The position numbers were made by a program, and so were the translations under genes. Positions 1-53,879 of a stretch of 53,879 nt of DNA are shown here, piece by piece. This DNA comes from Cytophagales bacterium Ga0077538 (lineage in GTDB: Bacteria > Bacteroidota > Bacteroidia > Cytophagales > Cyclobacteriaceae), in the NCBI GenBank assembly GCA_001464155.1, contig LNEN01000219.1, forward strand, positions 1 to 53,879, given 5' to 3'. Below the pieces are notes generated by a model, which was not told the origin of the DNA, made no database searches, and was given only the letters and a program-made list of their open reading frames with translations. Position 1 is the first letter of the stretch, and every line of letters starts with the position of its first letter.

Positions 1-417
1 ATAAAACTCCACTTAAAAACCTTTGGCCTTGGCATACTTGACTGCAGCCACACCTTGCTCCAATACTTGTTCGCGGGTACTGCGAAACTTGTGAAGAATA
101 TGAACATCCGATGAACCAATACCAGTATGAATACGACCGCGTTTCGCGTAGCGCAAGGCTTCTGCTGCTACATCAATGTCTTCTTCTTTGGCGCGCGTGA
201 GTCCGCAGACGGTTACATCACGCACCGCACGAGAAATGCCAATGACGGATAGAAAATCTCCTGGGCTTGAAATCGGGAAGCCCGCTTCAATCACATCGAC
301 TCCCAACAACTCTAACTCACGAGCAATGGTAATTTTCTCTTCGGTCGATAATTGGCAACCGGGTACTTGTTCGCCATCGCGAAGGGTGGTATCGAATATT
401 TCTACTTTTTGATTCAT
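1..417 (-). pseudogene. leuA: 2-isopropylmalate synthase, N-terminal part; in-frame TAA at 13-15, the remainder lies outside the window
   Basis: [24 protein letters not shown]...[13 protein letters not shown] is typical of LeuA; reading continues in frame after the stop as V-E-F-Y. Confidence 0.8.
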
Positions 418-438
418 GGTGTCGTTGTTAGTTATCCG

Positions 439-1536
439 TTATTCGTTGATGGGTACATTGACCATTGATAATTCTTTTATCACACAATCACCCATGGCCT
501 GCGTGTTGAGTATGTTTTCCTTTTTTGTGGAGGCATCTGCAATATCTACTGTGCGATAGCCATTCTTCAATACAGCCGAAACAGCATCGATGATAGTTTG
601 TGATTCTTCTTTCAGATTAAACGAGATGTCGAGCAGCAAGGCCGTTGAAAGAATGGAGGCGAGCGGATTGGCAATTCCTTTTCCGGTAATGTCATGGGCA
701 CTTCCGTGAATGGGTTCGTATAAACCTACCGTATCACCAATGGAGGCTGAAGCCAGCATTCCCATAGAGCCTGCAATTTGTGAGGCTTCATCGGTAAGGA
801 TATCTCCAAATAAATTTCCGGTAAGCACTACATCGAAGCTGCGTGGGTTTTGAATCAACTTCATGGCAGCACTGTCTACAAATTGATGCTCGATAGTTAC
901 ATCCGGATATTCTTTGGCGACTTGTTGCACCACCTCGCGCCATAAGCGAGAACTCTCCAATACATTGGCCTTGTCAACAGAAGTAACTTTTTTGCTGCGT
1001 GTTAATGCAGCCTTGAATGCTTTGTGCGCAATGCGTTCAATTTCGTAGCGATGATAGATCATCAAGTCGTAGGCGGTGTTGCCTTCGTCTTTTCTTCCCT
1101 TCTCTCCGAAGTACACATCACCCGTCAGTTCGCGAAAGAAAAGAATGTCGGCACCTTTTAATATTTCTGGCTTGATGCTGGAAGCGTGCAAGAGTTCGTC
1201 AAATAATTTGATGGGTCGCAGGTTTGCGTACAAGCCCAACTCCTTGCGCATTTTTAACAAGCCCTGTTCCGGTCTTACTTTTAATGTTGGATCGTTATCG
1301 TATTTTGGATGGCCTACGGCACCAAACAAAATGGCATTAGTACTCTTTAGAGCAATCAACGTTTCATCCGGTAGAGGATTACCCGTTGCTTCAATCGCAT
1401 CATGGCCAATCAGCGCTTCTTCAAATTCGAAGGTGTGATCAAACAATTCAGCTATTTTAGCCAGCACGCGTTTTCCTTCGGTAGTTACTTCTTTGCCGAT
1501 GCCGTCTCCAGGGAGTATGGTTATTTTTCTTTTCAT
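439..1536 (-). CDS. leuB: 3-isopropylmalate dehydrogenase
   Basis: ILPGDGIGKEV, GSAHDITGKGIANPLASILS motifs; position in leu cluster. Confidence 0.97.
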   Translation of the reverse strand: MKRKITILPGDGIGKEVTTEGKRVLAKIAELFDHTFEFEEALIGHDAIEATGNPLPDETLIALKSTNAILFGAVGHPKYDNDPTLKVRPEQGLLKMRKELGLYANLRPIKLFDELLHASSIKPEILKGADILFFRELTGDVYFGEKGRKDEGNTAYDLMIYHRYEIERIAHKAFKAALTRSKKVTSVDKANVLESSRLWREVVQQVAKEYPDVTIEHQFVDSAAMKLIQNPRSFDVVLTGNLFGDILTDEASQIAGSMGMLASASIGDTVGLYEPIHGSAHDITGKGIANPLASILSTALLLDISFNLKEESQTIIDAVSAVLKNGYRTVDIADASTKKENILNTQAMGDCVIKELSMVNVPINE

Positions 1537-1610
1537 TTTTTTAGAGCTGCGAGCTTCTAGCTGTGAGCTCCGAGTTGGCTCGTGACTCGTAGCTAGAAAC
1601 TCGAAGCTTT

Positions 1611-2192
1611 TTAATGTGTTAAGTCAAACTCTTTTATTTCTGCTCTCAAATCCAGCAAGTAATCAATATCATCATACCCATTTATCATGCAGGTCTTTTT
1701 GTATGGATTGATGTCAAAATGTTCTTGTTGATTGCCAAGCTGTACGAACTGTTTTTCTAAATCAACTACTAAAGAAGTTGTCGAATCTTTTTCAATCTGT
1801 TGAATAGTGGTTTGCAAAAAGGCATCACTTACCTGAATAGGCAGTAGTGCATTGTTTAAGGCATTGTTTTTAAAAATATCCGCGAAAAAACTAGAGATGA
1901 TTACACGAAAACCATAATCGTACAAAGCCCAGGCGGCATGCTCGCGACTGCTTCCACAACCAAAGTTTTTTCCGGCCACTAAAATTTTTCCAGAGAAGCG
2001 TGTATCGTTTAAAGCAAAATCACTTTTGGGATTTCCCGCAACATCGTAGCGCCAATCGCGAAATAGATTGTCACCAAAACCCTCGCGCGTGGTAGCTTTT
2101 AAAAAGCGCGCTGGAATAATCTGGTCCGTATCGATGTTTTCAATCGGCAAGGGTATTGCGGTGGATGTTAGTGTTATAAATTTTTCCTTCAT
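1611..2192 (-). CDS. leuD: 3-isopropylmalate dehydratase small subunit
   Basis: [31 protein letters not shown]. Confidence 0.97.
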
Positions 2193-2262
2193 GCTATTTT
2201 GTTATCTGTTAGTAGTTATTCGTTAGCGGTAAGAGCGTTAACTGATAGCGATTAACCATTAA

Positions 2263-3669
2263 CTAAAGTAGTTCTCGTACATCTGTCACTTTGCCTGTTA
2301 TCGCTGCGGCTGCTGCACTCAAGGGACTTGCCAAAAAGGTTCTGGATTTCGGTCCTTGTCTGCCTTCAAAATTTCTGTTGGAAGTACTGATGCAATATTT
2401 TCCAGCAGGCACTTTATCTTCGTTCATACCGAGGCATGCCGAGCAACCCGGACTGCGCAACTCAAAACCAGCAGCTTCAAATATTTTGTCGAGACCTTCT
2501 TTACGCGCTTGCTCCTCCACTTGTTTGGAGCCGGGGACTACCCATACCTCCACATTGGCGGCTTTCTTTTTCCCCTTTACCATGTCAGCCACCAAGCGCA
2601 AGTCTTCCATGCGTGCATTCGTACAACTTCCGATGAATACATAATCGATGGCTTTGCCCAACAAAGAAGAGCCCGCATCGAGCCCCATGTACTCCAATGA
2701 TTTAGTGAAGGAGGCGTGTTCACTGATTTCCTTTAACTCCAATGTTGTAGGAATGCGATCTGTCACTTTTATGCCCATGCCAGGATTGGTTCCGTAAGTG
2801 ATCATAGGTGCGATGTCAGCTGCATCAAATTTGATAACGAGATCGTAGGCTGAATCGTGATCAGTTTTTAGATTCTTCCATTGCTCAACCAGCGCATCAA
2901 AAGCTTCCCCTTGTGGTGCAAATTTTCTGCCTTTGATGTAGTTAAACGTTGTTTCATCGGGTGCAATCAATCCGCCTCGTGCACCCATTTCTATGCTCAT
3001 GTTGCAAATGGTCATGCGTGCCTCCATCGAAAGTCTTTCGATGGCACTGCCGGCATACTCTACAAAGTAGCCTGTCGCACCACTGGCCGATAGTTTTGAT
3101 ATGATATAGAGAATGATGTCTTTAGCCACAACGCCTTTACCAAGGGCACCATTGATTTCAATCTTCATGGTTTTTGGTTTGTATTGCAACACACATTGTG
3201 TAGCGAGCACCTGTTCCACTTCACTGGTGCCAATGCCAAAGGCAATATTGCCGAAGGCTCCGTGTGTCGAAGTATGACTATCGCCACAAACGATGGTCAT
3301 GCCAGGAAGTGTTAATCCTAACTCGGGACCGATAATGTGTACTATGCCTTGAAAGGCGTGACCTAAATCGTATAGGTCAACGCCAAATTCTGTACAGTTT
3401 TTTCTCAGCGTTTCTACTTGGTGACGAGACAAAGCTTCTTTGATGGGCAGGTGCTGGTCTTTTGTAGGCACATTGTGATCAGCTGTAGCGGTTGTTCGTT
3501 GTGTGTTAAAAACACGGATACCACGTTTGCGCAAACCATCAAAGGCTTGTGGACTGGTAACTTCGTGAATGAAATGGCGATCAATAAAAAGTGCATCCGG
3601 ATGTCCGTCCTGTCGCTTCACTACATGCGCATCCCAGATTTTTTCAAAAAGTGTTTTCGCTTTTGTCAT
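2263..3669 (-). CDS. leuC: 3-isopropylmalate dehydratase large subunit (start set at [10 protein letters not shown] rather than the longer ORF start)
   Basis: [39 protein letters not shown] aconitase-family motifs. Confidence 0.97.
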
Positions 3670-3709
3670 TGAACGATTGTTAGTTCGTTTAGCTCGCCAT
3701 AAAAACAAA

Positions 3710-3739
3710 CCGCCCCGACACATTGCTGCATCAGGGCGG
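3710..3739 (-). terminator. Putative attenuator hairpin upstream of leuC
   Basis: Minus strand CCGCCCTGATGCAGCAATGTGTCGGGGCGG followed by TTTGTTTTT; about 9-bp stem with one wobble, 40 nt before the leuC ATG. Confidence 0.7.
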
Positions 3740-3784
3740 AAGTTTCATCGAGTAGAATTTTACTACGCTAATATGAAGTAACAT
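3731..3784 (-). CDS. Putative leu leader peptide [17 protein letters not shown] (17 aa)
   Basis: ATG-initiated small ORF whose last codons (CCG CCC TGA) form the 5' arm of the terminator hairpin. Confidence 0.5.
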
Positions 3785-3850
3785 TTCTGCATCGTCAACA
3801 AAAACCTAAAAAAGTTTTGCCTCACGAGTGTTTGGTAGTGTCACGTTGCA

Positions 3851-5146
3851 CTAACTATTCAGTACGATTTTTTTGAAGGATCCATAATTGGAAGAGCAGG
3901 AAATGCTTTTTTTCTCTCTTGATAAAAAGCGCTGCAACGAATCAGGAATAGTAACGGGTTGTAGAATGACCGGCTCCACCACTTCCAGAAATTTGGAGGG
4001 ATGCGCTGTTTCTAAAAAAACACCTGTATACTCCGAATTATTTTTGAGAAATGCCTTAAGGCCTAAATATCCAACAGCACCATGTGGATCTAATACATAG
4101 TTGCTATGCTTCATCACGTCCTGCATTACTTTTTTTGTTTCATCATCGCTAAAGGAAAAGCCACTGATACTTTCTCTCATTCGTTCCCAATCATTACTAA
4201 AGAGATCCAACATACGAGAAAAATTACTGGGGTTGCCTACATCCATGGCATTGCTGATAGTAGAAAAGGAAGCATGAGGTGTGAAGACTCCTTTATTTAA
4301 ATAGGTGCACACGCTATCGTTCTTATTAGTGGAGGCCACAAAATGATGAATGGGTAATCCCATTCGTTGAGCGATGAGGCCCGCGGTGAGGTTTCCAAAA
4401 TTTCCACTGGGTACTGAAAACACCACACGTTCTTTATTTATGAGTCGCGACCACGCATAGAAATAATAAAACATCTGTGGAAGAAGTCGTGCAATATTGA
4501 TGGAGTTCGCAGAAGTCAGGAAGAATTGCTTATTGAGGTCAGCATCTTGAAAAGCTGTTTTCACCAAATGTTGACAATCATCAAAGGTGCCATCGACTTC
4601 AATGGCGGTAATGTTGTTACCAAGTGTGGTGAATTGTTTTTCTTGCAGCGCACTAACCTTACCGGAAGGATATAGGATGATCACGCGTACATTAGGAACA
4701 TTATAAAAACCATTGGCTACAGCACTGCCCGTATCACCGGAAGTAGCCACGAGCACCGTCACCTCTTTCTTTTGCTCTTTTGCAAAATGCTGCAGGAGTT
4801 GTGCCATAAAACGAGCGCCAAAATCCTTGAAGGCGAGCGTGGGACCATGAAAGAGCTCCAGTGCAAAAACATTCTCTTCTATTTTTACTAAGGGAGCATC
4901 GAAGGTGATGGTCTGGGCAATTATTTTTTCAAGCTGATCTTCTCCAATTACATTTTCTACATAAGGCTTGACAACCGCGAAAGCTATTTCAGCAAATGGT
5001 AAGGTCTGAGCTCGTTTAAAAAACTCCGGAGGCAGCGTAGGAATTTGTTCAGGCATGTACAAACCACCGTTCGGAGCAAGACTGTGTACAACTGCCTCGC
5101 GCAGACTGACCAAATGCTTCTTATCTTTTGTATTATAAAATTTCAT
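3851..5146 (-). CDS. thrC: Threonine synthase
   Basis: GPTLAFKDFGARFMAQLL, ATSGDTGSAVANGF PLP-enzyme motifs. Confidence 0.96.
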   Translation of the reverse strand: MKFYNTKDKKHLVSLREAVVHSLAPNGGLYMPEQIPTLPPEFFKRAQTLPFAEIAFAVVKPYVENVIGEDQLEKIIAQTITFDAPLVKIEENVFALELFHGPTLAFKDFGARFMAQLLQHFAKEQKKEVTVLVATSGDTGSAVANGFYNVPNVRVIILYPSGKVSALQEKQFTTLGNNITAIEVDGTFDDCQHLVKTAFQDADLNKQFFLTSANSINIARLLPQMFYYFYAWSRLINKERVVFSVPSGNFGNLTAGLIAQRMGLPIHHFVASTNKNDSVCTYLNKGVFTPHASFSTISNAMDVGNPSNFSRMLDLFSNDWERMRESISGFSFSDDETKKVMQDVMKHSNYVLDPHGAVGYLGLKAFLKNNSEYTGVFLETAHPSKFLEVVEPVILQPVTIPDSLQRFLSREKKSISCSSNYGSFKKIVLNS

Positions 5147-5150
5147 GCGC

Positions 5151-6086
5151 TTACGATCCAATTATTTTTGCACCCAATGTATTGACGGATGAGATGAAGA
5201 CATCAGAGGCTAAGTGTATAGCCGCGAATTCTTTTTCCATGGCAACGCTTACTTTTCGAGCTGTTGAAATTCCCTGGCATAGAGCAAAGAGTGTAGGACC
5301 AGAACCAGAGATTCCGCATCCCAGTGCTCCAGCTTCGAGGGCAGCACTTTTTACCTGATAGAAATTTGGTATAAGTGGAGCGCGCATAGGTTCTGCCACA
5401 ACATCTGTCAACGAGCGACCAATTAACTCATAATCACTCTTCATCATCCCGGCCACAAGCGCTGCCGTGTTGGCCCATTGAGTGATGCCATCTTTTAATG
5501 AGATGCTTGGTTTTAAAACCTGTCTTGCATCGCGTGTTTTTATTTCAATGTGCGGGTGGACCAGTACACAAACCAGCTCCTTTGGTGTAGGAATGCTAAT
5601 CACATCCAGCGGATCATTTTGACGAACTAAAATCAAGCCACCCAATAAGCTCGGGGCGGCATTATCAGCATGAGCGGCACCACAGGCAATGCGTTCCGCC
5701 TCCATCACAAAGGGCAACAAGTCTTTTCGCTGAAGAGGTTCGTTCATTAGTTTGTTTACCGCCACAACTGCCGCCACAGCACTGGCTGCACTCGAACCAA
5801 GCCCACTGCCCAGGGGCAAGTTTTTGTGCAGCACAAGATCTATGCCTTGCGAACTATGGATGTGCTTTAGAAATTCCAACACCGCTACGCCCGCAGTATT
5901 TTTATCAGCTTCACGAGGAAGCAAACCCTTATCGCCTAAAATATTGTTGACAACCACCCGGTTGCTGTTATTAAAGGAAGCTTCTACAACATCTCCTGGA
6001 TTATCCACCGCAAGCCCCAGTACATCAAAGCCACAAGAAACATTCCCGATGGAAGCGGGAGCAAAGGCTTTTATAGTTTTACTCAT
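5151..6086 (-). CDS. thrB: Homoserine kinase (start set at MSKTIKAFAPASIGN)
   Basis: GHMP kinase motif PLGSGLGSSAASAVAAV; CGISGSGPTLFAL. Confidence 0.96.
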   Translation of the reverse strand: MSKTIKAFAPASIGNVSCGFDVLGLAVDNPGDVVEASFNNSNRVVVNNILGDKGLLPREADKNTAGVAVLEFLKHIHSSQGIDLVLHKNLPLGSGLGSSAASAVAAVVAVNKLMNEPLQRKDLLPFVMEAERIACGAAHADNAAPSLLGGLILVRQNDPLDVISIPTPKELVCVLVHPHIEIKTRDARQVLKPSISLKDGITQWANTAALVAGMMKSDYELIGRSLTDVVAEPMRAPLIPNFYQVKSAALEAGALGCGISGSGPTLFALCQGISTARKVSVAMEKEFAAIHLASDVFISSVNTLGAKIIGS

Positions 6087-6120
6087 GATTAAATCATTAA
6101 TTGTAATCTGTTGGTTTGAT

Positions 6121-6157
6121 CCTGTCGAAACCGTCTTCGACAGGCTCAGACTGACAA
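6121..6157. repeat. REP-like palindromic intergenic element
   Basis: CCTGTCGAAaccgtcTTCGACAGGctcagactgaca; 9-bp perfect inverted repeat between thrA and thrB. Confidence 0.65.
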
Positions 6158-6162
6158 CAAAC

Positions 6163-8559
6163 TTAATTCGAATAATTACCAATTCGAATAACATCTGCAA
6201 ATACTCCTGCAGCGGTAACCTCTGCTCCTGCTCCTGGACCCCGTACCACTAAAGGTCTTTCTCTGTATCGCTCTGTGGTAATGAGTATAATGTTATCACT
6301 AAAGGCTTTGTTGTTTTCAACGATAGCCTTGTAACGCAATTTTTCATTTTTCGAGGTAGCGGTTTGCAAAAGCGAATCAAAATACTGATCGTGTTGTTGA
6401 AGTTGTGTGAAAAACTCATCGATTGATTGAGCAGATTGACAATCTTCAGGCACAAGATTCTGTACGCTAATATCAGACAATTCTAAAGAAGCTCCTGTTT
6501 CCCGAGCGAGGATTAGAATTTTGCGAGCTACATCCATTCCACTTAAATCATCGCGGGGGTCGGGTTCGGTATAACCTTTTTCTTTGGCCTCTTTCACAAT
6601 AGTGCTAAAGGCCTTCTCTCCGTTAAATGAACTGAAAATAAAATTCAGCGTTCCACTGAGCACACCTTCAATCTTAAGAATCCGGTCTCCACTTAACAGG
6701 AGATCATTAAGGGTGTTGATAATAGGAAGTCCCGCCCCCACATTCGTTTCATATAAAAATTTAGCACCACTCTTTTTAGCAAGTGATTTCAATTGTACGT
6801 ACTGTTCGTGCGAGGCTGAGTTTGCTTTTTTATTAGGAGTAACTACTGATATGCTGGCAGCTAAGGCCTGTTCATAGAGTTTTGTAACTTCTTCACTGGA
6901 GGTACAATCTATGAGGATGCTATTGGGCATGTTTAACTGTATCAAAGTATCGACATAAGAAGTCAATTCCATTGACTGTGAGGATTGAGACAGAGCTGCT
7001 TTCCATTGAGACAGATCAATACCATCCATTTGGAAAAACATTTTTTTGCTATTGGCAAGTCCAATAAGTCGAACGTCTAAATGATGATCAGTGAGTAATT
7101 TTTTTGCTTGTTGTTGAATTTGTTGAAGGAGGGTTCCTCCCACCAGACCAGTGCCAATCAAAAACAAATTGATGGTTTTAGTATCGGAAAGAAAGAAGGC
7201 ATCGTGCAGTACATTAACAGCTTTCGCGATATCAGCCTGACGCACCACTGCCGAGATGTTGCGTTCAGAAGACCCCTGTGCAATGGCGATTACATTAATG
7301 CCATTTTTGCCAAGAGCATTGAACATTCGTCCACTGCTGCCTGGGTGATGTTGCATACTATCACCCACAATGGCCAGAATGGAAAGATCTGTTTCGACAG
7401 AAACCTCATCAATCAGTGCCTCTCTTATTTCATGACTAAACTCTTTTTCCAGCAATTTTTTGGCAAGTTTGGCGACTCCACTTTCTACTGCAATGCAAAT
7501 CGAATGTTCGGAGGACGCCTGGCTGATCAGAATGACATTTATTTTCTCACTTGCTAATGATGAAAACAAACGCATGGAAACACCCACCACTCCGACCAGG
7601 CCGCTTCCTTGTACATTGAGCAGACTGATGTTATTCATGGAGGAAATACCTTTGATCAATTTTCCATTAGTATAAGAGGCGGAAATCTTGGTGCCTCGTA
7701 CCTCTGGATTAAATGTGTTTTTTATCCAGATGGGGATTTGATGTTCCATGGCAGGCTTCATCGTAGCAGGGAAAATCACTTTGGCACCAAAGTGTGAGAG
7801 CTCCATGGCTTCTTCATAACTGAGCTCTGGAACTGGGAAGGCTTTCTTAACTAAACGAGGATCCGCAGTCATCATCCCATCCACATCTGTCCAGATTTCT
7901 AGTGAACTCGCCTGCAAAGCGCCTGCGAAAATGGCAGCTGTATAATCGGAACCGCTACGTCCGAGCGTTGTAGTTTCACCACCTTCTGTTGAGCCTATAA
8001 AACCCGTGATAATTTGAGTGGAAGTGTGGTGTTTAAAATGTTGTTGTATGAGACGATTGGTGATTTCGAAATCCACTTTTGCATAACCAAAATGAGTGTC
8101 GGTACGAATGACATCGCGAGCATCCAGAAATTCAACGTCAAGACCCTCTGCTTTAAAGGCCTCACTAATGATGTAAGCTGATAAACGTTCACCAAAACTC
8201 ATGATGTAATCAAGTGTTCGTGTAGTTCGCTCCTTCACCAGGCAAACACCCTGTAAAACATTTTCTAATTCGTTAAATTGAATTTTTACTTGTGCGAGTA
8301 CACCACTTTGTGTATTGACAGGAAGTAAGCTTCGTACAGTTTCCAGATGCCTTGCTTCCAGTGCTGTTAGAATTTTTTTGAATTCATTATCTCCAGCAAG
8401 GGCCAGCGAGCTTAAGTGTATCAGCTGATCAGTAACACCACCAAAGGCAGAAAAGACAAGCGAGACATCACCACTCAAAGATGGTTTGACAATTTCAATG
8501 ATTGATTTTATACGTTCAGCGGAGGCGGATGAGGAGCCTCCGAATTTTATGACTTTCAT
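6163..8559 (-). CDS. thrA: Bifunctional aspartokinase / homoserine dehydrogenase
   Basis: KFGGSSSASAERI aspartokinase N-terminus, ACT region, GTGLVGGTLLQQI and GVLSGTLNFIFSSF homoserine dehydrogenase motifs. Confidence 0.97.
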   Translation of the reverse strand: MKVIKFGGSSSASAERIKSIIEIVKPSLSGDVSLVFSAFGGVTDQLIHLSSLALAGDNEFKKILTALEARHLETVRSLLPVNTQSGVLAQVKIQFNELENVLQGVCLVKERTTRTLDYIMSFGERLSAYIISEAFKAEGLDVEFLDARDVIRTDTHFGYAKVDFEITNRLIQQHFKHHTSTQIITGFIGSTEGGETTTLGRSGSDYTAAIFAGALQASSLEIWTDVDGMMTADPRLVKKAFPVPELSYEEAMELSHFGAKVIFPATMKPAMEHQIPIWIKNTFNPEVRGTKISASYTNGKLIKGISSMNNISLLNVQGSGLVGVVGVSMRLFSSLASEKINVILISQASSEHSICIAVESGVAKLAKKLLEKEFSHEIREALIDEVSVETDLSILAIVGDSMQHHPGSSGRMFNALGKNGINVIAIAQGSSERNISAVVRQADIAKAVNVLHDAFFLSDTKTINLFLIGTGLVGGTLLQQIQQQAKKLLTDHHLDVRLIGLANSKKMFFQMDGIDLSQWKAALSQSSQSMELTSYVDTLIQLNMPNSILIDCTSSEEVTKLYEQALAASISVVTPNKKANSASHEQYVQLKSLAKKSGAKFLYETNVGAGLPIINTLNDLLLSGDRILKIEGVLSGTLNFIFSSFNGEKAFSTIVKEAKEKGYTEPDPRDDLSGMDVARKILILARETGASLELSDISVQNLVPEDCQSAQSIDEFFTQLQQHDQYFDSLLQTATSKNEKLRYKAIVENNKAFSDNIILITTERYRERPLVVRGPGAGAEVTAAGVFADVIRIGNYSN

Positions 8560-8573
8560 ACATGCTTTGGTTG

Positions 8574-8593
8574 CAGTCTACCCATGTAGACTG
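8574..8593 (-). other. Hairpin immediately upstream of thrA
   Basis: CAGTCTAC-ATGG-GTAGACTG, 8-bp perfect stem, about 15 nt before the thrA start. Confidence 0.5.
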
Positions 8594-8626
8594 AAGTATT
8601 GAATGTTTTAGTTAGATTCTTTTGGA

Positions 8627-8702
8627 GATCACGTACCTCCTGGAGGGCGGTGAGGATTAGAGTTTCTGAACGGGGATTCCCGTAATGGTTGTGGACGTGA
8701 TC
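8627..8702 (-). promoter_or_regulatory. Structured thrA leader element
   Basis: Outer inverted repeat GATCACGT...ACGTGATC enclosing ACGGGaatcCCCGT and CCTCC-AGGAGG hairpins; overlaps a Thr/Ile-rich reading frame. Confidence 0.45.
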
Positions 8703-8825
8703 AAGGAGTGATGGGTAAAAGGGCTATTTCGTAGCGCGCTTACGAAGTAAGCAAGCGGAGAAATCCCCTGGATATATAAAGGTCGAGGAGGCTTCTCACT
8801 TCGCTTTGCTTCGTTCGAAGTGAGG

Positions 8826-10076
8826 TTAGATAAGATACTCAAAAAGGTTTTCATGTTGATTGACAACGGTATAGTTCAATTCGTAATGATCCATTCGTCC
8901 AATAAGCAAGGCAAAATCTTCACGAGATTTTACTTCAATGCCTATAAGGGCCGGACCGGTCTCTTTATTGTGTTTCTGAATGAACTCAAAGCGAACAATG
9001 TCATCCGATGGACCTAAAATATGATTCACAAATTCTTTTAAAGCACCTGGCCGTTGGGCAAAGCGAACAATGAAGTAATGTTTTAGACCTTCGTACAACA
9101 AGGATCGTTCTTTAATCTCCTGCATTCGGTCGATGTCATTATTACCACCACTCACTACACAAACAACCTTCTTACCCTTAATCTGATTGGCATATTGATC
9201 TAAGGCAGCGATGGAGAGTGCTCCTGCTGGTTCAGCTACAATGGCATCTTCATTATACAACTGAAGAATGGTGGAGCTTACTTTGCCCTCGGGCACTAAG
9301 AGCATATCACTCAACATTTCTTTACAAAAGCTGAAAGTGATATCGCCCACCTTTTTTACCGAAGCGCCATCTACAAATCGTTGTATTTTTTCAAGAATAA
9401 CAGGCTTGCCCGCTTGTAAGGCTGCCTGCATGGAGGGTGCTCCACTAGGTTCGGCTCCTATAATGTGGGTATGCGGTGAAAAGGTTTTAAAATAATGTCC
9501 AACACCCGCACATAAACCCCCGCCACCCACAGGAACAAAGACATAATCAATGTTGCTCTGCTCCTCCAATATCTCTTTAGCAACTGTCCCCTGTCCTTCA
9601 ATTATTTTTAAGTGATCGAAGGGAGGAATAAAGACGGATTCTTTTTCTATGCAAAACTTAAGTGCATGAGCCTGACACTCATCAAAAGTGTCACCAATCA
9701 ACACTACTTCAACATGAGTGCCACCAAACATTTTTACCTGATTGATTTTTTGTTTGGGCGTGATGGCGGGCATGTAAATAACGCCCTGAATGTTCAGCGC
9801 TTTGCATGAATACGCAACACCTTGTGCGTGGTTACCGGCACTCGCACAAACAACCCCTTGCTTTCGCTCTTCTGCTGTCAAACTCTGAATCAGATTGTAA
9901 GCACCTCGTATTTTGTACGAGCGCACCACTTGAAGATCCTCCCGCTTTAAGTACACGTCAGCATTAAACTTTTCGGAAAGTTTGCGATGATACTGCAAAG
10001 GAGTTTTGAGGACTACCTTTTGTAGGAGTTCGTGTGCTTTATTTACATCTATGATATGCTGATTAAGGGTTATCAT
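8826..10076 (-). CDS. ilvA: Threonine dehydratase (threonine deaminase)
   Basis: YLKREDLQVVRSYKIRGAYN, SAGNHAQGVA, VPVGGGGLCAG. Confidence 0.96.
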   Translation of the reverse strand: MITLNQHIIDVNKAHELLQKVVLKTPLQYHRKLSEKFNADVYLKREDLQVVRSYKIRGAYNLIQSLTAEERKQGVVCASAGNHAQGVAYSCKALNIQGVIYMPAITPKQKINQVKMFGGTHVEVVLIGDTFDECQAHALKFCIEKESVFIPPFDHLKIIEGQGTVAKEILEEQSNIDYVFVPVGGGGLCAGVGHYFKTFSPHTHIIGAEPSGAPSMQAALQAGKPVILEKIQRFVDGASVKKVGDITFSFCKEMLSDMLLVPEGKVSSTILQLYNEDAIVAEPAGALSIAALDQYANQIKGKKVVCVVSGGNNDIDRMQEIKERSLLYEGLKHYFIVRFAQRPGALKEFVNHILGPSDDIVRFEFIQKHNKETGPALIGIEVKSREDFALLIGRMDHYELNYTVVNQHENLFEYLI

Positions 10077-10136
10077 TCTAGTTGATGATTGACAAGGGAT
10101 AATTGACAATTGTCAACTGTCCATTGTTAATTAGTT

Positions 10137-11204
10137 TTAGTTTATCATCGATGCCTCTACTTGTTGTTTCTCTGGTCGTAAGGCACGTACTGCAGCTCCT
10201 GCTTGCCACAATTCACTCTCGCGGAGTTCTTTTAACTCTTCTGCTAATTTTTCGCGATAGTCGGGTTTACTGCAGGTCTCAATGGTACGTTGAGCCTCTT
10301 TACCCGTGGCTACACTTTCGTAGAGTTCTTTAAATACTGGAAGTGTGGCAGCTTTAAATTTCTTTTTCCAGTCCAATGCTCCTCGTTGTGCTGTGGTGGA
10401 ACAGTTGGCATACATCCAATCCATACCATTTTCGGCAACAAGCGGCATTAAACTCTGTGTAAGTTCTTCAACCGTTTCATTGAAGGCTTCGGAAGGTGAG
10501 TGACCTTTAGAGCGAAGCACCTCATACTGTGCTTCAAAAATTCCGGCAATGGCACCCATTAAGGTTCCACGCTCACCGGATAGATCTGAATACACTTCTT
10601 TTTTGAAATCCGTTTCGAAGAGATAGCCGGATCCAACACCAATACCTAGCGCGATTGCTTTCTCTTTTGCTTTGCCAGTAGCATCTTGAAAAATTGCGTA
10701 GCTGGAATTAATTCCTTTGCCTTGTAAAAATAATCTGCGAACAGAAGTTCCAGAGCCTTTGGGAGCGGCCAGCACCACATCCACATCGGCTGGTGGAATT
10801 ATTCCCGTTTGTTCTTTAAATGTGATGCCAAAACCATGGGAGAAGTATAGGGTTTTCCCTTTTGTAAGAAATGGTTTAATCGTTGGCCACGCTGCAATTT
10901 GTCCCGCATCGGAAAGCAGGAATTGAATGATGGTTCCACGACTGGCAGCCTCTTCTATATCAAACAAAGTTTCTCCTGGGATCCATCCGTGTTCTACTGC
11001 TTTGTTGTAGGTCTTGCATTTACGTTGACCAATGATCACGTTGAAACCATTATCGCGAAGGTTTAATGCTTGTGCGGGCCCCTGTACACCATAGCCGATG
11101 ATGGCAATGGTTTCGCTACGTAAAACATCCAATGCTTTATCCATCGGAAATTCTTCGCGGGTTACTACTTCTTCTACGGTTCCACCAAAATTGATTTTTG
11201 CCAT
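10137..11204 (-). CDS. ilvC: Ketol-acid reductoisomerase
   Basis: IIGYGVQGPAQALNLRDNG, SDLSGERGTLMGAIAG. Confidence 0.97.
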   Translation of the reverse strand: MAKINFGGTVEEVVTREEFPMDKALDVLRSETIAIIGYGVQGPAQALNLRDNGFNVIIGQRKCKTYNKAVEHGWIPGETLFDIEEAASRGTIIQFLLSDAGQIAAWPTIKPFLTKGKTLYFSHGFGITFKEQTGIIPPADVDVVLAAPKGSGTSVRRLFLQGKGINSSYAIFQDATGKAKEKAIALGIGVGSGYLFETDFKKEVYSDLSGERGTLMGAIAGIFEAQYEVLRSKGHSPSEAFNETVEELTQSLMPLVAENGMDWMYANCSTTAQRGALDWKKKFKAATLPVFKELYESVATGKEAQRTIETCSKPDYREKLAEELKELRESELWQAGAAVRALRPEKQQVEASMIN

Positions 11205-11246
11205 GGTTTTAATTGTTAGTTATCGGTTATGAGTTAATTGTATGGT

Positions 11247-11561
11247 TTAAAAGGATGATGTAACTACTTTGTTGTGCGCTAAAGAGTGAGTGAAGAGTGA
11301 TTCAAGATGTAGTGTGTCTGCTTCGTAATAAATCGCACTTTCCACTTCAATCAGCTTTTCTAATTGTTGTTTTACTTTTTCGATCATCTCAGGCGTTGTG
11401 TGTAACAGCATAGTGGCACCACCCTTTCTAAAATTTTCTTCGTTTTCGTGCGCAATCAGTTTTTTAATGCGTACTCGTCTGCGGTTAAGCACATTGATCA
11501 TGCGGTTGAGTACGGAGAAATTATTGTCCGCCAATACTTCGATGATGAAATCTGTTCTCAT
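11247..11561 (-). CDS. ilvN: Acetolactate synthase small (regulatory ACT) subunit
   Basis: ACT-like sequence FIIEVLADNNFSVLNRMINVLNRRRVRIKKL; 4-bp overlap with ilvB. Confidence 0.85.
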   Translation of the reverse strand: MRTDFIIEVLADNNFSVLNRMINVLNRRRVRIKKLIAHENEENFRKGGATMLLHTTPEMIEKVKQQLEKLIEVESAIYYEADTLHLESLFTHSLAHNKVVTSSF

Positions 11562-13315
11562 AGTCTTTGTGAGGGTTCTAATAATATTTCTGCTACTCCA
11601 GCACCCGTAGGCACCATAGGAAAAACATTTTCTTCTTTCTCCACCACCACTTCAAGAAGATAGGGTCCTTGGTGCGCCAACATCTCCCGAACAGCGTTTC
11701 GCAGTTCATGTCGTTCTGTTATCTTTTTAGCAGGTATGTTGTATGCCTCCGTTAAGGCTACAAAATTGGGGTTCTTCATTTCTGTGAAAGAGTAGCGCTT
11801 ATCAAAAAACAATTGTTGCCATTGACGTACCATACCCAGAAAGTTGTTATTCAACAGAACAATTTTTACCGGGATGTTGTATTGCATGATGGTGCCGAGC
11901 TCCTGTACGGTCATTTGAAAGCCACCATCGCCAATTACTGCAATTACTTCTTTATTCTTTTCTCCCAACTTGGCCCCCATGGCAGCAGGCAAGGCAAAGC
12001 CCATTGTACCGGCACCTCCAGAAGTAATATTGGTGCGCGGATTTTTAAACTTGAAATACCGTGAAGCTACCATCTGATGTTGACCCACATCTGTTACGAG
12101 TATGGCTTCACCTTTTGTTTGTTCAGTGAGTTCATTCACCACTTCGCCCATTAGTAATTCTTTGCCGAGTGGATGAAAAGCAAACTGAACCACTTTTTCA
12201 TGTTCCTTTCGGGCCGCCTCATGAAATAAATTAATCCATTCACTATGGGAGTTCTTCTTTACAAGCGGCACTAAAGCAGATAAGGCATCTTTCGCATCGG
12301 CATGTATAGGCACTTCTGCTTTTACAATTTTGTTGAGCTCCGCTTTATCAATGTCAATATGAATGATGCGAGCCTGTTTGGCATACTTACTTACATTTCC
12401 AGTTACGCGATCATCGAAGCGCATGCCGACTGCTATGAGCACATCACACTCATTGGTTAATACATTGGGGCCATAGTTTCCATGCATACCCAAATAACCA
12501 ACATACAGAGGATGCGAAGTGGGGATGCAGGAAAGTCCTAACAAGGTGGAGGCAACAGGAATGCCTGTTTTTTCTATAAACTGCTTTAGTTCTTCTGAAG
12601 CATTACCCAACAATATTCCTTGTCCTGCTAATACATAGGGCCGCTTCGCTTGATTGATCAGCGCTGCTGCTTCTTGGATTTGACTATGATCGAGTGTTGG
12701 TTTGGGAGAATAGGTGCGAACCTGAGCACAAGGCTTGTACTCAAAATCATCGATCATTTCAAATTGAGCATTCTTGGTAATGTCAATTAACACAGGTCCG
12801 GGTCTTCCGCTTCGCGCGATGTAAAATGCCTTGGCAACCTGCTCCGCAATAGAACCTGCTTCTGTAATTTGAACATTCCATTTTGTTACGGGCAAGGTTG
12901 TGTTGATCACATCCATTTCTTGAAAGGCATCTGTGCCCAGCAAATGTTCTCCTACTTGCCCTGTAATACACACAACAGGAGTCGAGTCGATTGCGGCATC
13001 GCCTAAACCTGTAACCAGATTTGCGGCACCGGGTCCAGAAGTGGCAATAGCCACTCCCACTTTTCCCGTAGCCCGTGCATAGCCTTGTGCTGCATGAATA
13101 GCTCCTTGTTCATGCCGCACTAAAATGTGATTCAGTTTATCGGCATACGAATACAAGGCATCGTATACAGGCATAATGGCCCCGCCTGGATATCCGAAAA
13201 GCACATCAACACCTTCAGCCACCAAACATTGCAACAAGGCTTCTGAACCTGAGATTTGTTTCACTGGCCTTAATGCATTCAGTTGGTCTTCAATCTTCGT
13301 CAGTAACGCATCCAT
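11558..13315 (-). CDS. ilvB: Acetolactate synthase large subunit
   Basis: [52 protein letters not shown] motif. Confidence 0.97.
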
Positions 13316-14975
13316 CGGCCGCTGTTTTTACTTGTTGAGCATATTTTTTTAAAACACCTTGGGTGGCGCGCAAGGCGGGTTGTTTCCAGTGTGCTTTTCT
13401 TTTGTCGATCACAATGGCGTCTACCAGTAAATTCATTTCATGTTTTAGAATATCGATTTCAATGATGTCCTCATCCTCCACAAGTGCCAGCAAGCCACCG
13501 TCAAATGCTTCAGGAGTGACGTGACCAATCACAAAGCCATGAGAGCCTCCGGAAAATCTTCCATCGGTAATAAGCGCGACTGACTTTCCTAAACCGGAGC
13601 CCATAATCAAGCTCGTGGGCTTCAACATCTCCGGCATGCCGGGTGCTCCTCGTGGACCGACATAGCGTATCACTACAACATCTCCTTCTTTTATTTTTCC
13701 GGATTTGATTCCATCTACTAATTCAAACTCTCCATTGAACACACGGGCTGTACCCTTAAAGCGCTCGCCTTCTTTACCGGTAATTTTTGCCACCGAACCT
13801 TTAGGGGCCAGGTTACCATAGAGTATTTGTAAATGCCCGGTTGTCTTGATTGGATTTTCTACGGAACGGATAATGTCCTGACTTTCGAAATTGATGGAAG
13901 GAATATCCTTGAGGTTTTCTGCTACTGTTTTTCCGGTAACGGTTAAGCATTCCCCGTGAAGAAATCCTTTTTCCAACAAATACTTCATCACTAAGGGTGT
14001 GCCTCCGATTTTATGAAGGTCCTCCATTAAATATTTTCCGCTTGGTTTTAAATCGGCCAACAAGGGTGTCTTGTCTGAGATGTGTTGAAAATCTTCTTGT
14101 GTAATAGCCACCCCAACAGTTTTGGCCATCGCGATTAAATGCAAGACTGCATTGGTCGAACCACCCAATACGGTGATGATGGTTATAGCGTTCTCAAAAG
14201 CCTGTCGCGTCATGATGTCGCGCGGCTTGATATCTTTCTCCAGTAAATGGACTATTGCTTTTCCGGCAGTGATACATTCAGCGGATTTATCTTTGCTTAA
14301 GGCAGGATTGGAAGAAGAATAAGGTAGTGACATACCAAGTGCTTCAATAGCAGAAGCCATGGTGTTGGCGGTATACATACCACCACAAGCACCGGCACCC
14401 GGACAAGAATTTTGGATGATGCCTTTAAAATCTTCCTCCGAAAGTTTGTTGGCGAGTTTTTCTCCCAATGCTTCGAAAGAGGAAACAATGTTGAGCGCTT
14501 TTCCTTTCCAATGCCCACCGGCAATGGTGCCACCATATACCATAATGGCAGGGCGATTTAATCGACCCATGGCCATTACCGAGCCGGGCATATTTTTATC
14601 GCAACCGACCACCGCAATCAAGGCATCATAGTACTGAGCACCACAGACGGTCTCAATGGAATCTGCAATTACTTCGCGACTTACCAACGAGTAACGCATG
14701 CCTTCTGTGCCATTGCTAATACCATCACTCACACCGATCGTGTGAAAGATCAGACCCACAAGTTCATTACCCCATACGGCTGACTTCACCTCTTGAGCAA
14801 GAGCATTTAGGTGCATGTTGCACGTGTTACCATCAAAACCCGTACTCACAATCCCGACCTGAGCCTTAGTAAGATCGTGTTCAGTGAGACCGATCCCATA
14901 CAACATCGCTTGTGATGCAGGCAATGAAGGGTCTTGTGTAATGGTGCGACTATATTTATTTAAAGCGGTATTCAC
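13290..14975 (-). CDS. ilvD: Dihydroxy-acid dehydratase
   Basis: [63 protein letters not shown]. Confidence 0.97.
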
Positions 14976-15039
14976 TTTTTGAGTGTTTCTAGAATATTTC
15001 TTCTTTGTAATCTTGATACTTACGTCTCACTACTTAAGT

Positions 15040-15927
15040 CTAAATCAACACATGACTAAAACTTTTCTCCAATACTAAATTTTTATAAGCCTCCTGAATA
15101 ATCGGTCCGTGTGTATTCTTCCAACTTTTTGCAAACGGTTTTCCTTCAATAGATTCGATGCCCACTACTTCTGCGGCCGTTCCGCAATAAAAAGCACCAT
15201 CCGCTTCGGCTAATTCTTCTGGCTTTATTTTCTTTTCGAATACGGGAATATCCAGCTCTTTGCAGATTTGTAAAACCGTATGCCGTGTGATGCCTGGAAG
15301 AATGTGACCTAATGAAGGAGTGAAGAGCACACCGTCTTTTTCCAAGAAGAAATTAGCACCAGGCCCTTCGGCTACATTGCCTTCCATATCCAGCATCAAT
15401 GCTTCATCAAAACCACGCTGCTTGGCTTCACTGGTGGCCAGAATGGAGTTTACATAATGCCCGCTTACTTTGGCTTCAATGCGAATCGATTTTGGGTTGG
15501 GACGTTGATAGGATGAGATGCATAAACGCAAATTTTGATCTCCTAAATATTTTCCCCACTCCCAAGCACAAATCATGAGGTAAACTTCTTTGGGAGAAGT
15601 GAGCGACATGTTGGGGGAACAATAGACCAAAGGACGGATGTACGCATCACTAAAATTATTTTTGCGCAATACCTGATAGCTGATTTGCTCTAGTTCTTCT
15701 ACACTGTAATGAAAGGGGATGCCAACTAATGCACAACTTCTTTTAAGACGCTCATAGTGTTCTTCAGCTTTGAAAATCTTAACGCCATTAACGGTTTGGT
15801 AGGCACGAATACCTTCAAACACTCCGTAGCCATAGTGAAGGGACTGTGCGTATAAATCGGTGGAAGCCTCTTTTGCTTTTACATAGCTTCCGTTGTGAAA
15901 GATGATGGTGTCGTTGGTGTAGTACAT
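15040..15927 (-). CDS. ilvE: Branched-chain amino acid aminotransferase
   Basis: HYGYGVFEGIRAY, GFDEALMLDMEGNVAEGPGANFF. Confidence 0.96.
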   Translation of the reverse strand: MYYTNDTIIFHNGSYVKAKEASTDLYAQSLHYGYGVFEGIRAYQTVNGVKIFKAEEHYERLKRSCALVGIPFHYSVEELEQISYQVLRKNNFSDAYIRPLVYCSPNMSLTSPKEVYLMICAWEWGKYLGDQNLRLCISSYQRPNPKSIRIEAKVSGHYVNSILATSEAKQRGFDEALMLDMEGNVAEGPGANFFLEKDGVLFTPSLGHILPGITRHTVLQICKELDIPVFEKKIKPEELAEADGAFYCGTAAEVVGIESIEGKPFAKSWKNTHGPIIQEAYKNLVLEKSFSHVLI

Positions 15928-15970
15928 TTTTAAACAATCGTTAGTTTGTGTTGGTATGTATAAAATGAAA

Positions 15971-15994
15971 CCGTCCCGCTTGTGGGCGGGACGG
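15971..15994 (-). terminator. Attenuator-type terminator hairpin upstream of ilvE
   Basis: CCGTCCCGC-ccacaa-GCGGGACGG followed by TTTCATTTTA; 9-bp perfect GC-rich stem. Confidence 0.75.
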
Positions 15995-16024
15995 CTTCAG
16001 TATAATGTCTATTTATAATGTCGC

Positions 16025-16135
16025 TTATCCGCCCGTTGGGGTTAGAATAATAATGACTAGCACAATCACAATACGCGTTTCAACCGTTAGAACGGCTGTG
16101 CGCAAAAAGTTTGTTATTGTAGAAAATGTGCTCAT
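16025..16135 (-). CDS. Putative ilv leader peptide MSTFSTITNFLRTAVLTVETRIVIVLVIIILTPTGG (36 aa)
   Basis: Small ORF with a run IVIVLVIIIL directly upstream of the terminator hairpin; below the ORF-track length cut-off. Confidence 0.75.
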   Translation of the reverse strand: MSTFSTITNFLRTAVLTVETRIVIVLVIIILTPTGG

Positions 16136-16163
16136 GTTATTTTGTTGCTGATGCAATTGTGAT

Positions 16164-16203
16164 AAAATAATTTCGAGAATTCAACCTTTCGTGAAATTAT
16201 TTT
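16164..16203. other. AT-rich inverted repeat
   Basis: AAAATAATTTC...GAAATTATTTT, 11-bp perfect arms. Confidence 0.5.
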
Positions 16204-16359
16204 TCAATAAATCAGACTGAACGATTGTTCGTTAAGAAGAAAAGCTTGATATAAAAGCAGTACACGAAGCATCGTACTCGGCCTGCAGAACAGTTCTAGA
16301 ATGATGACTGGATACAATAGATAATAGAGTATAATTTTCTTTGTTGTAGCTGTGCTCAT
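16204..16359 (-). CDS. Small ORF, 51 aa, Leu/Ile-rich, unknown function
   Basis: MSTATTKKIILYYLLYPVIILELFCRPSTMLRVLLLYQAFLLNEQSFSLIY; upstream of the ilv leader on the same strand. Confidence 0.3.
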   Translation of the reverse strand: MSTATTKKIILYYLLYPVIILELFCRPSTMLRVLLLYQAFLLNEQSFSLIY

Positions 16360-16514
16360 TTTTATAAATGTGATTCTACCCTTAAGAAGCCTGTTGCGTT
16401 AGCGGATAGTAATAATCATCAACAACTACTTATCCATCATTTGCAGGGTGTGAGCCAGGCTCTTCCCATCATTATCTGTTCAATAAAATACCTACATTTC
16501 GAAAACACTCACTC

Positions 16515-17057
16515 ATGAAAAACATCATACTCTCCTTGTTGCTTACAATACTCACGCAAATGACAGGCATTGCTCAAACGGAGTTTGTTTGTCTTCCCTG
16601 CGGCTACTCCTGCGATCAAGCAGTTCATAAAGGGCCGGGCGTGTGCTCTTCCTGCAATATGAAATTGGTGGAAAAATCAACCGTCACCTTTAAGAATATT
16701 GGAGTGGAGGAATTTTGTAAGCGTATCGCAACAAATGCAGAAGTGATTATTTTGGATGTGAGAACACCAGAAGAATTTTCGGGTAGTGAAAGGGAAGTAC
16801 CTTCCTTTGGACATTTTAAGAATGCGATTAATATTAATGTGAACGAACTGGAGAGTCGGTTGAAGGAGTTAGAGAAGTTCAAAAACAAAGAGGTGTTGGT
16901 GTATTGCAGTCACAGTCACCGCAGTCCAAGAGCGAGTTATCTCCTCAACACAAAGGGCTTTACCAATGTTAAAAATTTGTCAGGTGGAGTTTCAACCTTT
17001 GCAAATAATAAGGATACAGGCTATTTAAAAAGCACATTTGTTTTTCACGAAAAGTGA
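16515..17057 (+). CDS. Exported heavy-metal-binding domain plus rhodanese-like domain protein
   Basis: Signal peptide; FVCLPCGYSCDQ...GVCSSCNMKL; rhodanese ILDVRTPEEFSG...VLVYCSHSHRS. Confidence 0.8.
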   Translation: MKNIILSLLLTILTQMTGIAQTEFVCLPCGYSCDQAVHKGPGVCSSCNMKLVEKSTVTFKNIGVEEFCKRIATNAEVIILDVRTPEEFSGSEREVPSFGHFKNAININVNELESRLKELEKFKNKEVLVYCSHSHRSPRASYLLNTKGFTNVKNLSGGVSTFANNKDTGYLKSTFVFHEK

Positions 17058-17085
17058 TTGTTAGAAACCGTGTTTACAAGATAGG

Positions 17086-18261
17086 ATGAGGTATGTTTTG
17101 CCAAGTATAGTCTTCTCTCAATTCCTATGCACCTCGCTCTGGTTTGTAGGCAATTCTATTGCGGATGACATCGCTCTTGAGCTTCAGGCTTCTTCCAGCT
17201 TTCTCACACATCAGACCAGTAGTATACAACTCGGCTTTATTTTGGGAACATTTTGCCTTGCGCTTTTCACGATAGCAGACCGGTATTCTCCATCAAAGGT
17301 ATTCTTAGTAAGTGCTCTGGTAGCAGGCTTATTTAATCTAGGCATTAGTCTGCCGGGCATTAATACCAACATGGTCTTAGTGCTTCGACTTTTCACCGGA
17401 TTTTTTCTGGCAGGTATTTATCCGGTTGGCATGAAAATAGCTTCCGATTACTATCAGGGAGGATTGGGAAAATCACTTGGTCTGTTAGTTGGAGCTCTTG
17501 TACTCGGCACGGCACTTCCACATTTATTAAAAGAGTTAACACTGGATTTTTCCTGGCGTTATGTAATCTATACCACCACAGCATTCTCTTTTGTTGGAGG
17601 AGTAGTAATATCAATCGTTCCTGATGGACCCTATCGAAGAGCCAGTCAGAAGATTAACCTCGCTGGTTTTCTTTTTGCCTTTCGACAAAAGGCTTTTAGA
17701 AATGCTGCCTTTGGTTATTTCGGACACATGTGGGAGCTGTATACTTTTTGGGCTTTTGTTCCCATCATGCTCACGGCCTACAATGCACAGTTCGAGGAGG
17801 CACAATTGTCAGTGCCTTTATTTTCTTTTTTGATTATTGGTGCAGGAGGCATTGCCTGTGCCTTGAGTGGATTTATTGCAGAGTATAGAGGCGTAAAACA
17901 AGTAGCAGCGGGAGCGCTCCTTTTGTCATGTCTGTGCTGTCTGGTATCTCCCTTCTTTTTGTTCTTTTCAAGCGCAATTGTATTTGTAAGCTTTCTGTTT
18001 TTTTGGAGCCTTGTGGTAATCGCTGACTCACCGATGTTCTCAACCCTGGTAGCAAGCTATGCACCAGAGCAAAGCCGAGGAACGGCTCTTACGATCGTAA
18101 CATGTATTGGTTTTGCTATCACGATCGTGAGTATTCAGTTTATTTCTAGTTTATCAAAGACTATTGATGCAAGAATTGTTTACATGTTTCTGGCCATTGG
18201 ACCCTTTTTGGGTTTATGCGCTTTAGTCGGTCCCTTTTATAAGAGTAGCAGAAAACCCTAA
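17086..18261 (+). CDS. Major facilitator superfamily transporter
   Basis: About 12 hydrophobic segments; MFS-like FTGFFLAGIYPVGMKIASDYY. Confidence 0.8.
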   Translation: MRYVLPSIVFSQFLCTSLWFVGNSIADDIALELQASSSFLTHQTSSIQLGFILGTFCLALFTIADRYSPSKVFLVSALVAGLFNLGISLPGINTNMVLVLRLFTGFFLAGIYPVGMKIASDYYQGGLGKSLGLLVGALVLGTALPHLLKELTLDFSWRYVIYTTTAFSFVGGVVISIVPDGPYRRASQKINLAGFLFAFRQKAFRNAAFGYFGHMWELYTFWAFVPIMLTAYNAQFEEAQLSVPLFSFLIIGAGGIACALSGFIAEYRGVKQVAAGALLLSCLCCLVSPFFLFFSSAIVFVSFLFFWSLVVIADSPMFSTLVASYAPEQSRGTALTIVTCIGFAITIVSIQFISSLSKTIDARIVYMFLAIGPFLGLCALVGPFYKSSRKP

Positions 18262-18324
18262 ACAAAAAAATCTAGATTGAGTCGCTGAAACCTTACAGCA
18301 CTCTATTCGTTAGATCTGGAGTCT

Positions 18325-18621
18325 ATGAAAACATTAGCGTCATTACTACTATGTTTAGTGCTTTTCTCGTGTCAAAGCGATGATATAGCAACCGCAGGAG
18401 AAAAGAATGCAGCAAAAGTTTCCGAACAGATTGCTCTTTATAAAGTGGAGAGAATGATTGTGACGGAGCTGAGAGGCACTGTTGATGTGCCTAAGTATGA
18501 TGGCAACCTTTTTAAAATTGAAGGGCAATTTGTAAAGGTTGGCGGTATTGATTACTGGAACTTAGAATACCTGAGGTCATTTGAATTTCCAGATTCAAAA
18601 ACAATTATTTTAAGATTTTGA
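18325..18621 (+). CDS. Hypothetical small lipoprotein
   Basis: MKTLASLLLCLVLFSCQ lipobox. Confidence 0.5.
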   Translation: MKTLASLLLCLVLFSCQSDDIATAGEKNAAKVSEQIALYKVERMIVTELRGTVDVPKYDGNLFKIEGQFVKVGGIDYWNLEYLRSFEFPDSKTIILRF

Positions 18622-19439
18622 AAATGAAGAGGATCAAATTAGTATCTATTGTTTTGGCTTCGCTACTTCTGCCGCCTAATGCAAGTTTTGCGCAGAACAT
18701 GAAACTTGCTTTGGAAGGGGAGGAATGGGCAGGAGTTGTGGAACACCCTGTGAAAGGTCGCCAGGGAATTTTGATAAAGCAGAAACTTTCTTTTGGAGAG
18801 TTTCATACGCTTGTCGTAGACAGGTCCTGGACAAAAGGATCTTCCTTTTCAGTGGGTCTTTCACAAGGACTACCAACGGATGCAGATTACAAAAGAATCG
18901 TAACCAGTGAAAAGATTAAGAAAAAGCAAACACTATACTTCGCCTTGGCCGACAGTCTTGGTAATGAAGCGAGAGCGTACTGCATGACTGATTTTAAATC
19001 AAAGGATTTTATGTTAGGGGATAATCCCGTCAGCATCATTAATATTTTTGGAGACATTTTGGGAGTAGGTGATGAGAGCTCGAGTTTTTTCTATGCAAGA
19101 ATTTATGATGCACAGAATTCCCAGGCCTGGGAGTTGATGCTTGATAACCAAGAGGCACAAGCCAAGCCTAAAACGTATGTAGGATATTTATCAAAGAATA
19201 AGGAAGAATATTATACGATCGCGCCACTTTCAAAAGTGATAAGCAAGAAGGGCAAGAAGGGAGTGATGCCTTTTGGATCAGCGGGATTCGAAGTACGCAA
19301 CAAAGAAGGAAAAGCCTTAGCAGCGGTTTCGCTTATTGACAATGGTGTTGTATACCTGACTGACTTGAGTCCAGAAGAAAGAGTTTTACTTTCAGGTGCT
19401 TTGGCGGCCCTTCTACTACAAGAACAAATTGGATCGTAG
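18618..19439 (+). CDS. Hypothetical exported protein
   Basis: Signal peptide; overlaps previous ORF by 4 bp. Confidence 0.6.
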   Translation: MKMKRIKLVSIVLASLLLPPNASFAQNMKLALEGEEWAGVVEHPVKGRQGILIKQKLSFGEFHTLVVDRSWTKGSSFSVGLSQGLPTDADYKRIVTSEKIKKKQTLYFALADSLGNEARAYCMTDFKSKDFMLGDNPVSIINIFGDILGVGDESSSFFYARIYDAQNSQAWELMLDNQEAQAKPKTYVGYLSKNKEEYYTIAPLSKVISKKGKKGVMPFGSAGFEVRNKEGKALAAVSLIDNGVVYLTDLSPEERVLLSGALAALLLQEQIGS

Positions 19440-19470
19440 GAAGCAGTAACCCCTGATATTTTAAAAGCAA

Positions 19471-19500
19471 AAAACCTCAGCGAGCGCTGAGGTTTTTTTA
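19471..19500. terminator. Bidirectional rho-independent terminator
   Basis: AAAAACCTCAGCgagcGCTGAGGTTTTTTT between convergent genes. Confidence 0.9.
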
Positions 19501-19520
19501 TTCTATCAAAGTAAATTCCA

Positions 19521-21021
19521 CTAAGCTGTGAGCTGTATTTCTTCTCCTTCTTTGTTTAAGAATCTGTACTCGGTCATACCCATGGAGGTATCTTTCTCCA
19601 GATTCACCCAGCTCTTGTATTTAAAGAACCATTTCATCCGTTGAGAAATGAAGCCGTTAGTAAAGTAAGCATGCAAGTAAGGATGCAGCGCCAATACCAA
19701 ACCCTTTTCATTCTGTCTGCTTAACAGATCATCTAAGGTCTTTTCAATCTGATCAGAAACTAAAATGGAAGCCGTAATTTTTCCAGTACCATTACAAGTA
19801 GGGCAAAGTTCTTTCGTTACAATGTTCATCTGCGGACGAACACGCCGCCTTATCGTCCTTCATGGCATCTTTCATGGCCTGGTAGATCATTCGCTTATGA
19901 TCCGGATTACGCATATCGATAAAATCGATCACGACAATTCCTCCCATATCGCGTAAGCGTAACTGGCGGGCTATTTCTTTAGCCGCTTCTACGTTAACTG
20001 AAATGGCAGTGTTTTCCTGGCTGTCTTCTCTATTGCTCTTGTTTCCGCTGTTCACGTCAACAACATGCAAGGCCTCGGTGTGTTCTATAATTAAATAGCC
20101 ACCACCTTTTAAACTTACTGTGGTACCAAAAGCAGATTTGATTTGCTTCTCAACACCAAAGTTTTCGAAAATCTTAACTCTGCCATTGTAGTACTTAACA
20201 ATGCCTTCCAAATCAGGAGAGATGTTGCGTACATACGCTTTTACCTCGTCATACAATTTTTTATCGTCAACCTGAATGCTGTCGAACGATTCGTTGAGGA
20301 GGTCGCGCAGAATAGAAGAGGTCTTGTTCAACTCACCGATTAGTTTATCGGCTGTTTGGGCATCGGCTAGTTTCGCCATGCCTTCGTCCCAAGTCTTTAC
20401 AAGATTGCGCAAGTCTTTATCCAGTTCAGCCACTTCTACACCTTCTGCAACGGTGCGAATAATAACTCCAAAATTGGCTGGCTTAATAGACGTAATGAGT
20501 CGCTGAAGACGCTTGCGTTCTTCGCTGCTGGTAATTTTTTTAGATACGCTTACCGAATTACTAAACGGTACCATTACCAGGTATCGCCCGGCAAGGGATA
20601 ACTCGCACGAAAGTCGTGGCCCTTTTGTAGAGATGGGTTCTTTAACAATTTGAACAGGAATGACCTGACCCTTGGTAAGTTGCTGGCCTATTTTGCCATG
20701 CTTGTCAATGTCTTGTTCAAGTGTGAATTTCTCCAGCTTACCAAAAATCTTTTTGGTGCGCACCAGCTTCGTAAATTTTGCTAACGAGCCGAATTGTGGA
20801 CCAAGATCGAGGTAATGAAGAAAGGCGTCTTTGTCGTAGTTCAATTCAATGAACGCGGCATTCAACCCCTGCACTACTTTTTTTACAGTGCCCAGGTAAA
20901 TATCGCCAACTACAAATTTGCTACCCTCTTCTTCGTTGTGAAATTCAACAAGAGTTTTATCTCGTAGAAGGGCTATACGGCATCCGTCCTGAGTCGCGCT
21001 GATGATTAGCTCGTTGCTCAA
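19521..21021 (-). pseudogene. rng: Ribonuclease G/E family, split by an internal deletion plus frameshift
   Basis: ORF 19792-21021 ends AMKDDKA|ACSSADEHC*; another frame continues RVRPQMNIVTKELCPTCNGTGKI (ORF 19521-19829). Confidence 0.85.
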
Positions 21022-21143
21022 AACAAAAATGATTAAATGTTAAAAAATGGACTGTATAGCATGTAAGAATGTTCACTTCACCCCAAACGAGAAAGGTTAT
21101 CTAGCAAACCAGATAACCTGTCTCCTTCAGAATGAAAGTATCA

Positions 21144-21233
21144 TTACTTCTTCTTGTGACGGTTCTTTCTCAAACGCTTCTTGCGCTTGTGAGTAGCCAT
21201 CTTATGCTTCTTTCTTTTCTTTCCGCTTGGCAT
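21144..21233 (-). CDS. Highly basic 29-aa protein MPSGKKRKKHKMATHKRKKRLRKNRHKKK (possible ribosome-associated protein)
   Basis: Clean ATG-stop ORF directly upstream of the RNase G gene; extreme Lys/Arg/His content. Confidence 0.75.
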   Translation of the reverse strand: MPSGKKRKKHKMATHKRKKRLRKNRHKKK

Positions 21234-21272
21234 AGAAATGAGTTGGTTAGCGCCTTCGAGTAAACACCTTAA

Positions 21273-21343
21273 CGGGCTTGTCCCGCTATCCCCTTTCAGA
21301 GATCCCAGCACAAAGCCGGGAAAATGCTGCCTTCGTCAGCATT
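21273..21343. repeat. Cluster of short hairpins between the TPR gene and the 29-aa ORF
   Basis: CGGGcttgtCCCG; CCCAGCacaaaGCCGGG; AATGCTGccttcgtCAGCATT. Confidence 0.45.
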
Positions 21344-21352
21344 GTTAAACAA

Positions 21353-22165
21353 TTATTTTAAATCCTTTAGGTAAGAATCTACAGTGGCTTGCACCGATGG
21401 ATCCTTATCCATATTTCTTATTTTCTCAAACTGTTCTTTGGCTTTCGCCTTATCACCAGTCTGCATATAAGCAACACCTAACAACAGCTGGCCTTGAATG
21501 TGATTGGGGTTTAGCGCAATCAGCTTATTCAGGCGTTCAATCGCGTTTTCATATTGGCCGGATTGAACCGACAACATGCCGAGATTGAACAAAGCTGTCT
21601 CATTTTTCGGGTCTGCCACCAAAACCTCTCTCAGCATCAAAATACCCTGCATAGGGTTTGATGAAGACACATAGGTGAGTGCCAGGTTGTTTTTTACCTC
21701 AAAATCGTTGGGGTTTTGAACCAAGACCTTGTTGTAAAATTCCTGCGCCTTAGAAGCCAAAACCTGCTGTTTTTTGACATCGAGGGCGAATGTAAAAGCC
21801 TGATAATAGTTATTACCAGTCTTTTTCCAGCTTTCAGTAGTATTAAAGAACGAAGCAGCCTCTTCGGAAAACCACGCAGCACTGTCAAAAACGCCAGAAA
21901 CTGCATACCAGCTTGCCAAAGAGTCGGCAAAGATAGCCTTTTTTTCTTTTTCAGCAGTTGTGCCGTACAAAGTCCGGAATTCTCCTATTTTCTGGAGCAG
22001 TTCTAACGGAGCTTCCATGTGGGGAGCATCTTCCTGTTTTACTTCAGTTTCGGGAGCACCACCTTGCATATCCTGCTCATTATCTACTACCGACTTGGGT
22101 AATTGAAACAAGAGCACGACCAAGAGGGCGCACACGATCACCAATATAATTCTGGTCTTTAGCAT
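21353..22165 (-). CDS. Membrane-anchored tetratricopeptide repeat protein
   Basis: N-terminal TM; TPR units NPNDFEVKNNLALTYVSSSNP, DPKNETALFNLGMLSVQSGQYENAI, NPNHIQGQLLLGVAYMQTGDKAKA. Confidence 0.85.
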   Translation of the reverse strand: MLKTRIILVIVCALLVVLLFQLPKSVVDNEQDMQGGAPETEVKQEDAPHMEAPLELLQKIGEFRTLYGTTAEKEKKAIFADSLASWYAVSGVFDSAAWFSEEAASFFNTTESWKKTGNNYYQAFTFALDVKKQQVLASKAQEFYNKVLVQNPNDFEVKNNLALTYVSSSNPMQGILMLREVLVADPKNETALFNLGMLSVQSGQYENAIERLNKLIALNPNHIQGQLLLGVAYMQTGDKAKAKEQFEKIRNMDKDPSVQATVDSYLKDLK

Positions 22166-22235
22166 TAAATCTTAAAAATTGAGTTCTAGGGAGATGGGCC
22201 AATGGTTTAGTAAAGAAATTCCAAAGGCTGTCGAT

Positions 22236-22562
22236 TTAATCTACGTCTTGCTTTTCGGCCTTATCAGCCAGTAATTTCACCTTTTCGCTATTCTTGATCT
22301 TGTTAACGAAAATTTTAGCAGGCTTAAAAGCAGGGATGTAGTGTTCATCAATCACGATAGCCGTGTTGCGGGAGATGTTACGGGCGATCTTTTTCTTTCT
22401 TTTCTTATTAATAAAGCTTCCGAAACCGCGGATATAAATGTTTTGGCCAGCGGCCATGTTGTTTTTTACCACACTCAGGAAGGCTTCCACTGTAGCATTC
22501 ACATCTGCTTTGTCCACACCGGTTTTTTCTGCGATTTCGTTGATGATATCTGCTTTAGTCAC
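22236..22562 (-). CDS. HU/IHF family DNA-binding protein
   Basis: MTKADIINEIAEKTG...NIYIRGFGSFINKKRKKKIARNI. Confidence 0.95.
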   Translation of the reverse strand: MTKADIINEIAEKTGVDKADVNATVEAFLSVVKNNMAAGQNIYIRGFGSFINKKRKKKIARNISRNTAIVIDEHYIPAFKPAKIFVNKIKNSEKVKLLADKAEKQDVD

Positions 22563-22698
22563 GCTTGTAAAGGTTTAGTACTCAATAACAAAGGCCCAAA
22601 GTTAACCCTGCGGACTATAATCGCAAACTCCGAAGCGCTGATTATCAATTTTTTACCTAAAACCTTGTTCGGTCAACGTTTTGAAGCATATTGGCAGC

Positions 22699-23736
22699 AT
22701 GAGCTCCGTTTTGATAAAGGATTTTTCAAAAAAGATAATTGCCTGGTATGAGGAACATAAGCGAGAATTGCCTTGGCGTATGGCGAATGATCCCTATAAA
22801 GTATGGCTATCAGAAATTATTCTTCAACAGACCAGAGTGAGCCAGGGTCTGCCCTACTACAATCGCTTTGTTGAAAAATACTCGAGTGTTAGGCACTTGG
22901 CGACTGCTCCCGAACAAGAAGTGTTGCGTTTGTGGCAAGGACTTGGTTATTACAGCAGGGCGCGCAACCTTCACAAGTGCGCAAAGCAAGTGGTGGAGAA
23001 CCATGAGGGAAATTTTCCCAACTCCTTTGAAGGATTGAAAAAACTTCCGGGCATTGGCGATTATACAGCCGCGGCCATTGCTTCTTTTAGTTTTAAGGAA
23101 GTAGTGCCTGTAGTAGATGGCAATGTATATAGAGTGTTAGCCCGTGTTTTTGGAATAGATACGCCTATCAATAGTCCAAAAGCAAAAAGGGAATTTTTTG
23201 AATTGGCTCAACAGCTCATTTCGAAAGAGCAACCTGATATTTTTAATCAGGCCATTATGGAATTTGGTGCGCTGCATTGCACACCTCAAAACCCTGTATG
23301 TGATGAATGTCCCTTTGCAAAGCAATGTGTAGCCAAGGCAAAAAATTTACAAAAGCACTTACCGGTAAAAGAGAAGAAAATAAAAGTAAGGAAGCGCTAC
23401 TTTTATTACAGAGTGTACCAGCAAAAGAAAAAACTTGCCCTGCGCCTGCGCGAAGGCAAAGACATCTGGCACGGCTTATACGATTTCGATTTGATAGAAA
23501 GTGCAAAGCCGCTGAGTAAAGCAGGACTTGAGAAACAAGTAGGGCTTAAAAAGTTTGAGCTATCCGAAGAATACAAACACGTGTTGAGCCATCAGGTGAT
23601 TTACGCACGCTTTATTTTGTTAACATCAAAACCCAAGAACAAGGAACTACAATTTTTTTCGTTGAAAAAGATAGCAGAACTTCCAAAGCCAGTGCTGATC
23701 AGCAAGTTTCTGAAGGAGTATGAGTTTCTAAAATAG
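22699..23736 (+). CDS. mutY: A/G-specific adenine glycosylase
   Basis: RELPWR...WLSEIILQQTRV, LPGIGDYTAAAIASFSF, C-x6-C-x2-C-x5-C FeS cluster. Confidence 0.95.
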   Translation: MSSVLIKDFSKKIIAWYEEHKRELPWRMANDPYKVWLSEIILQQTRVSQGLPYYNRFVEKYSSVRHLATAPEQEVLRLWQGLGYYSRARNLHKCAKQVVENHEGNFPNSFEGLKKLPGIGDYTAAAIASFSFKEVVPVVDGNVYRVLARVFGIDTPINSPKAKREFFELAQQLISKEQPDIFNQAIMEFGALHCTPQNPVCDECPFAKQCVAKAKNLQKHLPVKEKKIKVRKRYFYYRVYQQKKKLALRLREGKDIWHGLYDFDLIESAKPLSKAGLEKQVGLKKFELSEEYKHVLSHQVIYARFILLTSKPKNKELQFFSLKKIAELPKPVLISKFLKEYEFLK

Positions 23737-23852
23737 AGGAAAGGTGGTTATTAGCAGTTACTCAAGACAGGAATTGTCAACTGAGTATGCGATATTTGTT
23801 GTCATTAAGCCGGATGGCTAAGCAATAAAAGAGTAATTAAAATCAATATAAT

Positions 23853-24284
23853 ATGGCGGGCGTAAATAAAGTGATTCTCATAGGCCGTTTAGGCAAGGAA
23901 CCAGAAATTAAAAATTTCGACAATGGAGGCATGATTGCCAACTTCACGATGGCAACCTCTGAAACCTATAAAGACCGCACCACAGGGGAGAAGAAAGAGA
24001 TAACGGACTGGCATAACGTAGTAGCACGTATTCCGCAACAAGCAGACATTATTCAAAAGTATGTTCACAAGGGCGACATGCTGTATGTAGAAGGTAAACT
24101 GCGCACGCGCTCGTGGGAGAAAGACGGAAAGACGAATTACATCACCGAAGTGTTGGTTGATAACTTTACCATGCTTACACCTAAAGGCGGTAGTGGAGGA
24201 GGACAAACGGGTGGCTACGGAGCAGCACCTACCAATCAGGCAGCACCCATGATGGATGCTGGCAGTGATGATTTACCTTTCTGA
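23853..24284 (+). CDS. ssb: Single-stranded DNA-binding protein
   Basis: [20 protein letters not shown]...; C-terminal acidic DDLPF. Confidence 0.96.
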
Positions 24285-24286
24285 AA

Positions 24287-24886
24287 ATGATAGTAAGTAG
24301 AACTTTTATAAAGGGCTTGGGATGTTGCATCCTCAGCCTTTTTTTGTTTTCATGCGAGCGCGATTTTTTACCAAAGCCACTGGGTTACAATCGAATTGAA
24401 CTGCCTGCTCAAGAGTACCAACCCTTGCCGGATTCTCTGCCCTATAGTTTTGAGTACTCGAAACACGCAACTCTTTTGAAGGACACCTCGTGGATTAGGG
24501 AGCGTTTCTGGATTGAGATTTATTATCCAACATTGAAGGCCGATGTACACATAACCTACAAAAAATTGAATGGTAAAGATCAACTGCTGAAAGAACTGCT
24601 AAATGATGCGTATGTACTTACGGCAAAGCATCAGATTAAAGCTTCGGCTATTGATGAAGTAATTACACGCACCCCCAAAGGACACACAGCCGTGATTGCC
24701 GAGTTGGAAGGAGAAGTTCCGAGTCAGTTTCAGTTCACCATTACCGATTCTACGGAGAATTTTTTGAGAGGAGCACTCTATTTCAACACAAAAGTGAATA
24801 ATGATTCTCTGGAACCAGCCATCGAGTTTATGAAGAAAGAAATCATGCACATGATTAACACTGCGGATTGGAAAACTAAAAACTAA
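24287..24886 (+). CDS. gldD: Gliding motility lipoprotein GldD
   Basis: Lipobox [18 protein letters not shown]...SFEYSKHA; mutY-ssb neighbourhood. Confidence 0.85.
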
Positions 24887-24889
24887 GAC

Positions 24890-25360
24890 ATGCATCAACA
24901 CCAGCAGCTCATCGAAACATTTTACTCGGCCTTTGCCAGAAAGGATTTTAAAACGATGGCGGAGTGTTATCACAACGAAGTAGAGTTTGAAGATCCCGCT
25001 TTTGGAAAACTAAAAGGAGCAGAAGCAGCGAAGATGTGGGAGATGTTGCTTACGCGTAGCAAAGATCTCTCGGTTGTCTTTTCAAATGTACAGGCAACGG
25101 AGCAGCAAGGTTCTGCCAATTGGGTTGCTACGTATACATTCTCACGGACAGGTAACAAGGTTGTTAATAACATTCAAGCAGCCTTTGATTTTAAGGACGG
25201 AAAAATTATAAAGCACACGGATCGTTTTGATCTCAGCAAGTGGTTTGTAAGTGCCTTTGGTTGGAAGGGTTATCTGTTTAGTGCCTTACCCTTTCTTAAA
25301 AACAAATTCAAGCAGCAAGCGAAACAGACCTTGACGAATTTTATTTCTAAATCAAGTTAA
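24890..25360 (+). CDS. NTF2/SnoaL-like domain protein
   Basis: IETFYSAFARKDFKTMAECYHNEVEFEDPAFGKLKG. Confidence 0.8.
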   Translation: MHQHQQLIETFYSAFARKDFKTMAECYHNEVEFEDPAFGKLKGAEAAKMWEMLLTRSKDLSVVFSNVQATEQQGSANWVATYTFSRTGNKVVNNIQAAFDFKDGKIIKHTDRFDLSKWFVSAFGWKGYLFSALPFLKNKFKQQAKQTLTNFISKSS

Positions 25361-26472
25361 ATGTTAACGAACCGACAGAAAGATTTTTCTCTACCCAAGA
25401 GCATCACCTACTTGAATGGTGCTTACATGTCGCCCTTGTTGAAAAGTGTGGAAAAGGTAGGCGCAGAAGCGTTGCTTAAGACTCACAAAAACTTCGAGCC
25501 GAATTTGCCAAACTGATTAATTGTAAACAGAGTGATCGGATAGCCATCGTCCCTTCGGTTTCTTACGGCATGGCGAATGTTGTTAAAAACATTTCCATAG
25601 AAAAGACGCAGCATGTATTAGTGGCGGCCGAGCAATTCCCAAGTAATTATTATCCATGGCAGCGTTTGTGCGAAGAGAAAGGTGGAGAAGTAAAAATTAT
25701 TTCTCCTCCCCCAGCACGGGAAAATCGCGGTAAAATCTGGAATCAAAGAATACTAGAAAATATTACCAGGCAAACCAAAGTAGTGGCGCTGGGTAATGTG
25801 CACTGGGCCGATGGCACCTTGTTCCATTTATTGGCGATTCGCAAACGCACCAAAGAAGTAGGTGCTTTGTTGATTATTGACGGAACCCAAACGGTAGGCG
25901 CCTTGGCATTTGATGTACAAAAAATTCAACCCGATGCACTTATCTGTGCCGGATATAAATGGTTGTTAGGGCCGTATTCTCTTGGGCTTGCCTATTATGG
26001 TGAGGTTTTTGATGGAGGTAAACCTGTTGAAGAAAACTGGATCAACCGAAAGAACAGCGAGAATTTTGCAGGACTTGTTAACTACGAACCAAATTATCAT
26101 CCTGGAGCTTTGCGATATGAAGTAGGCGAGCACAGCAATTTTATTTTGGTACCTATGCTTCTGAAAGCCCTTGAGCAATTGAATAAATGGAAGCCTGAGA
26201 ACATTCAGGAATATTGTAAAGTCATTACAAAAAACACCATTGATGAATTAGTACAGCTGGGTTTTTGGATTGAAGACGAAGCGTACCGTGCTTCTCATCT
26301 ATTTGGCATTCGCTTGCCGTTGGAATTAGAGTTGAAGAAAGTAAAAGAGGATCTTCTGAAGAAGAAAATATATGTGTCCTATCGGGGTGATGCAATTCGC
26401 ATTTCTCCTAATGTGTACAATACAAAAGAGGATTTAAAAAAATTATCCACCACCCTCACCCGAAGCTTATGA
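25361..26472 (+). pseudogene. Class V aminotransferase / kynureninase-like protein, split by an internal deletion plus frameshift
   Basis: Fragment 1 (25361-25516) MLTNRQKDFSLPKSITYLNGAYMSPLLKSVEKVGAEALLKTHK...*; fragment 2 in another frame from about 25492: LRAEFAKLINCKQSDRIAIVPSVSYGMANVV...DALICAGYKWLLGPYSLGLAYYG. Confidence 0.85.
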
Positions 26473-27122
26473 AAAAGATACTAGCAGCAATCTGGATTTC
26501 AATAGCCAGTTTTCAGGCAGAGGCACAATCAGATCCATTGCTCTTTGTGTTTTTGAACAAGCGAACCGATCTACCGGCCTTGCCTAAGGAGGAGTCGGAT
26601 AAATTAATGGAAGGGCACATGGCTAACATTGGACGTTTGGCGAAGGAAGGAAAGTTAGTGGTGGCAGGACCTTTTGAAGGCGGTGGAGGAATTTTTGTGT
26701 TGAAAACAAACTCAGTCGAAGAGGCGAAGGGCTGGCTGGCAAACGATCCGGCAGTAAAAGCTGAACGCTGGCGTATGGAATATTTACCAATAACCTTTCG
26801 AACAGGAAAGGCATGCGTTGCAAAGGAACCTTATCAAATGGTATCGTATCATTTTATGCGCTATGGCTTGAACCTAACCAAGTTTAATGTGCAGCAAGCA
26901 GGCAATACACTTCAGAAGCACATGGTGTACATGAAGGAATTAAATCAAACCGGAAATGTAATTGCTGAAGCAAGCCTTGGTGAAGGAGAAGGAAGTTTTT
27001 TAATTATGAAGGGCGACCTCGACCAGCGTGTAGTCGAGGCAAGCCCTGCAGTACAAGAACAAGTATTCACCATTGAGGTAAAAAAATTGTGGGTAGCGAA
27101 GGGATCCTTCTGCGAACAATAG
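26469..27122 (+). CDS. Exported protein with two YCII-like domains
   Basis: Signal peptide; EGHMANIGRLAKEGKLVVAGPFEGGGGIFVL and a second, more divergent half KHMVYMKELNQTGNVIAEASLGEGEGSFLIM. Confidence 0.65.
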   Translation: MKKILAAIWISIASFQAEAQSDPLLFVFLNKRTDLPALPKEESDKLMEGHMANIGRLAKEGKLVVAGPFEGGGGIFVLKTNSVEEAKGWLANDPAVKAERWRMEYLPITFRTGKACVAKEPYQMVSYHFMRYGLNLTKFNVQQAGNTLQKHMVYMKELNQTGNVIAEASLGEGEGSFLIMKGDLDQRVVEASPAVQEQVFTIEVKKLWVAKGSFCEQ

Positions 27123-27130
27123 GGTTCTTA

Positions 27131-28867
27131 CTAAGCCAACATTTTTTTATAAGCCGTTATGTCTGTGGCAAATTTAATAACCCGCAACGGGTTGCCATCC
27201 TTACTTTTTATAACCGCATAATTGCCGAGAATGAAAACGCTGCGACCTTCTTTTGTGAGTCGCTCAAATTCTCCAGAGCGAGCTTTGCCGTTTGCTAAAT
27301 CATTCCAGAATTGCTGATACTCGGTACTGTCTGCATGCTCCTTCTTTACGAAAATTCTGTGATGCTTATGCCGGATTTCAGAGAAGGTGTAACCCATTAA
27401 ATTGAGAAAAGTGCTGTTCGCTTTAATAATGCTTCCATCAAGATTGAATTCGATTGAAGCAATACCGCTTTGATCGAGTGCAAGCATTCTGCTTTCCATT
27501 TCAAAATTACTTCGCTCCATGTCCTCTTGTGTGGCCGAAAGCTCCTCCATGTTTTGTCGCATTTCTTCTTCCTGGGCACGCATTTCTTCCGCGCGTTGTT
27601 GAGACTCCTCCAAAAGAAGCTTCACACGTTCCGTGGTCTTAGCCGTAATAATAGCGGAGGCAACCGCTTCGCTGGCTTTCTTGAGAAACTCTAAATGTCC
27701 GGCATCATATTTTTCGAACGAGGCGAGCTCTAACACACCCGTTACTTCTTCGTTAGAAATAAGGGGGACTAAAATGATGCACGCAGGATTCGCCAAGCCA
27801 AGTCCCGAAGTAATTTTCACATAATCTTGCGGAACGTTCGTCATCATAATTACGTCCTTCTCTACGAAACACTGACCCACCAGCGACTCACCAATCTCAA
27901 TTCGCTTATTGATATATTTTTTGCGATCGTAGGCATAGCAGGCTGTCAGGTTGAGATACTCTTCACCATTTTGATCCTTTTCTAACAAGAACAAACTGCC
28001 TTGATTAGAGTTGGTGTATTTTACCACTTCCCGTATCAACTCGTTGGATAAATTCTCCGTATTGTCTGCATGTTTGCGCAAAATTTCGCCAATGGTGGCG
28101 GAGCCTTGCGTGATGTATTTCTCTTGGCGTTCACGCTCTGCTGACACTACTAAATTCTCACGCATTTTTAGTAAGGCTTTTCCTAATTCATCATTTTCGC
28201 TGGTAAGCGAATAATCAATAGAAAGATTTCCCTTACTGATTTCTTCAGCAAAACCGATATTGTTAGAGACGTTAGTCACCTGACTTTCGAGTGCTTTCAG
28301 CGTAACGGCCTCAACGGAGGTTTTCTTCGCCAGATTAAAGGCCCACATGCCGTTAATAAACATGATGATGGTAACAACGGTTGCGTGAATAATAAAGGTT
28401 TGCAGATCCATGTATTCCAACTGTGTGAAATAGATCTCCTTCATACCTGTGTATTGCAAGTAAGCAAAGGACCCATGGTGCAGAACAATGTAAACCAGCA
28501 ACGGTAATTGAAGCTTCCAGTTTTGATAGGTAATAAGGAGGGCGGAACCTACCAAAAACATAAAATGCATTTCGAACATACCATGCATTTGATAAATGTA
28601 TTGAGCAGAGAACACACCAAAAATTACGGACAATACATATTGATATAAATTATTTTTGGGCAATAAGATCTTGGTTGCATAATAGGCTACGAGAGACAGA
28701 CCCCCTGCTCCAAAGGCAAAGAGATACGTGTCATAGAAAAAACTCCATAAAAAACCCACGGCAAAATAAATCCAGAGCGCAATGTTCATAATGCGGTCGC
28801 CCCGCTTATTGATTTCAGAAAAAATGCTTTTGTCTGCAGACATAGAAATGTTTTGTTGTGAGCTCAT
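27131..28867 (-). CDS. Membrane sensor with HAMP-like, GAF and PAS domains, no kinase domain
   Basis: Multiple N-terminal TMs; GAF region ACYAYDRKKYINKRIEIGESLVGQCF; PAS ALDQSGIASIEFNLDGSIIKANSTFLNLMGY; ends ITAYKKMLA. Confidence 0.75.
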   Translation of the reverse strand: MSSQQNISMSADKSIFSEINKRGDRIMNIALWIYFAVGFLWSFFYDTYLFAFGAGGLSLVAYYATKILLPKNNLYQYVLSVIFGVFSAQYIYQMHGMFEMHFMFLVGSALLITYQNWKLQLPLLVYIVLHHGSFAYLQYTGMKEIYFTQLEYMDLQTFIIHATVVTIIMFINGMWAFNLAKKTSVEAVTLKALESQVTNVSNNIGFAEEISKGNLSIDYSLTSENDELGKALLKMRENLVVSAERERQEKYITQGSATIGEILRKHADNTENLSNELIREVVKYTNSNQGSLFLLEKDQNGEEYLNLTACYAYDRKKYINKRIEIGESLVGQCFVEKDVIMMTNVPQDYVKITSGLGLANPACIILVPLISNEEVTGVLELASFEKYDAGHLEFLKKASEAVASAIITAKTTERVKLLLEESQQRAEEMRAQEEEMRQNMEELSATQEDMERSNFEMESRMLALDQSGIASIEFNLDGSIIKANSTFLNLMGYTFSEIRHKHHRIFVKKEHADSTEYQQFWNDLANGKARSGEFERLTKEGRSVFILGNYAVIKSKDGNPLRVIKFATDITAYKKMLA

Positions 28868-28870
28868 GTA

Positions 28871-29473
28871 TTAGAAATTTAGGTCTTGGTCAGAAGGTAG
28901 TTGGCAACCGTATGATTGCGTGGCAAAGACATTAAAGGTGGGAGGGGCTTCACCTTTTACAAGTGCTTGCAATGCCATCTCTGCATAATTGCTTTCTTTA
29001 AGTGTGCAGTAGCGGGTTTTATTATAATTTCCTCGGTAGAAAAGTTTTTGAGAAACATCCAGCACTACGGCCTGGGGTGTAGAGTATACTCCACAGGCAC
29101 TGGCTAACTGATCATCTATATCCTGAAGAATGGTTACACGATTGTCATCGATCATTTCAGTCGCTTGCTGTACATCCGCGTAGGCGGGGATGACAGCATA
29201 GATTTTAACCTTCTCATTAAATTGATTGGTAAGTGATTTAAAATGTTTCAGGTTAAAGCGAGAGCAGGGACAGTCAGGATTAAAAAAATGTAAGTAGAAG
29301 GCCTGATTTGCCGGAAATGAGGGGGGTAGAGAGATCTGTTGATTTATTGCAATGCTTGAGTAATCCGGAGGAAGGGGAGTGGGCAGTACATATTGAAGTT
29401 CCTGTTGCCAAAAAAGAAAACCCATACTGCCAAAGCAGCCAAGCAACACCCCCAATACAATAAGTTTTCTCAT
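28871..29473 (-). CDS. Thioredoxin-fold (AhpC/TSA-like) membrane-anchored protein
   Basis: N-terminal TM; FYLHFFNPDCPCSRFNLKHF redox-type motif; GVYSTPQAVVLD. Confidence 0.7.
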   Translation of the reverse strand: MRKLIVLGVLLGCFGSMGFLFWQQELQYVLPTPLPPDYSSIAINQQISLPPSFPANQAFYLHFFNPDCPCSRFNLKHFKSLTNQFNEKVKIYAVIPAYADVQQATEMIDDNRVTILQDIDDQLASACGVYSTPQAVVLDVSQKLFYRGNYNKTRYCTLKESNYAEMALQALVKGEAPPTFNVFATQSYGCQLPSDQDLNF

Positions 29474-29621
29474 GAAATTTACTCTATATACGATCCTATT
29501 GGGGAGGTTGGATCTATAACACTCAACATACTGAAATGTTTTTCTGAAACCAAATCTTATTGATAACAGGAATTTTTGCTCATTATTTGGTAAGTTGAGT
29601 TACCAACCAAACCAAAGACCA

Positions 29622-30599
29622 ATGAAAACTGCACTGAAAGTCCTACTCGGACTTGTCCTGCTTTTCGCAGCTTTTGCACTCTACGTACACACAAGCTGGC
29701 ATGTAAATCTCAACGAAGAGTATCCCATCACAGAAGTTTCGATTGCGCCAGACTCTGCCATGTTAGCACACGGCAAATACTTGGCAGAGGGGCCTGCACA
29801 TTGTACGCACTGCCACTTGTCGATGGATCAATTAGAAACGGCCGAAGCAGGTAATGTAGTTATGAAGGGAGGCTTTGAATTTGGACTTCCTATCGGAAAG
29901 TGGCGCGCTCCTAATATTACTCCCGATCCGGAAACCGGCATTGGAAGATATACTGATGGAGAGCTGTATAGATTGATGCGACACAACATCTTACCCAGCG
30001 GTCGCGCCACCATCGATTTGATGCCATTCACCACCATGAGTGAGTATGATGTAAAAAGTATCCTTGCTTATTTAAGAATAATACCGCCAATTAAAAATGA
30101 GGTACCGATAACAGAACCCAATTTTTTAGGAAAGGCCTTGCTGCGATTTGTGATACGTCCTGTACCACCCAAAGCACCGATTGAAGAAAGAGTTGAAAAG
30201 GACAGTAGCATCGTGTATGGAAAATATTTGGCAGAGAGCGTAGCCAATTGTAGAGGCTGCCATACGAAACGCGATTTAAAAACCGGAGAATACATTGGAC
30301 CTTTTTATGCAGGCGGGCTTACCTTTGAACCGGCCATTGAAACAGGCATGTGGACTTTTAATACACCTAACCTTACCAGTGATCCAGCTACAGGCATTAT
30401 GGCGGATTGGACAGAAGCAACATTCATCAATCGCTTTAAAGTAGTAGGGCGCTTTCACAAAACATCTCCAATGCCCTGGGGCGCCTTTAAGCAAATGGAT
30501 GAAATAGACTTAAAAGCAATTTATCGCTTTTTGAAAAGCCTGCCTCCTGTAGAAAATAAAATTGAGCCTGTGGCAATAGCGCCAACTATAGCTGAATAG
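29622..30599 (+). CDS. Diheme c-type cytochrome
   Basis: Two CxxCH motifs (CTHCH, CRGCH), N-terminal membrane anchor. Confidence 0.9.
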   Translation: MKTALKVLLGLVLLFAAFALYVHTSWHVNLNEEYPITEVSIAPDSAMLAHGKYLAEGPAHCTHCHLSMDQLETAEAGNVVMKGGFEFGLPIGKWRAPNITPDPETGIGRYTDGELYRLMRHNILPSGRATIDLMPFTTMSEYDVKSILAYLRIIPPIKNEVPITEPNFLGKALLRFVIRPVPPKAPIEERVEKDSSIVYGKYLAESVANCRGCHTKRDLKTGEYIGPFYAGGLTFEPAIETGMWTFNTPNLTSDPATGIMADWTEATFINRFKVVGRFHKTSPMPWGAFKQMDEIDLKAIYRFLKSLPPVENKIEPVAIAPTIAE

Positions 30600-31117
30600 G
30601 CTCTTTTAAATTACAAGTTGACAAAACTTTCCAGGCCGTGCCGTCATGTTTGAGCACGGCCATTTCTTTTACAGTAAAAGAATGATTGTATTTCTTTAAT
30701 TCAAACTCTTTCCAAGCTATGGGAAACTGATCCTTCTTTAGATCGCGAATTGGCATTGAACAACTGAAATTCTACTTTACAAAAGCGCTCCAATGTTTTT
30801 TGAAAAAGGAAAAGAGATTCGTTAGGCAGCACATCCATGTAAATGACTCGCGGAGGAAATGCCTTATAGTTTTGAAGATGCAAATCGAAAGTAGACTGCC
30901 CCGATGAAAATGTTTTCAGTTTTTCAAGCAAGATTTTTTCCTTTTTCTGCTTCCACAAAAAGGGCATGTGTAAGGTAATGTGCGGAGGAGAATTAAGAGA
31001 GGCCTTGCTGTTGTACTGTACTTTAAAATATTCTTTGAGTTGATGGGCCTCCGAGAAGATGGGTTCGGGAGGAATAATAGCCAGGAAATAACGCTGATAG
31101 TCGGTCTGGTTTTTCAT
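30586..31117 (-). pseudogene. 2'-5' RNA ligase / phosphodiesterase superfamily protein, split by an internal deletion plus frameshift
   Basis: Frame 1 (30701-31117) has the first H-x-T motif NSPPHITLHMPF and ends FQLFNAN|SRSKEG*; another frame continues RDLKKDQFPIAWKEFELKKYNHSFTVKEMAVLKHDGTAWKVLSTCNLKEPIQL*. Confidence 0.85.
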
Positions 31118-31139
31118 AATCCATCAGCGCCTCTTCGCA

Positions 31140-31168
31140 CCTCTGCGGTTAGTCCTTTACCGCAGAGG
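31140..31168. repeat. REP-like palindrome
   Basis: CCTCTGCGGTtagtcctttACCGCAGAGG, 10-bp perfect arms, followed by cgcagagatacgcaaag. Confidence 0.65.
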
Positions 31169-31191
31169 CGCAGAGATACGCAAAGTATGCT

Positions 31192-33351
31192 TTATAGATT
31201 TTCTACAACGTAGTTGAGCATTTGAGTGTATAAATGGTAACGTGTTTTACCACCTTGTATACCGTGATGTTTATCAGGATAATAAAATGAATCGAATTGT
31301 TTACCGGCATTGATCAAGGCCTCCTGCAACACTACTGAGTTTTGAAAGTGTACGTTGTCATCACCCGTACCATGAATCAATAAAAAGTTGCCTTGTAGTT
31401 TAGCGGCATGTGTTGAAGGAGAGTTGTCATCATAACCAGAAGCATTCTCTTCAGGGGTTTGTAAGTAACGCTCTGTATAAACAGTGTCGTAATAGCGCCA
31501 GTTGGTAACGGGGGCAACGGCTATACCCATTTTAAATACACCACCGCCATTGGTCATAGCCAATGATGACATATACCCACCATAACTCCAACCCCAAATG
31601 CCTAATCGGCTGGCATCCACATACGAAAGTGTTGATAGATACTTGGCTGCTGCAACATGGTCTTCCAATTCATACTTGCCAAGCTGCTTGTAGGTCAATT
31701 TTTTGAAGGCCTCCCCCCGGAAACCGGTCCCGCGCGTATCCACAATGGCAACGATATATCCCTTCTGCACTAACATCTGATGGAAATAGAAATGACCACC
31801 ACCCCAGGAGTTACTTACATTTTGTGAACCGGGCCCGCTGTACTGATAGATCAGCACCGGATACTTCTTAGTTGCATCAAAATCTTTTGGTTTCATGAAC
31901 AAACCATTTAGGGCCTGACCGTCTACAGTATTAAAAGTGAAAAACTCTTTGGAAGCGATGCCATATTCTGCAACTGTCTTTTGCAGGGCTTCATTTTTCT
32001 CCAATACTTTAATCAGTTTGTTTCCTTTGGTGGCAAAGAGACTTACGGTGGTGGGCTGAGTCGCACTGTTGTAATAGTTAATGTAAAACTGAAAGTCGTT
32101 GCTCATGTTTACCGTGTTGGCACCGGATTCGGGAGTTAGCTTCACTTTCTTTTTGCCATCAATGCTGATCGAATAAACCTGTCTCTCTAACGGAGAAACT
32201 TCGGCAGATTGATAGTAAACAGTTTTTGTTTTTTCATCCAGGCCTAAAAATCGGGTCACTTCCCAATTGCCGTTGGTAATCTGGCGTACCAATTTGCCTT
32301 CAACAGTGTAGAGGTAAATATGGTTGTAGCCACTCATTTCACTTACATAAATGAATTGCTTCTTGTCATCCAGATAGGTTAGATCATCATTGATATCTAT
32401 GTACGTTTTGCTGGTTTCGGTAAATACTGTGGTTAAAGTACCGGTCAGGGCATTCATGTGCAGAATCTCTAAGGTGTTTTGCAGGCGATTCATTCTGCGG
32501 ATAGAAAGTGTATTGGCATCCTTCGTCCACATTAGGCGAGGGATGTAGATGTCCTTGTTTGTTCCAAGGTCTGCTTTGATTTTTTGCTGTGAAGCAAGGT
32601 CGTAAAGGTAAATGTCAATTTCTGAGTTGACCTCTCCTGCTTTTGGGTATTTAAATTTATAGTCTTGTGGATATTTGGCACCCTGATTCCACTTCTGCAT
32701 GTTGTACTCTTTCACCTTCGACTCGTCAAAGCGATAATAGGCAAGTTTGTTGTTGTCTGGGGACCAGAAGAAAGCTGTTGTAAAACCAAATTCCTCCTCG
32801 TATACCCAGTCAGTACTACCGTTGATAATCTCATTGAACTTACCATCGTTGGTTACCTGTGTTTCCTTCATATCGGCAAGCGAAACGTAGAAGAGATTGT
32901 TGCTTCTCACGAAAGCAACTTTACTCCCATCTGGAGAAAAAGTGGCATAGGATTGCTTCCCATTTGAAGAAAGTTTTTTAACAGTCTTGCCAGTTAAGTC
33001 ATAAATGAAATAATCTGCGCGGAAAGACCAGCGATAGATCTGTTCAAAATCCGTACTGAGAAGTAATTGTTTCTCATCAGCACTAAAAGAATAGTCGTCA
33101 ATTTGAATGGCAGGAGACAGGGCATTTCCATCCACTAAGGTTTCTACTATTTCACCAGTAGTTACATTGTACTTCACCACTTTGTTGTTTTGAAGGGAGG
33201 AGTAAAACTTTCCATCCTTCATCCAGTTGATGCCGCTAACACTTTTTGCGGCAAAGGTGGGCTTGGTGGTGAAATCCTCCACCGTAATTGTTTTCTGAGC
33301 AAAGCCAGTAATCGAAATTAACAAGGCAGCCAACAGTATGAACTTCTTCAT
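31192..33351 (-). CDS. Dipeptidyl peptidase IV family S9 peptidase
   Basis: Signal peptide; GIWGWSYGGYMSSLAM; HGTGDDNVHFQNS; DKHHGI. Confidence 0.95.
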   Translation of the reverse strand: MKKFILLAALLISITGFAQKTITVEDFTTKPTFAAKSVSGINWMKDGKFYSSLQNNKVVKYNVTTGEIVETLVDGNALSPAIQIDDYSFSADEKQLLLSTDFEQIYRWSFRADYFIYDLTGKTVKKLSSNGKQSYATFSPDGSKVAFVRSNNLFYVSLADMKETQVTNDGKFNEIINGSTDWVYEEEFGFTTAFFWSPDNNKLAYYRFDESKVKEYNMQKWNQGAKYPQDYKFKYPKAGEVNSEIDIYLYDLASQQKIKADLGTNKDIYIPRLMWTKDANTLSIRRMNRLQNTLEILHMNALTGTLTTVFTETSKTYIDINDDLTYLDDKKQFIYVSEMSGYNHIYLYTVEGKLVRQITNGNWEVTRFLGLDEKTKTVYYQSAEVSPLERQVYSISIDGKKKVKLTPESGANTVNMSNDFQFYINYYNSATQPTTVSLFATKGNKLIKVLEKNEALQKTVAEYGIASKEFFTFNTVDGQALNGLFMKPKDFDATKKYPVLIYQYSGPGSQNVSNSWGGGHFYFHQMLVQKGYIVAIVDTRGTGFRGEAFKKLTYKQLGKYELEDHVAAAKYLSTLSYVDASRLGIWGWSYGGYMSSLAMTNGGGVFKMGIAVAPVTNWRYYDTVYTERYLQTPEENASGYDDNSPSTHAAKLQGNFLLIHGTGDDNVHFQNSVVLQEALINAGKQFDSFYYPDKHHGIQGGKTRYHLYTQMLNYVVENL

Positions 33352-33420
33352 GTCTATAAGTATTTGAGCGGGCAAGCTACTAAAGGATGTGAATTGGAAA
33401 AAGAAAATTTATGAGAGGGG

Positions 33421-33858
33421 TTATAGGTATTGCAGATGATCAGAATGATGCTTTTTGTAAAAGAGCTTGAGGAAAATGAGTGCGGGATGACTTGAATCAT
33501 CAATTCCGATCTGCGTAAAAAAGTGATCAATATTTTCAAAGCCACCAATGGAAACTAGATCCGATTCATCTAATGCTTTAAAGCCCATCGTCCAGGTTTC
33601 AAAATTGCGTTCCGGCAATCTCCCCTCCAGCAGCACATGAACATCTGTATGCAAAGGGTTTTTAACAATTTTCAAGTATAGTTCATGAACAGCATCTCGT
33701 TTGCCTTCTAAAACCTGAATGAATTTTCCCTGAGAATACAGCAACATTCCAGTAATACCCAGTGCGGGGTTGTTGCGATGGCTGCTTTGTAAAATAGCTG
33801 AAAGTTGCTGGTTCGAAATGGTTTGCGTAGCAGTGCTGCTGTAAACTAAATAGTACAT
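33421..33858 (-). CDS. BLUF-domain blue-light sensor protein
   Basis: MYYLVYSSTATQ...ILQSSHRNNPALGITGMLLYSQGKFIQVLEGKRDAV...FETWTMGFK. Confidence 0.92.
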   Translation of the reverse strand: MYYLVYSSTATQTISNQQLSAILQSSHRNNPALGITGMLLYSQGKFIQVLEGKRDAVHELYLKIVKNPLHTDVHVLLEGRLPERNFETWTMGFKALDESDLVSIGGFENIDHFFTQIGIDDSSHPALIFLKLFYKKHHSDHLQYL

Positions 33859-33863
33859 AGGGT

Positions 33864-34583
33864 TTAGACTAAAGGCGTTTGGGAAGGAGGAATATTCTCA
33901 TCTTTTGCAATGAAGGGGGAAATATCTTGGTGAAGCCTGATGGCTTTCCTGGACAACCATACACCCAGCACCAAAGACAAGATGGCACCCACCCAAACTC
34001 CCGGCACATAATTGATGAACCAGAAATAATCGTACGAACCGTGGAAAAGTGTTGCCACGAAAAGTGCAATAAAGCCATAATAAAACCCTCTCTGATGCGT
34101 GAACTTAGCCTTGCCTAGAAAGTATCCCATCAATACACCAAACGTAGCATGAGCCGGTACGGCTGTAAACATGCGTAAAATTCCGGTGGTAACTCCATAC
34201 TGAAAAGTGTAGAGCACATTTTCCAAGGTAGCAAAGCCCATGCTTACCATGAGGGCATATACAATGCCATCAAAAGGTTCATTGAAATTTTTATTCGGAT
34301 ACAGGACAAAGCGAACAAATAAAAACTTGCTGGACTCTTCCACCAAGGCAACCAGAAAGAAGGCGTTTAAAAATTGGTCACTGAAGCTACTCTCATCGAT
34401 CGTCACATTGGCGGTAAGTGGCCAGCTTACCAAAAGAGTTACCACTGTGCTGAGGGCGCCATATAAGAAGCTCATCAGCAAAAGCCCTATGGGTTCTCGT
34501 TCATGTTTATCCTTTAAATAGACGTAAATGCCAATGGCAATACCCGGTGCAAGTGCAAGCGAGAGTAGGCTCAGGAAGTTCAT
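33864..34583 (-). CDS. PrsW-family intramembrane metalloprotease
   Basis: VEESSKFLFVRF, GFATLENVLYTFQYG, AVPAHATFGVLMGYFLG. Confidence 0.92.
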   Translation of the reverse strand: MNFLSLLSLALAPGIAIGIYVYLKDKHEREPIGLLLMSFLYGALSTVVTLLVSWPLTANVTIDESSFSDQFLNAFFLVALVEESSKFLFVRFVLYPNKNFNEPFDGIVYALMVSMGFATLENVLYTFQYGVTTGILRMFTAVPAHATFGVLMGYFLGKAKFTHQRGFYYGFIALFVATLFHGSYDYFWFINYVPGVWVGAILSLVLGVWLSRKAIRLHQDISPFIAKDENIPPSQTPLV

Positions 34584-34669
34584 AGTGAAATTTACAATTT
34601 TACTTTTATGATTTAAGAATCCAGGATATGAAAATCATAATTCCTGCTGGGTAAATCGTACCTTGCAGC

Positions 34670-35698
34670 ATGATCAATGAAGAGATACAGGAAGAATCAG
34701 ACGATATACTTTTTGAACACCAGCGTTTTGTGGTGGACCCTGGCCAGAGTTTGTTACGCATCGATAAATTTCTAAATGCAAAACTGCAAGGAGTGACCCG
34801 TTCCCGAATTCAGAACGGGATTGAAAACGGTTTTGTAAAAGTGAATGACCTTGTGGTGAAGTCGAATTACAAAGTACATCCGGGCGATGAAATTGTGCTC
34901 TCTTTTCCGGAGCCTCCCCGTGATACCGATGTAAAGCCAGAGAATATTCCGTTAAACATTGTGTATGAAGATGATTACTTGCTGATCATCAATAAAGACC
35001 CCGGTATGGTGGTGCACCCTGCTTATCAGAATTGGTCTGGAACTTTAGTAAATGCACTCATCTATCATTTTCAGCAATTGCCCACCATGCCCGGCAATGA
35101 TGGAAGACCAGGCCTTGTGCACCGAATCGATAAAGATACTTCCGGACTTTTAGTGATTGCCAAGGATGAGCATACCCTTACACATTTAGCTAAGCAGTTT
35201 TACGATCATAGCATTGAGCGAAAATATTGGGCAGTAGTATGGGGAGAGCCCGAACCGGCAGAAGGAACCATTAATGTAAATGTTGGGCGAAGTTTAAAGG
35301 ATAGACGAATTACAGCAGCCTTTCCGGATGGAGATTTTGGAAGAACCGCTATTACACATTATAAGACTTTGGAGACACTCCGCTATGTAACACTAATCGA
35401 GTGTCAATTAGAGACGGGGCGCACACATCAGATACGAGCCCACATGAAGCATATTGGGCATCCTCTTTTTAACGATAGTACGTATGGAGGTGATCAGGTT
35501 CTAAAAGGAACCGTGTTTACTAAGTACAAGCAGTTTGTAGACAATTGCTTTGAAATAATGCCAAGACAAGCATTACATGCGAAAACATTGGGCTTTGTGC
35601 ACCCCCACAGTAATAAATTTGTGCGTTTTGAGAGTGAGCTTCCAGAAGATTTCAAAAACCTGTTGGCTAAGTGGGAACACTATGTGAAGTACACGTAA
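34670..35698 (+). CDS. RluA-family pseudouridine synthase (S4 domain plus catalytic domain)
   Basis: LVHRIDKDTSGLLVIAKDE; ETGRTHQIRAHMKHIGHPLFND. Confidence 0.96.
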   Translation: MINEEIQEESDDILFEHQRFVVDPGQSLLRIDKFLNAKLQGVTRSRIQNGIENGFVKVNDLVVKSNYKVHPGDEIVLSFPEPPRDTDVKPENIPLNIVYEDDYLLIINKDPGMVVHPAYQNWSGTLVNALIYHFQQLPTMPGNDGRPGLVHRIDKDTSGLLVIAKDEHTLTHLAKQFYDHSIERKYWAVVWGEPEPAEGTINVNVGRSLKDRRITAAFPDGDFGRTAITHYKTLETLRYVTLIECQLETGRTHQIRAHMKHIGHPLFNDSTYGGDQVLKGTVFTKYKQFVDNCFEIMPRQALHAKTLGFVHPHSNKFVRFESELPEDFKNLLAKWEHYVKYT

Positions 35699-35767
35699 AC
35701 CTTACATAGGTCTAGTAATTGGGCTTTAAAGAGGGTAACTTAAGGTATAAACCCTCTACTTCGCCCT

Positions 35768-37870
35768 ATGAAAAAATCCCTTCTCTTAATGACTATGCTG
35801 CTCATGGGCAGTATTCTTGTGTTTGCTCAGGAGGAGCAGACCAAACAAGACGATTACTACGAATTATCACTCGAAGAATTGATGAATATTCCCATCAATT
35901 CAGCATCCAAAAAGGACGAAACGCTTTTTGATGCTCCCCTGTCCAGTTACACCATTACAAAATCAGACATCGAAAAGTCTGGCGCTACCTCCATCATGGA
36001 TGCCTTGCGTTTGGCTCCGGGTGTAATTGTACGAGAGCAAACAAATGGTAATTACGATATCCACATTCGTGGATTTGACAATTTACTACAACACAGCGCA
36101 ACCTACAGTAAATCGAATCTATCAACCTTGGTGATGATCAATGATCGCCCCGTGTTTAACAATAATTTGGGAGGAACTTTTTGGGAAGCACTTGCCATCG
36201 ACTTAAATGATGTGGAGAGAATTGAAATAGTTCGAGGTCCCTCTGCTCCCCTGTTCGGTCCTAATGCTGTAACCGGTGTGATCAACATCATCACCAAAAA
36301 GATTGAAGACAAACCACAAGTAAGTGCTTCGGCACAATACGGAACGCCTAACACCTTGATCGGAAATGTTTTTGTAGGAAAGAAAATTGATGAAAAATTG
36401 TCCATTGCGGCCTCTGCAAATTACCAGAAGCGTGAGCGTTGGGAAGAAAGCTATTACAACCCGACCACCGATGCCTATGGCCCGGCTCTGGATCCTCTCG
36501 CCTACCCAGATCCTTCTATTTCGTTGGATAAGTATGGTGTGAATGCCTACGTAGGATACAAGGCAAATGAAAACATCTCTTTTGATTTGATGATGAGCAC
36601 ACAAGAGTCACAAGCGATCAGAGCTTTTATCGGTGACTTAGGAGCCTCTCCGCTCACAACAGTTACTTCACGGTCGCAGAGTGCCAATTTGAAAGCAAAC
36701 GTTTACGGTGCGACTATCCGTACATCCTTCATGGATGGCAAGGATAACCTCAGTGTTAATTCTCCACCTAATCAATACGATCAAAAGGTGTTTGACTTCA
36801 CAGCTGAATATGATATTAAACTTGGTGACAAGTTAAATGTTGTGCCTGGGATCAGCTATCAGGATGTAACCTTTGACGACAGCGAGTATACGATTGATGG
36901 TCCAGTGTTTCTTGGAGGGAAAGAAGTCAATATAAATACATCCAGTGCATTTGTGCGGGCTGACTATCGCCCCCTTGCGAAGTGGAGAATTATAGCAGCG
37001 GGAAGAGCGGATAAGTTCTCATCACCCGATGATACGTACTTTGCCTACGAGTTTGCTACAACCTATAAACTGAATGAAAAGAATCTTCTTCGTGCAGCGG
37101 TAACACGTTCTAACAGTGGCTCCTTTATTGGTAACAACTTTTTGAATCTGAACTTAGTAGTACCCAATGGTGCAGGCCCAGGCATTGATATCAATTATAT
37201 CCGCAGAGGAAATCAGGATGCGAAACTCTTTACTGTGGACATGGTAGAGTTGGGCTTCCGCAGCCAGCTTTCAAAAAATTTCCAATTAGATCTGGATATG
37301 TTCTCTCAAAAGGCATCGAATTTGAATGCCTTAATTTTTAAAGGACCTAATGGCACGTTCACAGGCTTTATGCCCAATGTAATTGAAGAATTTGATGCTA
37401 TTTCAACCACGGCATCGCAAGTGGGTGCAACAGTCTCCATCAACTATGTAGCAAGCGAAAACTTCCAGCTAAAGCCTTTTCTGACGTTCCAGAAAACAGA
37501 TATTGAAAATTCTTACTCAGCGTACAACTTGACAGCAACGGTTTCTGACAAAGAGCATAAAAATACACCGTCTGTGTACGGAGGCTATTACGCCAACTAC
37601 AAAGTGTCGGAGAAATTCAACATCAACTCATCGGGTTATTTCTTTGGAGCACAGCGTCAATACGATGCTACCGATCTGGATGATAATAGCGCAGGAGGAG
37701 ATATTAAGGGGAAGTTTATTCTTAACATTAAAGCCAATTATGCACTTACCCCACAATTCTCAGTATTTGTAAACGGAAGAAATATTTTGGGATCTGACTC
37801 ACAGGAGTTTTATGGTGCGGATAAAGTAGGAGCTTTGTTCTTGGGAGGACTTTCCTTTAATCTGAAATAA
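35768..37870 (+). CDS. TonB-dependent outer-membrane receptor
   Basis: Signal peptide; plug domain ATSIMDALRLAPGVIVREQTNGNYDIHIRGFDN; C-terminal beta-barrel end GALFLGGLSFNLK. Confidence 0.92.
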   Translation: MKKSLLLMTMLLMGSILVFAQEEQTKQDDYYELSLEELMNIPINSASKKDETLFDAPLSSYTITKSDIEKSGATSIMDALRLAPGVIVREQTNGNYDIHIRGFDNLLQHSATYSKSNLSTLVMINDRPVFNNNLGGTFWEALAIDLNDVERIEIVRGPSAPLFGPNAVTGVINIITKKIEDKPQVSASAQYGTPNTLIGNVFVGKKIDEKLSIAASANYQKRERWEESYYNPTTDAYGPALDPLAYPDPSISLDKYGVNAYVGYKANENISFDLMMSTQESQAIRAFIGDLGASPLTTVTSRSQSANLKANVYGATIRTSFMDGKDNLSVNSPPNQYDQKVFDFTAEYDIKLGDKLNVVPGISYQDVTFDDSEYTIDGPVFLGGKEVNINTSSAFVRADYRPLAKWRIIAAGRADKFSSPDDTYFAYEFATTYKLNEKNLLRAAVTRSNSGSFIGNNFLNLNLVVPNGAGPGIDINYIRRGNQDAKLFTVDMVELGFRSQLSKNFQLDLDMFSQKASNLNALIFKGPNGTFTGFMPNVIEEFDAISTTASQVGATVSINYVASENFQLKPFLTFQKTDIENSYSAYNLTATVSDKEHKNTPSVYGGYYANYKVSEKFNINSSGYFFGAQRQYDATDLDDNSAGGDIKGKFILNIKANYALTPQFSVFVNGRNILGSDSQEFYGADKVGALFLGGLSFNLK

Positions 37871-37894
37871 AGATTTAATGCACTCGTTTTGAAG

Positions 37895-37923
37895 GCCACT
37901 CCATTGGAGTGGCTTTCTTTTTT
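37895..37923 (+). terminator. Rho-independent terminator after TonB receptor
   Basis: GCCACTCCattGGAGTGGC + TTTCTTTTTT. Confidence 0.9.
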
Positions 37924-37925
37924 AG

Positions 37926-37964
37926 AATAAGTGTCCTACACTTCTAAGGTGTAGGACACTTATT
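37926..37964. repeat. Long perfect hairpin
   Basis: AATAAGTGTCCTACAC-ttctaag-GTGTAGGACACTTATT, 16-bp perfect stem. Confidence 0.85.
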
Positions 37965-37969
37965 CATTT

Positions 37970-39034
37970 TTAAAACAAGTTCAAGGTTCCTCCTTTTCTG
38001 AAAGCAGTCAGATTATAGGCTGGCATTTCCCTTCCGCTAAAATACTTCTTCCTCGAGTTTCTGAAGAGTTGATGAATCATATCGGCAAAGACTCCTTCAC
38101 CGCTCATGCGTCTGCCAAACTGAGAATCGTTTACGTTCCCTCCATGCATATCGCAGATTTGATTCCACACTTTATCAAAACGATCCGGAAAATTCTTTCG
38201 TAACCAATCTTCGAAAAGGATGCCTATGGAACCATTTAATCGTACGATCGTCATTCCGGCTGTACGCGCCCCATGGTCGGCAGCAGCTTTCAGAATGGTT
38301 GGTATTTCATCCTGATTTAATCCGGGAATAATGGGAGCATTCATAATACCTACTGGAATATTCGCTTTGGCAAGTTGCTCGACAACGCTTAGTCGCTTCA
38401 GACCACTGGCGGTGCGTGGCTCCATTACTCTTCGTAGGTCTTCGTTGAGTGTTGTGATGGAAATATAGATGTGCACGAGATTGTCCTTTGCCAGGTCTTG
38501 CAACAAATCCAAGTCGCGAAGCACCAAGCTGTTTTTCGTAATCATGCCGACAGGATGTCGGTACTGTGCAAAAATCTTTAACAACTTGCGCGTGATCTCC
38601 AATTTTCGTTCAACAGGTTGATAGCAATCGGTATTACCGGATAGACTAATAGGTGTTGCTTGCCAATCTGAATGCAACAAAAATTTTTCTAATAAGGCAG
38701 GCGCATTCTTCTTCACAATTATTTTGCTTTCAAAATCTAACCCTGCGCTAAAGCCCCAGTATTCATGCGTGTTTCGGGCATAACAATAAATACACCCATG
38801 TTCGCAGCCCTGATACGGATTGAGCGAATACATCATGCTTAAATCAGGGCTGGTCACTTTGTTCACCACCTTCTTGGCCTGCTCGTAAAAGAGTTGAGTA
38901 CTGGGCGCCACCAACATTTCTTCATCCAATCCTTCTACGTGTTCTGTTACGTATTGCTGCTTTAAAAAACGGTTGGCAGTTTTCAGCTGTGCACCGCGGC
39001 CTTTAAAATAGTCATCCTTATTCGCCTCTCTCAT
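37970..39034 (-). CDS. Radical SAM protein (PA0069-like family)
   Basis: MYSLNPYQGCEHGCIYCYARNTHEYWG; CxxxCxxC cluster. Confidence 0.92.
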   Translation of the reverse strand: MREANKDDYFKGRGAQLKTANRFLKQQYVTEHVEGLDEEMLVAPSTQLFYEQAKKVVNKVTSPDLSMMYSLNPYQGCEHGCIYCYARNTHEYWGFSAGLDFESKIIVKKNAPALLEKFLLHSDWQATPISLSGNTDCYQPVERKLEITRKLLKIFAQYRHPVGMITKNSLVLRDLDLLQDLAKDNLVHIYISITTLNEDLRRVMEPRTASGLKRLSVVEQLAKANIPVGIMNAPIIPGLNQDEIPTILKAAADHGARTAGMTIVRLNGSIGILFEDWLRKNFPDRFDKVWNQICDMHGGNVNDSQFGRRMSGEGVFADMIHQLFRNSRKKYFSGREMPAYNLTAFRKGGTLNLF

Positions 39035-39252
39035 GTTCCAAAGTAAGAAGGACAAAAGTCTTTTGAGCACATTAGACTGGAAGTGCGACACTAGATGTCA
39101 GATTATTTTGATCGGAGGTTAAGGTTTAGCATTTCTTCTGAAGGTATTCACCGACATCATTCCTGCATTTACCTACTTTACTACCCTGCTCGCCTATTGG
39201 CTATGGCCGAAAACAATGTTTCCGCGTTGATTTGAGTATAAATTCAAACATT

Positions 39253-39993
39253 ATGGAAACGTACGACAAGGGAGTGAAGCCTCTACCCACCGAAACACAA
39301 CCTGAAAGCAGAAATAATGGCCGTTTGTGGTCAGGACTTATCATCGTAGCCGTTGGTCTACTCTTTCTGGCAAGGGAACTCGATTTTGATTTGCCACATT
39401 GGATATTCAGTTGGAAAATGATTGTAGTCGGTATAGGTTTATACGTAGGGGCTAAACAATCCTTTAAACCCGGTGGCTGGATGATTGCTGTAGCCATTGG
39501 TACCATCTTTATTGCCGATGAATACATAGACGAAGTATACCTCAAGCCTTACATTATTCCTGCGGCTATCATTGCAGTCGGTCTGTACATCATCTTTAAA
39601 CCAAAATCTAAAGATAAGCAAGGCTGGAAGGGAGCTGTATATACGGAAACCAGTTCTGAATCTCAGTGGGAATCAGTTTCCATCTTCGGAGGAAATAAAA
39701 ATGTGATCTCTAAAGATTTCAAAGGTGGAGAAATGGTTACGATTTTTGGAGGCAGTGAATTGAATATGAGCCAGGCCGATATTAATGGAGTCGTGACGAT
39801 AGAAATTGTTCAAATTTTCGGAGGCACTAAATTGATTGTCCCCGCCAACTGGAAAATTCAAACTGCTGAGTTGGTTTCTGTTTTCGGTGGTATAGACGAT
39901 AAGCGTCCCTCTACCGCCTCTGCCGATGATACAAAAGTATTGAGACTTATTGGCACCTCGATTTTTGGGGGCATTGATATACGCAGTTACTAA
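39253..39993 (+). CDS. LiaF-like membrane protein with C-terminal repeated FGG beta-domain
   Basis: TM segments, then SIFGG...TIFGG...QIFGG...SVFGG...SIFGG repeats. Confidence 0.8.
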   Translation: METYDKGVKPLPTETQPESRNNGRLWSGLIIVAVGLLFLARELDFDLPHWIFSWKMIVVGIGLYVGAKQSFKPGGWMIAVAIGTIFIADEYIDEVYLKPYIIPAAIIAVGLYIIFKPKSKDKQGWKGAVYTETSSESQWESVSIFGGNKNVISKDFKGGEMVTIFGGSELNMSQADINGVVTIEIVQIFGGTKLIVPANWKIQTAELVSVFGGIDDKRPSTASADDTKVLRLIGTSIFGGIDIRSY

Positions 39994-40013
39994 TGTTTAT
40001 AAGCAGAACCACC

Positions 40014-40364
40014 ATGAATTGGTACATCGCTAAAATCGTATTCAGAATAAGCACTGAAGGGCGCGCGCACAAAGACCAATTTGACGAGCACTTGCGCTTG
40101 ATCGCTGCCGATTCTCAGGAAGAGGCCGTGTTGAAGGCGCGGGTGCTTGGCTTACAGGAAGAAGATTACTTCTTGAATGATAAGCAGCAGGCTGTAAAAT
40201 GGGAGTTTGTCAATGTATCCGATATTCAGGCGCTGCAAGAATTGAAAGATGGCATTGAGCTTTATTCGCAAATTCACGAACGAGAGCAAGGTGCGGAGTA
40301 TGTTCATTATGTACATTTACGAGCGGCATCTCTTCATAGTAAGCGCATGTCTGTAGAAGCATGA
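40014..40364 (+). CDS. DUF4288-like protein
   Basis: MNWYIAKIVFRIS...HKDQFDEHLRLIAADSQEEAVLKARVLG. Confidence 0.6.
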   Translation: MNWYIAKIVFRISTEGRAHKDQFDEHLRLIAADSQEEAVLKARVLGLQEEDYFLNDKQQAVKWEFVNVSDIQALQELKDGIELYSQIHEREQGAEYVHYVHLRAASLHSKRMSVEA

Positions 40365-41395
40365 CAACATCCCTCTCTGGCAAAACGAAAATACTTCTCA
40401 TCTACCTGGCTTGGTGGCTCGTGTGGATCTTGGATCAGGCCTTGGTTCTTTCACAAACAGGCTTTGACTGGGAAACAGCGTTAACGGATGCAATGATCAC
40501 ACAAGTGATTGTAGCGGTTGCCGGATACGTAATCAACACCTCTATGCACTCCTATCAACCCAGCACAAGAAATTCTATTTATGTAGTGATCTGGAGCATA
40601 GCTTTGGCTGCTTTGTGTGTGGAGTTTCAACGAAGGGTGCTAATGCAGGTAATGAGTGATAATGCTACATACCTGAGCTTTCTGGAGAGCACGTTAATTG
40701 TGCGGGGCGCCTTTGCCTGGTTAATGATAACGTTGGTAGCAGTGCTCACTTGGTTTTGGGTGTATATAAACGACAAGCAAGACAGTGAAAAAAGAAAACA
40801 AGATGGGGAACGCCTGGCGCGGGAGGCCGAACTTTCCAACCTGCGCTTACAACTTCAACCCCATTTTTTATTCAACAGTCTTAATTCGATAAGTGCTTTA
40901 GTAGGTACAGAACCAGACAGAGCTCGTACCATGATTCACCAACTCTCCGATTTTTTGCGAGGGACTGTACGCAAGGAAACAACACTCGTGCCATTGGAAG
41001 AAGAGTTGGAGCATCTTCAACTTTATCTGGAAATTGAAAAAGTACGGTTTGGTCATCGTTTGCAAACCACCATAGAAAGCAGTGATGAGATTATGAAACA
41101 GAAAGTGCCTTCCCTTTTGCTTCAGCCCGTTGTTGAAAATGCTATCAAGTTTGGGTTGTATGATACGGTGGGTGAGGTGACAATTTCAATACGTGCAAAG
41201 CAAGAGGGAGATGCATTGATACTAGAAGTAAGAAATCCATTTGATCCTCAAACAGCACAACCCAGAAAGGGAACCGGTTTCGGTTTAAGCTCTGTTCAGC
41301 GAAGATTGTATTTACTTTACGCCCAAAATAATTTGGTGCAGACTCAACAACTAGATAACACATTTATAACCACTCTTAGAATTCCCCAGGTATGA
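40361..41395 (+). CDS. LytS-type sensor histidine kinase
   Basis: TM helices; LRLQLQPHFLFNSLNSISAL; LLLQPVVENAIKFG. Confidence 0.95.
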   Translation: MTTSLSGKTKILLIYLAWWLVWILDQALVLSQTGFDWETALTDAMITQVIVAVAGYVINTSMHSYQPSTRNSIYVVIWSIALAALCVEFQRRVLMQVMSDNATYLSFLESTLIVRGAFAWLMITLVAVLTWFWVYINDKQDSEKRKQDGERLAREAELSNLRLQLQPHFLFNSLNSISALVGTEPDRARTMIHQLSDFLRGTVRKETTLVPLEEELEHLQLYLEIEKVRFGHRLQTTIESSDEIMKQKVPSLLLQPVVENAIKFGLYDTVGEVTISIRAKQEGDALILEVRNPFDPQTAQPRKGTGFGLSSVQRRLYLLYAQNNLVQTQQLDNTFITTLRIPQV

Positions 41396-42132
41396 TCAAA
41401 GCCCTGATTATTGATGATGAGCCCTTGGCCCGGAGCCTTGTAAAAGAATATTTAAAATCTTTTCAGGAAATACAAATCATGCAGGAGTGTGGTGATGGAT
41501 TTGAAGGTGTAAAAGCCATCGCGCAGCATCAACCGGATTTAATCTTTTTGGATATTCAAATGCCTAAGATTAATGGTTTCGAAATGCTAGAGCTGATTGA
41601 AAATCCTCCGGCAGTGATTTTTACAACGGCCTTCGATGAATTTGCGATGAAGGCTTTTGAAGCACATGCAGTGGATTATTTGTTAAAACCCTTTAGCAAA
41701 GAGCGTTTCGAAAAAGCTCTACAAAAATGGTTGGCATTGCGCACATCGCAGAAAATCAATCCTGCACAGGATTTTCTAGATAAAAGAACAAGTCAACCAG
41801 AAGAACATACACGCGTGGTGGTGAAGAAAGGAACCAACATTGTGATCATTCCTGTAAACCAAATTCACTACTTGGAAGCCTACGATGATTACGTGAAAAT
41901 TCATACCAAAGAAGGAATGCATTTGAAGAAAAAGACGATGAGCTACTTTGAATCAGTGTTGGATGCTTCACAATTTGTACGCGTTCATCGCTCGTACATG
42001 ATTAATCTTCAGGAATTAACACGCATTGAGCCGTTGGAGAAAGATAACCACATTGCCTTAATGAAAAGTGGCGTACAAATCCCACTCAGCCAAAGTGGTT
42101 TTTCGAAATTGAAGACTGTGTTGGGGATTTAG
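41392..42132 (+). CDS. LytTR-family response regulator
   Basis: Receiver ALIIDDEPLARSLV...LIFLDIQMPKINGFEM; LytTR ...VNQIHYLEAYDDYVKIHT. Confidence 0.96.
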   Translation: MIKALIIDDEPLARSLVKEYLKSFQEIQIMQECGDGFEGVKAIAQHQPDLIFLDIQMPKINGFEMLELIENPPAVIFTTAFDEFAMKAFEAHAVDYLLKPFSKERFEKALQKWLALRTSQKINPAQDFLDKRTSQPEEHTRVVVKKGTNIVIIPVNQIHYLEAYDDYVKIHTKEGMHLKKKTMSYFESVLDASQFVRVHRSYMINLQELTRIEPLEKDNHIALMKSGVQIPLSQSGFSKLKTVLGI

Positions 42133-42149
42133 AGAAATTTGAGAATGCT

Positions 42150-42551
42150 ATGATCAAACGAATAATTTCTGAACGCAACGCTGGCTTGGCGATGCTTGTA
42201 TTATTTTCTCTTATACTTGTCTTTCATCTCCTGGTGTTGTCAGGGATCGTTCCTTACGATATTTCCTGGGGAGGCAGACTGAAGAATAGGGAGGAAATGC
42301 TCGTATTCGAGTCTGTTTCTATTTTGCTAAACACTTTTATGATGATTGTGGTAGCGATCAGAAGTAAAATCTTGAGTATAGCCATAAATCGAAAGGTGAT
42401 TACAGGAATACTATGGGGAATGACAGTACTTTTTGCGGTAAACACCGTTGGCAATCTCTTTGCAGTCAATAGTTGGGAAACAATTATATTCACCCCTATT
42501 ACTCTGGTTCTTTCATTGTTCAGCTTACGGTTGACGTTCGCAAACAACTAA
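42150..42551 (+). CDS. Hypothetical membrane protein
   Basis: Four hydrophobic segments, same strand as the two-component pair. Confidence 0.55.
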   Translation: MIKRIISERNAGLAMLVLFSLILVFHLLVLSGIVPYDISWGGRLKNREEMLVFESVSILLNTFMMIVVAIRSKILSIAINRKVITGILWGMTVLFAVNTVGNLFAVNSWETIIFTPITLVLSLFSLRLTFANN

Positions 42552-42579
42552 TTTTAACCTCATAGAGATTGCCTGGGCT

Positions 42580-43098
42580 TCAATATGCCTTTTTATAAGG
42601 CTTATCAATGTTCGAACGCAATCTTAGCAAAACATCTGAATTCATTGAAACCGGACTTTTTACCAGCGAGTCAATATATAAATCTAACTTGTCCTGCTCC
42701 CCCTTTAGGAATGCTATAGTACCATGAACATAGTAGTTCCACGACCTGTTTAACTCATCCTGCGTGCCATCGAGCGGTCGCAGTGTTTTTATCATTTCAT
42801 GTATCGCTTTCTCATATTCATTGTTTGTGGCATACAACTGACCCAGGTGCCAAGTCAAGATTTCGTCCTTTGTCTTATTGATTGCCATATAATTAGTCAG
42901 CAGGTCAATCATCAAGGGAATGTTTTCCTTGTATTGTCTCCAGCCTTTTTGAGTTTGATCAAAGTCATACAAACTCATGGCCATTAATGAATCACGCTTT
43001 GCCTTACTTATAGTTTGTGCAGAGGTGTCAAAAGCTAGCAACACAACCAACGCTATAGCAATCAAGGCAGGAGAAAATCTGAAAGCGTAACGTTTCAT
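42580..43098 (-). CDS. Hypothetical exported protein, TPR-like
   Basis: Signal peptide; helical repeats. Confidence 0.55.
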   Translation of the reverse strand: MKRYAFRFSPALIAIALVVLLAFDTSAQTISKAKRDSLMAMSLYDFDQTQKGWRQYKENIPLMIDLLTNYMAINKTKDEILTWHLGQLYATNNEYEKAIHEMIKTLRPLDGTQDELNRSWNYYVHGTIAFLKGEQDKLDLYIDSLVKSPVSMNSDVLLRLRSNIDKPYKKAY

Positions 43099-43103
43099 GA
43101 TAA

Positions 43104-43544
43104 CTAACAGGAAATTTTTCCTACTCTGTTAGCGTGACGTCCACCTTCGAAAGGCGTATTCAAGAAAGTCTCGGTAATTTTTTTCGCTACTTCTTCGGAA
43201 ACAAAGCGTGCCGGAATGCAGACAACATTCGCATTGTTGTGTTGGCGTGCCAGCGAAGCAATCTCATCTGTCCAGCAGAGGGCTGCGCGAATGCCTTGAT
43301 GTTTGTTAGCGGTAATGGCCACACCATTCGCACTGCCGCAAAGGAGTATGCCCAAATCAAATTCATTCTTCTCCACCGCATTCGCTACAGGATGAGCAAA
43401 ATCCGGATAATCAACAGAATCCAAACTATGTGTACCAAAGTCCTTTACCGTGTAACCTGCAGCCGCTAACCAGGTCTTTAATTTTTCTTTGTATTCAAAA
43501 CCGGCATGGTCGCTTCCGATGGCAATGGTTGATTTCATATTCAC
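43104..43544 (-). CDS. rpiB: Ribose-5-phosphate isomerase B
   Basis: IAIGSDHAGFEYKEKLK, LCGSANGVAITANKHQGIRAAL. Confidence 0.95.
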   Translation of the reverse strand: MNMKSTIAIGSDHAGFEYKEKLKTWLAAAGYTVKDFGTHSLDSVDYPDFAHPVANAVEKNEFDLGILLCGSANGVAITANKHQGIRAALCWTDEIASLARQHNNANVVCIPARFVSEEVAKKITETFLNTPFEGGRHANRVGKISC

Positions 43545-43557
43545 AACGTAAAATTTC

Positions 43558-44394
43558 TTAGGTAGTAGAATTTTTCAGCTCTTCTTCTTGCTCTTCGCGC
43601 AACTTTTGTTTGTATACCCTGGACGAGATGAAAATACTAAATTCAAAGAGTAGGTAGAGCGGAATAGCAATGATGGTTTGACTAAAAGGATCCGGAGGCG
43701 TTACAATAGCAGCAACAATGAGGATGATTACAATAGAATGCTTTCTATAGGTTCGCAAAAATTGAGGCGTGATCAATCCAATCTTTGTTAAGAAGTAAAT
43801 GATTACCGGCAATTGAAAAAGCGCTCCACTTCCAAACACTAAGGAGACTACCGTAGAAACATACGAAGTGATGTCAAATTCATTTTGAATTACATCACTG
43901 ATGGAATAGGTGCTTAAAAAATACACCGTCATGGGCGTAACAATAAAGTATCCAAAAGAGATGCCTAGCAAAAACAAGAAGGAGATAATCGTCACCGCAC
44001 CACGCGATTTTTTCTGTTCGCGGTTATGCAAACCTGGACGAATGAATTTCCAAACCTCCCACACTAGATAAGGGAAACCAAGAATGAGTCCGATCACAAA
44101 CGAAGCCGTGAGCTGCATCATGAACTGCCCTGTCATCATACGACTTTGAACCTTGAACGGTATTACATCTACACAAAGCGCATCGCCCAGGTTAAGAGAA
44201 TTACCAAGATCACACACCCAGCGAAACGTGATGAAATCTGCACTGGCAGGAGCAAAAACAATGTTAGTGAAAATCCATTTGGCAAAAACGAAGGCCACGA
44301 TCATAATCACAATAATCACCGTTAATGCGCGCATGATGTGCCAGCGCAATTCTTCGAGGTGATCTAAAAAGGACATTTCTTTTTCGGAAACCAT
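43558..44394 (-). CDS. tatC: Sec-independent protein translocase TatC
   Basis: MSFLDHLEELRWHIMRAL; six TM segments; FPYLVWEVWKFIRPGL. Confidence 0.96.
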   Translation of the reverse strand: MVSEKEMSFLDHLEELRWHIMRALTVIIVIMIVAFVFAKWIFTNIVFAPASADFITFRWVCDLGNSLNLGDALCVDVIPFKVQSRMMTGQFMMQLTASFVIGLILGFPYLVWEVWKFIRPGLHNREQKKSRGAVTIISFLFLLGISFGYFIVTPMTVYFLSTYSISDVIQNEFDITSYVSTVVSLVFGSGALFQLPVIIYFLTKIGLITPQFLRTYRKHSIVIILIVAAIVTPPDPFSQTIIAIPLYLLFEFSIFISSRVYKQKLREEQEEELKNSTT

Positions 44395-44406
44395 ATGCTA
44401 AAACAA

Positions 44407-44430
44407 GATGCCCCGAATGTTCGAGGCATC
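44407..44430 (-). terminator. Terminator after glyA
   Basis: GATGCCtCGAacatTCGgGGCATC + TTGTTTT on minus strand. Confidence 0.7.
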
Positions 44431-44487
44431 CCTAATTTATTTGAATTTATAAGCTTACCCTTCAATCAGTAAAGAAGGCGGGAACTA

Positions 44488-45756
44488 TTAATACAACGGA
44501 AATTTCGTCATCAAACGGTTTACTTTTTTCTTCACCGCTTTCAAGTGTTTGTCATCTGTTGGCTTCTGCAAAGCCTCATCAATCAGTTCAACTACTTTTA
44601 CTACATCTTTCTCCATCATGCCACGTGTTGTAATGGCCGGTGTGCCAATGCGCATACCAGAAGTAACCATTGGTGATTGTGTATCGAAAGGCACCATGTT
44701 TTTGTTGATGGTGATGTCTGCTTTAATAAGGGACTCCTCAGCAATTTTACCAGTCAGGTTTTTGGAACGAAGGTCAATCAACATTAAATGATTGTCGGTG
44801 CCACCAGAAATAATTTTGTATCCACGTTCTACAAAGGCATCGGCCATCGCATTGGCGTTTTTCTTCACTTGCATGATGTACTCAAAGTACTCATCAGAAA
44901 GGGCTTCCTGAAAGGCAATAGCCTTGGCTGCAATCACATGTTCTAACGGACCACCTTGAGTACCTGGGAATACACCAGAGTCAAGCACTGATCCTAGTTT
45001 TCTGATTTCACCTTTAGGGGTTTTTAGTCCGAATGGATTGTCGATGTTCTTACCCACCATAATCAATCCACCACGAGGACCGCGCAAGGTCTTATGCGTT
45101 GTGGTAGTCACAATGTGGCAATGCTCCATGGGGTCGTTCAGCAAACCACGGGCAATCAAACCAGCGGGGTGGGAAATATCAGCTAACAGAACAGCCCCAA
45201 CACTGTTGGCAGCTTCACGTAATTTTTTATAATCCCAATCGCGGCTATAGGCGGAAGCACCACAGATAATCATCTTTGGTTTTTCACGCTGTGCGATTTC
45301 AATAACCTTATTAAAATCGATCAGACCCGTGCTTTGCTCTACTCCGTAAAAAGAGGGCTGATATAATTTTCCTGAAAAGTTTACGGGTGATCCGTGGGTA
45401 AGGTGCCCACCGTGGGAAAGGTCGAAACCTAAAATTTTATCTCCTGGCTTTAAGCAAGCAAGCATCACCGCTGCGTTTGCCTGCGCGCCCGAATGAGGCT
45501 GCACATTGGCCCACTCTGCTCCAAAAAGTTCTTTGGCGCGATCAATGGCCAATTGCTCGATTTCATCTACTACCTCGCATCCACCATAATAGCGCTTGCC
45601 GGGAAGGCCTTCTGCGTATTTGTTGGTGAGAACAGAACCTTGTGCCTTCATCACCTGAGGAGAGGTGAAATTTTCAGAGGCAATCAGTTCGATGCCGTGT
45701 TGCTGGCGATCGTTTTCCTTTTGGATGAGGTCGAAGATGATTTTATCGCGTTTCAT
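44488..45756 (-). CDS. glyA: Serine hydroxymethyltransferase
   Basis: [46 protein letters not shown]. Confidence 0.97.
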
Positions 45757-45821
45757 AGCTGTATGGAAGGGCTGGATTTAGTGCGCCCAAAAATACAGTA
45801 GAACAGGGAGATGGCATAATT

Positions 45822-45892
45822 TAGCTACGAGCTTTTAGCCTTGAGCTACGAGTTTTTCACTTAAGTAACTCGCAGCTCATGGCTCGTAGCTA
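45822..45892. repeat. 71-bp nested palindromic intergenic element
   Basis: Outer TAGCTACGAGC/GCTCGTAGCTA perfect 11-bp arms; inner GAGCTACGAGTT/AACTCGCAGCTC. Confidence 0.75.
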
Positions 45893-46432
45893 CTAATTGT
45901 CGTCCTCAGTCTTAGCCAACTCCTCATCAATGATCTTCTCAATCACCGCCCGTTGCCGCTCATCAATTTTCTGATCCACCCTGGCCTGTTTCTTCATGAA
46001 ACGAAGCATGGCATTCTTCTTAATTTCGTAGGCGATGAAAACCGTATACTCGTTCTTCTTTTTATCGTAATACTTCTTTTCATCCATCTTCCGAAGGTCA
46101 GCCATATCTGTATTCATGACTTGCCGAACCAAACTTTGAAACTTATCGGCCACATCAGCCGCATTTTCGTTTTCGGTCTGACCGAGGTATTGATCAGCTA
46201 CTTGTTTCATAGTGGTATTTACCTGCCCAGCCAACTGCGCTTTTGCATCAATATCAGCTTTGCCACGGGCAATATTGTCTGCAGAACTCTGTCCTTTACC
46301 AGAAGCGCGCCAAAAACGATTGTTAGATTCATACGCAGAACCTGTAAAAGGCTCTTTTACTTTTTTTCCAAAAATGGAGGCACATCCAGTTGCAAGGAAG
46401 GCCGCAAAAAGAAGGATTACGATTGATTTCAT
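45893..46432 (-). CDS. LPP20-like lipoprotein
   Basis: Lipobox LATGCAS; RASGKGQSSADNIARGKADIDAKAQLA. Confidence 0.65.
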   Translation of the reverse strand: MKSIVILLFAAFLATGCASIFGKKVKEPFTGSAYESNNRFWRASGKGQSSADNIARGKADIDAKAQLAGQVNTTMKQVADQYLGQTENENAADVADKFQSLVRQVMNTDMADLRKMDEKKYYDKKKNEYTVFIAYEIKKNAMLRFMKKQARVDQKIDERQRAVIEKIIDEELAKTEDDN

Positions 46433-46509
46433 AAAGGAAATTTAGTCAATACACTTTAAAAACCATGCCAGTTTGGTTGAGCAGTTATCCGTAAACTGAT
46501 AATGTGTAA

Positions 46510-47214
46510 CTAAATACGAATAATAACTTGCCAACGAAAGGCCCACATCCAGCGGATCGTATAATTTCCAATCCCGGCCTTTTCTAAAATTTCCAATAGC
46601 TCTTTTTTGCGAAATGCTCTGGCTACTGAGAGCGGAGCATCGTGTACAACCATAGGCGATTTGGAGAATAATTGGGTGAGCCATTTGATAGAGTAGTAGG
46701 CAAACCAATGCCGGTGGAGGTCATTGATGACAATGCCAACAGTCACTTGCTTTTTAAGCTGTTCAAAAAAGATCGCCAATTGTTCGGATGAGAAGTGATG
46801 AAAGAAAAGCGTGCTCACCACCACATCGAAATGTTGTTGCTTAAATTCTGGAGAGAAAATATTAATGCTTTGGTAGCGAATGTTGGGTTCTTGCGTATGA
46901 GTCTCTGCGTAGGTAATAATGTTTGGATTCGCATCAAAACCTGTTAATTGTAAGGAATACTTTTTCCGATCACCCCAATCCGCGATAAGCCGTAAAATAT
47001 CGCCACCACCACAACCCAGGTCTGCCACGGTAAAGGTTCTCTCCTTTCCTTCTCCATTCAGGAGTGTATCCAACCCATTCAGCGTAACATAATTTCCTCC
47101 CAACAAGGTGTTAATCGTTTCGAGTTCTTTCAGCGTTTGGCTGATGATGGGACCGGATGACTCCAAGTCATCCATGATTTCTTCTTCTGACGAGCGGTGC
47201 GATAAATCAACCAT
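46510..47214 (-). CDS. SAM-dependent methyltransferase
   Basis: TVADLGCGGGDILR motif I; overlaps PKS gene. Confidence 0.88.
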   Translation of the reverse strand: MVDLSHRSSEEEIMDDLESSGPIISQTLKELETINTLLGGNYVTLNGLDTLLNGEGKERTFTVADLGCGGGDILRLIADWGDRKKYSLQLTGFDANPNIITYAETHTQEPNIRYQSINIFSPEFKQQHFDVVVSTLFFHHFSSEQLAIFFEQLKKQVTVGIVINDLHRHWFAYYSIKWLTQLFSKSPMVVHDAPLSVARAFRKKELLEILEKAGIGNYTIRWMWAFRWQVIIRI

Positions 47215-48310
47215 GATAGTGATAGGTAAATACTATACTCTCTAACGTAAGTCCCGGACCAAAGGCGAAACTTAAAATGCTTTCTTTGTCATTTTTCTTT
47301 CCAAGCCGGTCAAAAATTTCTTTTAATACGAACAAAACTGTTGGACTCGACATATTTCCATAATTTTTAAGCACGTGATAGGCCCACTCATTTTGTGCTT
47401 TTTGCAAACCAAGCTCCTGCTCAATGGCCTCTAAAATTTTTCTTCCTCCGGGGTGAATCGCCATGTGCTGAATCTCCGCAAGAGAGAGGTTTAGTTTTTT
47501 CAACAATGTGGCCGTGAGCTCCTTTATGCCGCTGCGGATGACATCGGGTACGTAGCTGGAAAGTTTCATTTCGAAACCAACATCGCCAATACTCCAGGCC
47601 ATGTCTTTGTTACCTTGGCGAGCAAGCTCACTATAATAAGTTGAAATGTGAAGGCGATTAGTGGAATGACTCGTTGCTTCTACGATAACGGCAGCAGAGC
47701 CATCGGCAAACAGCGCATTGGCCAGTAAATTATCTTCGGTGTTCTCTTTTTGAAAGTGAAGACTACAGAGTTCTGTACAGACAATTAATACTTTTACGTG
47801 TTCTCCTGTTTTACAAAAAGCATCTGCAGCTTTTAAGGCATTAAAGGCAGCATAGCATCCCATAAAGTTTATATTGGTTCGTTGCACGCTCAAGGGTAGC
47901 TGTAAAGAGTCAACCAAATCAATATCCAACCCGGGGGCATACATGCCCGTGCACGAAACGGTGATAACGTGAGTAATGTCTTTAGCAAGTAATGCGCTTT
48001 GACGAAGCGCTTTAGTGGCAGCTTCAGTACTGAGCAAGGGTGCGTACAATTGAAAGGCTTCGTTTCTTTTTTTAGTAGAAGGAAAGGGAGATAACGTGGA
48101 GGTGTTAGAATAAAAGGTGAAATTTTCAGAACGACCATAATCCTCCAACATGGAGTAACGCGTTTCAATGCCGCTCATTCTAAAAATTGCAGCAAGTTTT
48201 CGCGCATCCTCAGCGCCTAACTGCATACTGCGCAGCATGAAGGTTGCAATGGCCTCCTGTGAAAGTTTGTGAGGAGGGTTTGCTGTGGCAATGGCTGTGA
48301 TGAAACTCAT
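47207..48310 (-). CDS. Type III polyketide synthase (chalcone/stilbene synthase family)
   Basis: Cys in INFMGCYAAFNAL, His in AIHPGGRKILEA, Asn in NYGNMSSPTVLFVL. Confidence 0.94.
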   Translation of the reverse strand: MSFITAIATANPPHKLSQEAIATFMLRSMQLGAEDARKLAAIFRMSGIETRYSMLEDYGRSENFTFYSNTSTLSPFPSTKKRNEAFQLYAPLLSTEAATKALRQSALLAKDITHVITVSCTGMYAPGLDIDLVDSLQLPLSVQRTNINFMGCYAAFNALKAADAFCKTGEHVKVLIVCTELCSLHFQKENTEDNLLANALFADGSAAVIVEATSHSTNRLHISTYYSELARQGNKDMAWSIGDVGFEMKLSSYVPDVIRSGIKELTATLLKKLNLSLAEIQHMAIHPGGRKILEAIEQELGLQKAQNEWAYHVLKNYGNMSSPTVLFVLKEIFDRLGKKNDKESILSFAFGPGLTLESIVFTYHYHG

Positions 48311-48355
48311 GGTGATGGTTTCTTTATAAGGTCAAATGTTCTAATTTAGTCGAAT

Positions 48356-49246
48356 ATGCTTTCAAAGTCTTCGTGGTTGCATTTGCGCATACCCTTTTCA
48401 TACTTCTTGCTTCCTGTTTTTTTATTCTCTCTGAGTGTATCTCCTAACATCAGCGAGCAGCCTTTGTTATGGACTTTCCTGATCATTCACTTTTTATTGT
48501 ATCCGGCCAGCAATGGATTTAACAGCTATTTTGATAAAGATGAGAAAAGCATCGGGGGTTTAAAGAACCCTCCTCCTGTAAATAAAGGACTGTACTACCT
48601 CTCTTTAACGTTTGATGTTGCGGCCATTGTTTTAGCTAGTTGGAAAATATCGATCCCTTTTGCCATGATGTTGGTCGTGTATAGTGCTGTTTCTCGCGCG
48701 TACAGTCATCCCTTGATCCGCCTAAAAAAGTATGCAATTACAAGTTGGTTAGTTGCGGGCTTGTTGCAGGGAGCGTTTACATTTATCATGTGTTATATGG
48801 GGGTAAATAAATATGAGTTTATACAAACGTTAAAACCCTCTATTCTTATCCCTGCATTTTTAACAAGCTTGATGCTTTGGGGCAATTACCCGATGACGCA
48901 AGTCTACCAACACGAAGAGGATGCCAAGCGGGGAGATCAAACCTTAAGTATCAAACTCGGAATTAGAGGAACATTTTGGTTTGTGCTGCTCATGTTTATG
49001 GTAGCCAGTGCAGGCTTTGTGAGCTACTTTTCAACTGTTTTTGGGCTTCACTACGCAACAACATTTTTGTTGGCGCTTGCTCCCGTGGTTTTGTTTTTCT
49101 TGTACTGGTTTTACAGTGTTTACAAAGACGAAAGCAAAGCAAATTATACTAATACAATGTGGCTTAACTTTATTTCGGCCACCTGCCTCAATGGATTTTT
49201 TATCTATCTCTTTTTAAATTCTTCTCACATTTTGGATGCGCTCTAG
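48356..49246 (+). CDS. UbiA-family prenyltransferase
   Basis: NGFNSYFDKDEKS and YQHEEDAKRGDQTLS Asp-rich motifs; multi-TM. Confidence 0.88.
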   Translation: MLSKSSWLHLRIPFSYFLLPVFLFSLSVSPNISEQPLLWTFLIIHFLLYPASNGFNSYFDKDEKSIGGLKNPPPVNKGLYYLSLTFDVAAIVLASWKISIPFAMMLVVYSAVSRAYSHPLIRLKKYAITSWLVAGLLQGAFTFIMCYMGVNKYEFIQTLKPSILIPAFLTSLMLWGNYPMTQVYQHEEDAKRGDQTLSIKLGIRGTFWFVLLMFMVASAGFVSYFSTVFGLHYATTFLLALAPVVLFFLYWFYSVYKDESKANYTNTMWLNFISATCLNGFFIYLFLNSSHILDAL

Positions 49247-49277
49247 CAAACGATCAGCCTCCTGAGAGGTGCATATT

Positions 49278-50355
49278 TTAAAAAGGCTTGCCATGGGTGC
49301 TCTTCACAATGGTTTGAGCTATCGGTTTTGAATAAAGCGCTAGCCGAACCGCTACCTGAGAGGCAAGAGAACTTCCGAACAATCGTTGAACCTGCCGCCC
49401 GAACCACAAACGGCTCGCAAAATTTTTTCGCCACTCTCGGGCATAATCATGTTCCAGCTGAGCTCTGGTGTAAGAAGCATCACTACAAAATCGAATAAGT
49501 AGGAAGCTAACAATTTTGGAAGAATGAATAGCGATGGCCATACCATTGCCACACAAGGGAGTAATCATTCCTGCGGCATCACCTGTCATTAATACATGGT
49601 TGAAAACCGGCTCTTTTGTTTCAAAACTAATTTCATTAATAACCTCAGGTTTGTCAAAAAGAAAATCGCTGTGTTCAAAAACTTCTTTCAATAACGGATT
49701 TTTACAGAGCACCCTTTTTTCTAGTTCGGGAATGCTACCATGCTGACGAAGAACATCTCGATGAGTGAGGTAACAGACGTTTACAACATCCTTTTCTACG
49801 GCATTCACACCACAATAACCACCTTTGAAGTTATGAAGCGCTACTAAATCATTCGGAAAATCACTTCGCACATGGTACTTAACCCCTACATAGGGCGATC
49901 GCTTCTTCAAAAAACTTCTTTGTAAGGACACATCTGCTTTAGAGCGCTTTCCAAAACTACCAATCACAAGGTCAGCCGAAAGTGTTGAGCCGGAGGCATG
50001 AATGGTGAACTGCTCGTTCTCGAAAAAAATATCGCTTACTTCAGTATTGAGTAAAAACTGAACACCGCAATTTTTTGCTTTTTCGAAAAGAAAATGGTCG
50101 AACGCATAGCGACTAATGCCAAAGCCTCCCAAATCCAATGGAAGTACAGTCGATTTTCCTCCCACCGATGAAAGCTGAAAGCGATGGATGGTAGAAGGAG
50201 ATAGTGCTTCAGGAAAAAGTTGAAGGGAGTTTAAGAAGAAAAGGATAATTTTTTTTCTCGATAACAATACAGGGCAAACCAGCTTTTTGAAGCTGTATGG
50301 CACATAGAAGACCAGCTAAACCACCTCCGACAATGATAATCGACTTTGTTTTCAC
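49278..50355 (-). pseudogene. Geranylgeranyl reductase-like FAD oxidoreductase, split by an internal deletion plus frameshift (GTG start assumed)
   Basis: N-terminal frame 50246-50355 VKTKSIIIVGGGLAGLLCAIQLQKAGLPCIVIEKKNYPF; other frame resumes LNSLQLFPEALSPSTIHRFQLSS...MTGDAAGMITPLCGNGMAIAI. Confidence 0.85.
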
Positions 50356-50485
50356 CAAATAATATTCTTGTTGATAAGATGTGTAAAACTTTATTCGAAA
50401 GATAAGGTTACCAGCACATCCTTCTTGCCAATAATATTCGTTAAATTCCTATGGCTTTAATCATCTCTTATCAAATAGTTAGCTT

Positions 50486-50962
50486 ATGAATACCCTTGTT
50501 GAACCCGTGCTGAGGCAGGAGCAGCTAAATGTGCTTGTGGTGGGCAATAATCCCATCGAGTTAAGTTCGATGTTAAACAAAATTGGACATCTTCCTGGCC
50601 GCATTATTCATACAGAGACAGCCTTTGATGCCCGTAGCATTATTGATCGCTTGTTGCGCTTCCGTCCTAATTTTATCTTAATAGACGACAACATTGGCCA
50701 GCTGGAATTGAATCATACTGTGTATGTTCTGGCACGCAATCGAAAAACCAAGAACGTTCCCATTACCGTGTTGAAAAATTCTAACTATACGGAAGCCAGT
50801 GCGTCTCCTTCCGTGATGGATTATATTTTGAAGGGGACCCTGACAGCGGAAGCGTTGTATGCCAGTATTCGTAACAGCATAAAAGTCAGAAGAACGCAAG
50901 TCTATTTAATGAAGGCGTATAAAAAGCGAAAAGGACTTTTGTTGGGTCTAATGAACAAGTAG
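50486..50962 (+). CDS. Receiver-like (CheY-fold) protein
   Basis: LNVLVVGNNPIELSSMLNKIG...PNFILIDDNIG...NVPITVLKNS. Confidence 0.65.
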   Translation: MNTLVEPVLRQEQLNVLVVGNNPIELSSMLNKIGHLPGRIIHTETAFDARSIIDRLLRFRPNFILIDDNIGQLELNHTVYVLARNRKTKNVPITVLKNSNYTEASASPSVMDYILKGTLTAEALYASIRNSIKVRRTQVYLMKAYKKRKGLLLGLMNK

Positions 50963-52195
50963 TTACAACGTGTTTTTCAACACCATTTTCACATTCAACA
51001 CGGCATTATTTCGCTTAATATTTATGTTAACTTTTTTTCCGGGTCTTTCATTGAGCAACCCGTTCAGTTGATTGAGGTTTACATCGGAAGCCTTCACTCC
51101 ATTTACGCTTAGTATCTGGTCCCCCACCTGTACACCCGCATTATCAGCCGTAGAAAATTTGCGAACATCCGTTACTTCAAATGAATTGAGCAGATTCCCC
51201 TTCGCACGCAGGGTTAGTCCACTTAGATTGTAATAAAATCCTTTCTTAAAATCACCATTTTTCTTTAAGTATAACTCTTCTCTGGAAAAATTATAGATCA
51301 CGGTAAAGCGACTCAATATTTCTCCTCCTAAAGTACCATTGCGAAAGGTTTGCCCAAGCTTCAGGGTATCCACGTAACTATTAGGATCCGGATAATTAAC
51401 CAATACATCTTCGAGCGTGTAGCTACCAAGACTAAGTTCTTTTAAACGTCCACTTTTACCTCTGATCTCCCCACCCAGCCCACGTCCTACAGTACAACTT
51501 ACTGCATTGGTGGGCACATCTAGTGTGGAATCCGAAGCAGGATCCAGTAACATACTATGACTAGCGCCTGAATCGACTAATAACTTCAATCGCTTCTTTT
51601 CTCCATTCGTCTGTTTGATGTCGGCCATGATATAAGGCTTGGTGTCTTCGATGCTAAGGGGTACGGTTTTATATTTTCTAGACAAGCGAAGCTTCTCAGG
51701 AATCATCAGGGTCATTATTTTTTCTTTGTAATTGACCTTTACGATAAAACGGCTGAACAACTCATAACCCAAAACGCCATGCACATCGGTGCCTAGGTAA
51801 TTGCGCAGTTCAAGGTAATCTTCCCCCAATACTAGTAAGGCATGTCCATGGCCATCCACACCCGGTAGTTGTAGGTCAACACCATTGGTTACGTATGCTT
51901 CAATAATGTTGATACCGCCCGGACCGGCTACTGAATATTTTCGTGAATAAGAAAGATTGAGGATATCAGTATAGGTTTTCTCTGTGAGAATGGCCGTTCG
52001 AACCCCCGTATCAACAATAAACTTTAACGGAAGCGCACCATTTAATAGCACGGGTACCACCACCAGATTGTTGTGAATTTCAATGGGTATATCAACACGT
52101 TTGCGACCATCGGACAAGGAAAAGCCGAGGGTTTGTGCCATGCCATTAAAAGCAATAAACAAGAGGATAAAAACAAAAAATAACCGTACAAACAT
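50963..52195 (-). CDS. Retropepsin-like aspartic protease with C-terminal PDZ domain
   Basis: FIVDTGVRTAIL and LLVDSGASHSMLL; PDZ ADNAGVQVGDQILSVNGVKASDV; signal peptide. Confidence 0.9.
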   Translation of the reverse strand: MFVRLFFVFILLFIAFNGMAQTLGFSLSDGRKRVDIPIEIHNNLVVVPVLLNGALPLKFIVDTGVRTAILTEKTYTDILNLSYSRKYSVAGPGGINIIEAYVTNGVDLQLPGVDGHGHALLVLGEDYLELRNYLGTDVHGVLGYELFSRFIVKVNYKEKIMTLMIPEKLRLSRKYKTVPLSIEDTKPYIMADIKQTNGEKKRLKLLVDSGASHSMLLDPASDSTLDVPTNAVSCTVGRGLGGEIRGKSGRLKELSLGSYTLEDVLVNYPDPNSYVDTLKLGQTFRNGTLGGEILSRFTVIYNFSREELYLKKNGDFKKGFYYNLSGLTLRAKGNLLNSFEVTDVRKFSTADNAGVQVGDQILSVNGVKASDVNLNQLNGLLNERPGKKVNINIKRNNAVLNVKMVLKNTL

Positions 52196-52252
52196 GCTTA
52201 CAATACTTTATGTAAGATACGTGAAAAAGCGCGGTACTGCGCCTCACCCCGA

Positions 52253-52783
52253 TTACGGTATCATTGAGAAAACTTCTTCAGGGTGCTGCGCGATGGAGAG
52301 CTGCGCCAGATTTTCACTTCGTAAGAAGCCCTCCTCTACCATCAAACGCATTTGACCCAACAAGGGATTAAAAAAATTGTTAGTATTTAAGAGCATGACG
52401 GGTTGTGGTATCAACCCCAGCTGTTTCCAGGTTAGTATTTCGGCCACTTCTTCTAATGTGCCCCAGCCACCCGGTAAGGCTACAAAAGCCTGGGCAAGCT
52501 CTGCCATGCGCATTTTGCGTTGGTGCATGGTGCCTACAATTTCAAGTTGAGTAAGGCCTTTGTGCGCTACTTCGCGCTCAGCCAAAAAGGAAGGAATAAT
52601 GCCAATAACCTTACCGTGGTTTTCAAGCACGGCATCGGCCACTAGGCCCATTAAGCCTATGTTGCCACCGCCATACACAAGCGAGTGGCCATGTTCTGCC
52701 AGAAGTTTACCGAAGCGTTGTGCGGTACTTGCATAAACGGGATTCTGCCCTGCGGCAGATCCGCAAAAAACGCAAATGTTCAT
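52253..52783 (-). CDS. LOG family protein (Rossmann-fold nucleotide hydrolase)
   Basis: VYGGGNIGLMGLVADAVL; ALPGGWGTLEEVAEILTWKQLG. Confidence 0.95.
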   Translation of the reverse strand: MNICVFCGSAAGQNPVYASTAQRFGKLLAEHGHSLVYGGGNIGLMGLVADAVLENHGKVIGIIPSFLAEREVAHKGLTQLEIVGTMHQRKMRMAELAQAFVALPGGWGTLEEVAEILTWKQLGLIPQPVMLLNTNNFFNPLLGQMRLMVEEGFLRSENLAQLSIAQHPEEVFSMIP

Positions 52784-52807
52784 GAAGAGGCCCTGGTGGG
52801 AGGGATC

Positions 52808-52927
52808 TTAGAACTTATTGTCGTGGGTGTTATCGCTTACACCTTTATTGGGAAATACCCAGGGAGAAATGATAGCTAAAACAAAGAGAACGATTACTAC
52901 GTAGAAAGGTGTCCAGGATGCATCCAT
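52808..52927 (-). CDS. Small (39 aa) single-TM membrane protein
   Basis: MDASWTPFYVVIVLFVLAIISPWVFPNKGVSDNTHDNKF; 24 bp upstream of LOG gene. Confidence 0.45.
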   Translation of the reverse strand: MDASWTPFYVVIVLFVLAIISPWVFPNKGVSDNTHDNKF

Positions 52928-53084
52928 GATTTTACCGTTTAGTGTGTAAAAATAAGCGCAATGGTAGAATAATTTGGAATAAAGGATTAAAAAAACTTTA
53001 ATGCGCCTTCATCATGGTGGCTGGACTGAATTAACGACTTATTTGGGCCTTATGAGAGACTATTGTAGAATCACGGAATAATAT

Positions 53085-53642
53085 ATGAGACGATTTTTGG
53101 TTTTTGCGGGTATTGGAGTGGTGGTAATCATAGTATTATTTGTGGGAATCGAGAAAATGCAGACTCGCTATCAAAAGTCTTTTAGTCCGGAGGAAGTGGT
53201 AGAATTAGAAGAGGGCGACCTTCATCTTCAAGTTTTCTACAACCGACCGTACAAAAAAGGACGCGAAATTTTTGGAAGCCTGGTGCCCTATGGAAAAGTA
53301 TGGCGCACGGGTGCAAACGAAGCCACCACTTTTGAGAGCAACAAAGATCTTTTGATTGAAGGCAAAGTACTAAAGGCAGGTAAGTATACCTTGTGGACAA
53401 TTCCTGAAAAGGAAATGTGGACTATCATTTTTAATAAAGAGCATGGACAATGGGGCGTGAATGCAGGGGGCGAGCCAAATCGCAACCCCGAGCAGGATGT
53501 GTTGAGTATACAAGCACAGGCAGTATGGCAGGAGAGAGAGTTTGAGCAGTTTACCATTGAGTTTGCCACCATGGATGACGAAGTGGAAATGGTCTTGCTG
53601 TGGGATAAGACCTTAGTGGCAGTTCCCATCCACGTAAAGTAG
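53085..53642 (+). CDS. DUF2911 family protein
   Basis: YNRPYKKGREIFGSLVPYGKVWRTGANEATTFE...AGKYTLWTIP. Confidence 0.9.
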   Translation: MRRFLVFAGIGVVVIIVLFVGIEKMQTRYQKSFSPEEVVELEEGDLHLQVFYNRPYKKGREIFGSLVPYGKVWRTGANEATTFESNKDLLIEGKVLKAGKYTLWTIPEKEMWTIIFNKEHGQWGVNAGGEPNRNPEQDVLSIQAQAVWQEREFEQFTIEFATMDDEVEMVLLWDKTLVAVPIHVK

Positions 53643-53692
53643 CATTACTTTTTCTCAGCTCTGGAGTTGAACATAGAAATCATTTTACACCT

Positions 53693-53879
53693 ATGAAAAA
53701 AATATTCACCGAGGCAGCGCCTAAAGCTATTGGGCCCTACTCACAGGCTATACAAAGTGGAAATCTTATTTTTTGCTCAGGACAAACCCCTCTTAATCCT
53801 GTGACCATGCAATTGGAAGGGACCACCGTTTCAGAACAGACTACACTTGGTCTTACCAATCTGGAAACTATTTTGCGGT
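53693..53879 (+). CDS. ridA: RidA/YjgF family protein, truncated by window end
   Basis: MKKIFTEAAPKAIGPYSQAIQSGNLIFCSGQTPLNPVTMQLEG. Confidence 0.9.
   Translation, partial: MKKIFTEAAPKAIGPYSQAIQSGNLIFCSGQTPLNPVTMQLEGTTVSEQTTLGLTNLETILR

Follow-up and report, generated by a model that had tools for sequence, protein, structure and literature searches.

A probable leader-peptide attenuator before the ilvE gene run of a Cytophagales bacterium, with related elements across Bacteroidota

Genes and features at the ilvE locus

The window analysed here, that is, the whole stretch of 53,879 nucleotides (53.9 kb) from Cytophagales bacterium Ga0077538, carries a run of amino acid biosynthesis genes in which ilvE, ilvD, ilvB, ilvC and ilvA, then thrA, thrB, thrC and leuC, are named by NCBIfam. 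The small gene between ilvB and ilvC (104 aa), whose product has no NCBIfam match at 1e-20, is taken as ilvN from where it lies and from its conservation; downstream of leuC come leuD, leuB and the first part of leuA. The closest named genome, Chryseotalea sanaruensis, belongs to the same genus as the window, and its ilvE is 86% identical. Before ilvE we find a short leader ORF, a hairpin with a U-rich tail and a palindromic box, which are listed with their parts in Table 1. The stop codon of the leader and the start codon of ilvE are 97 nt apart; the hairpin begins 25 nt past the stop and leaves 38 nt to the ilvE ATG.

Table 1. Features of the ilvE leader region and of the genes behind it
Feature	Coordinates	Strand	Remarks
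ilvE, first gene of the regulated run	15040..15927	-	NCBIfam TIGR01122 above cut-off
ilvE-ilvD-ilvB-ilvN-ilvC-ilvA run, most likely regulated unit	8826..15927	-	NCBIfam equivalogs for 5 of 6 genes; gene order same in relatives
Leader peptide ORF, 36 aa, MSTFSTITNFLRTAVLTVETRIVIVLVIIILTPTGG	16025..16135	-	Sequence; same-genus homologue; alignment in 13 close relatives
Control codons 22-31, ATT GTG ATT GTG CTA GTC ATT ATT ATT CTA (I V I V L V I I I L)	16043..16072	-	Sole such run in six frames of the window
Region 2 (predicted antiterminator 5' half), GGGCGG, final codons of leader ORF	16029..16034	-	Pairs with region 3; swap test; footprint folding
Region 3 (predicted antiterminator 3' half), CCGCCC, overlaps terminator 5' arm and loop	15984..15989	-	Swap test; footprint folding
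Intrinsic terminator: 14-bp stem, 6-nt loop, then TTTTATA	15966..15999	-	GC core, tail and position invariant in relatives
Palindromic box ACTAACGATTGTT, between terminator and ilvE start codon	15933..15945	-	Candidate operator or other second-layer signal
Second box copy (AACGAACAATCGTT), upstream of leader	16220..16233	-	One mismatch
Box copy before leuC, after hairpin	3672-3684	-	Exact ACTAACRRTYGTT

The leader ORF opens with the ATG at 16135 and closes with TAA at 16027-16025 on the minus strand, and the sequence agrees with the first-pass annotation, made from the letters alone, in its 36 codons and its ten-residue run of Ile, Val and Leu. The six frames of the window hold no other run of at least 10 such residues. 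Forty order-1 Markov copies of the window yield none, and among 2000 copies made of the local region the share with such a run is 0.05%. The run consists of 5 Ile, 3 Val and 2 Leu and holds no Thr. Both of its Leu codons are CTA, which makes up 6.2% of the Leu codons in the genes of the cluster; this choice is not kept at the leader Leu codons among 13 aligned close relatives. A same-genus relative has the homologous leader ORF MNTFLTITKLMQTSNLTFVTRLVIVLVIIILQPSGG. At the gathering threshold Rfam has no match in the window, its best hit at a relaxed threshold being an unrelated sRNA (E 0.79), and the three leaders tested have no match in Pfam. Since the Pfam and Rfam leader models tried do not match such leader ORFs, automatic annotation probably overlooks them.

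Terminator and competing pairing

The perfect 9-bp GC stem that had been read before ilvE is present, although the full stem is longer, comprising 14 bp with the 9-bp stretch as its core; the hairpin has a folding energy of -26.3 kcal/mol and is followed by the tail TTTTATACAT. When the region 15800-16550 is shuffled 50 times, a scan for U-tailed hairpins returns a mean of 0.5 such sites, and the leader RNA folds 6.8 sd below its dinucleotide shuffles. Regions 2 and 3 are exactly complementary, as the first-pass annotation noted in proposing a competing antiterminator, and folding predicts both the terminator and this 2:3 pairing. We folded the nascent RNA under the assumption that a ribosome covers 12 nt from the first base of the A-site codon. 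With the ribosome at any codon from 22 to 30 the probability of 2:3 pairing is 1.0, and beyond codon 32 it is zero, so that in this model the switch changes state just where the sensed run ends. The same calculation over 131 elements gives 0.95 for the stalled ribosome and 0.02 for the ribosome at the stop codon. At equilibrium the full-length terminator is favoured (P 0.99) even with region 2 free, thus the decision between the two structures would have to be kinetic, as is usual for attenuators.

The four-segment plan of the trp and ilvGMEDA type, in which a 1:2 hairpin competes with 2:3, is not found in the window: no 1:2 pause or protector hairpin is predicted, and the probability of pairing between region 2 and the upstream leader is 0.0. 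This absence is not universal, the corresponding mean over the 131 elements being 0.24. In the window the antiterminator is predicted also without a ribosome (P(2:3)=0.99) and, given that no protector is predicted, an untranslated leader should read through.

These parts suggest the following course of events. RNA polymerase would transcribe the leader, closely followed by a translating ribosome. When charged tRNA-Ile, tRNA-Val and tRNA-Leu are ample, the ribosome would pass codons 22-31, reach the stop codon and mask region 2. This would leave the terminator's 5' arm free, so that the hairpin would form and transcription would end ahead of ilvE. If charged tRNA runs low, the ribosome would stall within the run, region 2 would pair with the CCGCCC of the emerging 5' arm, the terminator would not form in time, and ilvEDBNCA would be transcribed. 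Ribosome stalling, premature 3' ends and readthrough at the ilvE leader are what we infer.

Conservation across Bacteroidota

A strict scan, which asks for a short ORF with at least 7 Ile, Val or Leu in 10 codons followed by a U-tailed GC hairpin, finds the element in 72 of 83 regions upstream of ilvE in the same family and order. Among 80 loci of named genomes, which include Flavobacterium, Pedobacter, Chitinophaga, Chryseobacterium and Aequorivita, 59 have it no more than 700 nt upstream of ilvE; the two sets share a few genomes. Over both strands of the 2.85 Mb around the 80 named loci the scan gives 107 matches, and 87 of these fall in the 700 nt ahead of ilvE, which make up about 2% of the DNA scanned. 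A relaxed scan for at least one Ile/Val/Leu-rich short ORF with a terminator upstream of ilvE succeeds at 149 of 163 loci, which come from Cytophagales, Flavobacteriales, Sphingobacteriales and Chitinophagales. An alignment of ilvE upstream regions in related Bacteroidota, by which the first-pass annotation had proposed to judge the element, shows the peptide frame and the stem to be conserved. Among 13 close relatives the GC core, the TTTTATA tail and the GG at region 2 are invariant while the N-terminus of the peptide drifts. Over the control codons the leader frame has a mean of 8.0 Ile, Val or Leu per 10 residues, and the other frames 3.9 and 0.4. The spacing is also kept: the gap from leader stop to hairpin is nearly fixed at 21-29 nt (10th to 90th percentile), and the last control codon lies a median of 9 nt from region 2.

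The pairing between the end of the ORF and the 5' arm of the terminator is specific to each locus. Over 131 distinct elements it averages -15.5 kcal/mol with the element's own arm, compared with -10.4 kcal/mol when arms are swapped among loci and -7.6 kcal/mol when region 2 is shuffled; none of 5000 permutations matches the own-arm mean (z -20.7). The elements have common ancestry; the swaps, however, include close relatives, and this makes the test conservative.

Two other readings of the leader were weighed against these results. The hairpin might end an upstream transcript, with an ilvE promoter between hairpin and start codon and the short ORF incidental; the 38 nt before the ATG do hold a well-conserved box (ACAAACTAACNNTTGT), and leuC too is preceded by a hairpin with this box behind it. 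The gene upstream of the leader (16515-17057) is however on the opposite strand, hence the hairpin would have no upstream operon to terminate, and no Bacteroidota-type promoter (TTG-N16-23-TAnnTTTG, at most one mismatch in the -7 box) is found in 15928-16600; a sigma-70 promoter scan gave nothing convincing either. With the Ile/Val/Leu ORF, its frame, its spacing and its specific antiterminator pairing conserved across the phylum, we consider this reading very improbable, and the promoter presumably lies upstream of the leader. Still more improbable is that the ORF acts chiefly at translation, by coupling or reinitiation at ilvE or as a functional hydrophobic small protein, with the hairpin of minor importance. 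The peptide is indeed hydrophobic, and leader ORFs may boost downstream translation through reinitiation (PMC4833913); yet a 14-bp U-tailed hairpin lies in the 97 nt between leader stop and ilvE start, and in relatives the peptide varies from 17 to about 56 aa, with a variable N-terminus, only the Ile/Val/Leu run and the complementary end being retained.

On the whole, the locus shows a cluster of codons for the pathway products in a short ORF, as read from the sequence, an intrinsic terminator between this ORF and the first structural gene, a predicted exclusive antiterminator whose 5' half a ribosome would mask, and downstream genes that make the sensed amino acids (ilvE, ilvD, ilvB, ilvC and ilvA, NCBIfam above cut-off). 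A ribosome-mediated transcription attenuator for branched-chain amino acid (BCAA) synthesis very probably lies before ilvE. It is strongly supported by the sequence, by the conserved peptide frame, terminator and spacing, by the self-specific 2:3 pairing and by the predicted switch geometry. The first-pass proposal of a candidate attenuator controlling ilvE and genes behind it finds strong support in the conservation and in the self-versus-swapped pairing.

Tandem elements in relatives

The window has a single element. In relatives, the relaxed scan calls two elements in tandem before ilvE in 47 loci and three in 15. About five of the tandem calls are false (L085, L164, L168, L175 and L176): they resemble the ends of upstream coding genes and were not counted as attenuators. 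Triple leader-terminator units were observed upstream of ilvE in L104, L111, L113, L115, L118, L119, L121, L125, L126, L128, L130, L139, L141 and L172, among which L141 is the ilvE locus of F. psychrophilum with its three elements in tandem. In Flavobacteriia the last two units are often near-identical Ile leaders, for example MTTNTIIIISIIIRSFE. Apparent Leu-rich first leaders in some relatives (MHLKTEKKCTIQLLFLLLLLRV in L143 and L148, a similar one in L166) are not taken as Leu sensors; by their sequence we read them as the Ile leader MYNSIIISSIIIAGV in a different frame. In the open-access literature, to which our search was confined, we found no report of tandem ilv arrays in Bacteroidota. 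These natural arrays of one, two and three units are a material in which the input-output behaviour of serial attenuators could be measured.

A palindromic box and a possible second layer

Most of the ilvE-proximal box block (ACAAACTAAC, TTGT) is invariant in the 13 relatives. The genome holds three exact copies of the box ACTAACRRTYGTT: one precedes ilvE, another precedes leuC, and the third (C283) falls within a coding sequence and was set aside. We regard the box as a candidate operator of a putative BCAA regulator. It is conceivable that control is dual, in that the attenuator works but the main BCAA response goes through a DNA-binding regulator at AAC-N4-GTT boxes, which flank the attenuator and stand also before leuC. 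Two of the three exact copies before ilvE and leuC, the one-mismatch copy upstream of the leader and the near-invariance of the ilvE-proximal box fit such a scheme. Against it, the regulator is hypothetical, and the exact box is not found beyond the group of the window whereas the attenuator is; moreover, dual control is compatible with the attenuator, to which it would add a layer. We consider a main response through such a regulator rather unlikely, and the attenuator remains our reading of the ilvE leader with or without it.

Extent of the regulated unit

The first-pass annotation placed the whole downstream cluster under Ile/Val/Leu/Thr tRNA charging. This goes too far: the sensed run contains no Thr, thrA is preceded by a Thr/Ile leader-like sequence of its own, leuC has its own GC hairpin and box, and the thr genes are missing from the run in relatives including one of the same genus. 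Chryseotalea sanaruensis, and likewise two further relatives that have both blocks, show the order ilvEDBNCA-leuCDBA, with no thr genes in it. In the window thrABC stands between ilvA and leuC (3851-8559, minus strand), an arrangement that those three relatives do not have; in some other genera thrA seems, from the match coordinates, to share a contig with ilvE and to lie downstream of it.

The Thr/Ile-rich short ORF before thrA (8657-8704, minus strand) starts with TTG and reads MITSTTITGIPVQKL. Its counterpart in relatives is a conserved thrA leader that ends in IITG and a stop codon at ATTACGGGGTRAYCCGT, which in many of them is followed by CTCCAGGAG; the exact motif is present in 15 of 198 genomes of the family. 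In the relatives L184-L196 the stop codon was observed to lie inside a GGG/CCC hairpin, and the copy in the window looks altered at the stop codon. Neither a U-tailed terminator nor an Rfam match was found for the thrA leader in the window and L184-L196. Upstream of leuC there is a GC hairpin with a T-rich tail (3710-3739, minus strand), present also in three relatives; a leucine leader was sought before leuC in the window and these three relatives, and none was found. The thr and leu genes may thus be under separate control, and the regulated unit is most safely, and most likely, ilvE to ilvA.

Discussion and comparison with known systems

The ilvE attenuator is ordinary in kind and well supported, and leader-peptide attenuation has already been reported in the phylum. 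Its interest lies in that classic ribosome-mediated attenuation of BCAA synthesis appears widespread in a phylum whose regulation is little studied, and in that the exact codons and bases for mutation at the ilvE leader are now given. A more general view can be offered tentatively, as somewhat less probable than its contrary: BCAA attenuation in Bacteroidota would often be two-state, without a protector and with readthrough by default if the leader is untranslated, and multiplied into tandem arrays of two to three units, to which the Cyclobacteriaceae group of the window would add the box common to ilvE and leuC that points to a BCAA regulator. If this is true, tandem leader-terminator units would multiply the response.

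Some amino acid attenuators were reportedly predicted in Bacteroidetes/Chlorobi in a comparative study by Vitreschak and colleagues in 2004. In E. coli the ilvGMEDA leader (IlvL) is a short ORF with a run of Ile, Val and Leu codons, followed by an intrinsic terminator before the ilv genes and a competing antiterminator. The element described here has the same plan of ORF, terminator and antiterminator, but in another phylum, with another peptide and with ilvE as first gene. The proteobacterial architecture invoked in the first-pass annotation holds in principle, though not in detail, there being no predicted 1:2 protector and no match to Pfam or Rfam leaders. From the predicted folding, an untranslated leader in the window should read through rather than be super-attenuated.

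Within the phylum, transcriptome data from F. psychrophilum had led to the inference of leader-peptide attenuation upstream of amino acid operons (PMC9723704), likewise with a short peptide before biosynthesis operons; the main-text section of that account on the subject does not name an ilv element, an antiterminator test or a tandem array. The Corynebacterium ilvBNC operon is a BCAA operon with uORF-dependent attenuation (PMC10272879, PMC11857589), but it belongs to Actinobacteria, begins with ilvB and is treated in these papers as a three-hairpin attenuator. Finally, the leader region of Salmonella mgtCBR contains two leader ORFs, each tied to stem-loops (PMC3641672). These tandem attenuators are comparable with the tandem elements of the relatives, the window having one element; they serve, however, an unrelated operon outside amino acid biosynthesis, while the copies in Bacteroidota are often near-identical Ile leaders.
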